Assembly (NCBI GenBank): GCA_030602715.1 | Contig: JAUVZD010000010.1 | Coordinates: 62,001-126,000 of the forward strand | From: Candidatus Coatesiibacteriota bacterium | GTDB taxonomy: Bacteria; RBG-13-66-14; B26-G2; JAUVZD01 | Direction of reading: 5' to 3' | DNA: 64,000 nucleotides | In this document: positions 1 to 64,000 of the stretch, one piece after another | How the letters are laid out: every line of letters starts with the position of its first letter | How positions within the stretch are numbered: position 1 is the first letter of the stretch | Position numbers and translations under genes: made by a program | Notes under the pieces: generated by a model | What the model was told of the DNA's origin: nothing | The model's database searches: none | What the model saw: only the letters and a program-made list of their open reading frames with translations

Positions 1-47
1 TGAACCTCCACCACAAAAATATTGCCTATTTTTATTGCCTGCACCTA

Positions 48-908
48 TTATTGGGGCTTTTCCCCTCCTTCACCCACCACTGGTATGGCGCAGATTCTTT
101 CCCCCTCCTCTTTGAACCGTGCAAATGTCACCTGCGGGTCGTGCTGGAAGATGACCAGCCAGTCTTGGGCTAAAACCCGCTGGGTGAGCCGTTTGCGCAC
201 ATCCATCACCGTGAGGGGGAAGAGGTCAAAGGCGGGAACATAGGCGGGGTGGATGTGGGCTGTGGAGGGCATAATGTCCGCCAAAAAGAGCGCCTTGTTG
301 CCCTTGGACTGTATCCTTACCATCTGGTGGGAGGAGGTGTGCCCCCCGGTGACCCAGGTGGATATCCCCCGGCTGACATGATAGTGACCGGTGATCAGCT
401 TGAGCTGACCGGCTTTCTTCAGGGGGAGGAAGTTCTCCGCCAGATAGGTTGCCTGGGTGCGCTCGTTGGGGTGGTTGGCGTCCTCCCACTCCTGGCTCTG
501 GATGTAATAGACCGCATTGGGGAAGGTGGGCACCACCCTGCCGGAGGATTGATAGCGGGTAGCCCCGCCGGCGTGGTCAAAGTGGAGATGGGTGAGCAGG
601 ACGATGTCAATGTCCTCCGGCTTCAAGCCCAGAGAAGCCAATGAGGAGATGGTATCGGTCTCCTTCTCTATTCCCCAGATCTGGCGTTGTTTGGCGGAGT
701 ATTTATCCCCCAAGCCGGCGTCTATCAGGATGTTCTTGCGCTTGGTCTGCACCAGCAGGCAGTTTACCGCCAGCTTGATACGGTTCAAATCGTCCGGCTC
801 AACCAGTTTGCTCCACAGCACCTTGGGGATGATGCCGAAGGCGGTGCCCCCGTCGGTCATAAAGGAGCCGTCGGGAATGATGTGTAGTTGGATGTTGCCG
901 AAATCCAT
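48..908 (-). CDS. MBL-fold metallo-hydrolase
   Basis: This 286-residue protein has the metallo-beta-lactamase fold and is probably a cytosolic zinc hydrolase. The signature HLHFDH lies at residues 107-112 with a following AGG. Further metal ligands are GGHTSSH (His190 and His194), Asp211 in LADIM, and His256 in FQHDP. No signal peptide is visible. The ligand set resembles the N-acyl-homoserine-lactonase/YtnP-like branch, but substrate cannot be read from sequence. It lies downstream of polA on the same strand with a 90-bp gap that holds a possible extended -10 promoter, so it may be transcribed on its own. Fold assignment is firm; the specific reaction is unknown. Confidence 0.85.
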   Translation of the reverse strand: MDFGNIQLHIIPDGSFMTDGGTAFGIIPKVLWSKLVEPDDLNRIKLAVNCLLVQTKRKNILIDAGLGDKYSAKQRQIWGIEKETDTISSLASLGLKPEDIDIVLLTHLHFDHAGGATRYQSSGRVVPTFPNAVYYIQSQEWEDANHPNERTQATYLAENFLPLKKAGQLKLITGHYHVSRGISTWVTGGHTSSHQMVRIQSKGNKALFLADIMPSTAHIHPAYVPAFDLFPLTVMDVRKRLTQRVLAQDWLVIFQHDPQVTFARFKEEGERICAIPVVGEGGEKPQ

Positions 909-941
909 AGTTTTTACTTAATGGTATCGCTTTTATAGAAG

Positions 942-950
942 ATTATAACA
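942..950 (-). promoter_or_regulatory. Possible extended -10 promoter of the MBL hydrolase gene
   Basis: On the minus strand the motif TGTTATAAT (TG-N-TATAAT) sits about 34 bases before the MBL-hydrolase start. No good -35 box is present at the usual distance, which is typical of extended -10 promoters. Confidence 0.4.
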
Positions 951-998
951 TAGCCCCGGCGAAGTAGTCTAAAAAACTCTTGCCGGCTTGCGATTGCC

Positions 999-3590
999 TC
1001 AATGTGCGGAAAGCCAGTTCTTCCCCACACCCGCATCCACCACGATGGGAACCTCCAGTTCGGTTACGCCCTCCATGATGGGCTTGACCGTGTCTATCAT
1101 CTTCTGCTCACTGCCCTCCGGCACTTCAAATATCAGCTCGTCGTGGATGGTCAACAACATCCGTCCCAGTTGGACTTCCTCGGAGAGCCGGCGCTCTATG
1201 GCGATCATAGCCAGCTTGAGCAGGTCGGCGGCGGTCCCCTGGATGGGCATGTTGATTGCCGCTCGCTCGGCGGCGGAGCGCAGGACGGGATTCTTGCTGG
1301 TAAGCTCCGGCAGGTATCTGCGGCGACCGAAGACGGTCTCCGAGTAACCCTGCTTGTGGGCTCTCTCCTTTAGCTCGTCCATGAAGGCTCTCACTTGAGG
1401 GTAGCGTTCAAAATAGGTCTTGATGTATTCGGTAGCCTCCTCCTGGCTGATGTCCAGCTCCTGGGAAAGCCCGTAGGGGCTTTTTCCGTAGATTAAGCCG
1501 AAGTTGATGGCTTTGGCTCTGGCACGCAGTTTGCGGTCTATCTCTTGTCCGGCGAAGAGCTCCCGGGCGGTGGCGGCATGGATGTCCTCCCCCTTGCGGA
1601 AGGCGGATATCAGGTTCTCGTCGCCGGAGAGGGTGGCGAAGATGCGTAGTTCAATCTGCGAGTAGTCCAGGGATACCAGCAGATGTCCCTCGGGGGCGAT
1701 GAAAGCCTGGCGCACCTTGGCGCCCAGCTCGGTGCGGATGGGGATGTTCTGCAGATTCGGGTCCCGGCTGGAGAGCCTGCCGGTTGCGGTGGAGGTCTGC
1801 AGGAAGGTGGTATGGATGCGACCGCTTTCCGGATTGACCGCCTCCGGCAGGGCATCTATATAGGTGCCCTTCAGCTTGGAGAGGGTGCGGTATTCCATGA
1901 CCATCTTGGGCAGGGGGTGTAGCGCCCCCAGCGTGGTGAGCACCTCGTTGTCCGTGGAGTAGCCGGTCTTGGTCTTTCTCTGCAGCGGCAGTTGCAGTTT
2001 CTCAAAGAGCACCTCGCCCAACTGCTTGGGGGAGTTGATGTTGAACTCCATCCCCGCTTCCCGGTGAATCCCTTCCTCCAGCTCCTTCAGCTTGACGCCC
2101 AGATCGGAGGAGAGCTTCTCCAGGAGTCCCTTATCCACCAGTATGCCCCGCTGCTCCAGCCGGGCAAGCACCGGGGTCAGGGGAAGTTCAATCTCCTCAA
2201 GCACCTTGCCCAGCTTGGCTTCCCTCACCTTTTTTGCCAGCACCGGCTGCAGGCGGTGGACGGTTGCCGCTCTCCCTGCCAGTTCATTGAGATTATCCGC
2301 TCTATCCCGCTCAAAATCCAGGCTCTGCTGACCCTCCTTTTCATCGCTCTTGGAGAGCACCTCGCCCAGCTCCCGGAAGGCTACCTCGGGGAGGCTGTGC
2401 CCCTGCTCCGGGGCGACCAGGTAGGCGGCAAGGGCGGTGTCGTAGCCCAGAGGTTTAATCTGCCAACTTTTTACCAGGAGGCGGTAGAGCCCCTTCAGGT
2501 AGTGGCCCACCAGCCGGGTCTTGGCGGGGAGTTTGGAGAAGATGTTGGCTAATTCACCGCCCAGGTGGTCTATGTTTATAACGGCGGTTCTCTTGCCGTC
2601 GTGAAGGGCAAGGAGACCTCTGTCCAGCGCCAGGCTGACCATCTTTTTGCCCTTAAGGAAGGAGGAGATGTCCTCTTTTGAGGAGAGGGGGAGCAATTCC
2701 AAGGTGGGGGTCTCCTCAACCTCACCCAGGAACTCCTTGACCAGGCTGAAGAACTCCAGCTCCATAAGCAGATTCTTAATCTCCTCCGGGGGGACATCCC
2801 GCCGTCTCAGCTCCTCAACGGTGGTGTCCAGGTCGGCGTCCATAATCAGCTCCACCAATCGTCTGCTGAGGTCCAGGTTATCCAAATCCTCGGCGATGCG
2901 CTTTGCCACCCTGGGGGGCTGGACCTGCTCCAGGTTTTCCAGCACTTTTTCCAGACTGCCGTAGTTGGAGAGGAGGTCTCTGGCGGTGGTCTCTCCCACG
3001 CCTTTGACCCCGGGGATGTTGTCCGACTTGTCCCCCATCAGACTGAGAAAGTCAACTATCTGCTTGGGCTCCACCCCCAACTTCTCCACCACCGCATCCG
3101 GGGTTATCCTTATAGTCTCGCTTATCCCTTTCTTGGTGGTTATCAGCTGGGTGTGCTCGTCCACCAACTGCATGAGGTCCTTATCCGAGGTGGCGATTGC
3201 CACCTCCATCCCCTTACTGCGAGCTTCCTTGGTAAGGATGCCGATGGCGTCGTCCGCCTCAAGCCCCTCTCGCTCCACCCTGGCTATGCCCAGCCGGTCG
3301 CATAGCTCCTTGACCTTGCCTATCTGCTCCACCAGTTCTTCGGGTGGTGGTGGGCGGTTGGCTTTATACTCTGGAAAGATGCTCTCCCGGGGTGAGCCGG
3401 TCGGCGAGTCAAAGACCACAGCAATATAGTCGGGGCTCTCCTCCTTGAGCATACGCAGGAGCATGACCGTGAAACCGTAAAGCGCCGAGGTGTTCTCTCC
3501 CTTGGAGTTCTTCAGGGGATTTTTGATGAAGGCATAGTAAGCCCGAAAGATCAGGTTTAGAGCATCTATGAGCAGGACTTTTTCAGCCAT
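999..3590 (-). CDS. polA: DNA polymerase I
   Basis: An 863-residue family A DNA polymerase that fills gaps and removes RNA primers in replication and repair. The N-terminal 5' nuclease domain (about 1-290) has the acidic signatures LLIDALNLIFRAYYA, GLEADDAIG, SDKDLMQLV and the helix-hairpin-helix region GDKSDNIPGVKGVG. The C-terminal polymerase has motif A DYSQIELR (about 640), motif B RAKAINFGLIYG and motif C HDE (about 815). The middle 3'-5' exonuclease domain keeps its length but not its catalytic residues: the Exo I position reads LALDRG rather than DxE and the Exo II region reads GHYLKGLY, so proofreading is probably lost, as in Taq-like enzymes. The envelope gene 3615-5273 ends 24 bp upstream on the same strand, so co-transcription is likely. 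Confidence 0.97.
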   Translation of the reverse strand: MAEKVLLIDALNLIFRAYYAFIKNPLKNSKGENTSALYGFTVMLLRMLKEESPDYIAVVFDSPTGSPRESIFPEYKANRPPPPEELVEQIGKVKELCDRLGIARVEREGLEADDAIGILTKEARSKGMEVAIATSDKDLMQLVDEHTQLITTKKGISETIRITPDAVVEKLGVEPKQIVDFLSLMGDKSDNIPGVKGVGETTARDLLSNYGSLEKVLENLEQVQPPRVAKRIAEDLDNLDLSRRLVELIMDADLDTTVEELRRRDVPPEEIKNLLMELEFFSLVKEFLGEVEETPTLELLPLSSKEDISSFLKGKKMVSLALDRGLLALHDGKRTAVINIDHLGGELANIFSKLPAKTRLVGHYLKGLYRLLVKSWQIKPLGYDTALAAYLVAPEQGHSLPEVAFRELGEVLSKSDEKEGQQSLDFERDRADNLNELAGRAATVHRLQPVLAKKVREAKLGKVLEEIELPLTPVLARLEQRGILVDKGLLEKLSSDLGVKLKELEEGIHREAGMEFNINSPKQLGEVLFEKLQLPLQRKTKTGYSTDNEVLTTLGALHPLPKMVMEYRTLSKLKGTYIDALPEAVNPESGRIHTTFLQTSTATGRLSSRDPNLQNIPIRTELGAKVRQAFIAPEGHLLVSLDYSQIELRIFATLSGDENLISAFRKGEDIHAATARELFAGQEIDRKLRARAKAINFGLIYGKSPYGLSQELDISQEEATEYIKTYFERYPQVRAFMDELKERAHKQGYSETVFGRRRYLPELTSKNPVLRSAAERAAINMPIQGTAADLLKLAMIAIERRLSEEVQLGRMLLTIHDELIFEVPEGSEQKMIDTVKPIMEGVTELEVPIVVDAGVGKNWLSAH

Positions 3591-3614
3591 AATGGGAGGT
3601 CCCTTTCATATTAA

Positions 3615-5273
3615 TCAGGGGGAGGACGCTTGGGGGAAGTAGATGATGAAGTAGCCTACCCTGATCTGGGCATATTCGGCAAGAATTTCTTTCACTGCTT
3701 CTAGTTCTCCGGCGAAGCCATTGTGACCCAGGTAGCTTGCCCTGATTACCAGCACTTTGGGCGGGGGCTGGGTGAGGAGCCCAGCAAGCTCCCCGCATCC
3801 GAATACTTGGGTGATCTCTCTGTGGGGGGTGTCGTAGCCCACATAGTAGGCGATGTCGGAGGGGCAGAGGAGCAGACCCTTCGCAGGTAGATAATGTTTT
3901 ACGGTCGTGACCGCCTCCATCATCTTCTCCTCGCCGTAGTTGTAGCCTATGGAGTAATCGGCTCTTCCCATCTTCAACTGCTGCACCACACCCATTGAGA
4001 TGAACATTACCAAGGGGACTATTACCAGTTTATCACGCTTGCAGCTCCACAACAATACCAGGAGTATAAAAGCAATTAAAGTGGTGATGGTTTGGAAGAT
4101 GAGAGCGTTATTTGCGGTCTCGGCGGTGATGTCCCCCAGGTTTATCATCTCCGTGCGGGTGAAAGGGGCGTGGAGTAGATCGCCGACCAGGAAATGGAAG
4201 TATGGGAGGAGCAGGAGACCGGCGGAGAAGAAGAGCAGTTTGCGCCCCGGGGAGAGTGCGCCGGCAAGCTCCCGCAGGGGATGGGCGATAGCCAGGGCGA
4301 GCATGGGCACCGCCACCATCTGGTATTTGCACAGACCGTAGGCGTCCCCGCCGACCAGGAGGTAGCCGATGAGTATCATCCAGCCGAATGTGGCCGGGAA
4401 TAGACCCCGCCGATATAGCGGACGGAAGGTGCGTATCCAGCCGGTTAATATCAATATACACAGAAACGGGGAGAGCCAGTAGATAATCTTTATCTGGCGG
4501 GACAGATAGTCGCCCGCCGAGGAGAGCAGACCCACCCCGCCTCCACCTCCCAGCTTCCAGCCTATTATAGAAAGTGGTGCGAGGAGGGGCTTCCCCCACA
4601 AACCGTAGTAGAGCATTAAGATGAGTGCCGCAGTGCCCGCCCCCAGCAGGAGTGCCAGGAGCGCCTTGAGTGGTCTTTTTTTGCGCTCCACCAGGGCGTA
4701 GATGAGCAGTGCCGGAACGGCGGCGAGCGGGGTGGTCAGTTTGACCAGAAAGGCGCCGGTGAAGGCGAGGGCGGTAAGCAGAAAGCTCTTGCGGGTGGGG
4801 TGTCTCAGATAGTGGGCGGTCGCCAGGGCGCAGAGCAGTAAGACCAGGGTGAGCAGTCCGCCGTCAATATCCAACAGGAGCGAGGCGGGAATGGTCAGCG
4901 GGCAGAGGAGAATTATGGAGACGGCCATAAGGCGGCTCCAGTCGTCTGCTGAGGGCCATAACTTGGGCAGGAGCAGATAGACTAGCAGGGCGGTGACCAC
5001 CATAAAGGTCAAGCCCAGAGCCCGTCCACCCCAGTCGCCTATCCATATCACCAGGGAGAGCAGATAATGATAGGTGGGGGGATGACCTATGAAGGGCTTG
5101 AGGACGCCCTCGGAGTAAGCGTATGGGTAGCCCCCCTCTGAAATAGTCTTTGCGCCGACGGCGAACATGGTCTCGTCGGTGACCAAAGGGTCGTCCAGAT
5201 GGAAGGAAGCCATCAGGATGGTGTAAGCGAAGACGGCGAAGGTGAGCGCTGTGGGAAGATAGCGGTTCATCAT
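3615..5273 (-). CDS. GT-C fold membrane glycosyltransferase (family 39-like)
   Basis: A 552-residue polytopic membrane protein with about 10-12 hydrophobic segments. Near the N-terminus the first periplasmic loop carries DPLVTDE, the acidic pattern used by GT-C/ArnT-PMT-like transferases that take sugar from a polyprenyl-phosphate carrier. A basic RKKRPLK loop follows mid-protein, and a soluble C-terminal tail of about 100 residues starts near QLKMGRADY. The start overlaps the stop of the TPR gene by 4 bases (ATGA), so the two are translationally coupled. Donor and acceptor are unknown; the setting suggests surface glycan or glycoprotein work. It is GT39-like on topology and motif only. Confidence 0.7.
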   Translation of the reverse strand: MMNRYLPTALTFAVFAYTILMASFHLDDPLVTDETMFAVGAKTISEGGYPYAYSEGVLKPFIGHPPTYHYLLSLVIWIGDWGGRALGLTFMVVTALLVYLLLPKLWPSADDWSRLMAVSIILLCPLTIPASLLLDIDGGLLTLVLLLCALATAHYLRHPTRKSFLLTALAFTGAFLVKLTTPLAAVPALLIYALVERKKRPLKALLALLLGAGTAALILMLYYGLWGKPLLAPLSIIGWKLGGGGGVGLLSSAGDYLSRQIKIIYWLSPFLCILILTGWIRTFRPLYRRGLFPATFGWMILIGYLLVGGDAYGLCKYQMVAVPMLALAIAHPLRELAGALSPGRKLLFFSAGLLLLPYFHFLVGDLLHAPFTRTEMINLGDITAETANNALIFQTITTLIAFILLVLLWSCKRDKLVIVPLVMFISMGVVQQLKMGRADYSIGYNYGEEKMMEAVTTVKHYLPAKGLLLCPSDIAYYVGYDTPHREITQVFGCGELAGLLTQPPPKVLVIRASYLGHNGFAGELEAVKEILAEYAQIRVGYFIIYFPQASSP

Positions 5274-6427
5274 TCAACTTCCACTATCGTCCGTGCCTGT
5301 TCAAGCTGGTTGGGATACCTCTTCTGGCTGGCGGTGGCTACGAACTTGGAGAGCTCAGCCTTACCACCTTCTCTGTCGCCGGAGTTGATTAAGGAGACGC
5401 CCAGAAAATAGCGCAACAGTCCTTCATCGTCCTGGGCGTGGGAGAGCCCGCTGTAGCAGACGGAGATGGCTTCGTCCCACTGTTTCAGTTTGTTCAGGTT
5501 GTAGGCAAGATTGCTGTAAAGGGAGATGTCTGTCGGGTATTTTTTTATCGCCTGACGATATACATCAACCGCTTTGGAGTAGTCCTCGCTTTTGGTGTAA
5601 GCCCGAGCGAGAAGTGGATAGACCTCAAAGAGCCCCTCGCTTAGGGCTTGCTGGTAAGCGGTTATGGCTTGGGAGTAGTCGCCCAGTTGATAGTAAGCCA
5701 TGCCCACCATTTTGGCTACCAGCGGAAGGGTGGCATTGGTTACCGCATATGCGGTGATGGTCTGGTAGTCATCTATCTCATAGAGGCAATAAGCCCAGTG
5801 ATAGACGGGGTCGGCGGCGGGTATCTCCGAAGTATAGCCGGCTTCGGCGGCTTGCAGGAAGGTCTCTGCGGCAACTGCCATCTTCCCGCTCTTCTGGTAA
5901 CAGACGGCGAGGGCATACAGCATGCCGGCATCGCCCGGAGCGTAACTCAGTGCTTTGAGGTAGTAATCGGCGCTGTCCGCATAATTCATATCCTCATAGT
6001 CCATCCGGGCAAGATAACCGTAGATTATAGCATCACCGGGTTTGTTATCCAGGTACATTAGGAAATATTTACGAGCCCCGGAATAGTCTATTAGGTAGTA
6101 ATAGACCATGCCCAGCGCGCTCATCGCTTTGGTGTGGTTGGGTTCCATCTCCAGCGCCTTCTCCAGATATGGAATCGCTTCTCGGTTCTCACCCAGCTTA
6201 TGGAGGGTTAAACCCAGGTTGTAGTTTATCCCCGCATCCAGAGGATAATACTCCAGGAGTTCCCGGAAGAGCTCTACTGCGGTGGCGTGGTCCCCACCCG
6301 CCAACGCAATGCCTGCCTCGGCCATCAGTTGGTTCGCCCTTTCAACATCAACGGTCTGAGCGCCGCAGACTGAGCCGATGGATAGAACTACACAGACAAT
6401 AGCTATGGATGTGCGCAGAGTTGGCAT
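5270..6427 (-). CDS. Exported tetratricopeptide-repeat protein
   Basis: I place the start at the ATG at 6427 (385 residues). It is preceded by an AGGGGAA ribosome site and opens directly into a signal peptide (TSIAIVCVVLSIGSVCGAQ); a longer frame to 6484 adds residues without a signal. After the signal nearly the whole protein is TPR repeats, with motifs such as GINYNLGLTLHKLGENREA, AMSALGMVYYYLIDYSGA and SLYSNLAYNLNKLKQWDEA, giving about ten units. TPR arrays are protein-binding scaffolds; the partner is not evident. It is coupled to the downstream GT-C gene, so it may act with glycosylation machinery in the periplasm. Confident on architecture, not on role. Confidence 0.85.
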   Translation of the reverse strand: MPTLRTSIAIVCVVLSIGSVCGAQTVDVERANQLMAEAGIALAGGDHATAVELFRELLEYYPLDAGINYNLGLTLHKLGENREAIPYLEKALEMEPNHTKAMSALGMVYYYLIDYSGARKYFLMYLDNKPGDAIIYGYLARMDYEDMNYADSADYYLKALSYAPGDAGMLYALAVCYQKSGKMAVAAETFLQAAEAGYTSEIPAADPVYHWAYCLYEIDDYQTITAYAVTNATLPLVAKMVGMAYYQLGDYSQAITAYQQALSEGLFEVYPLLARAYTKSEDYSKAVDVYRQAIKKYPTDISLYSNLAYNLNKLKQWDEAISVCYSGLSHAQDDEGLLRYFLGVSLINSGDREGGKAELSKFVATASQKRYPNQLEQARTIVEVE

Positions 6428-6510
6428 AGTTGTAGTTCCCCTGAGGGCTTTTTCAAATATAACCTGAAGTTGGTCCAAACTCAACTTGATATTTTATTGA
6501 AGGTGGCGGG

Positions 6511-7956
6511 TTAGCCCTCATCCTTCTGGAAGAAGTGAGCTACCGAAGCGGTGAAGAGGCGTATGTTGTAGCGCAGGGGGAATATCCAGCGGTACATGGC
6601 AAAACCATACCAAAATTTATAGAGCAGGTTGGTCAGCGGATTGGGGGGAAGTTGGCAAGCCTCCTGCACCAGCTCCCAGGTGGCGGGGAAGGCTGAGGTA
6701 AAGGAGAATAGGCGGTGCAGGGCTTCAATGCGGCGCTTGTCGCCCTTTCGGGGGAAGGTAAGAGCGGAGCGGGAGTGGTAGCTTATCTTCAGGTCGTCGT
6801 AGCGTCCGTGATAGAAACCGTGCTTTACCGCATACTCACCCAGCCGGGTGCGGGGATAGGGCTGGAAGATGCTCGCCCAGGCGAACTCAGCCTTTATTCT
6901 GGAGTTGAGACGCATGGTGGAGAGGGCGCCTTTGAAGGTCTCTCCGGGTAAGCCGAGGATGTTCTGGCTGTAGATGGCGATGTGGTATCTGTGCAGGTGC
7001 TCGGCGGCTTTGATTATGGTCCTGGTGGACATGCCCCGCCCCAGAACCCGGTTGCGCATCTCCTCATCGCCGGACTCCACCCCCATTAGAACGGAGACAC
7101 AGCCGGCTTCTTTTAATAGCCGGGCTGTTTGGTCGGTTACCAGATTTGCACGCACATTACAGGAGAAGGGCAAGCCCACCCGGCTGGGGAATTTGTGGGC
7201 GAATTCGGAGAGCCAACCCAGGGAGAACACGAAGATATCGGAGACGAAGCGCACCAACTGCAAAGGCCAGCGAGAGGCTACCTCCGTTACCTCGGAGATG
7301 ATGTCGTCCACCCCCCGAAAACGGACCAGCCGGCTCCCTCCGCCGGATTCACGGTAAACCTCCTCCAGGGCATGATTGAAGCAGTAGGCGCAGTCGTAGG
7401 GACAGCCTCTGGTATTCAGGAAGTGCTTGATGGGATACTCCCCAAGCCAGCGGTCCTGCGCATAGGCCAGCTCACGGTCGGGGTGGGGGATGGTGTCCAG
7501 CTCGGTGACCAGTGGTAAGGGGAGATTGCGGTAAATTTTATTCCCCTCCTTGACCCACAGGTTGGGTATGTGCCGTATACTTCCTCCCTTGGAGAGCTGT
7601 CCCGCCAGCTCCACCAAGGAAGTTTCCCCCTCACCTCTGCAGATTATATCCACGCCCTCTTCGTCTATCATCTCCGGGAAGAAGGTGGGGTGAGGTCCTC
7701 CGAAAAGGGAGATTGTTTGGGGGAGGCGCTTGCGCAGTCTGCGGTTGAGCTCCAGATAGAAGTTATGCAGACCGGTGGTTACCGAATAGGCCAGGATGTG
7801 CGGCGAGAATTTCTCTGCAAGGTCCTCCGGCTTTTTCACCCGGTCGGCTTGGATGAGGTGGGTAATGTGCCCGGCATCCTTTAGGGCTCTGGAGAGATAC
7901 ATTAACCCCAAAGGCTCGGTTAAGCCGATACCCTTGGTGACAAAGAGAATTCTCAA
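6511..7956 (-). CDS. B12-binding domain radical SAM protein (first copy)
   Basis: This 481-residue protein joins an N-terminal cobalamin-binding Rossmann domain (about 1-140, with PLGLMYLSRALKDAGH and the later FGGPHPTFFPE) to a radical SAM domain carrying the [4Fe-4S] ligand motif CPYDCAYC near residue 190. A C-terminal extension of about 100 residues has hydrophobic stretches. Class B and related enzymes of this layout methylate or rearrange unreactive carbons on lipids, cofactors and antibiotics. It overlaps the second copy upstream by 4 bases. The pair diverges in sequence, so this is an old duplication or two separately acquired enzymes. Substrate is not assignable. Confidence 0.88.
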   Translation of the reverse strand: MRILFVTKGIGLTEPLGLMYLSRALKDAGHITHLIQADRVKKPEDLAEKFSPHILAYSVTTGLHNFYLELNRRLRKRLPQTISLFGGPHPTFFPEMIDEEGVDIICRGEGETSLVELAGQLSKGGSIRHIPNLWVKEGNKIYRNLPLPLVTELDTIPHPDRELAYAQDRWLGEYPIKHFLNTRGCPYDCAYCFNHALEEVYRESGGGSRLVRFRGVDDIISEVTEVASRWPLQLVRFVSDIFVFSLGWLSEFAHKFPSRVGLPFSCNVRANLVTDQTARLLKEAGCVSVLMGVESGDEEMRNRVLGRGMSTRTIIKAAEHLHRYHIAIYSQNILGLPGETFKGALSTMRLNSRIKAEFAWASIFQPYPRTRLGEYAVKHGFYHGRYDDLKISYHSRSALTFPRKGDKRRIEALHRLFSFTSAFPATWELVQEACQLPPNPLTNLLYKFWYGFAMYRWIFPLRYNIRLFTASVAHFFQKDEG

Positions 7957-9401
7957 GTCTTTTTTCCTCCCCCGACCTTGATGGTGAGGATGCGGTCAAA
8001 GAATATCCTGGGCAGGTTCAGGAGGGCGCGAGGATTATACCAGAGTATGCGCAGGAATCTGATGATTCGCTTGAAGGAGAGGTAGAAACGGAGATTTGCC
8101 TGGCGCAGGAGGTAGGTTAACTCCTCATCTGAGACCCGGGAGAGATTGAACTTTGCCCGGAAGTAATCATATTTGGCCGGGTCCGGGTCTATGGGCGTGC
8201 CCATCTTCCGAGCCATCTCAGCCAGTTCGGTGCCCTTAAAGGGATTTACGATAAAGAAGGAGGCGGTATCTATGTCCATATCCAGAGCGAAGCGGATGGT
8301 CTGGTGCAGTTCCTCGCGGGTCTCGGTGGGGAAACCGAGCATGAACAGCCCGTGCAGGATGACCCCCTGGCGTGACGCTTTGGACGCCACCGGCTTTATC
8401 TTTTCAAGGCGGATGTTTTTCTTAATCAGCTTCTGCAGGCGGGGACTTGCGGTCTCCACCGCGATCGCCACCCGAAATACGCGAGCCTCCTTCCACAGAC
8501 GAATGGTCTGGTCGTCAACTATATCCGTGCGCAGTCCGTTGGGGAAGTAAAGCCAGGCGTCGCGCATCTCGCTTTCTGCGAAGAGGCGCAGTATCTCCTT
8601 ACTGCGTGCCTGATTCACATTGAAGCAGTCGTCAAAGAACTCAAACTCACGAATGCCGTAATTATGATAGAGCTCCCGCATCTCAGCCAGCACATTCTGG
8701 GGACTGCGGTAGCGGAATCCCTTTCCGAAGATGTTGTGGCAATAGATACAACTGAAGGGACAGGCTCGGCTGGTGAAGATGGGCATATATTGGGCATTCT
8801 TATAGATGAGCAAAAGACGGGGGGTTTTGAAGTAGGCCCGGTAGTCTATCAGGTCCCAGGAGGGGAAGGGGAGGGAGTCCAGGTCTTCAATGTAGGGTCT
8901 GGGGGGGGTGACCGTGGTCTTGCCGTTTCGGCGGTAGGCGGTGCCCAGGATTTTATTCGCACTTTTCCCTTTCCACAGGGCTTCAACCAGCTCAAGAAAG
9001 GTGTATTCCCCCTCGTGATATACCAACCAATCTACATTGCGGTCGGCGAGGATATCCTCCATATCGGCGGAGGCGTGAGGTCCCCCGACGACGACGGGAA
9101 TATCTGGAAAGCGTTCCTTGAGGTGGGCGGCTAGGCTGTGCATCTGCCCGGCTTCAAAGGTCATGACGGAGAGACCGATCAGGTGCGGGGGGTCGCGGGC
9201 GATCCAGTCGCCCACCTGGTCGTCGGTGAGATTGCCCAGGCGGGTGTCCAGAATGTGGCACTCTGCGCCCAACTCCTTTTGCAGGACGGAGGCGATATAC
9301 ATACACCCCAATGGAGGGGTGGCTTTGGAGTCGGACCTGTCCATCAAACCGGTCTTGATTAAGGCTATCTTTGGGGGGCTTTTGGATATTCTTTTAGCCA
9401 T
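7953..9401 (-). CDS. B12-binding domain radical SAM protein (second copy)
   Basis: A 482-residue cobalamin-dependent radical SAM enzyme with the same architecture as its downstream neighbour. The N-terminal B12-binding part includes PPLGCMYIASVLQKELGA and VVVGGPHASAD. The radical SAM cluster motif is CPFSCIYC near residue 215, and the TIM-barrel continues through FFDDCFNVN, GLRTDIVD and GLFMLGFPTET. The last 70 residues (RFYLSFKRIIRFLRILWYNP) are basic and amphipathic and could attach it to the membrane, fitting a lipid-linked substrate. It is first in a probable unit 9401 to 3615, directly behind a near-perfect promoter. Confidence 0.88.
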   Translation of the reverse strand: MAKRISKSPPKIALIKTGLMDRSDSKATPPLGCMYIASVLQKELGAECHILDTRLGNLTDDQVGDWIARDPPHLIGLSVMTFEAGQMHSLAAHLKERFPDIPVVVGGPHASADMEDILADRNVDWLVYHEGEYTFLELVEALWKGKSANKILGTAYRRNGKTTVTPPRPYIEDLDSLPFPSWDLIDYRAYFKTPRLLLIYKNAQYMPIFTSRACPFSCIYCHNIFGKGFRYRSPQNVLAEMRELYHNYGIREFEFFDDCFNVNQARSKEILRLFAESEMRDAWLYFPNGLRTDIVDDQTIRLWKEARVFRVAIAVETASPRLQKLIKKNIRLEKIKPVASKASRQGVILHGLFMLGFPTETREELHQTIRFALDMDIDTASFFIVNPFKGTELAEMARKMGTPIDPDPAKYDYFRAKFNLSRVSDEELTYLLRQANLRFYLSFKRIIRFLRILWYNPRALLNLPRIFFDRILTIKVGGGKKT

Positions 9402-9458
9402 AGCCAGGGATATTGGACGGTGGAAGTGGTTCGGGCTTCTTGTTCAGGATGGAAATGG

Positions 9459-9487
9459 ATTATACCAACAAGGGGCAGGGGTGTCAA
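9459..9487 (-). promoter_or_regulatory. Sigma70-type promoter for the radical SAM/TPR/GT-C unit
   Basis: Read on the minus strand, TTGACA (9487-9482), a 17-nt spacer and TATAAT (9464-9459) match the housekeeping consensus exactly. The start of the 7953-9401 gene is 58 bases downstream of the -10 box. Confidence 0.75.
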
Positions 9488-9504
9488 GGACGATGAAATA
9501 GTGG

Positions 9505-11067
9505 TTAAGTGCGGGTGAGCTTATGGCGTAATTTCTTGATAATTTTTAACAGTTCAACCTCCCGCAATATGAGCAACATCAGAACATATATAATAATTCC
9601 GCCAAATATCATCCCCAGAAGCAGTATCGGATTCACCTCCCCCGGATAGCGGTAGTCCCGCCAGCCGGTGGGGGAGGCGAGCCACAGGAAAGCGCCCATA
9701 ACTGCACTTGCCAGCAGGGCTCTTGCCAGAGTGGTTAATTCGGCTCTGCCTATGAGCCTGCGCCCCAGCAGACGCGAAAGCACCGCCACCAGTGCTACCG
9801 ACCAGGCCAGATTTACCGCTACCGTGGACAGGGCTATTCCCAGATGGTCAAAGTAGCGTATCAGGGCAAGGTCCAGCGCCAGGTTCAGAGCCATCATACT
9901 CAGACCGATAGCGGTGAAGATGCCCATCCGTTTCAGGGCATAGACCAGGCTGGTGGAGAGGCTGATAATGCCCAGAAAGAGTAGCGACCAGGAATAGACC
10001 ACCAGGGCTTGGGCGCTCCACACCGAGCTGAGGGTGGTGAAGCTACCTCGCTCCAGGAGGAGGCGAACTAGAGGTAGGGCGAGCAGGGAGAGCCCCACCG
10101 CGCAGGGTAGGTAGAAGATGGAGAGCAGACGGAGTCCGCTTCTGAAGCGCTCCCTTGTCCCCTCCCAGTCCTTGCCGGCTACCGCCTGGGAGATGTGGGT
10201 GTAATAGACTTTATTCAGAGGGATGGAGAAGAGGGCTTGGGCGTAGGCGGTCATCTGGAAGCCGTATTTGAGGGCGGAAATCTTTCCTGCGGTCAAGGTG
10301 GAGGTTACCGCCCGGTCAATGAGCAGATTGGCTCGCTCGGCAGCGGCCCCGAAGAGCAGTAAGCCCGCAAGTTTACCCATTTTGCGCATGCGAGGGTCCT
10401 TTAGGGCGAGCCCCGCCCGCCAGGATATACCTCCCTGGCGAGCAAATAGTGGAATAAGGATGAGGAGCTGGGCGGTAACCCCTAAGGTTACCCCCAGCAC
10501 CACAGCTTTGATTCCCCAGAAGGGGGAGAGCGTCCATACGCAGACGGTGATGGCGATTGGGGGGAAGAGCCCGCCGAAGTTGGGCAGGAGGAAGGACTCC
10601 ACGCTGTGGTGAAAAGTCAGCGCCACTTTATAGAGCACCGAGATAGCCATCATGGGCAGGAGCAGTCGCAGGAGGATGGTGGCTAAGGCCAGGTCCTGGG
10701 CGTGGAAGCCGGGAGCCATGAGGGAGATGAGCTGGGGGGCGAGAAGCTCCAGGATGACCAGAAGGACGACGACCGCAAGGAATACCAGATTCAGGGTGGA
10801 GGCGGATAATTTTCGGGCGACACTCCGACCCCCTTTGTGCAGGGCTTCGGTTATGGCGGGGAGCAGGGTGGCGTTGATCAGCTCCGTAGCCATGAAGACT
10901 ATCAGCTCGGGCAGGATGAAGGCTACCAGGTAGGCGTCGTAAGTCCTCTCCGTGCCGAAGGCTCGGGCGATGACCACCGCCTGCAGGACGGAGAAGAGCA
11001 TAATGAGCATATTGAGCATGCTCATCCCGGCGATGGTGCCTGCACCGGATTTGCGCCGGTTACTCAT
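9505..11067 (-). CDS. MurJ/Wzx-like MOP-superfamily flippase
   Basis: A 520-residue polytopic membrane protein with about 14 hydrophobic segments and the MOP-superfamily pattern typical of MurJ/MviN: early ARAFGTERTYDAYLVAF, followed by ELINATLLPAITEAL. Such proteins flip lipid-linked saccharides from the cytoplasmic to the outer leaflet. MurJ members translocate lipid II, but the position beside a methyltransferase, radical SAM enzymes and a GT-C transferase would equally fit a dedicated glycan flippase. The start overlaps the upstream methyltransferase stop by 8 bases, so the two are coupled. I give no gene symbol because the genuine murJ of this genome could be elsewhere. Confidence 0.82.
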   Translation of the reverse strand: MSNRRKSGAGTIAGMSMLNMLIMLFSVLQAVVIARAFGTERTYDAYLVAFILPELIVFMATELINATLLPAITEALHKGGRSVARKLSASTLNLVFLAVVVLLVILELLAPQLISLMAPGFHAQDLALATILLRLLLPMMAISVLYKVALTFHHSVESFLLPNFGGLFPPIAITVCVWTLSPFWGIKAVVLGVTLGVTAQLLILIPLFARQGGISWRAGLALKDPRMRKMGKLAGLLLFGAAAERANLLIDRAVTSTLTAGKISALKYGFQMTAYAQALFSIPLNKVYYTHISQAVAGKDWEGTRERFRSGLRLLSIFYLPCAVGLSLLALPLVRLLLERGSFTTLSSVWSAQALVVYSWSLLFLGIISLSTSLVYALKRMGIFTAIGLSMMALNLALDLALIRYFDHLGIALSTVAVNLAWSVALVAVLSRLLGRRLIGRAELTTLARALLASAVMGAFLWLASPTGWRDYRYPGEVNPILLLGMIFGGIIIYVLMLLILREVELLKIIKKLRHKLTRT

Positions 11068-12028
11068 AGGGTTTCTGGGCGATTACTCCCATCAGGTCCA
11101 GGGGTTTTCCGGTGAGGAAGAGCTTGGAGAAGATTTTGGCGGTGAAGGGGAGGAAGAATATGGACCAAAGAAAACCGTAAGCCGAGCTCTTCTTTGCCAG
11201 ATATTGGACCGACCAGGACTTCCTGGGTCTTTCCCAGTAGAGGGGCTTGAAGCCCAGGGAGCGGAGTAGCTCTCCCAGGGTTCTGCGGGAGAAATAGTAG
11301 GTGTGGAAGCGCATAATATACCACCAGTTACGTTTGAACATCCTCGCCGGCACCGAGCCCATGTCCGGCAGTTCCAGATAGATGAAACCGCCGGGTTTGA
11401 GGATGCGATAGACCTCTCCCAGAAGCCCCCGGGGGTCAAAGACATGCTCCAGCAGATGGAAGGCGGTTATAGCATCAAAGCTGGCTTCTGGGAAGTTTGC
11501 TCTCTCAAGGTTTGTGCAATGGACCTCAATACCCGTTTTTCGGGTCTCCCGGGCAGCCGCCTCAGCCATATCCAAGCCTATCCTCTGCCAACGAGAGGGG
11601 TCCAGCTCCTGCAGGAAGAAGCCGTGACCACAGCCGATGTCCAGGATGCGACCCCGTTCTATGAAGCTTTCCAGGGTGGCTACATTGAAGCGGAAGGTAG
11701 CCCGCTTCCAAGCCCACTCCCGTAAATAGTCATCGTCCTCCACACGACGGTAGATCTCCTCCAGTTCCTCGCTGGACTCTGTGGGGTTGTTGTAGATGAG
11801 ACCGCAGTGGGGACAGCGGACGATCTGCCCGGCAAGGAGGTTGGAGTCCGACTGGCGGAAGCGAGCGGTATGGCTGTGCGCTCCCTCCCGCAAGCTGTTG
11901 GGGTAGAGTATCTCAAAGTCGCTTGATCCGCACAGGTTGCAGGGGACATATACTTTCTGCGGATATGGGGTCATCTTAACAGGAGTATCTTCCTCGGTGG
12001 ATTTACGAATAATTTGAGATGATAACAT
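11060..12028 (-). CDS. Class I SAM methyltransferase with N-terminal zinc ribbon
   Basis: About 322 residues from the ATG at 12028; a TTG at 12046 would add six residues, and neither start has a clear ribosome site. The N-terminus is a zinc ribbon (CNLCGS, then CPHCGLIYNNP about 45 residues on), followed by a Rossmann methyltransferase core with motif I ILDIGCGHGFF and HLLEHVFDPRGLL, then FIYLELPDMGS. The C-terminal part has a hydrophobic stretch (GFLWSIFFLPFTAKIF). This layout is common in sugar C- or O-methyltransferases and in enzymes of surface-polysaccharide clusters. Coupled to the flippase downstream, it may modify the flipped glycan; that is inference. Confidence 0.8.
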   Translation of the reverse strand: MLSSQIIRKSTEEDTPVKMTPYPQKVYVPCNLCGSSDFEILYPNSLREGAHSHTARFRQSDSNLLAGQIVRCPHCGLIYNNPTESSEELEEIYRRVEDDDYLREWAWKRATFRFNVATLESFIERGRILDIGCGHGFFLQELDPSRWQRIGLDMAEAAARETRKTGIEVHCTNLERANFPEASFDAITAFHLLEHVFDPRGLLGEVYRILKPGGFIYLELPDMGSVPARMFKRNWWYIMRFHTYYFSRRTLGELLRSLGFKPLYWERPRKSWSVQYLAKKSSAYGFLWSIFFLPFTAKIFSKLFLTGKPLDLMGVIAQKPYE

Positions 12029-12130
12029 AATTTTTCTCAAAGACAAGGTTTTTCAAAGGTAGTTAAAACGCTTCAATGTGGTCGGAGTCGGTTCAGGGAG
12101 ATGTTATTCCATTGACTGGACATATGTGGA

Positions 12131-12733
12131 ATGTTATCCTTGGAGTTTAACGGACAGAAACCCCAACCTACAGACTATATGCGCCCAGCAGGACCTATCC
12201 TCACCGTCCCCAATCTCCTCTCATTTTCAAGGGTGGTCATAACCATCCCCATCGCCTTGCTGATTATACAGCCCGGCTTCAGCGAGAGCTGGCTTATGCG
12301 GGCTCTATTTGTTATTTTATCCTTCCTGGTGATGATATCCGATTACCTGGATGGGTATTTTGCCCGCAAGCTCTGTCAGGAGAGCGACCTGGGGCGGGTG
12401 TTGGATACGGTATGTGATAGATCGGTGGCGTTGATAATCCTTTCGGTAATAGTCATCTGGCTGGGTTTTCCTCTGTGGATTGTAATCGCTTTGGCGGTGA
12501 GGGAGCTTGTGCTCATCGTCTGCAACATACTGATAATCAAAAGAAGCGGTCGGGTGGAGACCTCTAACATACCCGGCAAATGGTTTATCACTTTCCTTAC
12601 CGCTTCGGTCTTCTTCTACATCCTCAATCTAAAAATATTGTTCTGGATACTTATGTTTCCCGCCGCCTACTTTGCGATTCACTCCATGGTGCTTTATATC
12701 CTCAGTCCTAAAAGAGCCCAACCCGAGGTGTGA
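12131..12733 (+). CDS. CDP-alcohol phosphatidyltransferase
   Basis: This 200-residue integral membrane enzyme transfers a phosphatidyl group from CDP-diacylglycerol to an alcohol in phospholipid synthesis. The signature D-G-x2-A-R-x8-G-x3-D-x3-D is complete (Asp74, Gly75, Ala78, Arg79, Gly88, Asp92, Asp96), and about five hydrophobic helices surround it. Length and NLLSFSRVV opening fit the PgsA-type glycerol-3-phosphate branch, but the acceptor alcohol is not certain. The start is doubtful: the ATG at 12131 lacks a ribosome site, and an ATG at 12179 would give a more family-like N-terminus. The ketol-acid reductoisomerase start follows its stop by one base. Confidence 0.88.
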   Translation: MLSLEFNGQKPQPTDYMRPAGPILTVPNLLSFSRVVITIPIALLIIQPGFSESWLMRALFVILSFLVMISDYLDGYFARKLCQESDLGRVLDTVCDRSVALIILSVIVIWLGFPLWIVIALAVRELVLIVCNILIIKRSGRVETSNIPGKWFITFLTASVFFYILNLKILFWILMFPAAYFAIHSMVLYILSPKRAQPEV

Positions 12734-12734
12734 G

Positions 12735-13712
12735 ATGCTCACCACCTTTCGTGACAGCGAAATATCCCTTAATCCCATAAGGGACGCCGGAATAGCGGTT
12801 GTCGGTTTCGGTCGCCAGGGCAAAGCCCATGCCCTCAATCTACGGGACAGCGGACTTGATGTTACCGTCGCCCTGCGTGAGGGCTCTCCCCGCAGACGGG
12901 AGGCTGAAGACGAGGGATTGACTGTGGTCTCCCTGCCCCAGGCTGCCGATTGCGCCCATCTTCTCTCCATCATGCTCCCGGACCGGGTGCAGGCGGAGGT
13001 CTTTGAGCGGGACTTGTCGCCCCATCTTGGACGGGTGCATACAATTCTTTTCGCCGGGGGTTATTCGGTTCATTTCGGCGGGCTTGAGCCCCCGGATGGG
13101 TTGGATGTGGTGCTGGTGGCGCCGATGGGACCGGGCTATCAGGTGCGGGAGTTTTATCTTGCCGGTGGGGGGGTCCCGGCAAAGGTGGCGGTGCATCAGG
13201 ATGTGAGCGGAGAGGCTCTCCCCAGGGCTCTTGCCTACGCCAAGGCTGTCGGATGCAGTCGGGCCGGCTGTCTTCTGACCACCTTTGCCCAGGAGGTGGA
13301 GCTGGACCTGTTCAGCGAGCAGGTGGTTCTCTGCGGGGGGATTCCACAGTTGATTATCTTGGCTTACCGCACTCTGGTGGAGGCGGGCTACCCTGCGGAG
13401 CTTGCCTACATTGAGACGGTGCGGGAGGTCAAACTGATAACCGATCTGATCTATGAGTGTGGCATTGCTGGGATGAGGGAGAGGATAAGCGACACCGCAC
13501 TAGTTGGAGGGGCTGGTGCGGGTGCACGATTGATAGACGAAGGGGTGCGGGAACGGATGGGGGAGATTCTTGACGAGATTAGAGAGGGTAGTTCAGTTGA
13601 GGAGTTCGGGGAAGAATTTGATTTCAAGCGAGCCAACCTGGAAGGGGATATCCCCGAGGGGATGGAGGAGGCGAGGAGGGTGGTGGAGGGGTTATATTGG
13701 AAGGATATGTGA
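12735..13712 (+). CDS. ilvC: Ketol-acid reductoisomerase (NADP+)
   Basis: The 325-residue product starts at the ATG at 12735, one base after the upstream stop; a longer open frame from 12672 would only overlap that gene. It converts 2-acetolactate to 2,3-dihydroxyisovalerate in valine/leucine/isoleucine synthesis. The Rossmann motif VVGFGRQGKAHALNLRDSG and the arginine/serine-rich loop REGSPRRR point to NADPH. The metal-binding segment keeps Asp and Glu (ELDLFSEQ, then REVKLITDLIYECGIAGM). Length fits class I KARI. The usual partners ilvB/ilvN/ilvD are not here; it sits between a phospholipid enzyme and rex. The fold is clear; some signature positions are looser than in textbook enzymes. Confidence 0.88.
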   Translation: MLTTFRDSEISLNPIRDAGIAVVGFGRQGKAHALNLRDSGLDVTVALREGSPRRREAEDEGLTVVSLPQAADCAHLLSIMLPDRVQAEVFERDLSPHLGRVHTILFAGGYSVHFGGLEPPDGLDVVLVAPMGPGYQVREFYLAGGGVPAKVAVHQDVSGEALPRALAYAKAVGCSRAGCLLTTFAQEVELDLFSEQVVLCGGIPQLIILAYRTLVEAGYPAELAYIETVREVKLITDLIYECGIAGMRERISDTALVGGAGAGARLIDEGVRERMGEILDEIREGSSVEEFGEEFDFKRANLEGDIPEGMEEARRVVEGLYWKDM

Positions 13713-13724
13713 GAAAATTCACTT
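13707..13724 (+). promoter_or_regulatory. Rex-operator-like site over the rex -35 box
   Basis: The 18-mer ATGTGAGAAAATTCACTT matches the published Rex consensus TTGTGAAWWWWTTCACAA at 14 of 18 positions. It overlaps the ilvC stop codon and the first two bases of the TTGACA -35 box, where a bound repressor would block polymerase. This supports autoregulation of rex by the NADH/NAD+ ratio. Confidence 0.6.
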
Positions 13725-13751
13725 GACACACTTAAGCAATTGTGTTATTGG
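13723..13751 (+). promoter_or_regulatory. rex promoter
   Basis: A consensus -35 TTGACA (13723-13728), a 17-nt spacer and a weak -10 TATTGG (13746-13751) lie 57 bases before the rex start. The -10 box is the uncertain part. Confidence 0.5.
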
Positions 13752-13762
13752 TTGTGGAGTTG

Positions 13763-13779
13763 GTATGAAATGTTCACAA
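13763..13779 (+). promoter_or_regulatory. Second Rex-operator-like site downstream of the promoter
   Basis: GTATGAA-ATG-TTCACAA has a perfect right half (TTCACAA), a 5/7 left half, and a 3-nt rather than 4-nt centre. With the site at 13707 it would bracket the promoter. Weaker than the first site. Confidence 0.4.
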
Positions 13780-13807
13780 AGCCATTAAATGAGGATAAAG
13801 GGAAGCG

Positions 13808-14434
13808 ATGAATGTAAAGATACCCAAGACCACCGTCTCCCGCCTGTCCATCTATCTGCGAGCCCTTAATCGCCTGGAGGAGGAGGTGGAGACGGTATCC
13901 TCTCGCACCCTCTCCGAGATCGTCGGTTTCACCGCCGCTCAGATAAGGAAGGACCTGGCTTACTTCGGACAGTTCGGGGTGCCCGGGCGGGGCTATTACA
14001 TAACCTCGCTCAAAGAGGGGATAATGCGGATTTTGGGTATAAATAAGGATTGGTCGGTGGCGCTGGTAGGTGCCGGTCATCTGGGCCGGGCGCTAATGGC
14101 ATACAAGGGCTTCAAGCAACAGCATTTCATCATCTCTGCGGTGTTTGATAAGGACCCGGAGAAGGTTGGCAAGAACTACCTGAACCATAAGATACTTTCC
14201 ATGGATGAACTTCCCCGGCTGGTGCGGGAGCGTAAGATAAAAATAGGGGTGGTTACCGTTCCCAGCGAGGAAGCCCAGAATGCGGTCAATGCCCTGGTGA
14301 ATTCGGGCGTCAAAGCTATCCTCAGCTTCGCCCCGGCGACGGTGAATGTGCCACCACAGGTTAAACTCAATAGGGTGGACCTGTCAATTGAGCTTGAGGG
14401 GCTCTCCTATTTCCTGACTCAGGGCAAAAAATGA
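13808..14434 (+). CDS. rex: Redox-sensing transcriptional repressor Rex
   Basis: This 208-residue DNA-binding repressor senses the cytosolic NADH/NAD+ ratio and controls fermentation and respiration genes. The N-terminal winged helix (about 1-80) contains the diagnostic AAQIRKDLAYFGQFGVPGRGY. A Rossmann domain follows with VALVGAGHLGRAL (about 84-96) and FDKDPEKVG, and the C-terminus has the domain-swapping helix region (LDLSIELEGLSYFL-type). Length matches the family (about 210). The ribosome site is GATAAAGGGAAGCG just before the ATG. It is preceded by its own promoter with two operator-like sites and followed by a strong terminator. Confidence 0.97.
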   Translation: MNVKIPKTTVSRLSIYLRALNRLEEEVETVSSRTLSEIVGFTAAQIRKDLAYFGQFGVPGRGYYITSLKEGIMRILGINKDWSVALVGAGHLGRALMAYKGFKQQHFIISAVFDKDPEKVGKNYLNHKILSMDELPRLVRERKIKIGVVTVPSEEAQNAVNALVNSGVKAILSFAPATVNVPPQVKLNRVDLSIELEGLSYFLTQGKK

Positions 14435-14456
14435 TGTGGAAGGCGGTTTACTGGAT

Positions 14457-14480
14457 AAAGCCCCCAGACCGGGGGCTTTT
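14457..14480. terminator. Bidirectional terminator between rex and the CvpA-like gene
   Basis: AAAGCCCCC pairs with GGGGGCTTTT around a 5-nt AGACC-type loop, with a T run on one strand and A/T bases on the other. It separates the convergent rex and CvpA-like genes. Confidence 0.85.
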
Positions 14481-14514
14481 CGTTTATGGATAACTGAGGC
14501 TTAGAGTTTAACTT

Positions 14515-15078
14515 CTATCTTTCATCATCGTTCTCCTTAACCTCATCTTCCCCCTCACTACCCTGCAGGAATTTTTCCAGCCAGCGCTTGATGTTCAAAT
14601 CCTCGCTTATATCGGAGCCGGTGAGTAGGTTGTAAGTTGCCGGGGCTACCTTGATGACCCGGGGAGCAAATGCTGAGGTTTTCATCTTCTCCCCCAGAGC
14701 GGGAAAGAAGGCGAACAGGGAGAGGATGATGAGGATGAGGCTTGATATGAGCAAGCCCTTTACGAAGCCGAATATTGCCCCGAAGAGGCGGTCGGCCCAG
14801 CCCAGGAAGAGGGCTTTTGCGGTTCGGCGCAGGAGCGCTCCCAGCCAGTAGGAGATGGCGCTTGTGGTTACCACGATGATGGCGAAGATGATGGCTGAGG
14901 GGAGCTCGCTGGTTGCAGGACCGAAGATGGAGGCTATGGAGTCGCCGAAGCGGGTGGCAAGGATGATGCCGACGACTATGCCGGCGAGGCTCATACCCTC
15001 ACGGATCAGTCCGTTGCGCAGACCGAAGAAGGTGAAGCCCAGAACGATTATGGCGATGAGAGCGTCAACCCAGTTCAT
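14515..15078 (-). CDS. CvpA family membrane protein
   Basis: A 187-residue inner-membrane protein with four hydrophobic helices and the CvpA opening MNWVDALIAIIVLGFTFFGLRNGLIREG. The second half has FLGWADRLFGAIFGFVKGLL, a region conserved in CvpA/colicin V production proteins. The C-terminal tail is acidic (GSEGEDEVKENDDER). CvpA proteins support envelope integrity and are needed for colicin V secretion in E. coli; the molecular activity is unsettled. It lies downstream of the lipoprotein array on the same strand with a 45-bp gap, so it may be its last cistron. Confidence 0.85.
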   Translation of the reverse strand: MNWVDALIAIIVLGFTFFGLRNGLIREGMSLAGIVVGIILATRFGDSIASIFGPATSELPSAIIFAIIVVTTSAISYWLGALLRRTAKALFLGWADRLFGAIFGFVKGLLISSLILIILSLFAFFPALGEKMKTSAFAPRVIKVAPATYNLLTGSDISEDLNIKRWLEKFLQGSEGEDEVKENDDER

Positions 15079-15123
15079 GGGGATAGTTGGGTTTTGGAAA
15101 GAGGCAGGTTACTTTAGCAATAA

Positions 15124-15714
15124 TTAGTAGAAAAGTGCAAAAATTTCACCTAAACTTGTTGCACCTGTGGTCAGCAAAACCATTGCGGTCCTATCCCACC
15201 AGATGGTTATCGGCCAGTTGCCGGAGCCGTCCTTGGTGAACTCAAAGTGGCAGAAACCTGCTGCTTGATAGCCCTCGGATTCATCTACCATTACCAGCAG
15301 GTTGACGGAGACATTTGTCCTGGTGAAGGTGGTTTCCCCCTCATCGGGCTTGCCGAAGGCGTCCTCACCTCCGTATAATATGGGAATCTGTAAGGCGATG
15401 CTATGAGCTTGGTTGAACATATTTCTTACCGCACTCATCATCTCGGTCTTGGTCCAGAAGACGGGGATCTCGTAGTCGCCTACATAATCCCCCACATTTT
15501 CGGGGTCAAAGTAGAAAACAAAATCGGGGGAGAGGACGGCATCCATCCTTTTGATGATGCCATCTTCCTGATTGTGGTTGAAGCAGTATTCCAACTCCAC
15601 CATAATACCATAGGGTGAGCTTAGGTCCGGAGTATAAGTTACAATCTCATCATCGCAGGAGACCAGGGCTACCAGGACCAGGGCGGAAACTATGATAATT
15701 GTCCTGAGTGACAT
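15124..15714 (-). CDS. Array lipoprotein 1 (SCD-lipobox family)
   Basis: One of seven tandem paralogues (about 196 residues). The ATG at 15714 is chosen because AAGGAGGAA stands just before it. A short signal leads to the lipobox LVALVSC|DD, so the mature protein is lipid-anchored, with Asp after the cysteine. The mature domain has VELEYCFNHNQEDGIIKRMDA, FVFYFDPENVGDYVGDYEIP, GKPDEGETTFT and a C-terminal GSGNWPITIWWDRT. An N-terminal helix followed by a strand ending W-I-x-W-W-D suggests an NTF2/SnoaL-like cone fold, which is my inference. The first half is closest to copy 2 and the last third to copy 4, a mosaic pattern. Function unknown. Confidence 0.85.
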   Translation of the reverse strand: MSLRTIIIVSALVLVALVSCDDEIVTYTPDLSSPYGIMVELEYCFNHNQEDGIIKRMDAVLSPDFVFYFDPENVGDYVGDYEIPVFWTKTEMMSAVRNMFNQAHSIALQIPILYGGEDAFGKPDEGETTFTRTNVSVNLLVMVDESEGYQAAGFCHFEFTKDGSGNWPITIWWDRTAMVLLTTGATSLGEIFALFY

Positions 15715-15738
15715 GACTTCCTCCTTCAATAGCAATAA

Positions 15739-16329
15739 TTAGTAGAAAAGGGCAAGGATTATGCCCAAAGGGGCCGGTTGTATGGCCAGCAAAGCACTTG
15801 CTGTTCTATCCCACCAGGTGGTCATCGGCCAGTTGCCAGAGTCGTCCTTGCCGAACTCAAAGTCGCAGAAGCCTTGTGCTTGATAGCCGTCGGTAGCATC
15901 CTTAAGTACAGTCAGAGTAAGGGGGACATTGCTCTTAGCGAAAGTTGTATCCCCCTCATCGGGCTTGCCGAATGCGTCCTCACCTTCGTCTAATATGGGA
16001 ATTTCCAGGTTAATGCTATAAGCTTGGTTGAAAAGGTGCTCTATGGCGGTCATCATCTCGGTCTTGGTCCAGGAGATGGGGATCTCATAGTCACCTACAT
16101 AATCCCCCACATCTTCGGGGTCAAAGTAGAAAACAAAATTGGGGGAGAGGACGGCATCCATCCTTTTGATGATGCCATCTTCCTGATGGTGGTTGAAGCA
16201 GTATTCCAACTCCACCATAGTACCATAGGGTGAGCTTAGGTCCGGAGTATAAGTTGCAATCTCCTCATCGCAGGAGATGAGGGCTACCAGGACCAGGGCG
16301 GAAACTATGATAATTGTCCTGAGTGACAT
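15739..16329 (-). CDS. Array lipoprotein 2 (SCD-lipobox family)
   Basis: About 196 residues from the ATG at 16329, preceded by a GAAGGGGGAAG ribosome site. The lipobox is LVALISC|DEE. The N-terminal two thirds (VELEYCFNHHQEDGIIKRMDA, FDPEDVGDYVGDYEIP) are almost identical to copy 1, whereas the segment TLTVLKDATDGYQAQGF is shared with copy 3. At the DNA level about 137 bp (15847-15983) is identical or nearly so to 16454-16590, which suggests recent gene conversion. Probably on the outside of a membrane as a lipid-anchored domain; no catalytic motif is visible. Confidence 0.85.
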   Translation of the reverse strand: MSLRTIIIVSALVLVALISCDEEIATYTPDLSSPYGTMVELEYCFNHHQEDGIIKRMDAVLSPNFVFYFDPEDVGDYVGDYEIPISWTKTEMMTAIEHLFNQAYSINLEIPILDEGEDAFGKPDEGDTTFAKSNVPLTLTVLKDATDGYQAQGFCDFEFGKDDSGNWPMTTWWDRTASALLAIQPAPLGIILALFY

Positions 16330-16347
16330 TACTTCCCCCTTCAATAA

Positions 16348-16935
16348 TTAGTAGAAAAGGGCAAAAATTGTACCCAAAGTGGCCGCTTGTATGCCCAGCA
16401 AAACACTTCCTGTCTTATCCCGCCATGTGGTCATCAGCCAGTTGCCCGAGCCGCCCTTGCCGAACTCAAAGTCGCAGAAGCCTTGTGCTTGATAGCCGTC
16501 GGTAGCATCCTTAAGTACAGTCAGAGTAAGGGGGACATTGCTCTTAGCGAAAGTTGTATCCCCCTCATCGGGCTTGCCGAATGCGTCCTCTCCCTGTCTT
16601 AATATGGGAATCTGCAAGTCAATGTTATAGGCTTGGTCGAACATATTTCTTACCGCACTCATCATCTCGGTCCTTGTCCAGGAGACGGGGATCTTATAGT
16701 AGCCTACATAATCCCCCACATCATCGTGGTCAAAGTAGAAGATAAAATTGGAGGAGAGGGCATTATTCACTCTTTTTATATTGTCTTCATCCTCATGGTT
16801 GTTGAAGTAGTTTATAAGCCCCATGAGAATTCCATAAGAGGAGTTGGGGTCATAAATACGGTCAGCATCCTCATCGCAGGAGACCAGGGCTACCAGGACC
16901 AGGGCGGAAACGATTATGATTATCCTGAGTGACAT
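16348..16935 (-). CDS. Array lipoprotein 3 (SCD-lipobox family)
   Basis: A 195-residue paralogue with lipobox LVALVSC|DED and a GAAGGAGAAAAATC leader before the ATG. The N-terminal half is the most diverged of copies 1-4 (LINYFNNHEDEDNIKRVNNA, FDHDDVGDYVGYYKIP), whereas its second half repeats copy 2 (FGKPDEGDTTFAKSNVPL, TVLKDATDGYQAQGF). It ends in a hydrophobic ALFY tail like copies 1 and 2. The contrast between a diverged front and a near-identical back fits partial conversion. Role unknown. Confidence 0.85.
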   Translation of the reverse strand: MSLRIIIIVSALVLVALVSCDEDADRIYDPNSSYGILMGLINYFNNHEDEDNIKRVNNALSSNFIFYFDHDDVGDYVGYYKIPVSWTRTEMMSAVRNMFDQAYNIDLQIPILRQGEDAFGKPDEGDTTFAKSNVPLTLTVLKDATDGYQAQGFCDFEFGKGGSGNWLMTTWRDKTGSVLLGIQAATLGTIFALFY

Positions 16936-16954
16936 GATTTTTCTCCTTCAATAA

Positions 16955-17545
16955 CTAGTAGAAAAAGGCAAGAATTTTACCTAAACTGACTGGACTTGTG
17001 GTCATCAAAACCATTACGGTCCTATCCCACCAGATGGTTATCGGCCAGTTGCCGGAGCCGTCCTTGCCGAACTCAAAGTCGCAGAAACCTTGGGCTTGAT
17101 AGCCGTTGGATTCATCTACCATTAACAGCAGGTTGACGTAGACATTTATCCTGGTGAAGGCGGTATCCCCCTCACCGGGCTTGCCGAATGCGTCCTCACT
17201 TTCGTCTAATATGGGAATCTGCAATTCAATGCTATAGGCTTGGTTGAACATATTTCTTACCGCACTCATCAGCTCGGTCTTGGTCCAGAAGACGGGGATC
17301 TCATAGTAGCCTACATAATCCCCCACATCTTCGGGGTCAAAGTAGAAGATAAAATTGGGGGAGAGGACGGCATCCATCCTGTTGATGATGCCATCTTCCT
17401 GATGATTGTTGAAGCAATATACCAATTCCGTAAGCACGCCATAGGGTGAGCTTAGGTCCGGATAATAAGATGCTGTTTCCTCATCGCAGGAGATGAGGGC
17501 TACCAGGGCCAGGGCGGAAACGATTATAATTTTTCTGAGTGACAT
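16955..17545 (-). CDS. Array lipoprotein 4 (SCD-lipobox family)
   Basis: About 196 residues from the ATG at 17545, with GAAGGGGGAAGC before it; an open frame runs on to 17590 but has no signal-like start. The lipobox is LVALISC|DEE. The C-terminal part (LLLMVDESNGYQAQGF, GSGNWPITIWWDRT) is nearest to copy 1. A 137-bp gap to copy 5 contains no further gene and may hold a promoter, though I see no strong boxes. Same NTF2-like inference as for copy 1. Confidence 0.84.
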   Translation of the reverse strand: MSLRKIIIVSALALVALISCDEETASYYPDLSSPYGVLTELVYCFNNHQEDGIINRMDAVLSPNFIFYFDPEDVGDYVGYYEIPVFWTKTELMSAVRNMFNQAYSIELQIPILDESEDAFGKPGEGDTAFTRINVYVNLLLMVDESNGYQAQGFCDFEFGKDGSGNWPITIWWDRTVMVLMTTSPVSLGKILAFFY

Positions 17546-17682
17546 TGCTTCCCCCTTCAATCCTGACCCCAGCCTTCGTCTCCACCACATTAGTGGAGTG
17601 CGGCCGGGGCGAGGATGATGAAAGAGATAGGTTGGTTACAGAACAGACTGCAGTCTTCTTAACCTGGGAAAGAGCGATTACA

Positions 17683-18297
17683 TCAGATAGTTGAGTAGTA
17701 ATAGGCCAGGATGTATCCCACGGTGGTTGGTTCAACGTCCAGTAGAGTGCCTCCGGTCTTATCCCGCCAGATGGTTATCCGCCAGGTGGCTGTTTCGTCC
17801 TTGCCGAACTCAAAGTCGCAGAGTCCGCTGGCATCCAAGCCGTAGTGTTCAGTTACCGTCACCAGCAGACTGGTGGAGAAGTTATTTTTGGTAAAGGTGG
17901 TATCCCCCTCATCGGGCTTGCCGAATGCGTCCTCACCATCCGCCAGGGCGGGAAAGCTCATGTCAATACTAAAGGCATCGGCGAAAAGATTCTCTATAGC
18001 GGCAAAAAGCTCGGTCTTTCCCCAGGAGGAGGGGATGGTGTAGCCGTTTACATCCTGCCCCACATCTGAGGTGGCGAAGAAGAAACTAATATCGGAGGAG
18101 AGGGTTGCATCCACCCTATCATTAATGTCTGCTTCCTGATAGTTGTTGAAGCAATATACCAACTCCACGAGAACCTCATAGGGGGAGTTGACGTCCGGGA
18201 TTCCTCCATTTCCATTTCCATTCCCTCCGTCTCCATCGCAGGAAACGAGAGCCACGAAGGCGAGTGCGGTAAGAATGATAACCGTCCTTGAGAACAT
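17683..18297 (-). CDS. Array lipoprotein 5 with Gly/Asn linker
   Basis: A 204-residue member with signal MFSRTVIILTALAFVALVSC|DG. Directly after the lipid-anchored cysteine comes a flexible GDGGNGNGNGGIPD linker that copies 1-4 lack. The domain keeps the family signature (LVELVYCFNNYQEADINDRVDA, DVGQDVNGYTIPSSWGKTE, FGKPDEGDTTFT, WRITIWRDKT). A linker before an otherwise conserved domain is typical of lipoproteins that reach away from the membrane. Sequence drift from copies 1-4 shows this is an older duplicate. Confidence 0.84.
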   Translation of the reverse strand: MFSRTVIILTALAFVALVSCDGDGGNGNGNGGIPDVNSPYEVLVELVYCFNNYQEADINDRVDATLSSDISFFFATSDVGQDVNGYTIPSSWGKTELFAAIENLFADAFSIDMSFPALADGEDAFGKPDEGDTTFTKNNFSTSLLVTVTEHYGLDASGLCDFEFGKDETATWRITIWRDKTGGTLLDVEPTTVGYILAYYYSTI

Positions 18298-18353
18298 CGC
18301 TTTCTCCTTGATTTATAGTTTAAACATCGGGTTAATTTTCTGGAAGCGGGAAG

Positions 18354-18920
18354 TTAGAATGAGGTATAGAATTTTACCTTAATCCAACCCCAGCTTTGAC
18401 CGCCATCGTCGGTGTCGTCCCAGAGCTGGTAGATGAGCCAGTTGCCGTCTTCGTCCTGGCGAAACTCTATGTCCACCCTGCCGGCAGCGTGGTAGGAGCT
18501 ACTTGGATTGGCCTGGACTTTCAGGTCAACATCCACATCCTCTACCAGGTAGCTCTCCCCGCTGGGGCTTCCCAAGCCGGTATCCACCATAGGGATGCTA
18601 AGTGTGATGGACTGCACATTGTCAAAGAGCAGACCGGTGGCGACGGTGTCCTTGGAGCGGGTCCAGGTTTCCGGTATATCGTAATCGCCGACGGTGGTGC
18701 CTACATCCTCGTCCCGGAAGTGGAAGGTGTAGGATGGATGCAGGCAGGATTTGTATATGGACTTGGCGTTGGCGAAGTTATGGTGATTGTAGGCATAGAC
18801 CAGGTCGGAGAGAGTATCTGTGGGAGATAGGGGGCTTATCCCGGAACATCGGGGTAGCGCCAGAAGAAAGAGCAGCAGGGCGATTGTGAGTAAGGGTTTT
18901 TGCATCCGATGGACGGTCAT
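18354..18920 (-). CDS. Array lipoprotein 6, divergent
   Basis: About 188 residues. I choose the ATG at 18920 because GAGGTGA precedes it by 6 bases and the signal (PLLTIALLLFLLALPRC|SG) then falls at the N-terminus; a longer frame to 19028 overlaps copy 7. The family pattern persists in weaker form: LSDLVYAYNHHNFANAKSIY, FHFRDEDVGTTVGDYDIPETW, and the closing GNWLIYQLWDDTDD. It lacks the FGKPDEGDTTF loop, which is reduced to GSPSGESYLVED. It ends in FYTSF. Confidence 0.8.
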   Translation of the reverse strand: MTVHRMQKPLLTIALLLFLLALPRCSGISPLSPTDTLSDLVYAYNHHNFANAKSIYKSCLHPSYTFHFRDEDVGTTVGDYDIPETWTRSKDTVATGLLFDNVQSITLSIPMVDTGLGSPSGESYLVEDVDVDLKVQANPSSSYHAAGRVDIEFRQDEDGNWLIYQLWDDTDDGGQSWGWIKVKFYTSF

Positions 18921-18934
18921 GTCTGTCACCTCGC

Positions 18935-19546
18935 TTAAAAGTGCTTGGAGTAATATTCCGCTTTTATGGCACCGATACTGGTGGTGGTGGTGCCTGAACT
19001 CGCCGATTCGTTGGTTAGGTCGTGCCACTCCAGGAGTTTCCAGCGCCCGTCGTCCTGTTTGACGAAGAGGAAATTGCAGGTGCCCGAAGCCTCCAATCTT
19101 TCGTCTTCCCCGGGGTCAACCAGGAACCTGACGGTGATGCCGGGGGTCCAGAACTCATCGGCATCGCCTGGGGGAGTGGGAAAGCTCTCCTCCTCCAGAA
19201 GCTCCACCCGGAAGGATATGGACATCACCCGGTTGAACAGCTCCTTTATGGCAGTCCTCTCGTGGGACTTGTCCCACATTTGGGGCACCGTGAAATCGCT
19301 GTAGGTGTCGCCGATGTCCAGCTTTGAGAAGTGGAAGGTAAAGTCATCGTCCAGAGCGCTGGTATAACGGCTCAAAGAGTCAACGAAGAAATGCTCCTCG
19401 CAGGCGGTGATTATCTGCTCAAGACAGCTTGCCGGGGAGAAAAGCGAGCCGTGGTAATCGTAGGTTTCGCAGGTTGTAAATAGTATAAGCGGGAGGAGAA
19501 GGAGCAGGACCGCTTTCGGAAAGGTATGTTTGTTTTTCTTATCCAT
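18935..19546 (-). CDS. Array lipoprotein 7, divergent
   Basis: A 203-residue member and the promoter-proximal gene of the array. The signal VLLLLLPLILFTTC|ET gives a lipobox less standard than its relatives. Recognisable family features are FVDSLSRYTSALDDDFTFHF, KLDIGDTYSDFTVPQMWDKSH and DGRWKLLEWHDLTNE. The FGKPDEGD loop is replaced by FPTPPGDADEFW. It follows the FtsB/DivIC-like gene by 25 bp on the same strand, so the array is probably read through from the enolase promoter. Confidence 0.8.
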   Translation of the reverse strand: MDKKNKHTFPKAVLLLLLPLILFTTCETYDYHGSLFSPASCLEQIITACEEHFFVDSLSRYTSALDDDFTFHFSKLDIGDTYSDFTVPQMWDKSHERTAIKELFNRVMSISFRVELLEEESFPTPPGDADEFWTPGITVRFLVDPGEDERLEASGTCNFLFVKQDDGRWKLLEWHDLTNESASSGTTTTSIGAIKAEYYSKHF

Positions 19547-19571
19547 GATTGTTTGTCGTTCTCAGTTTCTC

Positions 19572-19958
19572 TCACTCCGTGGACTCTTCATCGGACGGAG
19601 GTTGCACGAAACGGAAGATAATCTCATCCGGCTCGCTTAAGCCCAGACCCTCCCGGGCCAGTTTCTCTACTCTCTCCAGTCGGGCTTCTTCATCCTCCAG
19701 GTCCTTACGCAACTGCAGGTTCTCATCTTTCAGGGTTCCAACCTCCTTCTCCAGGGCGGAGTTTTCTTCCTGCAATTTGCGCATTTTCAGGAATCCAAAC
19801 TCACTGCCGATGAAGATATAACCCAAACCCCCTAAGACAACTACGCTGATAATGACCAGAAGAACCACCTTCCGGCGGGAGCGCCTGCGCAGTTGGCTCT
19901 CTCGCTTTCTCAGAGAGTCCGACATAACCACAGGATTCTTCTGCTTCCTCCAAGACAT
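19572..19958 (-). CDS. FtsB/DivIC-like septum formation initiator
   Basis: A small bitopic membrane protein of about 128 residues. A basic cytoplasmic N-terminus (KRESQLRRRSRRK) leads to one transmembrane helix (VVLLVIISVVVLGGLGYIF), then a coiled coil (KLQEENSALEKEVGTLKDENLQLRKDLEDEEARLERVEKLARE) and a C-terminal GLSEPDEIIFRF, which is the usual end of the FtsB/DivIC domain. These proteins bridge early and late divisome components. Possible starts are GTG at 19976 (overlapping the eno stop), ATG at 19958 and ATG at 19925. Gene order eno-ftsB is classical in many bacteria, which supports the call. Confidence 0.87.
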   Translation of the reverse strand: MSWRKQKNPVVMSDSLRKRESQLRRRSRRKVVLLVIISVVVLGGLGYIFIGSEFGFLKMRKLQEENSALEKEVGTLKDENLQLRKDLEDEEARLERVEKLAREGLGLSEPDEIIFRFVQPPSDEESTE

Positions 19959-19972
19959 ATCGTTTGCCTGAC

Positions 19973-21256
19973 TCACCTTCTGGGGTTGAGGGCACTGGCG
20001 CCGGCATAGCGGGCATTTTCCCCCAGCTCCTCCTCAATGCGCAGAAGCTGGTTATACTTACAGGCGCGTTCGCTTCGGGCCGGTGCGCCGGTCTTAATCT
20101 GACCCAGGTTTAAGGCTACCGCTAAATCGGCGATGAAGCTGTCTTCGGTCTCCCCCGAACGGTGGGAGAGGACGCAGGTGTAACCCGCCCGGCGAGCCAC
20201 ATCAACCGCTTCCAGAGTCTCGGTGAGGGTGCCTATCTGGTTGAGCTTGATGAGCACCGAGTTGCAGATTCCCTCCTTTATGGCTTCTCTGATGCGTTCG
20301 GTATTGGTAACCAGCAGGTCATCGCCGACCAGTTGAACCTTCTCACCCAGCTCATCGGTCAGTAGCTTCCAGCCCTCCCGGTCATCTTCCGCCATGCCGT
20401 CTTCTATGGATACGATGGGATACTTACCCACCCAGGAGGAATATAGAGCGACTAACTCTTTGGAGTCCAGGGTTTTTCCCTCGCCGGAGAGCTGGTATTT
20501 GCCCTTTTTGCGAAACTCGCTTGCCGCGGCGTCAATGCCCAGAGCAATCTGCTCCCCCGGTTTGTATCCGGCTTTCTTTATCGCCCCAATAATTACATCC
20601 AGGGCTTTTTGGTTGGAATCCAGGTCGGGGGCAAATCCGCCTTCGTCGCCGACTGCGGTGGACAATTTTTTCCCCTTGAGCACCTTTTTCAGGTGATGAT
20701 AGACCTCCACCCCGGCACGTAGAGCTGTATGGAAGCTATTGAAGCCCAGGGGAAGGACCATGAATTCCTGGATATCCACATTGTTGTCGGCGTGGGCGCC
20801 GCCGTTTATGATGTTCATCTGGGGGAGGGGAAGAAGATAGCCGTTCACTCCACCAAGGTATTGATATAGGTTCAATCCCAGGGAGACCGCCGCTGAACGG
20901 GCCACGGCTAAGGAGACAGCCAGGGTGGCATTTGCCCCCAGGACAGCTTTGTTGGGGGTGCCGTCTATCTCTTTCAGTGCCCGGTCAATGCTCCGCTGGT
21001 CTATGGCGTCCATCCCCATAATCTGGGGGGCGATTATCTCATCAACATTAGCCTTTGCCTTGAGCACCCCCTTGCCCAAATAGACATCTTCATCCTCATC
21101 ACGGAGTTCCACAGCCTCATATTTGCCGACGGAGGCGCCCGAGGGGACCGACGCCTGCCCGGTGGAGCCGTCATCCAGGACGATGCTTACCTCCAGAGTG
21201 GGGTTTGCTCTGGAATCAAGTATCTGGCGGGAGAAGATGGCGTATATATTGGACAT
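19973..21256 (-). CDS. eno: Enolase
   Basis: A 427-residue phosphopyruvate hydratase of glycolysis, full length. The opening [20 protein letters not shown] is typical, followed by the mobile loop [18 protein letters not shown]. Catalytic and metal-binding segments are present: [43 protein letters not shown] and [19 protein letters not shown]. It is the first gene after a clear promoter and is followed by the FtsB/DivIC-like gene. Confidence 0.99.
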
Positions 21257-21283
21257 AGCGGGCTCCTTTATAAATTTGCGCTG

Positions 21284-21312
21284 ATTATATCAAAATAATA
21301 TATTCTTTTCAA
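21284..21312 (-). promoter_or_regulatory. eno promoter
   Basis: On the minus strand TTGAAA (21312-21307), a 17-nt spacer and TATAAT (21289-21284) stand 27 bases ahead of the eno start. AAAGGAGCC serves as the ribosome site. Confidence 0.75.
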
Positions 21313-21326
21313 GCCGATAAATCGGC
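21313..21326. repeat. Palindrome abutting the eno -35 box
   Basis: GCCGATAAATCGGC is a 6-bp perfect inverted repeat with an AA centre, immediately upstream of the eno -35 hexamer. It could be an operator or an extra hairpin belonging to the adjacent terminator. Confidence 0.4.
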
Positions 21327-21353
21327 AAAAATAAAGAGGGCTTCCGCCCTCTT
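21327..21353 (-). terminator. Terminator of the TPR lipoprotein gene
   Basis: AAGAGGGC and GCCCTCTT form an 8-bp stem with a 4-nt loop. Read on the minus strand it is followed by a T-rich tract (TTTATTTTT). Confidence 0.8.
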
Positions 21354-21375
21354 CATGGACAGGTCAGGATGGCTA

Positions 21376-22428
21376 TTACTGAGAGCTCTCCAGCTCTTCA
21401 ATTTTCTTGCTGGCTTCCAGAGCCTTCTCGGTTTCACCTATTTTGCCGTAGGCTTGAACCAGGCGAGCCCAGGCGACTATGTCGTCGGGGATTATCTCCA
21501 CATACTTCTCAAAATGGGGGATGGCGGAGTTGTAGTCAAGGTCGTTGTCCATGTAGATACAGCCGATGTAGTAGATGGCGTCGCTGTGCTCGGGGTCCAT
21601 TTCCATGGTCTGTGTATAGAAACCTTTGGCGGACTCCAATTCCCCGGCCAGATGGTGGGAGCGGGCTACCTTATAAGTGATCTCCGGATTATCCGGATTC
21701 ATGGTCAGCAACTGTTCAAGAATTAAGCTCGCCTCCTCCATCATTCCGGCGTCCAGATAGGCGCTGGATAGGTTGGTAAGATACTCAACATTTTCCGGGT
21801 CCATTGAAAGCGCATGCTTAAAGCTGTCAATAGCTACCAGCTGAAGTTCATCTATCTCCTCATCCAGGGCATCCACCTGAGCTTGAAGCTCGGCGACCTC
21901 CTCCTCGGTAAGCTGGGGGTCTTTCATCTGTTCCTCAAGGTTTGCCGCTTCTATATTCTTTTCCTGGGACAACAGAGTTGCCGAAGCGCCAGAACCGAAG
22001 AAGCTCTCCTTCTTGCTGGGGTCCAACTTGGAGCATAGCTGGAAATACTCCAAAGCCTTTCCTAAATCCCCGCTTTCAAACTCAAACAGGGCGAAATCGT
22101 GATAGACCCTAAACCATACCTCTTCACGAGCGTCGGCGATCTTATCGCTCATCTTTGCGGAGACATCCTTCTCTTCGGCTATGTTTAAATGCTCCAATGC
22201 ATTTTCAAAATCATTCTTGTTGACATAAGCTTTAGCCATATAAAGATGTATCTCTGGATTGGTCGGGTCGTCCTTGAGGGCCAGTTCAAAGTGAGCTATT
22301 GCCTCATCAAAGCGCCCGGCGTTTAGGTGGACGATTCCTCCTTCAAACTCGGGGGCTTTACAGCCGGCAACGGCAAGCATAATCAGAAGACCGCCTACAA
22401 GAAGCCCCGCTCCTCTTCTCAAATACAT
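21376..22428 (-). CDS. TPR-repeat lipoprotein
   Basis: This 350-residue protein opens with a lipoprotein signal (RRGAGLLVGGLLIMLAVAGC|K), so it is lipid-anchored at a membrane surface. The rest is TPR repeats: AGRFDEAIAHFELALKDDP, EIHLYMAKAYVNKNDFENA, ALEYFQLCSKLDPSK and later NVEYLTNLSSAYLDAGMMEEA, with about six units. A charged coiled-coil-like insert (KNIEAANLEEQMKDPQL, VAELQAQVDALDEEIDELQ) splits the array at about residues 155-195. It has its own promoter and terminator and is thus monocistronic. The partner is unknown. Confidence 0.88.
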   Translation of the reverse strand: MYLRRGAGLLVGGLLIMLAVAGCKAPEFEGGIVHLNAGRFDEAIAHFELALKDDPTNPEIHLYMAKAYVNKNDFENALEHLNIAEEKDVSAKMSDKIADAREEVWFRVYHDFALFEFESGDLGKALEYFQLCSKLDPSKKESFFGSGASATLLSQEKNIEAANLEEQMKDPQLTEEEVAELQAQVDALDEEIDELQLVAIDSFKHALSMDPENVEYLTNLSSAYLDAGMMEEASLILEQLLTMNPDNPEITYKVARSHHLAGELESAKGFYTQTMEMDPEHSDAIYYIGCIYMDNDLDYNSAIPHFEKYVEIIPDDIVAWARLVQAYGKIGETEKALEASKKIEELESSQ

Positions 22429-22495
22429 ACGGTTTCACCTCCGAAAGAATTTGAAAATTATTTGCAGAAAGAGATTTTTTTAAAAATAAGGTAAA

Positions 22496-22524
22496 ATTTT
22501 ACTATAAGCGGTATATATTGTCAA
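22496..22524 (-). promoter_or_regulatory. Promoter of the TPR lipoprotein gene
   Basis: Minus-strand TTGACA (22524-22519), a 17-nt AT-rich spacer and TAAAAT (22501-22496), about 68 bases before the start codon, in an AT-rich 140-bp gap. Confidence 0.7.
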
Positions 22525-22569
22525 TTCAAAAAAACGGAAAATAGACCCATTGAATCCCAAAGCTACTCC

Positions 22570-24957
22570 TCACCAGCTCACGGTCATCTTCCCCTCCCTC
22601 ACCTCCACGGTTATCACTCCCACATCGCCGGTAACCCAGTAGGGTATGTCCCCATCCTCAAGCGCCTTCTCGGTGTGGGGGCTGGGCCAGCTGTCACTGC
22701 GCCTGCTGGTGATGACCGCCAGAAGGGGGTCAACCACCGCCAGATACTCCCAGGGATTCTCCAGCTTACTTCCGTGGTGGGGCATCTTCAGCACCGCCTC
22801 ACCCCAATCGTTCCAGTCCCTGGGCAGAGGAGGGATGGCTTCCCGGTCGCCGGTGAACAGGAATTTAGCCCCATCATATTCAACAATCAGCACTGCGGAG
22901 AGTTTGTTTATATAATTGTCGTCATATCCTTCCACGGGGAGGAAGGGGGGAAGCTCAATGGGTGCGGTCATATAGAGGTCGGCGTCGGTATCTGCGAGTT
23001 TCATGTAAGGAAAGATACGCTGATAGCCCGCCCCGGAGCGCCCCAGGGCGGTGAGCATCTCTAAAAAGTTGCGCTCATCCACTGGATATCCAATATCATA
23101 AAGTGCCCCCACCGAGAAGTTGTTTAGGATATAGTCCAGCCCCCCGTCGTGGTCTGCGTTGGGGTGGCTTAAGATGATGCCGTCCAGGTGGTTTATGCCC
23201 AGTCGGCGCAGGTAGGGTGCTACCCGCATCTCCCCTTGATTGTAGCCTCCGAAGTCGTCTCCGCCGTCAAGCAGATACTTTTTCCCCTGCGGGGTCTCAA
23301 TGAGCATTGAATCGCCGCGGGAGACATCCAGGAAAGAGACACGTAAGACGGGCTCCTGGGGTTGGGGAAGCGCAAGCCACACTCCCGCACCGATGGAGCC
23401 TATCAGGCAGATGGCGGCGAAGAAGCGCCACCTCTGCCTAAACAGCATGGGGAGGGCGAGGAGGGCAAGATAATACAAGCCGATCGCCAACCAGGAGGGC
23501 GGCTCCACCCACAGGGAGGCGTGAGGGATGCGACCGAAGCCGACGCCAAACTCAACGGTGGCTTGGGAGAGGACCCATGAAGCCTGGGAGGCAGGCAGTG
23601 CCAGCGGACCGGCGGGTGAGAGGAGCAGGGTGATGAAGCCCAACACCATAGCCGCTGAGGAGAGGGGGACGACTATTACATTGGAGATGAAGGAGATGAT
23701 GGAGAAGCGGAAGAAGTGGTGGGCTAATATGGGGATGACCGCAAGTTGGGCGGAGGTAGTCAAAACCAGGCTGATGGCGACGGCTTTGGGCAGACGGGAG
23801 AAGATGCGGCTGAAGAACGGATAGAGGTAGGCGATGCCGGCGACGGCGGCGAAACTGAGTTGGAAGCCCACATCAAAGAGTATTGCCGGATTGGGCAGAA
23901 GGAGGACGATGAAGGCTATCGCCAGGGAGTTGAGCAGGCGCACCTGGCGGAAGAGGGCTAAAGCTCCCAGAACGACCAGAGCCATGACCAGAGCCCGCAT
24001 CACCGGGGGGTCAAAGCCGGTGGTCAGGGCGTAGAAGATGAGTAGAGGGGCGACGATGAGCGCACAGTTGCGGCGGGTTAAGCCGAGGAGGTTGAGGATG
24101 AAGAAGAGCACCAGGGCGATGATAGAGAGATTCTGTCCGCTTATGGCCAGGATATGCACCACCCCGCTCTCCCGGAAGCCCTCCTCCATCTCCTCGGGGA
24201 TTGCTTCCCGGTCACCGAGGACCATTCCCCGCATAAGCGCCCCGCCTGCTCCGGGAATCAGTCTGCCCAGGGTTTCGCTTCCCTTCTCACGGAAGAGGAA
24301 AGCCAGCTTGAGGATGGGGTTGCCCCAGCCCTCCTTTCGGGAGACGATGCCCTCGGGACTGTATATGGTGAACAGGGAACGCACCCCCCGGGAGAGGAGC
24401 CACAGGCGGTAGTCAAAAGCCCCGGGATAGGAAGGCGGTTGGGGGAGGCGGAGGTTGCCGACCAGTGATACCTCATCGCCGTAGGAGAGATGGGGCGGTT
24501 GCTCCCCTTCTTTGATGTGATAATATAGCGTAGCCCGACAGGTGCCCACCACCGGATGGGTCTTTCCGTCTATGCGAATCTCATTCGCTTTCACCAGGAA
24601 CAGTATCCGTCCCCCCCGGTCATCGGGCGGGGAGGCGATGTTGCCTGCGATCTCCACATCTTTGACGGGGGCGTAGTTGGAGAGCTCTTCTGGCGGTATC
24701 AGCGTCTCCTGGGCGACCATGAGGACGATACCGCCAGCTATGAATCCGGCGAGGATGGCCGGGGAGGAGGGGAGCTTGCGCAGGGACAGGAGGATGGCTG
24801 TGGCGATGGTCAGGGCGAGAATTGCCAGGACAAGCCAGGGATGTGGGGAGAAGCGGTGCCCGAGATAGATGCCCAGTGCCAGGCAGAGCGCCGGGGCGAT
24901 TAGGGGCTGGCGCCTTGCGGCGGCGGATAGGGAACTGAGGGACTCTTTAATAGTCAT
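22570..24957 (-). CDS. comEC: ComEC/Rec2 family DNA-uptake channel
   Basis: A 795-residue inner-membrane protein of natural transformation that carries single-stranded DNA into the cytoplasm. Domains in order are an N-terminal membrane segment, an OB-like soluble DUF4131 region (about 80-200), the Competence domain with HILAISGQNLSII (about residue 270) and about eight helices, and a C-terminal metallo-beta-lactamase domain (about 540-795) with FLDVSRGDSMLIETPQGK, LLDGGDD, SHPNADHDGG, FTGDRE and MPHHGS, a plausible nuclease. Full length for the family. Its first 20 or so codons are duplicated 700 bp upstream, beyond an XRE-gene insert, so its native promoter has probably been displaced. Confidence 0.95.
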   Translation of the reverse strand: MTIKESLSSLSAAARRQPLIAPALCLALGIYLGHRFSPHPWLVLAILALTIATAILLSLRKLPSSPAILAGFIAGGIVLMVAQETLIPPEELSNYAPVKDVEIAGNIASPPDDRGGRILFLVKANEIRIDGKTHPVVGTCRATLYYHIKEGEQPPHLSYGDEVSLVGNLRLPQPPSYPGAFDYRLWLLSRGVRSLFTIYSPEGIVSRKEGWGNPILKLAFLFREKGSETLGRLIPGAGGALMRGMVLGDREAIPEEMEEGFRESGVVHILAISGQNLSIIALVLFFILNLLGLTRRNCALIVAPLLIFYALTTGFDPPVMRALVMALVVLGALALFRQVRLLNSLAIAFIVLLLPNPAILFDVGFQLSFAAVAGIAYLYPFFSRIFSRLPKAVAISLVLTTSAQLAVIPILAHHFFRFSIISFISNVIVVPLSSAAMVLGFITLLLSPAGPLALPASQASWVLSQATVEFGVGFGRIPHASLWVEPPSWLAIGLYYLALLALPMLFRQRWRFFAAICLIGSIGAGVWLALPQPQEPVLRVSFLDVSRGDSMLIETPQGKKYLLDGGDDFGGYNQGEMRVAPYLRRLGINHLDGIILSHPNADHDGGLDYILNNFSVGALYDIGYPVDERNFLEMLTALGRSGAGYQRIFPYMKLADTDADLYMTAPIELPPFLPVEGYDDNYINKLSAVLIVEYDGAKFLFTGDREAIPPLPRDWNDWGEAVLKMPHHGSKLENPWEYLAVVDPLLAVITSRRSDSWPSPHTEKALEDGDIPYWVTGDVGVITVEVREGKMTVSW

Positions 24958-24970
24958 GGGAGGGGCGTAG
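24894..24970. repeat. Direct repeat copy 1 (5' end of comEC)
   Basis: This 77-bp stretch covers the comEC start codon and first codons. It recurs at 25601-25677 in the same orientation with about five mismatches. It forms the left boundary of an AT-rich segment with the XRE gene. Confidence 0.85.
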
Positions 24971-25036
24971 ATGTCCCTACTTGCATGATCAGGGGGCTGG
25001 ATATTTTTCAGGTTTTACAACCGCTTCGGCTAGTGA

Positions 25037-25282
25037 TTATTTACTTCCAAAGTCAGAGTTGGTATTGCTTTCTTGCTCCACCAGCTTCATAAAATCTGAT
25101 AGACTTATCTCAAGAATAGATGTGATTTTGTATAGTGTTTTGAGGGAGGGACTCTTAAGACCTCTTTCTAGTTGGCTAATATATGTGCGATGCAAATCAG
25201 CCTTGAAGCCTAACTGTTCCTGGCTGAGCCCTTTTTGTATTCTCAGTTGCCTCAACACAGTCGCAAATGAGTTGTTAATCAT
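25037..25282 (-). CDS. XRE-family helix-turn-helix regulator (restriction controller-like)
   Basis: This 81-residue protein is essentially one lambda-repressor-like HTH domain: VLRQLRIQKGLSQEQLGFKADLHRTYISQLERG, then SPSLKTLYKITSILEISLSDF. Size and sequence resemble both small phage-type repressors and the controller (C) proteins of restriction-modification systems. TATAAT stands only 8 bases before the ATG and no ribosome site is present, so the mRNA may be leaderless, as is common for C genes. An inverted repeat ATACTAT-N13-ATAGTAT lies over the -35 region. Base composition is visibly more AT-rich than the neighbours, suggesting transfer. The window's restriction-modification pair is about 8.7 kb away. 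Confidence 0.85.
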   Translation of the reverse strand: MINNSFATVLRQLRIQKGLSQEQLGFKADLHRTYISQLERGLKSPSLKTLYKITSILEISLSDFMKLVEQESNTNSDFGSK

Positions 25283-25289
25283 GTCTCAT

Positions 25290-25330
25290 ATTATATACAA
25301 TGAATACTATTATTCTACAGACTATAGTAT
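25290..25330 (-). promoter_or_regulatory. Promoter/operator of the XRE gene
   Basis: A minus-strand -10 TATAAT (25295-25290) has a poor -35 hexamer but is overlapped upstream by ATACTAT (25304-25310) and its inverse ATAGTAT (25324-25330), plus an 8-bp self-palindrome ACTATAGT (25321-25328). This is the layout expected of an autoregulated, activator-dependent promoter. Confidence 0.5.
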
Positions 25331-25407
25331 TAAAACTATGTTTTTGGATTTGGGAAGATTCGCTTAGTATCCCAAAAACACTGAACTGGTGGATAACCGG
25401 AATTGAA

Positions 25408-25435
25408 AAGTTGATTGCCGAAAGGCAATCAACTT
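25408..25435. other. Perfect 12-bp hairpin with GAAA tetraloop
   Basis: AAGTTGATTGCC, GAAA, GGCAATCAACTT form an unbroken stem in the gene-free part of the insert. On the minus strand it is followed by TTCAATT, so it could be a weak terminator or part of a small structured RNA. The rest of 25340-25600 shows no gene. Confidence 0.55.
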
Positions 25436-25600
25436 GAGGTTAGGGTTAGTTTTTGGGGAAGTCCGTGTCCTAATCTTTAACGATTTTGGCAAGGCAGAAG
25501 AGAGTGTCTCCTGGCAATCGCTTCCATAGACGCGCTGACTGTTTGTCCGAATTTACAGTGTCACGGTCTACGGTTTCCTTTCTAATAAATAGTTAGGACA

Positions 25601-25677
25601 GGGCGATTAGGGGCTGGCGTCTTAGGGCGGCGGATAGGGAACTGAGGGACTCTTTAATAGTCATGGAAGGGGGGTAG
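25601..25677. repeat. Direct repeat copy 2 (orphan 5' end of comEC)
   Basis: A second copy of the comEC start region, with an intact minus-strand ATG at 25664 but no gene body behind it. It marks the right boundary of the XRE insert, next to the menA promoter. Confidence 0.85.
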
Positions 25678-25700
25678 GTGCTACGATTTGGAGTATTATC

Positions 25701-25729
25701 TTGACACTACTTTTGGGGTATCGTAACAT
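25701..25729 (+). promoter_or_regulatory. menA promoter
   Basis: TTGACA (25701-25706), a 17-nt spacer and TAACAT (25724-25729) lie 37 bases before the menA-like start. GAGAAAAGGATGGG provides the ribosome site. Confidence 0.7.
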
Positions 25730-25766
25730 ATTGAGAAAATTGCTGAAAGAGAAAAGGATGGGTTAA

Positions 25767-26684
25767 ATGGCATCATTCAAGGATTGGGTTCGGGCACTCA
25801 GGGCGCCGTTTTTCTCCGCCTCTATCTGGCCGGTGGTCATCGGCACTTCCGCAGCTTACTATGCCACCAGCGAAACTGACTGGCTAAGAGCTGGGCTTGC
25901 CCTCTTAGCCATTGTGCTAATAAACCTTGGCACCAACCTGACCAACGACTACTACGACCATAAATCCGGAAACGACGAAGCCAATCTACAATACAATCCC
26001 TTCTCCGGTGGAAGCCGGGTCATTCAGGAGGGAATCATCTCCCCCAAAGCCGTTCTTGCCGTTGCTCTGACCAGTTTCGGGCTGGCCGGTGTTCTGGGCA
26101 TATATCTTAATTATCTAGCCGGCGGGTGGGTAATACTCGCTATCGGTCTCTTTGGGGTGTTGGCTGGTTTCTTTTATACCGCCACACCGGTCAAGCTGGG
26201 CTACCGCCACATGGGGGAGATATTGGTGGGCATCTGCCTGGGTCCTCTGGCGGTCATCGGTGCCTATTATTTGCAGACCGGGGAGGTTGCCTGGCAGGTG
26301 GCGGTCTTCGCCGGCATCCCTATCGGTCTTCTGGTCTATCTTATACTCTATATAAACGAGTTCCCCGACTACGAAGCGGATAAGGCGGCGGGCAAACTCA
26401 CCGTTGTGGTGCTTCTGGGATGCAAAAAAGCCCGCTTTGGCTTCCACGTCCTCATCTCCTCTGTCTTCATCATAGTGATAGTCGGCTCTATTAGCGGTTA
26501 TCTTCCCCCGTGGTCGCTTCTTGCTCTGGGCGCCCTACCCCTGGCGCTCAAGGCTATGGCGGTCATTCATAAGAATTACGACAGGTTTCCTCAGATGCTT
26601 GGTGCCAGCGCCATGACTATTATGACCCATCTGGCGGTGGGGTTGTTGTTGAGCCTGGGTTATGTGCTGGAGAGGTTGGTCTGA
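25767..26684 (+). CDS. menA: UbiA-family prenyltransferase, MenA-like
   Basis: A 305-residue inner-membrane prenyltransferase with about eight helices. The first aspartate-rich motif is LTNDYYDHKSGNDE followed by FSGGSRVIQEG, the combination typical of 1,4-dihydroxy-2-naphthoate octaprenyltransferase. The second is NEFPDYEADKAAGKLTVVV, which with it binds Mg-prenyl diphosphate. MenA attaches the prenyl tail in menaquinone synthesis. No other men genes are in the window, so a different aromatic acceptor cannot be excluded. Strong promoter of its own; a G/C-rich hairpin (AGCGCCC/GGGCGCT at 26684-26704) directly follows the stop but has no T run. Confidence 0.85.
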   Translation: MASFKDWVRALRAPFFSASIWPVVIGTSAAYYATSETDWLRAGLALLAIVLINLGTNLTNDYYDHKSGNDEANLQYNPFSGGSRVIQEGIISPKAVLAVALTSFGLAGVLGIYLNYLAGGWVILAIGLFGVLAGFFYTATPVKLGYRHMGEILVGICLGPLAVIGAYYLQTGEVAWQVAVFAGIPIGLLVYLILYINEFPDYEADKAAGKLTVVVLLGCKKARFGFHVLISSVFIIVIVGSISGYLPPWSLLALGALPLALKAMAVIHKNYDRFPQMLGASAMTIMTHLAVGLLLSLGYVLERLV

Positions 26685-26766
26685 GCGCCCTGAGATGGGG
26701 CGCTGATAAGGTAGAAAGGTAATAGACCGTTTCCGCTTTCAAGGATTAGCGACCGGACGATGACTT

Positions 26767-28845
26767 ATGGTTGAGGATTTCCTCGCATATCTGCGCCAGA
26801 GTGATATCGGCAGTGACGGCGATGGAGTGGAAGCCCCTCCCACGGGGCTTCTGGCGGAGAGGTTACAGCTTTTGGAGGGGGAGATATTGAACGGTCTCAA
26901 TCCGGCACAGGTGGATGCGGTGACCACCACCGAGGGACCGCTGGCAATCGTCGCCGGGGCGGGGAGCGGTAAGACCAGGGTGGTCACCCACCGCATAGCC
27001 TATATCATCGCCAAGGGGCTCGCCTCCCCCCGGCAGATTTTGGGGGTGACCTTCACCAACAAAGCGGCAAGCGAGATGGCTACCCGGGTGCATAATATAT
27101 TGGGCGAGGGGCTTTCCTCCGGACTGTGGATGGGCACCTTCCACGCCACCTGTTCCCGTATACTGCGCAGATACGGCGAGCGCGTGGGCATAAAGCGTAA
27201 CTTTATAATTTATGACGCCGATGATTCCCGCACCCTGATAAAGCAGGTGATGCGGGCTCTCAATCTGGAGATAGCCTCCCTCTCCCCGGCTCAGGTGCTT
27301 GCGGCGATCTCCCGTTATAAGAACGACCTCCTGCCCCCGGAGGAAGCTCCAAGAGGGACGCATTACCAGCAGGTGATAGGGAGGATCTATGAGGAGTATC
27401 AAGAGAATCTGCATGGGGCGGGAGCGCTTGATTTCGGCGACCTGATAATGGAGGCGGTAAATCTGCTCGCCAACCATCGCCCCACCCGGGAGCGCCTGAT
27501 GAAGCGATTTAAGTATATCCTGGTGGATGAATTTCAGGACACCAATCTGGCGCAGTACAGGCTGATAAACCTGCTCCTCGGCGAGCACGGCAACATCTGC
27601 ATCGTTGGCGACCCGGACCAATCCATCTACCGCTGGCGGGGTGCACGGGTGGAGAACCTTGACAGCTTCCTGAGTTCCAGGGGACCGAAGCCCAAGGTGC
27701 TGGCTTTGGAGCAGAACTACCGCTCCACCCAGTCCATCCTGGATCTGGCAAACGCCCTCATCTGCTTCAATACCGTACGAGCCAAGGCAAAGAGCCTGTT
27801 CACCGAGCGGGGCCAGGGGGTGTCTCCTCTGGTCTATCAGGCGTCAAGCGAGCGGGACGAGGCGCATTTCGTAGCCCAGAGTATCATGGACCACATCGCC
27901 AATGAGGGCTACGATAGGCGGGACTTCGCGGTCCTCTACCGCACCCATGCGCAATCGCGCAGTCTGGAGGCGGCTATGAGGGACTTTGAGATTCCTTACA
28001 TAATTGTGGGCGGAATCCGCTTCTATGAGCGCAAGGAGGTAAAGGACATTCTCGCCTACCTGCGCCTGGTGGCAAATACAGCGGATGAGATCTCCTTTAC
28101 CCGCTCTTTGCAGGCACCTTTGCGGGGCATAGGTGTAGGCACCAGGGGAAAGATAGAGGAGTTTGCCGGACGGGAGGGGTTGTCCCTCTTCTCTGCGGCG
28201 AGCGATGAGCGCTTTCTGGAAACCCTGCCAGCCAACAGACGGGAATCTCTGCGGGAATATGTTCAGCTTATCAAGGACCTGCAGAAGATGGTGGGGGAAC
28301 ATCGCCCCACCAGCGAGCTTATCACCACCGCTCTTAACCGCTCCAATTATCTGGAGATGCTCCGCCAGGACGGCTCCATTGAGGCGCAGTCCCGGCTGGA
28401 GAACCTGATGGAGCTGGTCAATGCGGCGGTGGAGTTTGAGGGGGATACCCCCGAAGCCAAAGGGGACCTGAACGACTTTCTGGAGGCGATCTCACTGATA
28501 ACCGATGTTGATAACTGGGATAGGGACGCCGATGTGGTCAACCTGATGACCCTCCATGCGGCTAAGGGACTGGAGTTCCCGGTGGTCTTCCTGGTGGGAC
28601 TGGAGGAGGGGTTACTGCCCCATCGCAACAGCATGGACGAGGTGGAGGAGCTGGAGGAGGAGCGCAGGCTCTGTTATGTGGGCATCACCCGGGCGCAGGA
28701 ACATCTCTATCTCACCCACGCCTCCTGGCGGCGGGTGGCTGGCGAGGAGCAGGTGGGGATGCCCTCAAGATTCCTCCAGGAGACATCCTCCTGCCCGGTC
28801 CGGGAGCTCTCCCATTATGAACGGGAGGGAAGCGTGTATGAGTGA
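26767..28845 (+). CDS. UvrD/PcrA/Rep-type superfamily 1A DNA helicase
   Basis: This 692-residue 3'-5' helicase of repair and replication restart has all SF1A motifs: LNPAQVDAV (Q motif), VAGAGSGKTRVV (Walker A, about 61-72), GVTFTNKAASEMA, FHATCSRILRRYG, LVDEFQDTN (Walker B, about 251), VGDPDQSIYRWRGA, QNYRST, LMTLHAAKGLEFPVVF and YVGITRA. An N-terminal leader of about 35 residues (LAYLRQSDIGSDGDG) is unusual, and the C-terminus is short compared with PcrA, which has an RNA-polymerase-binding tail. Whether it is UvrD, PcrA or Rep cannot be decided. Its stop overlaps gatC by 8 bases. Confidence 0.95.
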   Translation: MVEDFLAYLRQSDIGSDGDGVEAPPTGLLAERLQLLEGEILNGLNPAQVDAVTTTEGPLAIVAGAGSGKTRVVTHRIAYIIAKGLASPRQILGVTFTNKAASEMATRVHNILGEGLSSGLWMGTFHATCSRILRRYGERVGIKRNFIIYDADDSRTLIKQVMRALNLEIASLSPAQVLAAISRYKNDLLPPEEAPRGTHYQQVIGRIYEEYQENLHGAGALDFGDLIMEAVNLLANHRPTRERLMKRFKYILVDEFQDTNLAQYRLINLLLGEHGNICIVGDPDQSIYRWRGARVENLDSFLSSRGPKPKVLALEQNYRSTQSILDLANALICFNTVRAKAKSLFTERGQGVSPLVYQASSERDEAHFVAQSIMDHIANEGYDRRDFAVLYRTHAQSRSLEAAMRDFEIPYIIVGGIRFYERKEVKDILAYLRLVANTADEISFTRSLQAPLRGIGVGTRGKIEEFAGREGLSLFSAASDERFLETLPANRRESLREYVQLIKDLQKMVGEHRPTSELITTALNRSNYLEMLRQDGSIEAQSRLENLMELVNAAVEFEGDTPEAKGDLNDFLEAISLITDVDNWDRDADVVNLMTLHAAKGLEFPVVFLVGLEEGLLPHRNSMDEVEELEEERRLCYVGITRAQEHLYLTHASWRRVAGEEQVGMPSRFLQETSSCPVRELSHYEREGSVYE

Positions 28846-29131
28846 CATCACCGAGAAGGATGTAGCCCATCTTGCCCACCTTGCCCGACTGAAGCTCAGC
28901 GAAGATGAGGTGAAGGAGCTCTATCATCATTTTCAGATCATTCTGGACTATGTAGCCAGCCTGGATGCGGTGCCGGACCTAAAGCTTTCCGCCGAACCGA
29001 GGAAGTCACGGACCCACCTGCGGGAGGATGAGGTTGGTGAATCTCTGTCGGCGGAGGATGCCCTTGCCAACAGCCCGAAGGTGCGCAAGAACCAGTTTGT
29101 AGTCCCGCCGATAATTGAGGATATGGAGTAG
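28838..29131 (+). CDS. gatC: Asp-tRNA(Asn)/Glu-tRNA(Gln) amidotransferase subunit C
   Basis: A 97-residue protein starting at the ATG at 28838 inside the helicase's last codons, preceded by GGGAGGGAAGC. It matches GatC: ITEKDVAHLAHLARLKLSEDEVKEL, then FQIILDYVASLDAVPD and the closing SPKVRKNQFVVPPIIE. GatC stabilises the GatAB complex that converts mischarged Glu-tRNA(Gln) or Asp-tRNA(Asn) to the correct aminoacyl-tRNA. gatA follows after four other genes; gatB is not in the window. Confidence 0.95.
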   Translation: MSDITEKDVAHLAHLARLKLSEDEVKELYHHFQIILDYVASLDAVPDLKLSAEPRKSRTHLREDEVGESLSAEDALANSPKVRKNQFVVPPIIEDME

Positions 29132-29146
29132 AACGGGAGTTTGCAA

Positions 29147-29545
29147 GTGGAAGCATTCTTGGAGACCATCAGGGGCTATCATCAGAGCCCCCATCTGACC
29201 CCGGCGATAGGCGCTTTAGTGATAGGCGGGGTGTCGGCGGCGCTCTATGTCCTGATGCCGGTCATATTCGGGGGCTATTTTCGGTCTCTGGAGAGATTTA
29301 AGGGCGGTTGGAGAAGGCAGGTGGTGGGCTGGGTGGTGGGCTTGGTCTATATTCTGTTGGGGAGCGGATTCTTGGGGTTGATGCTCATCTCCCTGGCATA
29401 TTTTATCCTCTGGGAGGCGGGGGAGAGCGTTTGGCAGGTCGGTGGCTTACTGCTTATGCTGGGGGTCGTCGTGCTGGCGAATTTCCTGCACCGCAGGATT
29501 CGCCGGAGGAGTTTTTCAGGTGCTTCCCTAGAGGCGGAGAGGTGA
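29147..29545 (+). CDS. Small membrane protein of unknown function
   Basis: About 132 residues from the GTG at 29147, chosen because GGGAG ends 7 bases before it; a TTG at 29141 is the alternative. There are three strong hydrophobic segments (SAALYVLMPVIFGGYF, GWVVGLVYILLGSGFLGLMLI, QVGGLLLMLGVVVLANF) and a basic C-terminus (HRRIRRRSF). I do not recognise a family. It is coupled to the next gene by a GTGA overlap, so the two are co-translated between gatC and gatA. Confidence 0.7.
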   Translation: MEAFLETIRGYHQSPHLTPAIGALVIGGVSAALYVLMPVIFGGYFRSLERFKGGWRRQVVGWVVGLVYILLGSGFLGLMLISLAYFILWEAGESVWQVGGLLLMLGVVVLANFLHRRIRRRSFSGASLEAER

Positions 29546-29964
29546 GCGGTTTACTATCATCTCCCCCCAAGCTGAAAGGGGTTTATCTCTTGATGGTGGA
29601 GACGGCGGATTCGGTGAGCATCACCCTGCCGGGAAATGGCAGGACGGCCATCCCGCCGGGGACCTATCTGTATGTGGGTAGTGCTATGGGGGGGCTGGTT
29701 GGGCGTCTGCGCAGGCACCTGCGGGGCGAGCGGAAGCGCCACTGGCACATAGACCATCTGCTGGACGCCGGTAAGGTGGTGGGGGTGGTGCCTCTGCCGA
29801 TGAACGATGGCGGGGAGGGGGAGTGCGCCGTAGCCGAATATCTGATGGGAGAGGTGGGAAGAGAGCGAGCGGTCGCCGGGTTCGGCTGTTCGGATTGTGG
29901 GTGCTATAGTCATCTGTGGAGGGTGGAGGGGGATTTTCTTCACACAAAAAATAAACCCTCATAA
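29542..29964 (+). CDS. DUF123 / GIY-YIG-like domain protein
   Basis: About 140 residues from the GTG at 29542, which overlaps the previous stop (GTGA). The sequence fits DUF123, a GIY-YIG-related domain sometimes fused to endonuclease III: LKGVYLLMV, PPGTYLYVGSA, LRRHLRGERKRHWHIDHLL, ECAVAEYLM and GFGCSDCGCYSHLW. Conserved basic and tyrosine residues suggest nucleic-acid binding or cleavage, but activity for stand-alone members is not established to my knowledge. Nothing in the neighbourhood indicates a target. Confidence 0.82.
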   Translation: MSGLLSSPPKLKGVYLLMVETADSVSITLPGNGRTAIPPGTYLYVGSAMGGLVGRLRRHLRGERKRHWHIDHLLDAGKVVGVVPLPMNDGGEGECAVAEYLMGEVGRERAVAGFGCSDCGCYSHLWRVEGDFLHTKNKPS

Positions 29965-29983
29965 ACCCGGGAGGTCTTATACC

Positions 29984-32011
29984 TTGCACCGTATGAAGCT
30001 ACTCAGCTGGGAGAATCTGACACTGCTCATAGTCGCTGTTTTGGGCTTACTCGCCTTCGTTTTCCTATACGACAGGGTCTTTCCCAGCGCATCAATAGAT
30101 TTTGAGCATTCCAAAGGTGAGATCGCCCAGCGGGGCGAGGAGTATCTTGCCCGGCTGGGCATAGATACCTCCGAATATCAGCGCACGGTCATCTTCGGCT
30201 CCGACGATGACGCCTCGGTCTATCTCTCCAAGCAGTTGGGCTTGGAGGAGACCAACGAGATAATCAAGTCCGAGGTGGTGCCCGTCTGGCGCTGGGAGCT
30301 ACGCTGGTTTATACCCGAAGAGCGCACCGAATACCGGCTCTACATCACCCCGCAGGGCGAGTTGGTGAGCTTCCAGACCATCCTGCCCGAGGAGGACGGC
30401 GGCGGGGACATAGGTCGGGAGAATGCACTGGATAAGGCTTTGAGCTTCCTCTCCGACAATCCCCGTTTCTCTCAGGGTGACTGGAAGCTGGTGGAGGATT
30501 CCTCCAAGGAACGCCCCAATCGCACCGATTATTACTTCACCTGGGAGGAACAAACCGTTACATATGGAGAAGAGGGTCACCTGCGTATGTATGTGGTGGT
30601 CTCCGGGGAGGAAGTCAGCGCCGCCCAACTCTTCTTCAAGGTGCCGGAGAAATTCCTTGACGATTATAAGACCCAGCGCTCCTGGGGCACCTTTCTGGGG
30701 ATGTTTGCGCTTCTGGGGATGGTGGTCTTTGTCATCGCCGGGGTGGTAATCTTCCTGCGCCGGTTCAGAGGTCGCACTCTGCCCATAAAGTATGCTCTTT
30801 CGGTGGGCGCGTTTGTGGCGATTGCCGTCTTCCTCTTTCAACTGAACAGCTTTCCCACCAGGCAGATGGCTTACGATACCAGCAGTGCCTATGCCACATT
30901 TATCTTCCAGAACATATTCTTCGCTCTGATGGGAGGATTGCTCTACGGTGCAATCATCTTTGTGATAGCCGCCGCAGGCCAGAGCCTGGGACTTAAGTTC
31001 TTTCAAAAAAGCCTCTCCACCACCGAATCCTTCCGCAGGCGCACCATCTTCGGACGCCCCCTGGCAATGGCTAGTTTGCGCGGCTATCTGGTGGCTTTCA
31101 TCGCCATGGGCTTACAGTCCGTGTTCTTCTTCATCGCCACCCGCTACTTCGGGGTCTGGGCTCCGGCGAGCAACGAATACAGCGAGGTCTATGGCACCGT
31201 CCTGCCCTTCATAGCCCCACTTACCGTGGGTATAATGGCTGCGGTAGCCGAGGAGTATATATTTCGCCTTTTCGCTGTCTCCTGGCTCAAAAGTTTTTTG
31301 CGAAAAACCTTCGTTGCCGCTCTGCTTGCCTCAATGATATGGGCTTTGGGGCATTCCTCCTATGCAATCTATCCGGTCTATACCCGGGGCATAGAGCTTA
31401 CCCTGTTTGGTTTGTTATTCTGCTTCTTCTTCCTGCGCTACGACCTGATGACGGTGATAATCGCCCACTATGCCATTGACGCCATCTATGTGGGCTTGCC
31501 CATGCTCAAAAGCGGGAATACCTACTTCTTCGTCTCCGGTCTGGTGGTTATGGCTCTGGCAGCCCTGCCCCTTTTCGCCCTCCTCTTCCTTCGGCGCAGA
31601 AGAGAGGTGAAACCGGCCATCATCGTGCCCCACATCCCCGATTCGGCGCTGCGCATCTGGACCCGTAGGCTGGTGGCTACGCTCGCCGCACTCTCGGCAA
31701 AACTTTCGGGGAATGCAGGAAAGGAGCTGACCGCGGAGGTTACCAGGAGCTTCTGGGAGGAGGATTTCGGGGTTGGTGGCGAGGGAATCGCCAAGATAGC
31801 CGGTCAGGTGGCTCAGTTTGTGGAGGAGGTGGGAGAGGCGAAGGGCGAGGTGGTGGAGCTGACCGATGTGAGAGCGGTGATAACCGTCAAGCCCAGGGAG
31901 GAGAAGCTGGCGGTGTTGAATGCATATTTAGCGGATGCGGAGGTTGACGGGGTTAAAATACATACTGAGAGGATGGATAAGGAACTTAGGATTGTCATAG
32001 AGAAGATTTAG
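29984..32011 (+). CDS. CPBP-family intramembrane glutamic protease with large soluble domains
   Basis: About 675 residues. A TTG at 29984 lies 9 bases after GGGAGG; the alternative ATG at 29993 is 18 bases away. After one N-terminal helix comes a soluble domain of about 220 residues (residues 40-260), then a membrane domain of about eight helices. The CPBP motif EEYIFRLF is near residue 421, followed by MIWALGHS and HYAIDAIYVGL, supplying the glutamates and histidines of the CAAX protease/bacteriocin-processing (Abi) family. A basic RRRREVKP segment precedes a cytosolic C-terminal domain of about 110 residues. The flanking domains are much larger than in usual CPBP proteins, suggesting a regulated sensor protease. 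Substrate unknown. Confidence 0.85.
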   Translation: MHRMKLLSWENLTLLIVAVLGLLAFVFLYDRVFPSASIDFEHSKGEIAQRGEEYLARLGIDTSEYQRTVIFGSDDDASVYLSKQLGLEETNEIIKSEVVPVWRWELRWFIPEERTEYRLYITPQGELVSFQTILPEEDGGGDIGRENALDKALSFLSDNPRFSQGDWKLVEDSSKERPNRTDYYFTWEEQTVTYGEEGHLRMYVVVSGEEVSAAQLFFKVPEKFLDDYKTQRSWGTFLGMFALLGMVVFVIAGVVIFLRRFRGRTLPIKYALSVGAFVAIAVFLFQLNSFPTRQMAYDTSSAYATFIFQNIFFALMGGLLYGAIIFVIAAAGQSLGLKFFQKSLSTTESFRRRTIFGRPLAMASLRGYLVAFIAMGLQSVFFFIATRYFGVWAPASNEYSEVYGTVLPFIAPLTVGIMAAVAEEYIFRLFAVSWLKSFLRKTFVAALLASMIWALGHSSYAIYPVYTRGIELTLFGLLFCFFFLRYDLMTVIIAHYAIDAIYVGLPMLKSGNTYFFVSGLVVMALAALPLFALLFLRRRREVKPAIIVPHIPDSALRIWTRRLVATLAALSAKLSGNAGKELTAEVTRSFWEEDFGVGGEGIAKIAGQVAQFVEEVGEAKGEVVELTDVRAVITVKPREEKLAVLNAYLADAEVDGVKIHTERMDKELRIVIEKI

Positions 32012-32156
32012 TACTTTGCGAAGTTTAGCAAGCGTCTTCACTTAAAAAGGACGGAGCGGGGTCTTTCTATCGTGGGTATAGGTGAAATTAGGAGAACGGT
32101 TGGGGAAATGGCTTCAGTTGGTCTGCTCTGGCACGACTGTGAGTTGAAGGAAGCGG

Positions 32157-32417
32157 ATGGATCTGGGGGTTAAATTGGCTGAGTTGGAGAAGATGGAGAG
32201 GACGGATAGCGAGAGGAGAAAGAAATACATTGACGACGGTGTGCGGGATGCTTTGCGCACCGGCTGTATGATCCTCCTCTTCCCCCTGGCCATATTTATA
32301 ATCACTATAAGCATTCTTCTCTATCAGGTCTTCATCAAGCCCCCATTGCGCTTCGTCCTCTTCTTTCCCAGGGCTTTTCGCAGAATTTTCAAAGCTGAAA
32401 CTGAGGAGGCGGGATGA
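32157..32417 (+). CDS. Small single-pass membrane protein
   Basis: An 86-residue protein with a charged N-terminal helix (KLAELEKMERTDSERRKKY), one or two hydrophobic stretches (TGCMILLFPLAIFIITISILLYQVF) and a basic C-terminal amphipathic end (FFPRAFRRIFKAETEEAG). AAGGAAGCGG precedes the ATG. The stop overlaps the gatA start by 4 bases (ATGA), so it is translationally coupled to gatA. I recognise no family. Confidence 0.75.
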   Translation: MDLGVKLAELEKMERTDSERRKKYIDDGVRDALRTGCMILLFPLAIFIITISILLYQVFIKPPLRFVLFFPRAFRRIFKAETEEAG

Positions 32418-33856
32418 GCGGGGGAGGGAGACCGACCGCCCTGGAGCTAGCCGCGGAGATAAGAGCCGGCAAAGTCACCTCTTATGAGCTCACCGAGGAG
32501 GCACTTGCCCGGGTGGAGGAAGTTCAGCGTAATCTGAACGCCTTCACCGATGTGTGGGCTGAGGAAGCGCTCCTCAGGGCTCGGGATGTAGATTCCGCCA
32601 TCCGTGCCGGGAGGTTGAACACACCGCTCGCCGGCATCCCCATGGCCATAAAGGACAACATCTGCACCAGGGGCTTTCCCACCACTGTTGCCTCAAAGAT
32701 TCTGTGCAATTACATTCCCCCCTACAATGCTTTTGCCTACGAGAAGGTGCTTTCCGCCGGTTTGGTGGCGGTGGGAAAGACCAACCTGGACGAGTTCGCC
32801 ATGGGCTCCTCCAGTGAGACCTCCTGTTTCAGTGCGGTGCGCAATCCCCACGATACGGAATATGTCCCCGGAGGCTCAAGTGGGGGTTCGGCGGCGGCGG
32901 TTGCAGGCGGTGCGGTGCCACTGGCTTTGGGAAGCGACTGTGGTGGCTCCATTCGTCAGCCGGCGGCTTTCTGCGGGATAGTAGGGTTAAAGCCCTCATA
33001 CGGGCTGGTGAGCAGATATGGGCTGGTGAGCTTTATCCCCTCCACCGACCAGATAGGACCGATGGCAACTGGTGTCGCCGACTGCGCCGCTTTGCTCTCG
33101 GTCATCGCCGGCTATGACCCCAGAGACGCCAACTCCATCCCCGGCCACCGCGAGGACTATCTGTCCGTTCTGGACGGTGAGGTTGCAGGATTGAAGGTAG
33201 GGATTCTGCGGGATTGGCTCCTTGGGGTGGATAAAGGGGTAAGGGATGCGGTGGAGGCAGCCGGGCAAGCACTTGCAGGTTTGGGGTGTGAGGTGGAGGA
33301 GGTGAAACTTCCCACCAGCGCCCATGCGGTGGCGGTATTTTACCTGCTCGCTTACGCCGAGGCGTCCAGCAACCTGGCACGCTTTGATGGGGTTAACTTC
33401 GGCTTGCGTGAGGGGGATGGAGGTGGTTTGCGGGAGATGCTTGAGGAGAGTAGGGGTCAGGGCTTCGGAGCGGAGGTGAAGCGGCGCATCATGGTGGGAA
33501 CCTTCATCCTGAGCCACGGCTATAAGGAGCGCTATTACAAGAAAGCTCTCTCCGTGCGGGAGCGGATGCGCAGTGAATTTGAGGGGGTATTTGAGAACTA
33601 TCAAGCCCTGCTCTGTCCGGTTTCTCCCACCCCGCCATTCAAGATAGGGGAGAAGATTGACGAACCTTTGCAGATGTATCTCGCAGATAAGTTTGTCTGC
33701 CCCATAAATTTGGTCGGTATCTGCGGGTTGAGCCTGCCCTGGGGTGAGACGGAGAACGGTCTTCCCCTGGCGGTTCAGCTCATCGGACCGGTGCAGGGCG
33801 AGGGGACGATACTGCGTTTGGCGAAGAGATTGGAGGAGGTGAGGGCAAATGAATGA
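32414..33856 (+). CDS. gatA: Asp-tRNA(Asn)/Glu-tRNA(Gln) amidotransferase subunit A
   Basis: A 480-residue amidase-signature glutaminase that supplies ammonia to GatB. The catalytic triad is present: Lys77 in IPMAIKDNICTRG, the cis-serine in PGGSSGGSAAAVAGG (about 152) and the nucleophile in LGSDCGGSIRQPAAFCG (about 177). Other landmarks are VGKTNLDEFAMGSS and the closing LPLAVQLIGP. Full length. The upstream mini-gene overlaps by 4 bases. gatB, usually next, is missing here; instead an AT-rich restriction-modification segment begins about 110 bp downstream. Confidence 0.98.
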   Translation: MSGGGRPTALELAAEIRAGKVTSYELTEEALARVEEVQRNLNAFTDVWAEEALLRARDVDSAIRAGRLNTPLAGIPMAIKDNICTRGFPTTVASKILCNYIPPYNAFAYEKVLSAGLVAVGKTNLDEFAMGSSSETSCFSAVRNPHDTEYVPGGSSGGSAAAVAGGAVPLALGSDCGGSIRQPAAFCGIVGLKPSYGLVSRYGLVSFIPSTDQIGPMATGVADCAALLSVIAGYDPRDANSIPGHREDYLSVLDGEVAGLKVGILRDWLLGVDKGVRDAVEAAGQALAGLGCEVEEVKLPTSAHAVAVFYLLAYAEASSNLARFDGVNFGLREGDGGGLREMLEESRGQGFGAEVKRRIMVGTFILSHGYKERYYKKALSVRERMRSEFEGVFENYQALLCPVSPTPPFKIGEKIDEPLQMYLADKFVCPINLVGICGLSLPWGETENGLPLAVQLIGPVQGEGTILRLAKRLEEVRANE

Positions 33857-33878
33857 TTTTGTAATAGCATAATGGTAG

Positions 33879-33907
33879 TTGATTCTAGTTTTAAAATAGC
33901 ATATAAT
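33879..33907 (+). promoter_or_regulatory. Promoter of the restriction-modification pair
   Basis: TTGATT (33879-33884), a 17-nt spacer and TATAAT (33902-33907) lie in an AT-rich 110-bp gap, about 60 bases before the methyltransferase start. Confidence 0.7.
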
Positions 33908-33967
33908 AGGAGTTGTGGAAAAATAGGGAAAAGGACAAGATTAGTTTTCTTTTGAAAGAATTAAGGC

Positions 33968-34792
33968 ATGGAGATATTTGCAAAATTATACCTCGGTGAT
34001 TGTAGAGAAGAACTAAAGAAGGTGGAAGAGAATAGTGTGGACCTAATTTTTACTTCTCCACCTTATGCTGATAGCCGTAATAAGACTTATGGCGGCATTA
34101 AACCTGATAAATATGTGGAATGGTTTTTGCCGATAAGCGAAGAATTATTGAGGGTTTTGAAAAGCACAGGCACATTCGTTATAAATATAAAAGAGAAAGT
34201 TGTTAGCGGTGAAAGACATACGTATGTAATTGAGCTTATCATGGAAATGCGTAAACAGGGTTGGTTATGGACTGAAGAATTTATGTGGCATAAGAAGAAT
34301 TGTTATCCAGGGAAATGGCCCAATAGATTCCGTGATTCCTGGGAGAGATTACTTCAATTTAATAAACAGAAAAAGTTCCACATGTATCAAGAAGCTGTAA
34401 TGATACCAGTTGGGGATTGGGCGGAGGATCGATTAAGAAAACTTAGCAGTACTGATAAAATAAGGGATAACTCAAGTGTTGGTAGTGGATTTGGGAAGAA
34501 TGTTTCAAAATGGGTAGGAAGAGAAAAAGTTTATCCTACCAATGTTTTGCATTTTGCAACAGAGTGTAGTAATAAAAAACATAGCGCAGTATTTCCTGAA
34601 GTTCTACCGGAATGGTTTATTAAACTTTTTACGAAGGAGGGAGATATTGTATTGGACCCATTTATGGGTTCTGGAACAACAGTAAAAGTGGCCAATAGAA
34701 TGTTGAGAAATGCAATAGGAATAGAAATTTTTCCTGAATATTACAATTTAGCTAAGGAACAGTTAGAGTCAACAAAGCTATATCTGCTCTAA
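33968..34792 (+). CDS. Type II DNA methyltransferase (N4-cytosine/N6-adenine)
   Basis: A 274-residue amino-methyltransferase. Motif IV TSPPY is at residues 28-32 and motif I (SAM binding) DPFMGSGTT at about 229-237, i.e. catalytic motif before the binding motif (beta-class order). TSPPY rather than DPPY favours N4-cytosine methylation, though it does not prove it. Base composition is markedly AT-rich against the flanking gatA and 35747 genes, a sign of horizontal transfer. It is followed after 17 bp by a restriction endonuclease-like gene, which it should protect the host from. The recognition sequence cannot be read from the protein. Confidence 0.93.
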   Translation: MEIFAKLYLGDCREELKKVEENSVDLIFTSPPYADSRNKTYGGIKPDKYVEWFLPISEELLRVLKSTGTFVINIKEKVVSGERHTYVIELIMEMRKQGWLWTEEFMWHKKNCYPGKWPNRFRDSWERLLQFNKQKKFHMYQEAVMIPVGDWAEDRLRKLSSTDKIRDNSSVGSGFGKNVSKWVGREKVYPTNVLHFATECSNKKHSAVFPEVLPEWFIKLFTKEGDIVLDPFMGSGTTVKVANRMLRNAIGIEIFPEYYNLAKEQLESTKLYLL

Positions 34793-34809
34793 GAAAGATT
34801 AGGTGTTGT

Positions 34810-35559
34810 ATGAAAGAATTGAAGTTAGATGATGTAGTAAAATATGTTGAAAAAAATGTCGGAACATTTCACATAAGGCGCTTAGAGAAGCTTGAGAATA
34901 TTAAGTTGTCTGATGTTTTAAGGAGGAAAAACCCTTACTTGTTCAAAGCAAAAAATATTCTAACCGCTGAAGAAATGATTAAAAAACTGCTTGGTGCTTA
35001 TTTATCTTCTCAAGAAGAAACTATTTTCGGTGAATTCTTAGAGGGTTTAGCGATTTTTGTTTGCGGAAAAGCGTATAATGGTAAAAAGTCAGCAGCAGAA
35101 GGAATTGACCTGGAGTTTGAAAGAGATAATATTTGGTATATAGTGTCCATTAAATCAGGACCTAATTGGGGGAATAGTAGTCAAATTTTAAAAATGAAAG
35201 ATAATTTCAGAAGAGCTAAAAGAATACTCCGGGCAAATGTATCAGATACGAATATAGTTGCCGTAAATGGTTGTTGTTATGGAAGGTGTAAGAAGGTAGA
35301 TAAAGGTGAATATCTTAAGCTGTGTGGGCAGAGATTCTGGGAATTTATATCCGGTGATAATGAACTATATACTAAAGTTATTGAGCCAATAGGTAACCGG
35401 GCAAAAGATAGAAATGAAGAGTTCATGGATGCTTACTCTGTTATTATAAACAAGTTTTCTCACGAGTTTCTTCAAGACTTTTGTGACAATGGGAGAATAA
35501 ACTGGGAAAAGTTAGTCAAATTTAATTCTTCAATTTGCAAGAAAAAGAAAAGCGAATAA
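34810..35559 (+). CDS. Type II restriction endonuclease (PmeII-family-like)
   Basis: A 249-residue AT-rich gene directly after the methyltransferase. The core EEGIDLEF-type segment (Asp100 in GIDLEFE), followed by YIVSIKSGPNWGNSSQI with Lys115, looks like a PD-(D/E)xK nuclease centre, with upstream acidic residues in SQEETIFGEFLEGLA (about 68-81). The overall sequence (NPYLFKAKNILTAEEMI, NGCCYGRCKKVDKGEYLKLCGQRFWEFISG) reminds me of the group annotated as PmeII-family endonucleases; this is from memory and no search was run. Gene pairing with a methyltransferase strengthens the nuclease call. Confidence 0.75.
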   Translation: MKELKLDDVVKYVEKNVGTFHIRRLEKLENIKLSDVLRRKNPYLFKAKNILTAEEMIKKLLGAYLSSQEETIFGEFLEGLAIFVCGKAYNGKKSAAEGIDLEFERDNIWYIVSIKSGPNWGNSSQILKMKDNFRRAKRILRANVSDTNIVAVNGCCYGRCKKVDKGEYLKLCGQRFWEFISGDNELYTKVIEPIGNRAKDRNEEFMDAYSVIINKFSHEFLQDFCDNGRINWEKLVKFNSSICKKKKSE

Positions 35560-35647
35560 TAAAATAATACACTATGTTGTTTTTTTGTAGTGAATGAAAA
35601 TTCCCCCCTTATAAATCTATATAAATTACAGGCTTTACCAAAATCCC

Positions 35648-35676
35648 TTGTATTTCCCTCCCTAGTTATGTATAAT
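35648..35676 (+). promoter_or_regulatory. Promoter of the 35747 gene
   Basis: TTGTAT (35648-35653), a 17-nt spacer and TATAAT (35671-35676). AAGGAGG at 35732-35738 then serves the TTG start at 35747. Confidence 0.7.
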
Positions 35677-35746
35677 CTTTACCATCCTGCCCGGTCATGG
35701 CTTGGCATTGATCGTAGAGATTTTTTGATATAAGGAGGTTTTTCCT

Positions 35747-36880
35747 TTGGCTCACGCCTATACACCCGGATTGAAGGTGGTGGAGGAGATGGTGCTGGTC
35801 AAGGAGCGCAAGCTTCCTCTGGCTGGTGAGGTGCTGGTCAAGAAGGAAGAGCCGGTGGAAGCGGAACAGGTGGTAGCACTCACCAGTCTGCCCGGCAATG
35901 TGGTCACTGTGAATGTAGCCAATAAACTGGGATTAATCCCGGAGGACATCCCCGGTTCAATGGTAAAGAAGGAGGGGGAGGAGATTAAGAAGGGGGATGT
36001 TATCGCTCAGAGCAAGGGGCTCTTCGGTCTATTCACCTCCAAGGCGGAAGCTCCGGTTGACGGGACCGTTGAGTCAGTCTCCAATATCACCGGGCAGGTC
36101 ATTTTGCGGGAACCGCCCCAGCCGGTGGAGATTAACGCCTACATCCGGGGTTGGGTGAAGGAGATAATCCCCGAAGAAGGGGTCTTGGTGGAGACGATAG
36201 GTTCGTTTATACAGGGCATCTTCGGGGTCGGTGGGGAGGTGCACGGGGAGATAGAGATGGCGGTTGCCAAGCCAGATGAGGTGTTGACTGCAGAACACAT
36301 TAAACCCGGGCATAAGGGCAAGATATTGGTCGGCGGGGCGCGGATAACCCAGGAGGCGATTAAGAAGGCTGAGGAGAACGGTGTGGTGGGAATCATCGGC
36401 GGGGGGATGGATGACCGCGACCTGCGCCGGATTCTGGGTTACGAGTTGGGGGTGGCTATCACCGGCAAGGAAAATATCCCCACCACCATCGTCATCACCG
36501 AGGGCTTCGGCAATATCGCTATGGCTTCCGCCACTTTCAATCTTCTGAAGAAGAGGGTGGGTATGTTGGCTTCTATGAACGGGGCTACACAGATTCGTGC
36601 CGGAGTCATCCGCCCGGAGATAGTGGTCCCTCTTAAGAAATCCAGTTCCAGGAGGGATATTGAAAGAAAGAAGGAGGAGACCGGCAATCTCGTCGTGGGA
36701 AGTCGGGTGCGGGTTATCCGTGAGCCCTACTTCGGTCGTCTGGGCCAGGTAACCGAGCTTCCCCCGGAACTGACCGAGCTGGAGAGCGAGGCAAGGGTCA
36801 GGGTGCTCAAGGTAAAATTTCCGGATGATAAGAAGGAAGCGGTAGTTCCCAGAGCCAATGTGGAGTTGATTGAGACATAG
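35747..36880 (+). CDS. Barrel-sandwich/KOW-like protein of unknown function
   Basis: This 377-residue soluble protein starts at TTG, 8 bases after a strong AAGGAGG site. The N-terminal part (about 1-130) is rich in short beta strands around paired lysines (KEERKLPLAGEV-like, MVKKEGEEIKKGDVIA, KAEAPVDGTVESV), resembling biotinyl/lipoyl-type barrel-sandwich folds. A middle alpha/beta part has GHKGKILVGGARITQEAIKKA, GVVGIIGGGMDDRDLRRILG and TTIVITEGFG. The C-terminus (VGSRVRVIREPYFGRLGQV, then AVVPRANVELIET) is KOW-like, a motif found in nucleic-acid- and ribosome-associated proteins. I recognise no named family. It has its own promoter. Confidence 0.75.
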   Translation: MAHAYTPGLKVVEEMVLVKERKLPLAGEVLVKKEEPVEAEQVVALTSLPGNVVTVNVANKLGLIPEDIPGSMVKKEGEEIKKGDVIAQSKGLFGLFTSKAEAPVDGTVESVSNITGQVILREPPQPVEINAYIRGWVKEIIPEEGVLVETIGSFIQGIFGVGGEVHGEIEMAVAKPDEVLTAEHIKPGHKGKILVGGARITQEAIKKAEENGVVGIIGGGMDDRDLRRILGYELGVAITGKENIPTTIVITEGFGNIAMASATFNLLKKRVGMLASMNGATQIRAGVIRPEIVVPLKKSSSRRDIERKKEETGNLVVGSRVRVIREPYFGRLGQVTELPPELTELESEARVRVLKVKFPDDKKEAVVPRANVELIET

Positions 36881-36896
36881 TTAGAATTCACTTACC

Positions 36897-38195
36897 ATGA
36901 ATACAACTGAAACTGCGGATAGTTTCTCTGGTCTTATGCAGGTAATCACCAAACGGAGAACTATCCGTTCTTTTGTCAGCAAACCTATTGAGGAGAAAGC
37001 CCTGCGCAAGTGTCTTGAGGCGGGGCATTGGGCTCCCTCGGCTTGCAACCGCCAACTGTGGGAGTTCGTGGTGGTTGACGACCCCCAAATTATCCGCAAG
37101 TTGGAAAGCATTACCCAACAACCTACTCCCCATGCCATATATATCGCCATATTCTATGATTTGACCAAGGAGCTTCCCGGTTCCCGCTTGGGCGGTGTCC
37201 AATCCGCCGCCATTGCCGCACAGAACCTGATGCTTGTCGCCCACAGCCTGGGCTACGGCACCAAGATGATAGCTGGGCTCAACTCTCCGGAGTCCATCGG
37301 GCGCCTGCTTAAAGCTCCAAAGGGGGTAGAGGTTATCTCCCTGATAGCGTTCGGTCATCCGGCACAGATTCCCTCCCCGCCCAGCCGTGGACCACTGCAT
37401 GAGATTGTCCACCGCAATCGCTTTCATATTGATAAGATGCGTTATCCCAATCATCTGGATGCTTATCTGTGGGATGAGGATGAGGTGGTGCGTCTTCAGA
37501 GTGGTGTAGTGCGCCATGGGGGACATATAGGCTTCTTCCGCAGTAGTGTGGAGGAGGATTTACTACATGAGAGTTTGGCTCCGATTCGTTTAGAGAGCCA
37601 GTGGCGAGCACTTTTCCTTTTCCCACATTCCGCAAGATATATTAATCCTCTTGAGGAACGCTTCCCTCAGACGAAGATGGAGTTGCTGTGCCAGAGTGAG
37701 GACAACGGTTACTACATCAGCTCTGAGTTGAAACATTCTTTACCCATTCATGTTGGTGGATTCACCCAGAGTGGTCTGACCGCTTCCAGTTACGATGCTC
37801 TGCTTTTGCTGGATAGTGGCATCCACCTCCCCAGACTGGACAAGACTCTAGCTGAAATATATCGTCTGCTAAAAGCGGAAGGCGTTCTTTATATCTCCAT
37901 GCCCAGCTCCAAATCACCTCTATTGCTGAAACTCTGGCGAGAGCGTCTGGCGGTCAGCCTGACCCGAACCCCTTACTGGCGGGTTGGACCGATTCACCCG
38001 TTGAACCCCAAGGAGATGTCAAAGATGCTTGCCGAAGCCGGTTTTAAGATTGGGGAAAAGTATTTTGTCTCCGTTGAGAGGGATGAACCGCAGACGATTA
38101 TGGGAAAGTTGAAACTGGCGGTGATTAAGCTTCTCAGGAGGATGAATCCGGCATATCACGACCTGATGCTTTTCAAAGCTTTCAAAGCCAAGTAG
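36897..38195 (+). CDS. Nitroreductase domain fused to a methyltransferase-like domain
   Basis: A 432-residue two-domain protein. Residues 10-185 form a nitroreductase-type flavin domain: ITKRRTIRSFVSKPIEEKAL, GHWAPSACNRQLWEFVVVD, IAAQNLMLVAHSLGYGT and the closing EVISLIAFGHPA. Residues about 200-432 look like a Rossmann methyltransferase lacking a standard GxGxG motif I: the later segments SSYDALLLLDSGIHL, TLAEIYRLLKAEGVLYISMP and NPKEMSKMLAEAGF are methyltransferase-like. FMN-dependent reduction plus a degenerate methyltransferase fold in one chain is unusual. The stop shares one base with the start of the next gene. Role unknown. Confidence 0.78.
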   Translation: MNTTETADSFSGLMQVITKRRTIRSFVSKPIEEKALRKCLEAGHWAPSACNRQLWEFVVVDDPQIIRKLESITQQPTPHAIYIAIFYDLTKELPGSRLGGVQSAAIAAQNLMLVAHSLGYGTKMIAGLNSPESIGRLLKAPKGVEVISLIAFGHPAQIPSPPSRGPLHEIVHRNRFHIDKMRYPNHLDAYLWDEDEVVRLQSGVVRHGGHIGFFRSSVEEDLLHESLAPIRLESQWRALFLFPHSARYINPLEERFPQTKMELLCQSEDNGYYISSELKHSLPIHVGGFTQSGLTASSYDALLLLDSGIHLPRLDKTLAEIYRLLKAEGVLYISMPSSKSPLLLKLWRERLAVSLTRTPYWRVGPIHPLNPKEMSKMLAEAGFKIGEKYFVSVERDEPQTIMGKLKLAVIKLLRRMNPAYHDLMLFKAFKAK

Positions 38196-40135
38196 TGTTT
38201 ATGAGCTACGGAGGATTCCAAAGGCTACATAGACTGGGAGCGGATGTCGCCGGCTATCTTATCCGCCAGATGGATGACCAAGGTCGCATCTTTGATGTGG
38301 TGGATGACGCCCCCACACCAAAGGACCATTATGCGCAGACATTTTTAGCGTGGGCTTGCCTCAATCTGGAGCTGATAGACCAAGCCGAGCGAGCTCTGAG
38401 CGCTTTCTTTGACCGACCCCAGGGATGGTGGAATCATCCCGACTTTAATAGTTTCGCTCTGGCTAACATATCCGTTCATCCCCGTCTCCAGGCTTTAAGC
38501 GAGCGGATAAAGAAGCAGGTGGACAGTTATCTTGAGTCCCCCCCATTCAGGTCCGGACCCAAGACGGGCGTCTCCAATAACTGGTTGGCTATGCAGGCGG
38601 CAACGCTTGCCCTTTTGGGTCGGGCCAGGGGAAGAATGGATTGGCAGGCGAAAGCCAGAAAGATTGTGGAGGATTATGCTCTAGCCTGGCAACTCCCCGA
38701 CGGTCTTTTCGCCGACTTTCCCGTAAAACCCCGAAGGGGTGGATTCGCCACCCCTTTAACCTACCACGCCAAGATATGCTCTATGCTCATTCGCTATGCA
38801 CTGCTCCTTAACCATGAGCAAGCGCTTTCCGCTGGTTTGCGGGGCATGGAGGTTTTGTGCCGAATTACCTTCAGTGACGGTTCGGCGTTTCAATTCGGGC
38901 GGACCAATATGGGGCTGTTCGGCTATGCATGTTTCCTGGATGGGTTGAACAATTTGTTGGAGAGGGGCATCGGCGAGCTGTCTCTGTGGGCTGAGGTTCA
39001 ACTTGCCCTGCTTGCCAAGCTGGAACCGCTCCAGGAAGCGGATGGGTATATTGCACTTAATCCCTCAAGAAATGTATCTCAGCGACCGAGCTGGGATGAA
39101 TATATGCACCTTACAGTTTATAATGCCTATTTCTCCGCCCTGGCTACGATAAAGAGAGAAGCTTTCCGGGGGGAGATTTCTTTTAGGAAAGTTGAACGGT
39201 CGGCAATATCAATCCTCACTTCGTCGGGGCTGTCTCACATTAAAGCGGAGGAGACTGAGCTTTTGCTCTCACTCTCGGGTCAGGCGGTGTTGGGGCAGGG
39301 ACACCTGTTCTGCGACAACCGTTATGCGGGCATGAATATCTGCCACCTGACACACAAGGATGCCACGGTAGTAGCCCCACCTCCGTTAAACACAAAAGAG
39401 CTTAACGGTCCTTTTGAACCTTCTTTTTTGGGATTTCACCCCTGGTTTGTTGAAGAAGGCTCTCGCTACCAGTTCAAATCCTTTGATCTGGTTGACATCC
39501 GTCGTGGCGAAGATGACGCCTTTTTGTTAATTGTGGGTCTATCAAAACCGGTCTCTTTCAGGGCTATAGATTGGGATGGAAAGCCGATTTATGAGCGGGT
39601 GATGCGTAAGCTGGGACGTATGATAATCGGCAGAAGGAGACCGGTGCTTGACCGATTAGAAAAATCCCGCCCCGATCTGCAGCGGGTTATTCTTGTCCAT
39701 CTGCACCCCTTCCTCATTCTATTTATTGATAGGCTATCCAGGATGGGAGAAACGACCGGGCTATACTCCCCGACGGTCTGTTTTTCTGCAACCTCTTGGA
39801 AGGAGATGGATGGCGGCGTTTCCTTCGTTGACGAGGGCGGTAAGAGGTGGGAGTTTCTTTTCATTCCAACTGTGGAAGGCTCAGCGAAGAAGGTTGATGT
39901 GTGGAGCAGTTCCGGCAAGACGACAATACTTTCCTATCCTGCAAAATATGCCAATAGTGAGGTTTGGCAATCCACACTTCTGACCAAAGAAGAGGAGAGA
40001 CCGAAGGAATTCAGATTTGACTGCTCAGGTGAGCGGTTTAGATTGGATTTAATGTGGGAGCATAAAAGGCTGGGACTTTCCGGGCAGGTGGGCGGGAGGG
40101 GTTTGATTTCAATAGGCAGAGACGGATTTGGCTAG
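38195..40135 (+). CDS. Large protein with alpha/alpha-toroid-like domain (heparinase-like layout)
   Basis: A 646-residue protein beginning with GTG at 38195 (sharing one base with the previous stop) or ATG at 38201. The first half is helical with repeats typical of alpha/alpha toroids (YAQTFLAWACLNLELIDQAERAL, NNWLAMQAATLALLGRARG, TYHAKICSMLIRYALLLNHEQ). The second half is beta-rich (SGLSHIKAEETELLLSLSG, NICHLTHKDATVVAPPPL). This order resembles heparinase II/III and related polysaccharide lyases, but I cannot point to the catalytic residues, and there is no signal peptide, which argues against a secreted lyase. Co-translation with the nitroreductase fusion suggests a shared pathway. Confidence 0.68.
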   Translation: MFMSYGGFQRLHRLGADVAGYLIRQMDDQGRIFDVVDDAPTPKDHYAQTFLAWACLNLELIDQAERALSAFFDRPQGWWNHPDFNSFALANISVHPRLQALSERIKKQVDSYLESPPFRSGPKTGVSNNWLAMQAATLALLGRARGRMDWQAKARKIVEDYALAWQLPDGLFADFPVKPRRGGFATPLTYHAKICSMLIRYALLLNHEQALSAGLRGMEVLCRITFSDGSAFQFGRTNMGLFGYACFLDGLNNLLERGIGELSLWAEVQLALLAKLEPLQEADGYIALNPSRNVSQRPSWDEYMHLTVYNAYFSALATIKREAFRGEISFRKVERSAISILTSSGLSHIKAEETELLLSLSGQAVLGQGHLFCDNRYAGMNICHLTHKDATVVAPPPLNTKELNGPFEPSFLGFHPWFVEEGSRYQFKSFDLVDIRRGEDDAFLLIVGLSKPVSFRAIDWDGKPIYERVMRKLGRMIIGRRRPVLDRLEKSRPDLQRVILVHLHPFLILFIDRLSRMGETTGLYSPTVCFSATSWKEMDGGVSFVDEGGKRWEFLFIPTVEGSAKKVDVWSSSGKTTILSYPAKYANSEVWQSTLLTKEEERPKEFRFDCSGERFRLDLMWEHKRLGLSGQVGGRGLISIGRDGFG

Positions 40136-40170
40136 GTTGGTTATGGCTGGGATAATTTGAAAATAAATTG

Positions 40171-40199
40171 TTGATAGTTTATATTAAACAGGCTATAAT
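40171..40199 (+). promoter_or_regulatory. Promoter of the four-gene membrane operon
   Basis: TTGATA (40171-40176), a 17-nt spacer and TATAAT (40194-40199) stand about 86 bases before the first start codon, in an AT-rich gap. Confidence 0.75.
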
Positions 40200-40285
40200 T
40201 TTCACAATATTATCCTTTCACCTATCGCCCTTAGCTGGAAGATTTTTTAAACACCGAAGCTGGTTTAGAGGAAAGGAAGGTGATT

Positions 40286-41554
40286 ATGGGGCTGAGAGCT
40301 GAAAGCCGGAGCTGGGGAATCGGTGTCTTCTTGGTCTTAACACTGTTCTTGATCCCTGCTCTGGCGTCCGCTAAGGAACCTGTGCCTCCTGAGAGCGGTG
40401 AGGCGGAAGTGGAAGCAGCGACACCCGAAGGGGAGACGGTCTCTCCTCTGGAGTCTCCGCTCAACTTCACCGCCTTGGACAACCCCAACGACGACGGCGA
40501 GAAGATTAAGCTCACCTGGGAGCTATCTCCCGGTGACCAACCGGAGTTAGGCAAGAAGGAAAATCCGGTCAAGGGTTATTGTATCTCTCGCCTGGGCCCT
40601 GAGGAGGCGGAGTGGCAGGTGATAACCGTTCAGCCGCCGGGGATAACCTCCTATGTTGACAGTGGCACAGAGGAGTTTCCACTGGAGGATGATGTCCTAT
40701 ACAATTACAGAATAGAAGCGGTAGGCGAGGGGGAGGTCTTATCCTCACCGATAGTAGTTGAGGGCGTAGTCTGCGGGGTACAGTTTTTCAATACCGACCG
40801 CATCAACATTTTGGTATGCGTCATCGCTTATCTCTGCATCGTTATGTTCTTCATCTTCCGGGCTCGCAAGGGGCACGAGCTGTTCGTGCGCCGTATCGCC
40901 GGACTGGATGCGGTTGACGAGGCAATAGGTCGTGCTACTGAGATGGGTAGACCTATACTTTTTATCACCGGTTTACACGATGTTGCTGATATCTCCACTA
41001 TAGCCGCCATCACCATACTGGGTAAGGTAGCACGTAAGACCGCTGAATATGAGACTCCACTTTTGGTTCCAAATTACGACCCGGTGGTTATGTTGGTAGC
41101 CCAGGAGACGGTCAAACAGGCTTATCTGGAGGGCGGTCATCCGGATGCATACTCCGATGATATGGTCTTCTTTCTCACCACCAGCCAGTTCGGCTTTGTG
41201 GCTGCGGTGGACGGTATCATGGTGCGTGAGAAGCCGGCTACAAACTTCTATATGGGCTACTACTACGCCGAGTCGTTGATACTGGCGGAGACCGGAGCCG
41301 ACACCGGAGCCATTCAAATCGCCGGCACCGACTCCGTAACCCAGCTCCCCTTCTTTATCACCTCCTGTGACTATACCATCATCGGGGAGGAGCTTTATGC
41401 GGCAAGCGCCTATCTGTCCAAGGAACCCCTGCAACTGGGAAGCCTAAAAGCTCAAGATTTGGCTAAGGTGATAATCGGTGTTTTTATATTGACAGGGATA
41501 GCGGCTACTTTGTTCGGCTGGATGTGGGTGGTTGACCTGTTTATCGCCCGATAG
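40286..41554 (+). CDS. Membrane operon protein 1: signal peptide, FN3-like domain, DUF6754-like domain
   Basis: About 422 residues from the ATG at 40286, 5 bases after GGAAGG. A signal peptide or anchor (GVFLVLTLFLIPALASA|KE) is followed by a Pro/Glu-rich stretch, then a fibronectin-III-like domain (residues about 55-160: LNFTALDNPNDDGEKIKLTWE, KGYCISRLGPEE, DVLYNYRIEAVGEGE). A transmembrane helix (NILVCVIAYLCIVMFFIF) follows, then a domain of about 190 residues with MGRPILFITGLHDVADISTIA and LLVPNYDPVVMLVAQET, and a C-terminal helix. The large domain reminds me of what is catalogued as DUF6754; this is from memory. First gene of a tight four-gene operon. Function unknown. Confidence 0.8.
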   Translation: MGLRAESRSWGIGVFLVLTLFLIPALASAKEPVPPESGEAEVEAATPEGETVSPLESPLNFTALDNPNDDGEKIKLTWELSPGDQPELGKKENPVKGYCISRLGPEEAEWQVITVQPPGITSYVDSGTEEFPLEDDVLYNYRIEAVGEGEVLSSPIVVEGVVCGVQFFNTDRINILVCVIAYLCIVMFFIFRARKGHELFVRRIAGLDAVDEAIGRATEMGRPILFITGLHDVADISTIAAITILGKVARKTAEYETPLLVPNYDPVVMLVAQETVKQAYLEGGHPDAYSDDMVFFLTTSQFGFVAAVDGIMVREKPATNFYMGYYYAESLILAETGADTGAIQIAGTDSVTQLPFFITSCDYTIIGEELYAASAYLSKEPLQLGSLKAQDLAKVIIGVFILTGIAATLFGWMWVVDLFIAR

Positions 41555-41634
41555 AGACTGGAGAGTGGGAAGATGAAAGGACCGATGACTAAAGATGAAA
41601 TCGCATCTGTATATGTGGTGGGGAGGTGGAAACG

Positions 41635-42336
41635 GTGAGGAGAGGGGTCCCGGTATTGATCTGTGCGATTATGGGTGTCGCCATGATCATTCAATTCTTC
41701 ATCCCCCATCCCGTCTCTCAGGCCATATACAAGACGGTTATAAAATGGTTCATCATCATCATAGCCTTCGCCATGATTTTGGGGTTGTTGTCGCTCACCC
41801 GTATGCATCTCACCAAACTGCGCAGAGGGGATAAAGACTGGTTCTTTAGTCTGGTGACCATCTCCAGCCTGTTCGTCAACCTATTGGTGGGCTTCTTCAG
41901 CTTCAGAATCACCGATTCCTTCATATTTGAGGGTCTAAAAGTGCCCTTCAATTTCTTCACCATCAGCTTCGCCACCGGCTTGGCTGCGGGCTCGCCCTTT
42001 ATGAACCTCTTTGATTACATCCAGGTGCCCATGCAAGCCACCATGTTCAGCCTGCTTGCCTTCTTCATCGCTTCGGCGTCCTTCCGCACCTTCCGGGCTC
42101 GCACGCCGGAGGCAACGCTATTGCTCGTCGCCGCCCTCATCGTCATGGTTGGGCGGGTGCCGGTAGGTCATATGATCAGCACATCCATCCCGGCACTTTC
42201 CGATTGGATACTGGTCAATCCCAATATGGCTGCCAAACGGGGGATTATGATCGGCGTCGGCTTGGGTGCTATCAGCATGGCTCTCAAGATAATTTTGGGC
42301 ATTGAGCGCTCCTGGCTCGGTGGAGGAGGTGAATAG
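41635..42336 (+). CDS. Membrane operon protein 2: polytopic membrane protein
   Basis: About 233 residues from the GTG at 41635, 8 bases after a GGTGGGGAGG site; an earlier GTG at 41626 overlaps that site. Six or seven hydrophobic helices are present: VPVLICAIMGVAMIIQFF, WFIIIIAFAMILGLLSL, LVTISSLFVNLLVGFF, FFTISFATGLAAGSPF, TLLLVAALIVMVGRV and a last one near GIMIGVGLGAISMALKIIL. Basic loops (TRMHLTKLRRGDKD, RTFRARTPE) suggest cytoplasmic sides. I recognise no transporter signature. Three bases separate it from the next gene. Confidence 0.78.
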   Translation: MRRGVPVLICAIMGVAMIIQFFIPHPVSQAIYKTVIKWFIIIIAFAMILGLLSLTRMHLTKLRRGDKDWFFSLVTISSLFVNLLVGFFSFRITDSFIFEGLKVPFNFFTISFATGLAAGSPFMNLFDYIQVPMQATMFSLLAFFIASASFRTFRARTPEATLLLVAALIVMVGRVPVGHMISTSIPALSDWILVNPNMAAKRGIMIGVGLGAISMALKIILGIERSWLGGGGE

Positions 42337-42339
42337 GGG

Positions 42340-43251
42340 ATGTATAAGATACTCAATGCTTTCCTCAAAATTAACCGTCGCTGGATATTCCTGCTGGTCT
42401 TATTGGGTGTATTGATTCCTCTGGTTCTGGGCAAGGGGCTCACTCGCTCCTATCCCGGCGATGAGGTGGTGAAGGTTTATAACTTTCTGAATAACCTGGA
42501 AGAGGGAGACATAATCATCGCCTCCATGGATTACGACCCCGCCACTATACCTGAACTGAACCCTATGGCCAGGGCGGTGCTGCGCCACTGCTTCAACAAA
42601 GGCATCAGGGTGGTAAGCCTGACCTTGCATCCCGCCGGACCCGGTGTGGTCATAACTTTGATTGACGAGCTACTTCGGGAATACTCCCAGCCGGGTGTAA
42701 ACCCTGACGGTAGTGTGCGACCGGTGCGTAAATACGGCGAGGATATCGTCTTCTTGGGTTATAAGGTAGGGACGGCGGTGAATATACTGGCTCTTGGTGA
42801 GGATGTGCGCCTTTCTTGGCCGCAGGACTATGCAGGAGTGGAGCTTCCCGCATACGGGAGCGACCCCACCCAGACCACACTCCCTTTGATGTGCGATGTC
42901 CAGAATTACAGCGATGTCAAGTGCGTGGTCACCATCTCCGGGACCAGAATCCCGGAGTATTGGGTGGCTTATGGCTACCAGCGCTACCATGTGAAGGTGG
43001 CTACCGGATGCACCGCAGTTATGTTCGCCGATTTTTATCCTTATCTGCAGACCGGTCAGATGATAGGTCTTCTTCCGGGGATGAAGGGCGCCGCCGACTA
43101 TGAGGAGCTGATCAATCGCCCCGCTAGAGCCATGGTGGGGATGCTTCCCCAGTCTATAGTCCACCTGATGATAGTGGGCTTCATTATTCTGGGGAATATC
43201 GCTTTCTTCATTGTGCGCCGTTGGGAGAAGAAGGGAGGTGGCAATAGATGA
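42340..43251 (+). CDS. Membrane operon protein 3: two-helix protein with a soluble alpha/beta domain
   Basis: A 303-residue protein with an N-terminal helix (WIFLLVLLGVLIPLVLGKGL), a soluble domain of about 230 residues, and a C-terminal helix (SIVHLMIVGFIILGNIAFFIV) followed by a basic end. The domain contains DIIIASMDYDPATIPELNPMA, KGIRVVSLTLHPAGPGVVITL, KYGEDIVFLGYKVGTAVNIL and CVVTISGTRIPEYWVAYGY, reading as an alternating alpha/beta fold. The two-anchor design parallels protein 1, so both may present domains on the same side of the membrane. The stop overlaps the next start by 4 bases. No family recognised. Confidence 0.78.
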   Translation: MYKILNAFLKINRRWIFLLVLLGVLIPLVLGKGLTRSYPGDEVVKVYNFLNNLEEGDIIIASMDYDPATIPELNPMARAVLRHCFNKGIRVVSLTLHPAGPGVVITLIDELLREYSQPGVNPDGSVRPVRKYGEDIVFLGYKVGTAVNILALGEDVRLSWPQDYAGVELPAYGSDPTQTTLPLMCDVQNYSDVKCVVTISGTRIPEYWVAYGYQRYHVKVATGCTAVMFADFYPYLQTGQMIGLLPGMKGAADYEELINRPARAMVGMLPQSIVHLMIVGFIILGNIAFFIVRRWEKKGGGNR

Positions 43252-44126
43252 AGAACAAATGGCTGTTGTTCTTGATAGGTCTGGGGATGGCTGTGGTGGT
43301 TGGTTTTCTCTCCCATTTTACCTTCTATACCACCGGTGAGGACGATACCTTGCAGATGCATACCTGGCTGGGTCTAACTTTAGCCGCCATCCTGACCCTG
43401 TTCATTTATACCTTTCTTTACAAGGACAACCCCCTCTATAAATTTGCCGAGCACCTTCTGGTGGGCACCTCTGCGGGTTACTATCTGGTCATCTACTATC
43501 ACAACTCGGTGAAGCCCAATATGATTGACCAGATAGTCGCCGGCTTCCAGCAGATAGGTCATATGCGAGCCGAGGGCACCTTTAACTTCGTGGATAGTAT
43601 CCTGACCAACGCCGGGATATGGGCGATAGTGCCGGGTATCTTCGGTTTCATGATCCTCTTCCGCCTTTCCAGAAAGCTCAGTTGGCTCTCCCGCTATTCA
43701 TTTGGCTTCTATATCGGCACCGCGATGGGTATGTATATCCCTGTCGGTTTTCAAGCCTCTATCGTTGAGCAAATTAGGGGGACCATAGTTCACTCGGCGG
43801 CGGTTGAACCCACCCCGGTCTTCAACCTGACTTACTTCGGCGAATTCTTCTCCCACCCCACCTGGGGGGGATTCGTCCAGGCCATCTCCGGCCCGCTGGT
43901 AATCGTCGGCATCTTCTGCACCCTGATGTACTTCTTCTTCAGCAAGGAGCATACCGGCGTCTTCGGAGCCTTCAGCAAGGTGGGCATCTGGTTCCTGATG
44001 GTGGGCTTCGGCGCCAGCTTCGGAGCCACGGTAATGGCTCGTATCAGCCTGCTCATCGGCAGAATGGACTTCCTGATCAACGACTGGTTCAGGGGCTTAA
44101 TCCTGCCCCTCTTCGGCGGAGGGTAA
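43248..44126 (+). CDS. Membrane operon protein 4: polytopic membrane protein
   Basis: A 292-residue protein with about seven hydrophobic helices (LLFLIGLGMAVVVGFLSHF, LGLTLAAILTLFIYTFLY, VGTSAGYYLVIYYH, IWAIVPGIFGFMILFRL, GPLVIVGIFCTLMYFFF, VGIWFLMVGFGASFGATVMARISLLIGR). It starts with ATGA overlap on protein 3, the usual sign of a stoichiometric complex. The last helix region resembles the late helix of protein 2 (VMVGRV against LLIGRM), hinting at a distant common origin, which is weak. The operon ends at a strong terminator. Function unknown. Confidence 0.78.
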   Translation: MKNKWLLFLIGLGMAVVVGFLSHFTFYTTGEDDTLQMHTWLGLTLAAILTLFIYTFLYKDNPLYKFAEHLLVGTSAGYYLVIYYHNSVKPNMIDQIVAGFQQIGHMRAEGTFNFVDSILTNAGIWAIVPGIFGFMILFRLSRKLSWLSRYSFGFYIGTAMGMYIPVGFQASIVEQIRGTIVHSAAVEPTPVFNLTYFGEFFSHPTWGGFVQAISGPLVIVGIFCTLMYFFFSKEHTGVFGAFSKVGIWFLMVGFGASFGATVMARISLLIGRMDFLINDWFRGLILPLFGGG

Positions 44127-44151
44127 GAGCTAGAGCAGAGACGGATAAACC

Positions 44152-44180
44152 AAACCCCCTCCATATACTGGAGGGGGTTT
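44152..44180. terminator. Bidirectional terminator between the membrane operon and metG
   Basis: A perfect 12-bp stem AAACCCCCTCCA / TGGAGGGGGTTT around TATAC, with T runs following on the plus strand and A/T on the other, between convergent genes. Confidence 0.9.
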
Positions 44181-44203
44181 TTGAATTTTTACAGGTAATC
44201 AGC

Positions 44204-46345
44204 CTAGTCCACATCGCTCCCGTCGGGCAGTTCCGGCTTGTCCCCGTCAAGAGTAAGTAGCACTATCTTCTCCTTGCCGTCTATCGTAGCGCTACCGGCA
44301 AGTATCATCCCTTCGCTTACTATCCCCCGCATGAGTCGGGGCTCCAGATTTGCCAGAAGCACCACCTTCTTGCCCATCATCTCCTCCGGGGTATAAGACT
44401 CAGCCATGCCGGCGACCACGGTGCGCTCCCCCTCGCCGTCGGAGAGGGTGACCTTGAGCAGTTTGTCGGTCCCGGCAACCTTCTCGCAGGCTTTGACGGT
44501 GGCTACGCGCAAATCCAGCTTGGCGAAATCCTCATAAGGGATATTCTCTTTCCCGCTCACCTTCTTCTCCTTGGTTATTTTTAATTGTTTATCTTGCGCT
44601 TTTTCCCTGTGGTTCTCTTGCGGTGGCTTTCCCAGCCTGGCTTTCTGCTCCTCCACCTGTTCGGGCTCCACCTTGGTGAAGGGCATGCTGACCTCCCCCA
44701 GCTCGGTCCCCGGGGGGACGGCGAAGTGCCCGGCCTCCTCCCAGCCGAGCTTTGCTATCTCCTCCCCCAGCCCCAGCATCCTCGCCGTCCGCTCGGCAAG
44801 GAAGGGAAGATAGGGGCTTGCCACCACGCAGAGCTCGGCGATTACCGAGCAGGTGATGTTCATTGTGGTGGCGCAGTCGGCGGGGTCCTCGGTGCGTGTC
44901 CTCCAGGGCTCCTTGTCGTTGTAGAATTTGTTGCCCGCTCGGGCAAGGTCCATCATGCGGTGCAGACCCTCCCGAATACGGAAGTGGTCCAGGGATTCAC
45001 CTATCAACCGGGGAGCTTTGGCCATCCGTTCAAGCATCCAACTGTCCAGCTCACCCAGCTCCCCCCGCTGGGGGATTTTCCCGTCAAAATATTTATCCAC
45101 GAAGGTCAGGGTGCGGTTTATCAGGTTGCCCAGGATGTCCACCAGCTCCTGGTTTACTCGCACCATGAACTCGTCCCAGTCCCAGTTGGAATCCTGCGTC
45201 TCCGGCAAAATACAGCTCAGGTAGTAGCGCACAAAGTCGGCGTCAAAGGTCTTTACCACCTCGTGAGCCCATATAGCCCAGTTCTGGCTGGTGGAGAGCT
45301 TTCTCCCCTGGATATTGAGGAACTCATTTGCTGGAATGTGGTAGGGAAGGTTGTAGGCGCCTTTTAGCTCCTTCTCAAAGTCCTTCTCCTTCTGCGGAAG
45401 TCTCTCCCACTGCGCCATAAGCACCGCCGGCCAGACGATGGCGTGAAAGACGATGTTGTCCTTGCCGATGAAGTGCACCAGTTTGCGCTCCGCATCGGTC
45501 CAGTATTCCTTCCACAGGTCGGGCTTGCCCTTACCCTCTGCCCACTCTCGGGTGCTGGAGATGTAGCCGATGGGCGCATCAAACCACACATAGAAGACCT
45601 TTCCCTCTCCCTCGGGAAGGGGGACAGGAACCCCCCAGTCCAGGTCGCGGGTGATGGGACGCTCCTCCAGCCCCCGCTCAAGCATTTTGGAGCAGAAGTT
45701 GACCACATTCTCCTTCCAGTCCTTCCGGCTCTTCAGATATGCCTCCAGGGGCTTCTGGAATTTGCGCAGGTCCAGATACCAGTGGGTGGTCTTTCGCACC
45801 TCGGGCGTCTCCCCGCAGATTTTACAGTGGGGGTCGGTGAGCTTCACCGCATCATACCAGTTTCCGCAGTGCTCGCACTGGTCGCCCCTGGCGCCGGCTT
45901 TGCCGCAGACCGGGCAGGTTCCCTCCACATAGCGGTCGGGCAGGAAGCGCTTGCAGTGGGGGCAGTAGAGCTGTTCCGTGGTATGTTTGGTGATGTAACC
46001 CCTCTCATGAGCCTTGAGGAAGAACTCCTGGGAAAGCTCGGCGTGGAGGGGGAGACTGGTGCGGGAATAATTGTCAAAGGAGAATGCCAGGGCATTGAAA
46101 GCTTCCTTGAGCATGGCATGATAGCGGTCCACGATATGGCGGGGGGAGACCCCTTCGGTGTCGGCTCGGATGGTGATGGGCACGCCGTGTTCATCGGAGC
46201 CGCAGATGTAGATGACATCGGCGCCGGTCAGGCGTTTGTAGCGCACGTAGATGTCCGCCGGCAGATAAGCCCCGGCAAGATGACCCATGTGCAGAGGACC
46301 GTTGGCGTAGGGTAGGGCGGAGGTAACCAGCAGTTTCTCGGTCAT
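44204..46345 (-). CDS. metG: Methionyl-tRNA synthetase
   Basis: A 713-residue class I synthetase. The HIGH motif is HMGH (about 19-22, in ALPYANGPLHMGHLAG) and the KMSKS loop reads KLSTS (about 348). The connective domain has the zinc knuckles CPHCKRFLPDRY, CPVCGKAGARGDQCEHCG and CKICG. The catalytic part also has SDEHGVPITI and FVRYYLSCILPET. After a Lys/Glu-rich linker, the C-terminal EMAP/tRNA-binding domain (about 600-713: FAKLDLRVATVKACEKV, then LLANLEPRLMRGIVSEGM) is present, making the long MetG form. It has its own promoter. Confidence 0.99.
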   Translation of the reverse strand: MTEKLLVTSALPYANGPLHMGHLAGAYLPADIYVRYKRLTGADVIYICGSDEHGVPITIRADTEGVSPRHIVDRYHAMLKEAFNALAFSFDNYSRTSLPLHAELSQEFFLKAHERGYITKHTTEQLYCPHCKRFLPDRYVEGTCPVCGKAGARGDQCEHCGNWYDAVKLTDPHCKICGETPEVRKTTHWYLDLRKFQKPLEAYLKSRKDWKENVVNFCSKMLERGLEERPITRDLDWGVPVPLPEGEGKVFYVWFDAPIGYISSTREWAEGKGKPDLWKEYWTDAERKLVHFIGKDNIVFHAIVWPAVLMAQWERLPQKEKDFEKELKGAYNLPYHIPANEFLNIQGRKLSTSQNWAIWAHEVVKTFDADFVRYYLSCILPETQDSNWDWDEFMVRVNQELVDILGNLINRTLTFVDKYFDGKIPQRGELGELDSWMLERMAKAPRLIGESLDHFRIREGLHRMMDLARAGNKFYNDKEPWRTRTEDPADCATTMNITCSVIAELCVVASPYLPFLAERTARMLGLGEEIAKLGWEEAGHFAVPPGTELGEVSMPFTKVEPEQVEEQKARLGKPPQENHREKAQDKQLKITKEKKVSGKENIPYEDFAKLDLRVATVKACEKVAGTDKLLKVTLSDGEGERTVVAGMAESYTPEEMMGKKVVLLANLEPRLMRGIVSEGMILAGSATIDGKEKIVLLTLDGDKPELPDGSDVD

Positions 46346-46396
46346 GGCAGAGCTCCGATGGGGTGTGGGGACGGTTGGTTAGTTGATAAAATATAA

Positions 46397-46425
46397 CTTT
46401 TATCACATACGGATGAGAATGTCAA
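46397..46425 (-). promoter_or_regulatory. metG promoter
   Basis: Minus-strand TTGACA (46425-46420), a 17-nt spacer and TAAAAG (46402-46397), about 51 bases before the metG start. The stretch 46426-46580 beyond it shows no gene or clear signal. Confidence 0.7.
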
Positions 46426-46589
46426 GATGGGGACGAGATTATATTCTTTATAATTATCATTGGCGCAGGGTGATGGTTTTAAGTATGCACCCGGGTTTTT
46501 AAGCCTACGGAGACACCTGTGACTTGGCTGAAGAGGAATATGGAGGCGTCGTTGTCTCCCCTTGAATTTGGATGGAATTGGAGAATTTT

Positions 46590-46603
46590 TTCAAAAATTT
46601 GAA
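46590..46603. repeat. AT-rich palindrome upstream of the Fe-S cluster promoter
   Basis: TTCAAA-AA-TTTGAA within a longer A/T block directly upstream of the -35 box at 46612. It could be an UP element or a regulator site. Confidence 0.35.
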
Positions 46604-46611
46604 TTTTTCGG

Positions 46612-46640
46612 TTGACTTGGGGAACTTTTTCTGATAAGAT
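46612..46640 (+). promoter_or_regulatory. Promoter of the DUF5320/NifX/MinD-ferredoxin cluster
   Basis: TTGACT (46612-46617), a 17-nt spacer and TAAGAT (46635-46640). The start codon of the first gene is 107 bases downstream, preceded by AAAGAAAGGAG. Confidence 0.7.
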
Positions 46641-46644
46641 TATT

Positions 46645-46660
46645 GTTAGCTTAAGCTAAC
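46645..46660. promoter_or_regulatory. 16-bp perfect palindrome at the predicted transcription start
   Basis: GTTAGCTTAAGCTAAC reads the same on both strands and covers the expected +1 of the promoter at 46612-46640, the standard place for a repressor dimer. A related shorter palindrome GTTAAGTTAAC occurs at 47455-47465 before the NifX-like gene. Confidence 0.55.
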
Positions 46661-46747
46661 TTGTTTACAGGCAACCAATGTGAATCAGTCAAATTTTAGT
46701 AATAGACGGCTAATCTCTGGTAATCAATCAAAGAAAGGAGTAAAATT

Positions 46748-47113
46748 ATGCCTGGTGGAGACCGCACAGGTCCCGGGGGGATGGGACCGATGACCGGTAG
46801 GGCTTTGGGCGTCTGCGCCGGTTACCCCCAGCCGGGATATGCAACCTTAGGTGGGCGAGGGATGGGAATGGGTTTCAGAGGAGGCGGTCGTGGCTGGCGC
46901 AACATGTTCTATGCCACTGGACTTCCCGGATGGGCTAGAGGCACGGGAATAGGCGCCGTTCCTGCCGCTCCCCTTTATGCTACCCCATACCAGCCTCAGG
47001 TCTCTCCAGAGAATGAGCTTGCTCTGCTTATGGGGCAAGCCAAAAATCTGGAGGATGCTCTGAACAGCATCAAAGAGCGTGTCGCCGAGCTGGAGACCGA
47101 GAAGAAGAAATAG
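46748..47113 (+). CDS. DUF5320 domain-containing protein
   Basis: A 121-residue protein with the DUF5320 opening MPGGDRTGPGGMGPMTGR, then a Gly/Arg/Met-rich middle (GGRGMGMGFRGGGRGWRN) and a C-terminal coiled coil (NELALLMGQAKNLEDALNSIKERVAELE). Such proteins are common in anaerobes next to NifB/NifX-type iron-molybdenum-cluster-binding proteins and ferredoxin-containing MinD ATPases, as here. Biochemical role is not known to me. The AAAGAAAGGAG ribosome site and the long leader with a palindromic operator-like site suggest regulated, possibly strong expression. Confidence 0.88.
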   Translation: MPGGDRTGPGGMGPMTGRALGVCAGYPQPGYATLGGRGMGMGFRGGGRGWRNMFYATGLPGWARGTGIGAVPAAPLYATPYQPQVSPENELALLMGQAKNLEDALNSIKERVAELETEKKK

Positions 47114-47199
47114 GTGCTATTTGAAGGATGGGGAGGGAGACCTCCTCATCCCTCTTTCTCAGACTTTAAAGGACAATCATTCATAGAGGGGGTTTGTCA

Positions 47200-47400
47200 A
47201 TGGCTGGAAGAGGTGGAGCGGGAGGTCGTGGCGGGGCGCCGGCGGGAAAGGGTAGAGGTCGTAAGGGTGGTAGTAAGGCAGTTGGTCCCGGCGGGGAGTG
47301 CGTATGCCCCTCTTGCGGAGCCATCGTGCCCCACAAGCAAGGGGTTCCCTGCTTTTCGGAAAAGTGCCCTGAGTGCGGGGCGATGATGGCCCGAAAGTGA
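47200..47400 (+). CDS. Gly/Arg-rich zinc-ribbon mini-protein
   Basis: A 66-residue protein from the ATG at 47200 (AGAGGGGG ends 7 bases before). The N-terminal half is a low-complexity Gly/Arg/Lys tail (GRGGAGGRGGAPAGKGRGRK). The C-terminal half has two cysteine pairs, CPSCGAIVPHK and CPECGAMM, a zinc ribbon or rubredoxin-like metal site. A basic disordered tail with a metal-binding knuckle could bind RNA or a partner protein. Conserved placement between the DUF5320 and NifX-like genes suggests it belongs with them. No named family recognised. Confidence 0.75.
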   Translation: MAGRGGAGGRGGAPAGKGRGRKGGSKAVGPGGECVCPSCGAIVPHKQGVPCFSEKCPECGAMMARK

Positions 47401-47486
47401 ACCGCTTGTGGTGGAGTGGATGAGGATAAGGTGGGGATATTGCATCCCCGACTTGTTAAGTTAACTCTATATTTGAGGAGGTAGTT

Positions 47487-47885
47487 ATGAAGATACTCAT
47501 TACAACCACAGGTGATGACCTGCAATCTGAGGTTGACCCCCGGTTTGGAAGATGTCAATACTTACTATTGGTGGATACGGACAGTATGGACTTCCAAGCT
47601 TTTCCAAATCCTTACCTCAATGAGGGCAGAGGAGTTGGAGCTCTGGCCGCACAGTTTGTGCTCCAGCAGGGGGTAAAGACCCTTCTTACCGGAGCCTGTG
47701 GACCTAATGCCTATGCGGTTCTCAGCGCCGGCGGTGTGGGGGTCATTACCGGCGTGAGTGGTATTGTTTCAGAAGTGATAGAGCGGTTCAAAGCCGGTGA
47801 ATTTCGTGTGGATGATAAGCCCAGTGTGCAAAGCCACTGGGGTGCTAGGCCTGGAATTGGCGATAACTCGGTCTCTGAATCTTGA
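47487..47885 (+). CDS. NifX/NifB-type iron-molybdenum cofactor-binding protein
   Basis: A 132-residue protein of the dinitrogenase iron-molybdenum cofactor-binding family: the opening ILITTTGDDLQSEVDPRFGRCQYLLLVD is characteristic, followed by GVGALAAQFVLQQGVKTLLTGACGPNAYAVLSAGGV and VSEVIERFKAGEF. In diazotrophs these proteins carry FeMo-co precursors, but many anaerobes hold stand-alone copies without nitrogenase. No nif structural gene is in the window. TTGAGGAGG precedes the start. Likely binds a metal cluster and works with the two ATPases that follow. Confidence 0.92.
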   Translation: MKILITTTGDDLQSEVDPRFGRCQYLLLVDTDSMDFQAFPNPYLNEGRGVGALAAQFVLQQGVKTLLTGACGPNAYAVLSAGGVGVITGVSGIVSEVIERFKAGEFRVDDKPSVQSHWGARPGIGDNSVSES

Positions 47886-47917
47886 CAATGAAAGCATCAG
47901 GAAAGTAACCCCAATTT

Positions 47918-47939
47918 AGACCCTGATATGGGTCTTTTA
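47918..47939 (+). terminator. Weak hairpin before the first MinD-type ATPase gene
   Basis: AGACCC / GGGTCT with a TGATAT loop followed by TTTTAT. It could attenuate read-through from the NifX-like gene; the ATPase start 47948 is close behind and lacks an obvious ribosome site. Confidence 0.45.
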
Positions 47940-47947
47940 TATATGTA

Positions 47948-48820
47948 ATGAAAATTGCAATCGCCAGCGGTAAGGGTGGAACCGGCAAAACTACCGTCGC
48001 CACCAATTTAGCGGCCACATTAGCCGGTATGGGTCAGAAAGTGACCTACCTGGACTGTGATGTGGAAAATCCCAACGGATATATCTTTCTTTCGCCCGAT
48101 ATTGACCTGGTAGAGACAATTAAGGTTGGCATACCGAAGGTGGATTTGGGGAAATGCGACTATTGTGGAGACTGCGCACAAATTTGCCAGTATAATGCCA
48201 TTGTGGTATTAGAAAGTAATGTGCTTACCTTCCCTCTACTCTGCCATAGTTGCGGTGGATGCATGTTGGTCTGCCCCCGCAAAGCGATCACTGAGAGCGA
48301 CCAAGAACTGGGGGTTGTGGAGGTGGGGAAGGCTGGTGCCATCGGTTTTGTTCAGGGGCGAATGAAAATTGGTCAGGCTACTTCAGCTCCTCTGATTCGT
48401 AAGGTGAAGCAAAAAATACCTGCAGAAGGGGTGGCGATAATTGACTCTCCACCGGGCACCTCCTGCCCGGTAATCGCATCGGTAAATGGAGCTGATTATG
48501 CGCTCTTGGTTACCGAGCCCACTCCTTTCGGTCTAAACGACCTTACCTTGGCGGTGGGTATGTTGAGAGAGCTTTTAATTCCCTTCGCCGTGGTTCTTAA
48601 TCGCGCCGATATCGGAGACGATGGGGTGGAAAGGTATTGTGAGACGGAGGGTATTGAGATAATCCTGACTCTGCCCAATGACCGGCGAGTTGCCATCGCT
48701 TATTCCTGTGGAGAACTTGCGGTGTCAGCCTTACCTGAATATGAGGAGCACTTCCGGAAACTATGGACTAGGTTGGAAGAGGTGATAGCCATTGAAAGAG
48801 TTGACCGTGATAAGCGGTAA
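47948..48820 (+). CDS. MinD/Mrp-family ATPase with inserted ferredoxin domain (first copy)
   Basis: A 290-residue P-loop ATPase of the MinD/ParA superfamily: deviant Walker A GKGGTGKTT at residues 8-16 and YLDCDVENPNGY. A two-[4Fe-4S] ferredoxin domain is inserted at about residues 60-115 with CDYCGDCAQICQYNAI and CHSCGGCMLVCPRKAI. Then come IIDSPPGTSCPVIASV and a C-terminal VVLNRADIGDDG. These proteins are thought to handle Fe-S or metal-cluster transfer with NifX-like partners; that is family-level knowledge. The next gene overlaps it and is a paralogue, so the two probably form a heterodimer. Confidence 0.93.
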   Translation: MKIAIASGKGGTGKTTVATNLAATLAGMGQKVTYLDCDVENPNGYIFLSPDIDLVETIKVGIPKVDLGKCDYCGDCAQICQYNAIVVLESNVLTFPLLCHSCGGCMLVCPRKAITESDQELGVVEVGKAGAIGFVQGRMKIGQATSAPLIRKVKQKIPAEGVAIIDSPPGTSCPVIASVNGADYALLVTEPTPFGLNDLTLAVGMLRELLIPFAVVLNRADIGDDGVERYCETEGIEIILTLPNDRRVAIAYSCGELAVSALPEYEEHFRKLWTRLEEVIAIERVDRDKR

Positions 48821-49682
48821 AGGGGGTACAGGTAAGACCAGCATAGTCGCCGCTTTCGCCGCCCTGGCGAAGAACAAGGTTTTAGCTGACTGTGATGTTG
48901 ATGCCGCGGACCTTTTTCTTATTGCGGAGCCGAAAATAAATTACAGTGAGGATTTTATCGGGTCCAAGGTGGCGGAGATAGACTATGAACTTTGTGTGGA
49001 CTGTGGTATCTGCCAGGAGCTCTGCCGCTTTGACGCTATAAATACTCTGGAAAGGAATGGTGAAGTCTCCTATCATATAGACGCCGTCGCTTGCGAGGGT
49101 TGTGCTGTTTGTGAGTGGTTCTGTCCGGAGGAAGCTATAAGTCTAAAAGAAAAAGTCAACGGCAGACTATTCATCTCCGACACCCGTTTTGGACCTATGG
49201 TCTATGCCAAGCTGGGTATCGCGGAGGAAAACTCCGGCAAGCTGGTCACCCTGGTGCGCACCCATTCTAAACGCATCTGCTCCGATGAAGAATGTGAGTT
49301 AATCATCAATGACGGCTCCCCGGGCATTGGTTGTCCGGTTATTGCCTCTATCACCGGTGCAAGCCTGGTTTTAGCGGTAACCGAACCGACCCTTTCCGGC
49401 CAGCATGATTTGAAACGGGTGCTTGACCTTGCCAATCATTTCCACATACCCGCTGTAGTCTGCATTAACAAATGGGACCTTAATGAGGAGTTGTCGGATA
49501 AGATTGAACAGCAGGTGGTTGATTTGAATGGTAGAGTAGTGGGCAGGGTGCGCTATGATGAGGCGGTAACCAGGGCTATGATTGATTGTAAAAGTGTAGT
49601 AGAATACACCGATAATGGGGCGAGCGAGGATATAGTTGCGCTCTGGAGACGAGTAGGCTCCGAGTTGGGATTGAATGAGTAA
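48792..49682 (+). CDS. MinD/Mrp-family ATPase with inserted ferredoxin domain (second copy)
   Basis: A 296-residue paralogue starting at TTG within the end of the first copy (29-bp overlap), with GAGGTGA just upstream. Walker A is GKGGTGKTS; the ferredoxin insert has CVDCGICQELCRFDAI and CEGCAVCEWFCPEEAI; then come INDGSPGIGCPVIASI and VVCINKWDLNEE. The pair arrangement is common for this family in anaerobes. Overlapping reading frames argue for equal production. Its end overlaps the methyltransferase start by 8 bases. Confidence 0.93.
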   Translation: MKELTVISGKGGTGKTSIVAAFAALAKNKVLADCDVDAADLFLIAEPKINYSEDFIGSKVAEIDYELCVDCGICQELCRFDAINTLERNGEVSYHIDAVACEGCAVCEWFCPEEAISLKEKVNGRLFISDTRFGPMVYAKLGIAEENSGKLVTLVRTHSKRICSDEECELIINDGSPGIGCPVIASITGASLVLAVTEPTLSGQHDLKRVLDLANHFHIPAVVCINKWDLNEELSDKIEQQVVDLNGRVVGRVRYDEAVTRAMIDCKSVVEYTDNGASEDIVALWRRVGSELGLNE

Positions 49683-50379
49683 TAGTGGATGTAGCAGGGG
49701 AACGTCTGAAGATATTTTCAATTTCTCCGCCGTCGCCGAAAGTTACGACGATTGGTATAGCCGATACAAGGGGCGGGTATATGACCGCTTGGAGAAGCGA
49801 GCCCTAGCCATGTTGACCGACGACCTGCCTGCGGGGCTATCGCTTCTGGAGGTGGGGTGTGGGACCGGCCATTGGAGTCGGTTTTTTTCCGAGCGGGGCT
49901 TTCGGGTAGTTGGAGTTGACATCTCCCCAAAGATGGTTCGGGTGGCGCGGGGTAAGGGGATAGGCGAAGCGGACTTTGCTGTCGCCGATGGTGGAGAGCT
50001 GCCGTTCAAGGATGGTTCCTTTGACATCGCGGTGGCAATTACCGTTCTGGAGTTCGTTTTGGAACCGCAGGCGCTCCTCCGGGAGATGGCTCGCTGTGTG
50101 CGTCGGGGAGGTCGGCTGGTCTTGGGCGTGCTGAACCGCTTTTCGCTGAACGCCTTAATTCACCGTATCAAGCCGTCGTCAATAGTATCTAAAGTGAGGT
50201 TTTTCAGCCCCCGGGAGCTTGCCTCCATTCTTGCACAGTTTGGGCGGTATAGAATCTTCACCACCGCCTTTGTTATTCCCATTCGCCCTGCCTTGTGGAC
50301 GGCGCCTGCCACAAACTTTCTGGGGGAGCTACTCAATCTCCCTTTCGGTGATTTTATCTGGGCTGAGGTGAGGTTATGA
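49675..50379 (+). CDS. Class I SAM-dependent methyltransferase
   Basis: A 234-residue soluble methyltransferase with motif I LLEVGCGTGHWSRFF (about 60-74), VVGVDISPKMV, ADGGELPFKDGSFDIAVAITVLEF and LLREMARCVRRGGRLVLGVLN, i.e. the UbiE/Methyltransf_11 group. The C-terminal region (FFSPRELASILAQFG) is typical of enzymes acting on small molecules. It is translationally coupled to the second ATPase and to the next small gene. Substrate unknown; such a gene is often the tail of these metal-cluster operons. Confidence 0.9.
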   Translation: MSNSGCSRGTSEDIFNFSAVAESYDDWYSRYKGRVYDRLEKRALAMLTDDLPAGLSLLEVGCGTGHWSRFFSERGFRVVGVDISPKMVRVARGKGIGEADFAVADGGELPFKDGSFDIAVAITVLEFVLEPQALLREMARCVRRGGRLVLGVLNRFSLNALIHRIKPSSIVSKVRFFSPRELASILAQFGRYRIFTTAFVIPIRPALWTAPATNFLGELLNLPFGDFIWAEVRL

Positions 50380-50624
50380 AAATTTTGACCCAGGCTGAGG
50401 TCAGCCTCTATCCCCTGGGTGGTGGTGATATCTCATCCTCCGTAAAGAGGTTTGCAGGGATATTGGTGGAGAGCGGACTGGAGGTGGAGGTGGGGAAGAT
50501 GAGCTCCATCGTCGTGGGGGAGAGCGAGAGGCTTTTTTCCGCCCTGCGGTCGGCTTACGAGCATGTTGCTGAGGCAGGACCTGTGGTGATGGTGCTCAAG
50601 CTCTCCAACGCCTGTCCCACTTAG
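50376..50624 (+). CDS. MTH1187/YkoF-type thiamine-binding-like protein
   Basis: An 82-residue protein of the MTH1187 (DUF77) family: LTQAEVSLYPLGGGDISSSVKRFAGILVES, then VEVGKMSSIVVGESERLFSALRSAYEHVAEAG and VVMVLKLS. Members form ferredoxin-like tetramers that bind thiamine-like ligands. It is about 15-20 residues shorter than usual and ends abruptly in LSNACPT, so a slight C-terminal truncation is possible. ATGA overlap couples it to the methyltransferase. A terminator follows. Confidence 0.85.
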   Translation: MKILTQAEVSLYPLGGGDISSSVKRFAGILVESGLEVEVGKMSSIVVGESERLFSALRSAYEHVAEAGPVVMVLKLSNACPT

Positions 50625-50676
50625 ATGGGGGGGATTGGCTGGAGGGCAGATAGTCCGATTGAATAGGGCAAAAGGC

Positions 50677-50720
50677 AAGCAAAAAAGCCCCCCTGAGTGG
50701 GCGGCTTTTTTGTTTGCTGA
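50677..50720. terminator. Bidirectional terminator between the Fe-S cluster operon and the kamA-like gene
   Basis: GCAAAAAAGCC pairs with GGCTTTTTTGTTTGC around a C/G-rich centre; long A and T runs on both strands suit the convergent genes. Confidence 0.85.
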
Positions 50721-50731
50721 GGATGGAATCA

Positions 50732-51829
50732 CTAATTACCGCTGGGATAGGGGATTACCTCCCCTCGCCAGGTGCGCAGATAGACGGTGTCCTCATCCTC
50801 TCCGCAGAAGTTTCTTGGTTGGAGCGGAATCTTCCCCTTACCCCCGGGTATGTTGACCACGAAGCGGGGGATGCATAGTCCGCTGATTCGCCCCTGAAGT
50901 TGCTTAATTATCTCTATCCCCAGCTTGACCGGGGTGCGGAAGTGATTTATTCCCCGCACCGGGTTGCACTGGAAGAGGTAGTAGGGGCGCACTCGTATCT
51001 GCACCAGTTTCTTGAACAGCTCCTCCAAGACCTTCACCGAGTCGTTGACCCCTTTGAGCAGTACCGTTTGATTGCCCAGGGGGATACCGGCATCAGCGAG
51101 CATTGCGCAGGCTTGTGCCGCCTCCTCGGTTATCTCCGCCGGATGGTTGAAGTGGGTGTTTATCCACAGTGGATGGTGGCGGGAGAGCATCTTGGTCAGC
51201 CGGTGGGTGATGCGCTGAGGCAGGACCACCGGGGTGCGGGTGCCGATGCGCTTGATCTCCACCTGGGGGATGTCCTCAATCTCCGAGAGGATCCAGTCCA
51301 GGCGGTCGTTGGTCATCATCAGGGGGTCTCCGCCGGTTACCAGCACATCACGAATGTCCTTGTTGGAACGGACATAAGCCAGAGCATTGAGAATCCCCTC
51401 GTCGCTGGCATGGTAGTCCCTGGTAGCGATGCGCCGTTTTCGCTGGCAGAAACGGCAGAATGAGGCGCATTCGTTGGTCACCAGAAGACAGATCCTGTCC
51501 GGGTATCGCTGGAGGACCCCTTTTACCGGGGTGGTGGAGTCCTCAGACATGGGGTCGTCTTCGCCCCGGGTATCGCTCAGTTCCAGGATGCTTGCCACCG
51601 CCTGCAAACGGATGGGGTCATTGAGGTCCTCTGGGTCCATCAAACTGGCATAATAGGGAGTGATACGCATACGCAGTTTTTTAAGGACCCTCGGAAGGTT
51701 TAGGCGTTCTTCATCGGTCAGGTCGGTGGAATGCTCAAGCTGTCCTACGGTGGTGATGGAGTTGGACAACTGCCAACGCCAGTCGCTCCATTCCTCAGCT
51801 TTGCGGAGTTTTTCCGGAAAGGTGTGCAT
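50732..51829 (-). CDS. KamA-family radical SAM protein (lysine 2,3-aminomutase-like)
   Basis: About 365 residues from the ATG at 51829, which has AGGGAGGT just before it. The radical SAM cluster motif is CASFCRFC (about 125-132), followed by QRKRRIATRD and VRSNKDIRDVLVTGGDPLM, both typical of lysine 2,3-aminomutase/EpmB relatives. Also present are GTRTPVVLPQRIT, LWINTHFNHPAEIT, NQTVLLKGVNDS and RPYYLFQCNPV. The first 100 residues lack the long Zn/PLP-binding extension of clostridial KamA, so this could be another aminomutase of the family. It has its own promoter with a leader of about 150 bases. Confidence 0.9.
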   Translation of the reverse strand: MHTFPEKLRKAEEWSDWRWQLSNSITTVGQLEHSTDLTDEERLNLPRVLKKLRMRITPYYASLMDPEDLNDPIRLQAVASILELSDTRGEDDPMSEDSTTPVKGVLQRYPDRICLLVTNECASFCRFCQRKRRIATRDYHASDEGILNALAYVRSNKDIRDVLVTGGDPLMMTNDRLDWILSEIEDIPQVEIKRIGTRTPVVLPQRITHRLTKMLSRHHPLWINTHFNHPAEITEEAAQACAMLADAGIPLGNQTVLLKGVNDSVKVLEELFKKLVQIRVRPYYLFQCNPVRGINHFRTPVKLGIEIIKQLQGRISGLCIPRFVVNIPGGKGKIPLQPRNFCGEDEDTVYLRTWRGEVIPYPSGN

Positions 51830-51984
51830 CGTTGACCTCCCTTTCATTATAGTTGTTTATAAGCAGTACGTGGTGAGTAAAGGGCAGATAATATGCTCTA
51901 TTTATTTTGCGGTCCTGCGAAGATTGGAGAGGGGGGTGATTTTTAGGGGGGAAATGGTGGAAATTTCTGGAATTACCCCCTTCT

Positions 51985-52013
51985 AATATAATATTATGTG
52001 GGTCCTTTGTCAA
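51985..52013 (-). promoter_or_regulatory. Promoter of the kamA-like gene
   Basis: Minus-strand TTGACA (52013-52008), a 17-nt spacer and TATATT (51990-51985). The leader to the ATG at 51829 is about 150 bases and shows no recognised riboswitch; a second TATAAT occurs about 15 bases before the ATG without a good -35. Confidence 0.65.
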
Positions 52014-52093
52014 GAAAAAACGGACGAATTTTTGAAAAAAAATCGTAATTTTATTACATATTACGCCTTCATTTCTATAGTAACCTCGCATAC

Positions 52094-52123
52094 AAAAAAA
52101 TCCGCTGAACAAAGGTTCAGCGG
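52094..52123 (-). terminator. Terminator of tRNA-Leu
   Basis: On the minus strand CCGCTGAAC, a 4-nt loop and GTTCAGCGG form a 9-bp stem followed by seven T residues, 12 bases past the tRNA 3' end. Confidence 0.88.
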
Positions 52124-52134
52124 TTCAAAGGTTC

Positions 52135-52219
52135 TGCCGGGAGCGGGACTTGAACCCGCACAGGATTATCTCCCACATGGCCCTCAACCATGCGCGTCTG
52201 CCACTTTCGCCATCCCGGC
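52135..52219 (-). tRNA. tRNA-Leu (anticodon GAG)
   Basis: The minus-strand 85-nt sequence folds as a class II tRNA: acceptor stem GCCGGGA/TCCCGGC, discriminator A, anticodon stem CATGG/CCATG around TTGAGGG (anticodon GAG, reading CUC and CUU), a variable arm (GTGGGAGATAATCCTGT), and T arm GCGGG-TTCAAGT-CCCGC. The long variable arm and discriminator A73 suit leucine. CCA is not encoded. It stands alone, followed by its own terminator, and lies just past the 3' end of the membrane gene at 52273. Confidence 0.95.
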
Positions 52220-52272
52220 TACAGCAACGGCAGGTCAATCTAGCACAGCATTTTTCCACTGTCAAGCAATTT

Positions 52273-54123
52273 TTATCGCACCGTGTTCTCTGTAAGCTCT
52301 GTATTATAAAGGGAGTATCTCCCCTCGCAGGCAAGCTCGCCTGCCTGCCCCAGCGCCCCAGCCAGAGTTACCACAAAGGTTATATTCAGCTCACGAGCCC
52401 TGGCAAGTACCTCCTGTGGGGAAAGTGAACCGTAACCTGCACCCTGTTCATCTTCAGTGGTCTGCCAGCCGGCGGTTGCCTGCAGATAGACCATCCGTTC
52501 CCACCACTCAAAGGCGAAGGGGGGGTCAAAGTTTCCCAGGGTGCCGTCCTTCCAGTCGCCGTAGATTGCCCGCCCGCTCCCTATGCGGAATCCACAGGAG
52601 CTCGGTGGGACCATTATGACCTCTTGTTTGGGCACCAACCGGGAGGCTTTCTCCTGGATGGCGGACCAGTCCTCGTCCGGACCCTCAGCGAAGCCGGAGA
52701 ACCCCCAAAAACCTCCCACCAGCACCGCAATTACCAATGCGGTGAAGGGTGCCCAGCGCTTTGCCCTCAAAAGGCGCAGAGGGAGTCTTTTCGCCGCCAG
52801 AACCGTTGCCAGAGGCAAAAGTAATAGTATCGCCAGCGTTGAGGGGGGAATCTTGACCTCATATTGGAATCCAAACAGAGTTAATTGCCCCATAAAAGTG
52901 ACCAACAAGGCGATGACGCAGGAGAGGAGGGCGAATATTGCCAAAGCTTTTATGCAACTTTGGGCTCCTGCCCGCCGAAGAATAATATCAATGCACAACA
53001 GACCTGCGCCGAGCACCACCAGGGACATCTCCGCCGAGAGCAGCAGAGCGAGTATGCAGACATCAGCCAGCTGATGGAGGGTGTTCTTCCCTTCACAGAT
53101 GGTGAGTGCGAGGGGTTTTATTATTAGCGGAAGGGCGGCGAGGTAGAGAAAGAGGCTTACGCGCAGGGGTTGAAGCTCCAGAATGGGGCGCCAGGGGGCT
53201 ATCTCGGTGAAAAGTATGGAGATGATGAACAGCCCGACGGTGCTTATCCCCAAACTTAAAAGCAGACGATTTTTGGGACTTTCGGTAATCTTCCCGTTGA
53301 GGATGAAGAAGGATAGCCCGAAGGCGGAAAAGAAGGCGAGGAAGGGGAGCCACCTGCCCGGGGATATGGAGAAGGGGAAGATGTGAAACGGTGAGCGGGC
53401 TCGCAGTATCTCCACCCACAACTGGAGGTCAAATCCCTGGGTGGGGAGGCTTATTTTGTGGATGAACACCGGAAGGGCTACTACCCCAAAGGCGGAGAGG
53501 GCTCCGACGCTTTTTAACCATCCGAATCGCTTGAGATTGAGGAGAAGGAATACCACCAGAGGCACAGCCAGGATGAAGGCGTGCATGGCGTGCAGGTTGG
53601 CGCAGGCGCCCAATATTCCCCCAGCCCATATCGGCTTTTCCTTGATGAGCAGGAGCATACAGAGCACCAAGAGGGGAAGAGCGAAGAGGGCATGGGTGAA
53701 GTAGGTGGGGATGGCATATATTGCCATGGTGGGCATTAAACCTACAGCTAACCCCAGGGCGGAGAGCAGGGTTACATCCCACCTGTCGCTCAACTGACGG
53801 CAGAGGAAAATATACATTGAATAAAATAAAAACAGAGAGAGAATGGTGCCCCAGAGATTGAGGTTGAATATCCCCTCCAGATCCAGCCCCAGCAGGGCTA
53901 TCCCCTTGAAGAAGTAGGTGGAATATTGCGGCAGGGCGGAGAGCAGGTAGTCGTTCTGATAGAGGCTCCCGTCCTGGTAGTGGAGGATTATCGGTATCTG
54001 CACCGCCTGGTCCAGCCCCCGCCAGACTATCGGTGAGCGCAGGAGGGTGACGAGCACCATAATGGCGGACAGGATTAGCAGGATGGTCAGTCCTCGGATT
54101 CGGTTCTGGGGCGCTTCACGCAT
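52273..54123 (-). CDS. Polytopic membrane protein of a surface-polysaccharide locus
   Basis: A 616-residue protein with about 12-14 hydrophobic segments across residues 10-480 and a soluble C-terminal region of about 130 residues (starting near FAEGPDEDWSAIQEKA). The early loop with LDQAVQIPIILHYQDGSLYQNDY is periplasmic-looking. The layout is GT-C-like, but I find no DxD/E glycosyltransferase motif I would trust, so it could be a transferase or a ligase/polymerase of glycan. Last gene of the locus read leftward; gap of 21 bp to the flippase. No family recognised with certainty. Confidence 0.7.
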   Translation of the reverse strand: MREAPQNRIRGLTILLILSAIMVLVTLLRSPIVWRGLDQAVQIPIILHYQDGSLYQNDYLLSALPQYSTYFFKGIALLGLDLEGIFNLNLWGTILSLFLFYSMYIFLCRQLSDRWDVTLLSALGLAVGLMPTMAIYAIPTYFTHALFALPLLVLCMLLLIKEKPIWAGGILGACANLHAMHAFILAVPLVVFLLLNLKRFGWLKSVGALSAFGVVALPVFIHKISLPTQGFDLQLWVEILRARSPFHIFPFSISPGRWLPFLAFFSAFGLSFFILNGKITESPKNRLLLSLGISTVGLFIISILFTEIAPWRPILELQPLRVSLFLYLAALPLIIKPLALTICEGKNTLHQLADVCILALLLSAEMSLVVLGAGLLCIDIILRRAGAQSCIKALAIFALLSCVIALLVTFMGQLTLFGFQYEVKIPPSTLAILLLLPLATVLAAKRLPLRLLRAKRWAPFTALVIAVLVGGFWGFSGFAEGPDEDWSAIQEKASRLVPKQEVIMVPPSSCGFRIGSGRAIYGDWKDGTLGNFDPPFAFEWWERMVYLQATAGWQTTEDEQGAGYGSLSPQEVLARARELNITFVVTLAGALGQAGELACEGRYSLYNTELTENTVR

Positions 54124-54144
54124 AGGCTTTCCTTCGTTTCCCTC

Positions 54145-55464
54145 TTACTTTGCCCGCTTACTCTGTCTGGTGATGAATGCCCATCCGGCGTGCACTACAT
54201 CGCTGAAATCGCTCATTTTGAGCACCATGTCCTTGAAGAAGCTGACCTTAGCCACCCGGCGAAAAGCCCATTGGGTATAGATGATGCTCACCAGAGCGGA
54301 GACGGCGGTGGCAGTCGCCGCCCCTTCTATGCCCCAGCGGGGGGTGAGATAGATGGATAGGGGGATGTTGATCGCTACTATCAGCGCGCTCCCCCAGGCA
54401 TCGTATATCGGCTTACCCCGTCCGGCAAGATCGGTGAAGAGTATCTCGTTGTTGCCGAAGAGGGCAATTAGCGTCAGGCTGAGAATAATTATCACCCCAC
54501 CAGCCGGCAGAAATTCCTCGCCGAACAAGAGCCACAGGGTGGGATAGGAGAGGGTGGCGCCACAGAGCCCCAGTATGAGCATAATCACTCCCGTCTGGCG
54601 GAAGATGATGGGGGTGGTGCGGCTGGCTTCCTCCGGGGTTTGAGCGGAGACCTTGGGGAAGAGGATGGTCTGCACCGATTGGGGAATGATACGCATATTG
54701 CGCACCAGACCGGAGGCGACGGTGTAGAGACCGACCTGGACAGCGTCCATAAAGTGGCTGACGATGAGCAAATCAACCCTAAAGTTTAGGAAGTTGAGCA
54801 CATTGCCGATGTAGTTGAGCAGGGCGTAACGTATCTGCCTGCCCAGCACCCGGGGATGGAAGCCGAAGGTGAACGGATTGTGGCAAAGGAAGGAGGCGAG
54901 CGCTACCAGCATAGCCGCCGCAGCGGAAATTACACTCGCCAGCACCGCCCCGGTTACCCCCAGCCCGAGGATGATCAGGAACAGCGTAACCAGGATGAGG
55001 GCGGTGCCGGTCTGGGTCAGGTTGACCAGATTGAAAGCCCGCACCCGCCCCTGGGCGATGTTTATGGAGTTGAAGTTGAGTATGAGCAGGTTGAGCGGGA
55101 GAATGGGCGTAGCCAGCCACAAAACCCCCCAGGGAACCTCGGCGAAGAACCACTCCTTGAGCTGACCGAGGAAAAGCACCAGAACGCCAAAGACCACCGC
55201 TGATATGAGCAGGTAGGCGGTCAGGGTGTTGGCGGTCAACTGGGGGGTGAGAGCGGGTTCCTTTGCCGACAGATGGGTGTTAGCCATATCCAGTCCCAGA
55301 TTGGAGAATTCCTGCAAAATCGCCGGCAGGACCAGGGCTAGGGCTACCATCCCTCTACCTGCGGGACCAAGAATGCGGGCGATGATGATGCCAGTAGCCA
55401 GCATCAGCACCCGGGAGATGAACCGTGTAGCAAGGGTGATGGTGACATCCCGCTGGAAGGTCAA
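54145..55464 (-). CDS. Oligosaccharide flippase (Wzx/RfbX-like)
   Basis: A 439-residue polytopic protein with about 12-14 helices and the flippase opening ATRFISRVLMLATGIIIARILGPAGRGMVALALVL. Typical internal patterns are VGLYTVASGLVRN and ILFTDLAGRGKPIYDAWGSAL. It is expected to move undecaprenyl-linked oligosaccharide across the inner membrane. The start overlaps the aminotransferase stop by 4 bases. Differs in sequence from the flippase at 9505, so the two serve different glycans or lineages. Confidence 0.87.
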   Translation of the reverse strand: MTFQRDVTITLATRFISRVLMLATGIIIARILGPAGRGMVALALVLPAILQEFSNLGLDMANTHLSAKEPALTPQLTANTLTAYLLISAVVFGVLVLFLGQLKEWFFAEVPWGVLWLATPILPLNLLILNFNSINIAQGRVRAFNLVNLTQTGTALILVTLFLIILGLGVTGAVLASVISAAAAMLVALASFLCHNPFTFGFHPRVLGRQIRYALLNYIGNVLNFLNFRVDLLIVSHFMDAVQVGLYTVASGLVRNMRIIPQSVQTILFPKVSAQTPEEASRTTPIIFRQTGVIMLILGLCGATLSYPTLWLLFGEEFLPAGGVIIILSLTLIALFGNNEILFTDLAGRGKPIYDAWGSALIVAINIPLSIYLTPRWGIEGAATATAVSALVSIIYTQWAFRRVAKVSFFKDMVLKMSDFSDVVHAGWAFITRQSKRAK

Positions 55465-56861
55465 CGTCCACCCCCCAGATGTCTGAAAATTACTTCGGTC
55501 ATCTCACCCAACTGCTCAGGGCTCATCCCCGGCCAGAGGGGCAGGTTGACCATTCCTTCGGATATTTTCTCGCAGACCGGGAGTTTTCCGGCCACACGCA
55601 GAAATTTACGGTAGGTGGGAATCCGATGCAGGGGTTGGGGATAGTTGAACGCTCCCGCCTCAAAGCCGGTGCGGGACAGCCGTTGCGAGAGCGAAACGGC
55701 TTGGGCTCTATCTGCCATTACCAGAGGGTAACGGAGAAGTGGGGCTCCTTCCTCGGGAAGGGGTGGGAGCCACACTTTTGATGGGTCAACTGGGGATAGT
55801 TCACCGAGGGCGTTATGGATAATCGAGCCGTTTCTTCGGCGGAATGAGTTGAACTCAGGGAGTTTTTCCAGGGCGGGAAGACCAAACTCAGCCTTTGCCT
55901 GACCCATCCTTCTGGGCAAGTGCACCGCAGACGGCTGGGAGGGATAGCTGGGGATGAGAAAACGCAAACCCCGCCGGAAGAGGGTGCCGATACCTGATTC
56001 CGGTGTGGATAGCAGCCGAATTACGGACCGGCAGGTCTCGTCCATATCCTTGCCTGCGGAAAGCCCCATACAAATCTCCCCCGCTTCCTCCAGGGAGACC
56101 TTTCCTTCGGCGAGTAGCTCCCGACCGAGGTCAAAGTGGAGGTAGCCTTTATAATACCTGGGGTGCAGAAGGAGCATCTGCAGTGCCATCCCCGCCAGGT
56201 CAACTGCTTCCTCCTGCGGTGTGTGAACTGCAAGTCGGTCTCCAGCCTCCTCCAGCTTGGCGGAGAGGTGCGGCTCAAACGACGCCAGAAATCCCCCCCC
56301 GCCCAGCGGGAGGTGTTTGTCCAGGTTAAAACTACCCATCACCAGTAGAGGGACGCTTCGGGCAAGGGTTGCAACCTCCCCCCCCCACCTGTCAAGGTCA
56401 ATTCCCTGGGCGGAATCCAGCAGGACAGCCAGCTTATTGGCTTGGCAGAACTCTGCCAGGGGCTCAAGATTGAGGGGAAGACCGAAGTAAGCCGTCGGCA
56501 GTATCAGCTTACAGCGGGGGGAGAGGGCTCGGTCGGCGGATTCCATGTCCAGCTGGTATGAGGGGAGGGTGAGGTCAATTGGGACGGGGGTAATTCCCTC
56601 GCTTATCAGAGCATCAGCTACCACCGGACAGGTGAATGAGGGCAGGAGCGCTTCATCCCCTTCGGCAAGCCCCAGTAAACCCACCGCCAGGCGCAGAGCT
56701 GTCCGCCCGCTGGTCAGAGCGAGGCACCTCTGGGCGCCGATGGCTTCCGCAAACTTCCTTTCAAAATTTATGGCCGGTTCATCGCCACCCTGCTTTTGGG
56801 CACCCTCCAATGAGGAGCAGAGGTCGGCGATATCTACGCTGGGGTAGAGGCGGGGAATCAC
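55461..56861 (-). CDS. DegT/DnrJ/EryC1-family aminotransferase
   Basis: A 466-residue PLP enzyme of the sugar aminotransferase group, which makes aminosugars on nucleotide sugars, or acts as a non-catalytic relative. The core reads CLALTSGRTALRLAVGLLGL, LPSFTCPVVADALISEG, KLILPTAYFGLP, LLDSAQGIDLDRWGG, and MGSFNLDKHLPLGGGGF with the Schiff-base lysine. It is longer than the usual 370-400 residues owing to a middle helical insert (about 215-300). It overlaps the deacetylase-like gene by 4 bases. Confidence 0.88.
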   Translation of the reverse strand: MIPRLYPSVDIADLCSSLEGAQKQGGDEPAINFERKFAEAIGAQRCLALTSGRTALRLAVGLLGLAEGDEALLPSFTCPVVADALISEGITPVPIDLTLPSYQLDMESADRALSPRCKLILPTAYFGLPLNLEPLAEFCQANKLAVLLDSAQGIDLDRWGGEVATLARSVPLLVMGSFNLDKHLPLGGGGFLASFEPHLSAKLEEAGDRLAVHTPQEEAVDLAGMALQMLLLHPRYYKGYLHFDLGRELLAEGKVSLEEAGEICMGLSAGKDMDETCRSVIRLLSTPESGIGTLFRRGLRFLIPSYPSQPSAVHLPRRMGQAKAEFGLPALEKLPEFNSFRRRNGSIIHNALGELSPVDPSKVWLPPLPEEGAPLLRYPLVMADRAQAVSLSQRLSRTGFEAGAFNYPQPLHRIPTYRKFLRVAGKLPVCEKISEGMVNLPLWPGMSPEQLGEMTEVIFRHLGGGR

Positions 56862-58549
56862 CGTTTTGCCTCCAACTTTAGAAGGCCGGTCTCGCCGGCG
56901 GTCAGGGGGGGCAGGGTGATGGGCTCACCCTCAGCTACCGGTTTGGAGACCGACCCACCGCTAAATTTCCCCTCCAGTCTCCCTCGCACCTTACCGAGTA
57001 TGGCGAGTGTTAGTCCCTCAATTTTATCTTTTGAGGAGATGTGAAATTCCCACCTCCTATCTTTACGGTCGGCTTCCGCTATAACCCCACCCCTCTTCCG
57101 CCACCAGAGGTCTATCTCCTTCAAAGTCGCCATCCAGGCGCCCGGTCTGCCGAGCATGTTGATGACATCATTGAAGGTATCCTGCATGTGGCGGAATTCC
57201 CCCGAGCTGAAGTAGTAATCGTGGAGGATATATACCGCCAGGCCGTTGTATCCAGCCACCCGTTGAATAAGTCGCTTGAGAAGGGCTTTAGCCTGATTAT
57301 GGTCCAGCTTCATCACCTGGAAGAGGATGGTGTCCATCGCCATCGGCGGCATCTCCAATATGTCAACATTCTCCTCTCCGGGCAGTGGTCGGAAGGGCAG
57401 GCAGTAGCCGGCACGAAAGCCGGCGATGGTGGAGAAGGCCAGGGTGGAATCGTAGCTTATGCCCGCCCCGGCAAGCCGGTTGAAGCCTTTCGGATACTGG
57501 AGGCGCAGATAGTGAGACCGACTGCCGACCACAGCCTCTCCTGCAACATTTTCCAGGTATTCCTTCTGGGCTTGCAGTTCCTTATCTGTGAACAGGGCTT
57601 TATAGCCGGCGTGAAGTGCTATCTCCCCCGGACCATTCTTGATGGCGGAGATACATCTGCGGGTGATGGGCTCGTCAAGGTGGTAGTCCGCGTCCAGCAG
57701 GTGGCGTCCTCCGGCGTGGGATGCGGAGATGAAAAAGGTCGCCCGGGCAGCGATGCGCTCCATCCGGGAGAGGATCGTGGGCAGGTTGAAGCGGGGGGCG
57801 TTTCCTGTGCCCAGGGAGGCGGCGGCGGACCTCAGGCTTGCAGGGAGGCGCTTGAACCTGCCTTTGAGTAGGTTGTAGAACGGCTCCGCCAGAGCGGGGA
57901 TGCGGGCCTGGGGGCGGGAGCCGTCCAGGTCAAAGGTTAACGCTCCCGCGAAGGGTGCGGAATTGGGCCAGGGCAGCAGGCGGGGTAGGAGGAGGTTGTG
58001 CTTTTTGCACAGGGCGGAGAGCAGGTCCAGGATGAATCGGGCGACTGCATTGACCGGGGTTTCCTCTGATAAGCCCAATATCACCGGCAGGTGGTATTGG
58101 TCGGCATAGCGCAGGTGATCGTCCTTGTGCCAGCTACGATGCCCGAGCAGGTATAGCATTGCTCCCGCTTGACCGAAGAGGTCTACGGGGATGAGGTAGT
58201 GGCTCCTGCCCACACGATAGACCGCCGGCATCTCGTTGGTCTCATTGGTCAGCTTGACGCCCTTGAGGACGCTTGTGTAGGGGACATCTTTGAGGTAGGG
58301 GGTGAATATGGGAAGGGAGCCTTCGTTCCAGGATAGATGCGCCGAGACCTCCTGCTGGGTTTGAATGGGTCCTTCCCCCCACAGGTCTATGCGCAGATGG
58401 ATCTTACTGCGGTCGCTAATAAGCAGGCTGAGTTCGCCGAATCTATTTGCGGTTCCCTCCTCCATCTTGGGGCTGAGACCCAATCCCTCCAGAAGCTCAA
58501 GGGCGGCGCTTCTGCGGTATCCCCGGGGACCCCGGAGAAGCAGGCGCAT
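56858..58549 (-). CDS. Polysaccharide deacetylase-like protein
   Basis: A 563-residue protein. The N-terminal 190 residues are an unplaced alpha/beta region (LSLLISDRSKIHLRIDLWG, VYRVGRSHYLIPVDLFG). The central part resembles NodB-type deacetylases: the metal motif reads GALTFDLDG (about 213), followed by FFISASHAGGRH, EIALHAGY, VVGSRSHYLRLQYPKG and ISYDSTLAF. The C-terminus has a beta-rich region (RRWEFHISSKDK). It has no signal peptide, so it may act in the cytoplasm on a glycan precursor. It shares its final bases with the GNAT-like gene start. Function in detail unknown. Confidence 0.75.
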   Translation of the reverse strand: MRLLLRGPRGYRRSAALELLEGLGLSPKMEEGTANRFGELSLLISDRSKIHLRIDLWGEGPIQTQQEVSAHLSWNEGSLPIFTPYLKDVPYTSVLKGVKLTNETNEMPAVYRVGRSHYLIPVDLFGQAGAMLYLLGHRSWHKDDHLRYADQYHLPVILGLSEETPVNAVARFILDLLSALCKKHNLLLPRLLPWPNSAPFAGALTFDLDGSRPQARIPALAEPFYNLLKGRFKRLPASLRSAAASLGTGNAPRFNLPTILSRMERIAARATFFISASHAGGRHLLDADYHLDEPITRRCISAIKNGPGEIALHAGYKALFTDKELQAQKEYLENVAGEAVVGSRSHYLRLQYPKGFNRLAGAGISYDSTLAFSTIAGFRAGYCLPFRPLPGEENVDILEMPPMAMDTILFQVMKLDHNQAKALLKRLIQRVAGYNGLAVYILHDYYFSSGEFRHMQDTFNDVINMLGRPGAWMATLKEIDLWWRKRGGVIAEADRKDRRWEFHISSKDKIEGLTLAILGKVRGRLEGKFSGGSVSKPVAEGEPITLPPLTAGETGLLKLEAKR

Positions 58550-59529
58550 CAGGAAAACCTCCGTAGTATCGGCGAGAGAGCCCGAGCCCAGGTTTTCCCC
58601 CAGCTGATGCAGAAGAAGGGGGAAAGCTTTCCTCCGAAGGAGGCTTTAAAGGCGGAAATGGTGGGAATATTTGCCCCACAGAAGTCATAGCCGGCTACGA
58701 GGGTGCGCATCTCGCTCAGGATGTGGGCGACAAGGAAGGGACCGGCGCCGAAATCCTCCTCCCCTTCTCGGCGGTCGGCGCTTGCCGCCAGCAGATCGTA
58801 ACCCCAGTTCTCATCCCGCAATACCAACCTGCAGGCAACCGGCTCTCCATCAGGGTTGCGGCAGAGCCACAGCTTTCCGTGTCCTGCCGCAACCAACAGT
58901 TCCATCACCGAGCGCAGAAAATTCTCTGAGAAGATGGAGGGGATTCCCTGGCGGCGATAGGTGTCTTGGTTTAATTTGATGAGCGCCTCCACATCCCCGC
59001 TCTCCTCCACTACAAGGCCGGCCTTTTCGGCGCGGCGGAGTTTGTTGCGCACCTGGGGAAGGAAGTCTGGTTCTCCCTCTTTCTCAAAGATGATTCTATT
59101 GGTGTGTCGGGGCAGGGCGGAGAAACCCTGGGCTAAGAAGGGGCGGATGTCTATCATCTCCGGAGGAAGGAATAGCCTTCCCAGTGGATAGCGTTTCAAT
59201 TTCGGAGCTATCAGATTGACCAACTGCTCCATCCTTGATGCCGATTTTGCCGGGTGGTGTGGAAAGGGGATGACCGGGCTAAGATAAGGGGTGGCGGGTG
59301 CCCGGTTGGGAGCCAGGAAGCCGAGTTTGCGGTCTAACCAGAGGGGGAGTAGCCCAGAGAGCTCTTCCTTGTTGAAGATGCCCAAAAGGTGTAGTTGTCC
59401 CTCATCAGAGAGTCGGCTGAGCAGGGTGAGCCATGCGGGGCGATGGAAGAGATTGGCGCCTGCCTGCCTGCAGATGTTTTCAAGGTCTGCCTTCTGTGCC
59501 TGCTCTATGGTTATGGGATGGAGTTCCAT
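58549..59529 (-). CDS. GNAT/FemAB-like acyltransferase
   Basis: A 326-residue protein with two GNAT-like halves, as in FemAB/BioF2-type transferases: NLFHRPAWLTLLSRLSDEGQ, GLLPLWLDRKLGFLAPNRAP in the first half and LIKLNQDTYRRQGIPSIF, GKLWLCRNPDGEPVACRLVLRDENWGYDLLAA in the second. Such enzymes add acyl or amino-acyl groups to sugars or peptidoglycan precursors. Position beside aminotransferase and deacetylase-like genes suggests it acylates the amino sugar they make; that is inference. Confidence 0.82.
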   Translation of the reverse strand: MELHPITIEQAQKADLENICRQAGANLFHRPAWLTLLSRLSDEGQLHLLGIFNKEELSGLLPLWLDRKLGFLAPNRAPATPYLSPVIPFPHHPAKSASRMEQLVNLIAPKLKRYPLGRLFLPPEMIDIRPFLAQGFSALPRHTNRIIFEKEGEPDFLPQVRNKLRRAEKAGLVVEESGDVEALIKLNQDTYRRQGIPSIFSENFLRSVMELLVAAGHGKLWLCRNPDGEPVACRLVLRDENWGYDLLAASADRREGEEDFGAGPFLVAHILSEMRTLVAGYDFCGANIPTISAFKASFGGKLSPFFCISWGKTWARALSPILRRFS

Positions 59530-59606
59530 GGGTGGGTTTTAAACTTGTATGGTTCGGAGGGCGACGGCTGGATTCTTATCCGGGTTCTTTGATGTTGGTA
59601 AGATGG

Positions 59607-61049
59607 TCAGCCCTTGTAGGTAGGAATCAGCTCTTTTATTTGGTCAATCATTGCGTTTATTTTCATGGTATTTGCCGAGGCGATGATTTTATCTATCTGT
59701 CTGGTGGTTTTTTCATGGTTAAACGATGCCGGACGAGCCATCTTTATCTCTTTGATGGGGGTTGGGATGAGTTCCTCGTCCTCACTGAATAGCTCCTCTC
59801 GGAGCCTTTCCCCCTTACGGATGCCGATAAATTTGATAGGCACATCCTTCTCAGAGCGCCCGCCGAGGCGGATTAGGTCGTTCGCCAGGTCCAGAATCTT
59901 CACCTGCTCACCCATCTCCAAGATGAGGATGTCCCCGCCGTCGCCTATAGCCGTCGCCTGGATGACCAGTTGCACCGATTCAAAGATGGTCATGAAGTAA
60001 CGTTCCATATCCGGGTGAGTGATGGTGAGCGGTTCGTCGGATTCCAGCTGTTGCTTGAACATACCCACAACACTCCCTCTACTGCCCAGAACATTTCCGA
60101 AGCGCACGGTTATGAAGTTGGTCTCGGGATATTTATTGTTGGTAGTGTAGACGATTAGTTCGGCTATCTTTTTGGTTGCTCCCATAATGCAGACCGGGTT
60201 GACCGCTTTATCCGTGGAGATGAGCACGAACCGTTCGGCGTTGTATTCTCCTGCCAGCTCAGCCAGGTTTTTGGTGCCGATGATGTTGTTCTTTACCGCC
60301 TCCTCGGGGTTTTGTTCCATCAGGTCAATGTGTTTGTGGGCAGCTGTGTGGAAGATGATCTGCGGGCGTATCTCCTTGAAGAGGCTGCGCATCTTATCCA
60401 GATCACGGATGTCTCCGATGACCGGAATGAGGGGGATGTGGTGGTAGGTGAGGTTCAACTCCAACTGGACATTGTAGATGGAGTTCTCGCCGTGACCGAG
60501 GAGGATGAGCAACTCCGGACCGAAGTTTGCCACCTGACGGCAGAGCTCTGAGCCGATGGAGCCTCCGGCACCGGTGATGAGTATTTTTTTCCCCCTGATT
60601 GAGGAGCTGATGGACCTCAGGTCCAGATTGATGGGGTCTCGCTTGAGTAGGTCCTCCACCTCCACCTCACGGATCTGGCGCACATAAGCATCGCCGTAGA
60701 TGATAGCGAAAATTCCCGGCAGGATGCGGTATTTTACATGCACCGAATCGCATAAGTCGGTGATTTTGCGGATGAGATTTCCCGACGCTGAGGGGATGGT
60801 GATCAGGACCTCATCTATATCCTCTTCCTCCACCACCCGGGGGAGCTTTTTTATCTCTCCAAAGACCGGTCTTCCACGTATTTCTGTGCCCCATTTCTTG
60901 GTATCGTCGTCCAGAAAGCCGACCAGGTTGAAGATTCCCTCAGGATAACCGACTATCTCCCGCCCGATCATGGTGCCGGCTTCACCGGCGCCGACGATCA
61001 GCACTCGCTGTTTTCCATCTGAACGGTCTTTCTTTTTGGGTTTAGCCAT
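59607..61049 (-). CDS. FlaA1/CapD-family nucleotide-sugar 4,6-dehydratase/epimerase
   Basis: A 480-residue cytosolic enzyme without the N-terminal membrane helices of the WbpM/CapD long form. The front domain is a Rossmann CoA-binding-like region (RVLIVGAGEAGTMIGREI, LVGFLDDD). The catalytic SDR domain has ILITGAGGSIGSELCRQV and the S-M-K active site: Ser/Thr in LISTDKAVNP, then MGATKK. Other marks are VRFGNVLGSRGSVV and HPDMERYFMTI. The Met in place of Tyr is characteristic of the FlaA1/PglF/WbpM group making UDP-4-keto-6-deoxy sugars, which would feed the aminotransferase 4 kb away. Confidence 0.93.
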   Translation of the reverse strand: MAKPKKKDRSDGKQRVLIVGAGEAGTMIGREIVGYPEGIFNLVGFLDDDTKKWGTEIRGRPVFGEIKKLPRVVEEEDIDEVLITIPSASGNLIRKITDLCDSVHVKYRILPGIFAIIYGDAYVRQIREVEVEDLLKRDPINLDLRSISSSIRGKKILITGAGGSIGSELCRQVANFGPELLILLGHGENSIYNVQLELNLTYHHIPLIPVIGDIRDLDKMRSLFKEIRPQIIFHTAAHKHIDLMEQNPEEAVKNNIIGTKNLAELAGEYNAERFVLISTDKAVNPVCIMGATKKIAELIVYTTNNKYPETNFITVRFGNVLGSRGSVVGMFKQQLESDEPLTITHPDMERYFMTIFESVQLVIQATAIGDGGDILILEMGEQVKILDLANDLIRLGGRSEKDVPIKFIGIRKGERLREELFSEDEELIPTPIKEIKMARPASFNHEKTTRQIDKIIASANTMKINAMIDQIKELIPTYKG

Positions 61050-61058
61050 CTTCTTCGC

Positions 61059-61922
61059 CTAAGGTAGAAGGCGGTATCTAATTAGTTGAAATCCCCATGA
61101 AAAAAGTATGTTCAACCAGAGGATTGGGGTCATCCATAGCTCGTCTATGGTGTTTATATCTCCACGCTTTCTCAAGAAGCGGAAGAGGGAGCGGTGGTGG
61201 GCGAGAGCCATCTTGTAGGGCACAAGAGATGTGGAACACTGGTGGAGGTGGGTCAGGGTTACGGTGCCCAGTAGATGGGTGGCATAACCCAGTCGTTTCG
61301 CCCGCCAACAGAGGTCGCTGTCCTCCATATACATAAAATATCCCTCATCAAAGCCCCCCAGCTCATTGAGCAGATTGCGACGCACCATCATCGCCGCCCC
61401 TGCCACCCAATCCACCTCCACACCTCCTTTTGGGGGTGAGAGTAGATGGATATATCTTTTAGCCGCTCCGGGGAAAATCTTCCGCAAAGGCGAGCTGCTG
61501 TGGAAGATAAGTATCTGCTTGGTGTGAAAGCGGCGGGCGGCGTAATTGGGCTTGCCATCACCGAATATCAGCCAAGGTGACACGACTCCCACTTGGGAGT
61601 TTGACATGAGATAATTATACAATAATTCAATGGAATTTTTACCAATAATAATGTCCGGATTGACGAAGAAGACCACTTTCCCTGTAGCTACTTCCAAACC
61701 TCGGTTGCATCCGGCGCCGAATCCCAGGTTTTTTTCCTGCTTCAGGAGTCGGATTTGGGGGAAGCGCTCATCAATCAATTGTGGAGTGCCGTCAATGGAA
61801 GCGTTGTCCACCACGATGACCTCACAAGAGGGTTTGGTTGGCAGGTTGGCGAGGAGGGTGGAGAGGTTCCTGGCGACCAGATCACTGGTGTTGTAGGTTA
61901 CAGTAATTATAGAAATATCCAT
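61059..61922 (-). CDS. Family 2 glycosyltransferase
   Basis: A 287-residue GT-A fold enzyme: SIITVTYNTSDLVARNLSTLL, VIVVDNASIDGTPQLI, FGAGCNRGLEVATG, FVNPDIIIG (DxD-equivalent region), VDWVAGAAMMVRR and the acceptor-side EDSDLCWRAKRLGY. The last 30 residues are hydrophobic and aromatic (WLNILFSWGFQLIRY), so it is probably membrane-associated. The pattern is close to rhamnosyltransferase-type GT2s of O-antigen/EPS loci. It lies 9 bp behind the FlaA1-like gene. Confidence 0.93.
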   Translation of the reverse strand: MDISIITVTYNTSDLVARNLSTLLANLPTKPSCEVIVVDNASIDGTPQLIDERFPQIRLLKQEKNLGFGAGCNRGLEVATGKVVFFVNPDIIIGKNSIELLYNYLMSNSQVGVVSPWLIFGDGKPNYAARRFHTKQILIFHSSSPLRKIFPGAAKRYIHLLSPPKGGVEVDWVAGAAMMVRRNLLNELGGFDEGYFMYMEDSDLCWRAKRLGYATHLLGTVTLTHLHQCSTSLVPYKMALAHHRSLFRFLRKRGDINTIDELWMTPILWLNILFSWGFQLIRYRLLP

Positions 61923-61985
61923 TTACCTCTTTGAGAAGATTGATCTTTGACGAGGAGATTGTTTGAGTATTGGGATACCAGTTTG

Positions 61986-62041
61986 CCCCGCCACAGCGGG
62001 GGATAGTGTTATCCCCCGCCACGGCGGGGGATTGTGCTATC
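61986..62041. repeat. Tandem 28-nt hairpin repeat (two copies)
   Basis: Two consecutive units (61986-62013 and 62014-62041) differ at only a few positions, and each holds a CCCCGC / GCGGGG hairpin with a 4-nt CACA or CACG loop, then GATxGTGxTAT. The second ends inside the stop codon of the epimerase gene. It may be a tandemly copied terminator or a REP-like palindromic unit. Confidence 0.75.
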
Positions 62042-63002
62042 ACCCCAACTGCCATTGGGTCTGCTGGCGAAGCCCCTCCTCAATTTTCACCCGGGGTTGG
62101 TAGTCTAACTCCTTCTTTGCCCGGGAGATGTCGGCATGGGTGGAGAGCATGTCTCCCATCTGATGCCCTACCTGGTTGATAGTCAGCTCCTCCTCCATAA
62201 TGTCCGCCAAGATGGTGATCACCTTGTCCAACGGTTGGCTTGTTCCGCTACCCAGGTTGAATATACGACCGGGTTTCCCAAAACGGGCGCAAGCCAGGAT
62301 TCCGTTAACTATGTCATCAATGTAGGTGAAATCCCTTGCCGGCGTGGGGGGACCGAAGAAATCAACCGCTTTTCCCTCGGTGATGGTGTTTATGAACCTA
62401 TAGAAAGCCATATCCGGGCGCTGTCCGGGTCCATAAACTGTAAACAGACGGGTAACTTTCACCGGAATTTGATAGCTTTGGTGATAGAGCAGGGCCAGAT
62501 GTTCTCCAGCCAGCTTGGTAACCCCGTATGGAGAGACCGGCTGGGTGGGCATTCTCTCATTCAGTGGGGATTTTTTGCTGTCGCCGTAGACGCTTGAGGA
62601 GGAAATATATACAAGAGAGACCAGGTCGGTGCCCTTGCAGGCATCAAGCAGAAGCTGGGTGGCGGCGATGTTGTTGCGAATGTAGTCCCCAAAATTCTGC
62701 CCCCAGCTTTTGTGCACCCCGGGCAGAGCGGCGGTGTGGAGGACATAACCTACATCCTTGAGCAGTTTGGGGATGGGGGCGCAGTAGAGGTCCTCCTCAA
62801 AGAAGGAGAAGGCTTTGTTGGTGATTAGGTCAATGAGATTGGCTTCCTTTATCTTTCGGGAGTAATTGGGAAGAAAACAGTCAACCCCCCGAACCGTCGC
62901 TCCCTCTGCGAGCAGTCGCCGGCAGAGATGGGAGCCTATAAAGCCGGCTGCGCCGGTAACCAAAACAGCACCTTTCTTCCAAATTTTGTTGCCTGCGCTC
63001 AT
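62040..63002 (-). CDS. NAD-dependent epimerase/dehydratase (GalE/UGE-like)
   Basis: A 320-residue extended SDR with VLVTGAAGFIGSHLCRRLL (NAD binding), YISSSSVYGDSK, the catalytic Tyr-x3-Lys in SPYGVTKLAGEHLA, RLFTVYGPGQRPDMA and RDFTYIDDIVNG. It probably epimerises or dehydrates a nucleotide sugar, and resembles UDP-glucuronate/glucose 4-epimerases. The ATGA overlap with the next gene couples it to the initiating transferase. The 61923-62039 gap before the GT2 gene holds the hairpin repeat. Confidence 0.93.
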   Translation of the reverse strand: MSAGNKIWKKGAVLVTGAAGFIGSHLCRRLLAEGATVRGVDCFLPNYSRKIKEANLIDLITNKAFSFFEEDLYCAPIPKLLKDVGYVLHTAALPGVHKSWGQNFGDYIRNNIAATQLLLDACKGTDLVSLVYISSSSVYGDSKKSPLNERMPTQPVSPYGVTKLAGEHLALLYHQSYQIPVKVTRLFTVYGPGQRPDMAFYRFINTITEGKAVDFFGPPTPARDFTYIDDIVNGILACARFGKPGRIFNLGSGTSQPLDKVITILADIMEEELTINQVGHQMGDMLSTHADISRAKKELDYQPRVKIEEGLRQQTQWQLG

Positions 63003-64000
63003 TTAGCCCCCCGCCCGGTAAGCATGACCACGATAGTCCGGAAAAAAATCTCTATATCCAGCCACAGGGTCATATTATCTATGTAATAGAGGTCATACTT
63101 TAACTTCTCCTCTACATCTTTTAGAGTTTCATCATATTTGTGTTTGACCTGAGCCCAACCGGTGATGCCCGGTTTTATCAGCAGACGACGGCGATACATG
63201 GGGATGCGCTTGGAAAGGCGAGCGACGAACGATGTTCTCTCAGGTCTGGGACCGATGAAGGACATCTCACCCTTGAGGACATTTATGAGCTGGGTGAGCT
63301 CATCAAGGCGGGTTTTACGGAGGAAACGACCGATGGGGGTAATTCGGGGGTCTTTGTCCTTAGCCCATATCTCTCCGGTCTTCTCTTCGGCGTCCACATA
63401 CATAGAACGGAGCTTATACATGGTGAATTCCTTCCCATCCTGACCCACCCTCTTTTGTTTATATAACAGCGAACCCCTGGATTGAATGCGGAGGGGAAAG
63501 TAGAGGGTGAGGATGATTATCCCCAGAAAGACCATTCCCAGCAGGGAGAAGAGTATGTCCAGAAGCCTCTTGAAGGAGTAGTAGTAGCCCCGTAAGGGCT
63601 GGCTGGTAATATCTTTGAGGGGTAGACCATTTATAGTGTAGGGTTTCACCCGTCTACTGACGATGTCATAGAGGTTGGGGACCTGGCGAATGGAGATATC
63701 CAGCCCCACGCAGTCGTTTATTATGCTCAGCAGGTTCTCATGAGCCATGTGCTGTTGGGCAATGATTAAATCGTTGATTTTATGTTCTACCAAAACCAGG
63801 CGCAGTTGGCTGGCTAGACCCAGAATGGGGTTGTGAAGGGATTTGCCCTTCGGTCGCCACTCGCCGACTAGACCGACCACCTCAAACTCTCGAGAATCCT
63901 TCATCCGCTCGCAGATGTGCTTTGCCTCTCTACCGGTACCATAGATGAGAACTCTCCGCACCCCATAGCCCATACGTAGCAGGATTGTCTCAATCAGCCT
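62999..64000 (-). CDS. Undecaprenyl-phosphate sugar phosphotransferase (partial at window edge)
   Basis: The open frame continues past the right end: upstream of the ATG at 63973 the codons read RLIETILLR in frame, so the N-terminus (membrane helices) is outside the window. What is visible is a Rossmann CoA-binding domain (RRVLIYGTGREAKHI, then FEVVGLVGEW), followed by a membrane helix (LLDILFSLLGMVFLGIIIL) and the bacterial sugar transferase catalytic part (KQKRVGQDGKEFTMYKLRSM, then KTRLDELTQLINVLKGEMSFIGPRPE, GITGWAQV). This enzyme starts the lipid-linked glycan by putting sugar-1-phosphate on undecaprenyl phosphate. Confidence 0.93.
   Translation of the reverse strand, partial: RLIETILLRMGYGVRRVLIYGTGREAKHICERMKDSREFEVVGLVGEWRPKGKSLHNPILGLASQLRLVLVEHKINDLIIAQQHMAHENLLSIINDCVGLDISIRQVPNLYDIVSRRVKPYTINGLPLKDITSQPLRGYYYSFKRLLDILFSLLGMVFLGIIILTLYFPLRIQSRGSLLYKQKRVGQDGKEFTMYKLRSMYVDAEEKTGEIWAKDKDPRITPIGRFLRKTRLDELTQLINVLKGEMSFIGPRPERTSFVARLSKRIPMYRRRLLIKPGITGWAQVKHKYDETLKDVEEKLKYDLYYIDNMTLWLDIEIFFRTIVVMLTGRGAK

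Follow-up and report, generated by a model that had tools for sequence, protein, structure and literature searches.

The four membrane-protein genes g1 to g4 described here most probably belong to a larger unit: we put at about one half the probability that they supply the membrane part of a conserved system of seven genes, c2-c1-c0-g1-g2-g3-g4, and that a cytosolic ATPase acts on this part. Because the gene order is fixed in many little-studied phyla and the genes keep near-constant company with the ATPase and its partner, a single unrecognised envelope machine is the probable explanation. Operon structure, protein fusion and co-occurrence make it very likely that g1-g4, c0, c1 and c2 are linked into one system, while an ATP-driven transport or assembly step is a more tentative proposal.

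ORF calling in the window (the whole 64,000-nucleotide stretch of DNA that was analysed) places g1-g4 as four co-directional genes at 40286-44126 on the + strand. The features of the locus are as follows.

35747-36880, + strand: c0, soluble protein of 377 aa, 3.4 kb upstream of g1 in the same window
40171-40199, + strand: promoter, sigma-70-type match TTGATA-17-TATAAT (11/12; a consensus match only)
40286-41554, + strand: g1, 422 aa (424 aa from the alternative start GTG 40280)
about 40460-40771, + strand: FN3 domain of g1 (PDB profile and Foldseek)
40781-41539, + strand: DUF6754 domain of g1 (PF20539)
41573-41638, + strand: 21-codon ORF read from the sequence, overlapping the g2 start at a GTGA junction
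41635-42336, + strand: g2, 233 aa, polytopic membrane protein with about 6 hydrophobic segments
42340-43251, + strand: g3, 303 aa, TM, predicted extracytoplasmic alpha/beta domain, TM
43248-44126, + strand: g4, 292 aa, polytopic membrane protein with about 6 hydrophobic segments
44152-44180, + strand: intrinsic terminator of the g1-g4 operon, 12-pair stem with 7 GC pairs and a T-rich tail

The initial annotation had given the four genes their own promoter and a strong terminator. Both were located, the promoter match being the top score across the 10 kb scanned. The tight packing claimed for genes 2 to 4 was also reproduced, with a 3-bp gap between g2 and g3 and a 4-bp overlap between g3 and g4. 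The family consensus MRRxIPL places the g2 start at GTG 41635 rather than at 41626, and the 21-codon ORF may possibly couple translation to g2.

In g1, a signal peptide, FN3, a TM segment, DUF6754 and a C-terminal TM segment follow one another. The DUF6754 domain, initially considered only possible, is certain: residues 168-420 match PF20539 (E = 4.1e-120, 400 bits for a cut-off of 27) over profile positions 4-256 of 257, that is, full-length and above the Pfam gathering cut-off. The FN3-like domain is in turn backed both by sequence and by fold (Foldseek). PF20539 is a domain of unknown function, its single-domain entry covering neither the operon nor its partners, and we found no mention of DUF6754 in the open-access papers searched. 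The AF2 model of g1 has a pLDDT of 88.7; as the FN3 domain dominates its Foldseek list, no match to the DUF6754 fold emerged. The positive-inside rule predicts that DUF6754 lies on the cytoplasmic side and FN3 outside. Several polar residues of DUF6754 are highly conserved (R204, E221, E337, D364, and E371).

By the same rule, the g3 domain appears to be extracytoplasmic, with a topology opposite to that of the DUF6754 domain. The layout proposed for proteins 1 and 3, two anchors around a soluble domain, was recovered, with the two domains apparently on opposite faces of the membrane. Proteins 2 and 4 are indeed polytopic, with hydropathy peaks that suggest about six helices each instead of about seven. 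The g3 model is of high quality (pLDDT 94.3, pTM 0.90), and its fold has no match at E<=0.001 among PDB and viral structures in Foldseek; nor does its sequence have a relative in Pfam or PDB. The same databases yielded no convincing relative of g2 and none of g4, a family that is itself conserved. More generally, PDB profile searches returned nothing convincing for g1-g4 beyond DUF6754 and FN3, and comparisons with Pfam, NCBIfam and PADLOC added just scattered weak matches in single members. Profile searches thus agree with the earlier failure to recognise a transporter motif: a known transporter family explains neither g2 nor g4. A role in defence was considered and rejected, PADLOC being without matches. 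Alignments of g1 with g3 and of g2 with g4 (hhalign) were not significant, and neither restricting them to single domains nor judging them by a reversed control changed this, though predicted helices and strands follow one another in a similar way in the alpha/beta domains of g1 and g3. One g3-g4 fusion (locus L084, 571 aa) was examined as evidence for a joint fold and set aside, because the mixed alignment put the C-terminus of g3 in the wrong place and the fusion may reflect a lost stop or a sequencing error.

The four genes are found together far beyond the window. Among 112 g1 genes from related loci in more than 10 phyla, a sampling confined to bacteria other than the monoderm phyla, 96 begin an intact g1-g2-g3-g4 cassette; the exceptions are mostly cut by contig ends, with about six solo g1 copies. 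Such conservation shows that the arrangement is more than chance, and answers positively the question of fixed-order co-occurrence raised by the first reading. Cassettes often form tandem arrays of 2-3, and intergenic spacing within them mostly consists of overlaps or of 20 bp at most. Across 87 cassettes, the protein distance matrices of the members correlate at 0.74-0.84. Zixibacteria, Poribacteria and related phyla carry them widely, as do Planctomycetota and the WOR-3 phylum; in the latter, 140 of the 147 genomes have g1, in up to seven copies each. With the order kept and g2 and g4 outside known transporter families, the idea of an undescribed membrane system holds; searches of the open-access literature for DUF6754, GlmL/MutL and combinations did not find a description of it.

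One may ask whether the cassette is an envelope sensor, in which FN3 and the g3 domain would perceive a ligand or stress outside and DUF6754 would relay the signal to c0 and c1. Domains on both membrane faces and the conserved polar residues of the cytoplasmic domain are compatible with this. However, kinase, regulator and nucleotide-cyclase genes were not seen to recur nearby, and near-universal presence in small WOR-3 genomes, at such copy numbers, better fits a housekeeping role. We therefore regard signalling as distinctly unlikely.

Three further families accompany the cassettes: c0 lies close to them in 15 loci, c1 in 13 and c2 (a protein of about 120 aa) in 10; in most of 15 loci retrieved, c0 homologues are directly upstream of the cassette. 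Overall, c0 is present in 47 of 48 cassette-bearing genomes. The genome studied here has a single c0, a single c1 and a single c2 beside three full cassettes. Two unrelated genes separate c0 from g1 in the window, which, like the separate promoter of g1-g4, speaks against a single system. TonB-dependent receptor, ExbB/ExbD/TonB, glycine-cleavage and lipoate-ligase genes, which occur by some cassettes, were judged to be lineage-specific neighbours.

Weak Pfam matches (RnfC_N, Biotin_lipoyl, KOW) suggest for c0 barrel-sandwich segments resembling RnfC_N, NqrA_N and biotin-lipoyl domains, and a KOW-like C-terminus. The nearest domains, RnfC_N and NqrA_N, stay below the Pfam cut-offs (18.2 vs 25.6 bits and 15.9 vs 25 bits, respectively). 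They are nevertheless the barrel-sandwich hybrid domains of RnfC and NqrA, and two polytopic plus two anchored subunits recall the general layout of an RNF/NQR-like redox-driven ion pump, with c0 in the place of RnfC/NqrA, g2 and g4 as channel subunits and g1 and g3 as anchored electron carriers. Such a pump is highly improbable here: the c0 alignment contains no FeS or redox motif, g1-g4 have no conserved Cys/His cluster (one Cys in g1, a single His in g3 and g4), the other RNF/NQR subunits are unmatched, and the linked enzyme is an ATPase, not a dehydrogenase.

That enzyme, c1, is of the MutL/GlmL type. The own-genome copy matches PF13941 with an E-value of 2.2e-122 and a homologue does so at 1e-125, over the whole model; the ASKHA phosphate motifs of the ATP site, DxGSTTTK and DxGGAT, are present in 10 of 10 sequences checked. 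Known members of the family are accessory proteins of B12 mutases (methylaspartate mutase, ornithine Or-4), and the L058 homologue hits the GlmL model of NCBIfam (E = 5e-67). If c1 were likewise a GlmL-type accessory protein, serving to reactivate a cobalamin enzyme, the membrane module would be ancillary. We give this only the slimmest chance, as the GlmL score (226.6) is below the equivalog cut-off of 475, the Or-4 equivalog cut-off is not reached either, and c1 has c0, c2 and membrane proteins as neighbours, no cobalamin-dependent mutase gene having been seen to recur beside it.

Alternatively, c1 may move nothing itself and act as an actin-like (ASKHA) scaffold that organises g1-g4 into an assembly or secretion platform. 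PilM, GspL and FtsA are actin-like scaffolds in their systems, and c1 resembles them, by analogy only, in being a cytosolic ASKHA protein with links to envelope proteins that are bitopic. There is a weak MreB-like match for c1, and bitopic g1 (with its FN3) and g3 recall PilN/O/P-type platforms, which consist of bitopic proteins with extracytoplasmic domains. However, c1 is of a different family from PilM, GspL and FtsA, the polytopic g2 and g4 are unlike PilN/O, and neither pilus, secretion and division genes in general nor pilin, secretin and secretion ATPase genes in particular were seen to recur beside cassettes. A scaffold is thus unlikely, if worth keeping in mind.

A seven-gene system is supported by Planctomycetota, where c2-c1-c0-g1-g2-g3-g4 form a contiguous, tightly packed operon (for example, at loci L127 and L130). 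In one genome of this phylum, the operon lies on a single multi-megabase contig. Among 246 Planctomycetota genomes, 62 are positive for g1, 63 for g3, 59 for c0, 61 for c1, and 60 for c2; 66 carry at least one of these five families and 53 carry all. The remaining 13 of the 66 are without at least one family, many genomes being fragmentary, and six have g1 without a c0 match. The system thus occurs in only about a quarter of the genomes, yet the presence sets of the five families are nearly identical (pairwise hypergeometric p of 1e-43 or smaller, a value that ignores phylogeny). In addition, seven genomes encode single-chain c1-c0 fusions of about 845-1040 aa. As these fusions do not adjoin cassettes, c1 and c0 relatives may have other jobs.

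Could g1-g4 be self-contained, and associated with c0, c1 and c2 only because they share a lineage or belong to the same regulon? The promoter and terminator in the window, the genomes that hold cassettes without c0 or c1 matches, and the remote location of the fusions point that way. Contiguous seven-gene operons and matching presence sets in a phylum where so few genomes carry the system do not, and the three c families are tied in by operons, fusions and co-occurrence. The four-gene unit initially proposed, a 2+2 membrane complex, is therefore too narrow, and we consider self-containment quite unlikely.

Under the seven-gene reading, c1 and c0 would form a cytosolic unit docking onto the cytoplasmic DUF6754 domain of g1. 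An ATP-driven conformational change would then travel via the helices of g1, g2 and g4 to the extracytoplasmic domains of g3 and g1 (FN3), resulting in the movement or assembly of a cell-envelope component. One c1/c0/c2 set would serve several paralogous cassettes; with three cassettes for single c0, c1 and c2 genes, each cassette would bring its own specificity to a cytosolic engine that all of them share. In copy numbers only, this is analogous to Group II ECF transporters, in which one energising unit serves several interchangeable membrane modules; no sequence relationship was found, and there is no ABC ATPase. Powering membrane transport is not, to our knowledge, an established role of MutL-type ASKHA proteins. 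Our tentative proposal is a previously unrecognised type of envelope machine, with exchangeable modules of four membrane proteins that draw their energy from a MutL-type ASKHA ATPase and a barrel-sandwich adaptor.

Here, a membrane system that is multi-copy and near-core in whole phyla, and in which three or more protein families have no relative in Pfam or PDB, leaves a wide gap in our picture of bacterial cells. Its association with an ATPase and adaptor, together with the intact Planctomycetota operons, makes its function directly testable. If the system is ATP-driven, the MutL/GlmL family would prove to be used in membrane energisation or assembly.

The four membrane-protein genes lie at the positions, and with the intergenic gaps, that the initial annotation read from the sequence, and its proposal of an own promoter and a strong terminator agrees with a sequence scan, in which the promoter matched well and the terminator was strong. 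Two start codons call for adjustment: g1 probably starts at ATG 40286, and g2 probably at GTG 41635, a position in keeping with the MRRxIPL consensus of the family and preceded, 8 bp ahead, by GGGGAGG. The genes and their upstream neighbours are as follows.

Genes at the locus (window positions)
35747-36880: c0, a soluble protein, parted from g1 by the next two genes
36897-38195: ORF between c0 and g1, N-terminus matching nitroreductase and C-terminus methyltransferase-like models
38195-40135: protein of 646 aa immediately ahead of g1; no Pfam or NCBIfam model scored above cut-off
40286-44126, forward strand: g1 to g4

Two other regions of the window drew attention. Six tandem ORFs of about 200-224 aa (15124-19546, reverse strand) resemble related lipoproteins, and 47948-49682 holds two adjoining ATPases, presumably MinD/Mrp-like, each with a ferredoxin-like cysteine insert.

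DUF6754, at first only suspected in g1, is present beyond doubt according to Pfam, and the FN3-like domain is backed by Pfam matches in relatives (15 of 62), PDB profile matches and fold. Against the window copies of g2, g3 and g4 no model in Pfam or NCBIfam scored above cut-off, their profiles found no PDB chain, and scans of their family members returned weak, scattered matches and no known family. AlphaFold2 models are confident for g3 (pLDDT 94.3, pTM 0.90) and good for g1 (pLDDT 88.7, pTM 0.73); g3 is modelled as two helices flanking an alternating alpha/beta domain, for which no close PDB fold was found. Topologies were derived from charge. The g3 domain should face outside, as positive residues flank the helices at both termini (R13, R14; RRWEKKGGGNR), and DUF6754 should be cytoplasmic, because a signal peptide and FN3 precede the g1 helix and RARKGHELFVRR follows it. 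This predicted cytoplasmic domain holds the polar residues that are most conserved (GRATEMG, AETG, IQIAGT, CDYTLIGEE). No pattern of metal ligands was seen. A sensor is one rival reading of the system. Predicted elements follow a similar order in the g1 and g3 domains, although sequence profiles do not support homology between them.

The sampling, which did not extend to Archaea, Chloroflexota or monoderm bacteria, included one scan across about 85,000 species genomes, in which at least 561 relatives were confirmed. The 80 top-ranking loci belong to Coatesbacteria, Edwardsbacteria, Stahlbacteria/WOR-3, Zixibacteria, Latescibacterota, Fermentibacteria, Eisenbacteria, Poribacteria, Planctomycetota (including Brocadia and Scalindua), Cloacimonadota, CSSED10-310 and others, the closest relative in the scan being a Candidatus Coatesbacteria genome. 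The source organism probably belongs to the same phylum, in which DUF6754 occurs in 13 of 14 genomes, against none of 14 control genomes; g1 occurs in 140 of 147 genomes of the phylum of a WOR-3 genome, where a genome of about 2-3 Mb can carry as many as seven copies. On the question, raised by the initial annotation, whether the four genes co-occur in fixed order, 96 of 112 g1 genes (best 80 loci plus two from the source genome) begin a full g1-g2-g3-g4 cassette, with median gaps of 13, 0 and 0.5 bp, and 18 loci carry two or three each. Many exceptions are truncated by contig ends, and about six are solo g1 genes, those in Fermentibacteria-type loci adjoining an acetyltransferase-like gene.

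Solo g1 genes without g2-g4 (locus:positions)
L024:15947-17110
L045:8923-10092
L133:4818-5999
L021:8971-10071
L053:8950-10029

Between-cassette distances correlate across the four proteins (0.74-0.84), and in Planctomycetota g3 is present in all 62 g1-positive genomes, one extra genome having g3 alone. In a Zixibacteria chromosome (L084:10961-12676), g3 and g4 form a single 571-aa ORF, a natural fusion or the product of a lost stop or indel. In four WOR-3/Stahlbacteria loci (L054, L061, L071, L088), genes for DUF4388, small membrane proteins, ExbB and TonB come after the cassette in fixed order.

A self-contained four-protein complex is a rival to a larger system. Clustering of flanking genes showed c0, c1 and c2 adjoining cassettes, and in Planctomycetota c2-c1-c0-g1-g2-g3-g4 form one packed operon (L127, L130; also L123, L126). 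Single-chain c1-c0 fusions of about 845-1040 aa occur in seven genomes of several phyla (L131-L137), apart from full cassettes. All five families tested are present in 53 of 246 Planctomycetota genomes and any of them in 66, with nearly equal presence sets; the p-values assume independent genomes and overstate significance, and the case for linkage rests on the agreement of presence sets, the operons and the fusions. A search for c0 was positive in 47 of 48 genomes that either bear a cassette or belong to the same phylum. We put the probability that the seven genes are linked into one system at roughly 0.85.

Domain searches identify c1 as a MutL-type ASKHA protein; both phosphate motifs occur in its homologues and are readable in the source-genome copy. 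An actin-like scaffold and a B12-enzyme accessory are rival roles for c1. The signals in c0 are weak, for barrel-sandwich (RnfC_N, Biotin_lipoyl, NqrA_N) and KOW domains, and a redox pump is the corresponding rival. What emerges is a conserved seven-gene system that includes a likely ATP-binding protein. DUF6754 and MutL are already catalogued as single families, and no system combining g1-g4 with c0, c1 and c2 was found in the family libraries or open-access literature searched (subscription papers and preprints lay outside the search); the components are thus known in part, but the system, to judge by these searches, is not.

A specific transport or assembly mechanism is a tentative proposal, somewhat doubtful as it stands: c1-c0 would dock on DUF6754, and ATP use would alter the membrane module so that its domains outside the cytoplasm act upon a component of the envelope. 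The source genome (2.31 Mb, 18 contigs), in which the window spans 62001-126000 of contig C15, contains two further full cassettes, on contigs C17 (L007) and C4 (L008). The latter lacks FN3 and carries, between g2 and g3, a protein of 191 aa (L008:9058-9633) whose N-terminus is signal-like and which has no convincing family match; a protein similar to the lipoprotein-like ORFs at 15124-19546 lies nearby (L008:2779-3336). c1 and c2 both lie on contig C10 (L101), a single gene separating them. The presence in this genome of three cassettes, against one gene each for c0, c1 and c2, suggests a shared cytosolic unit that serves several membrane modules.
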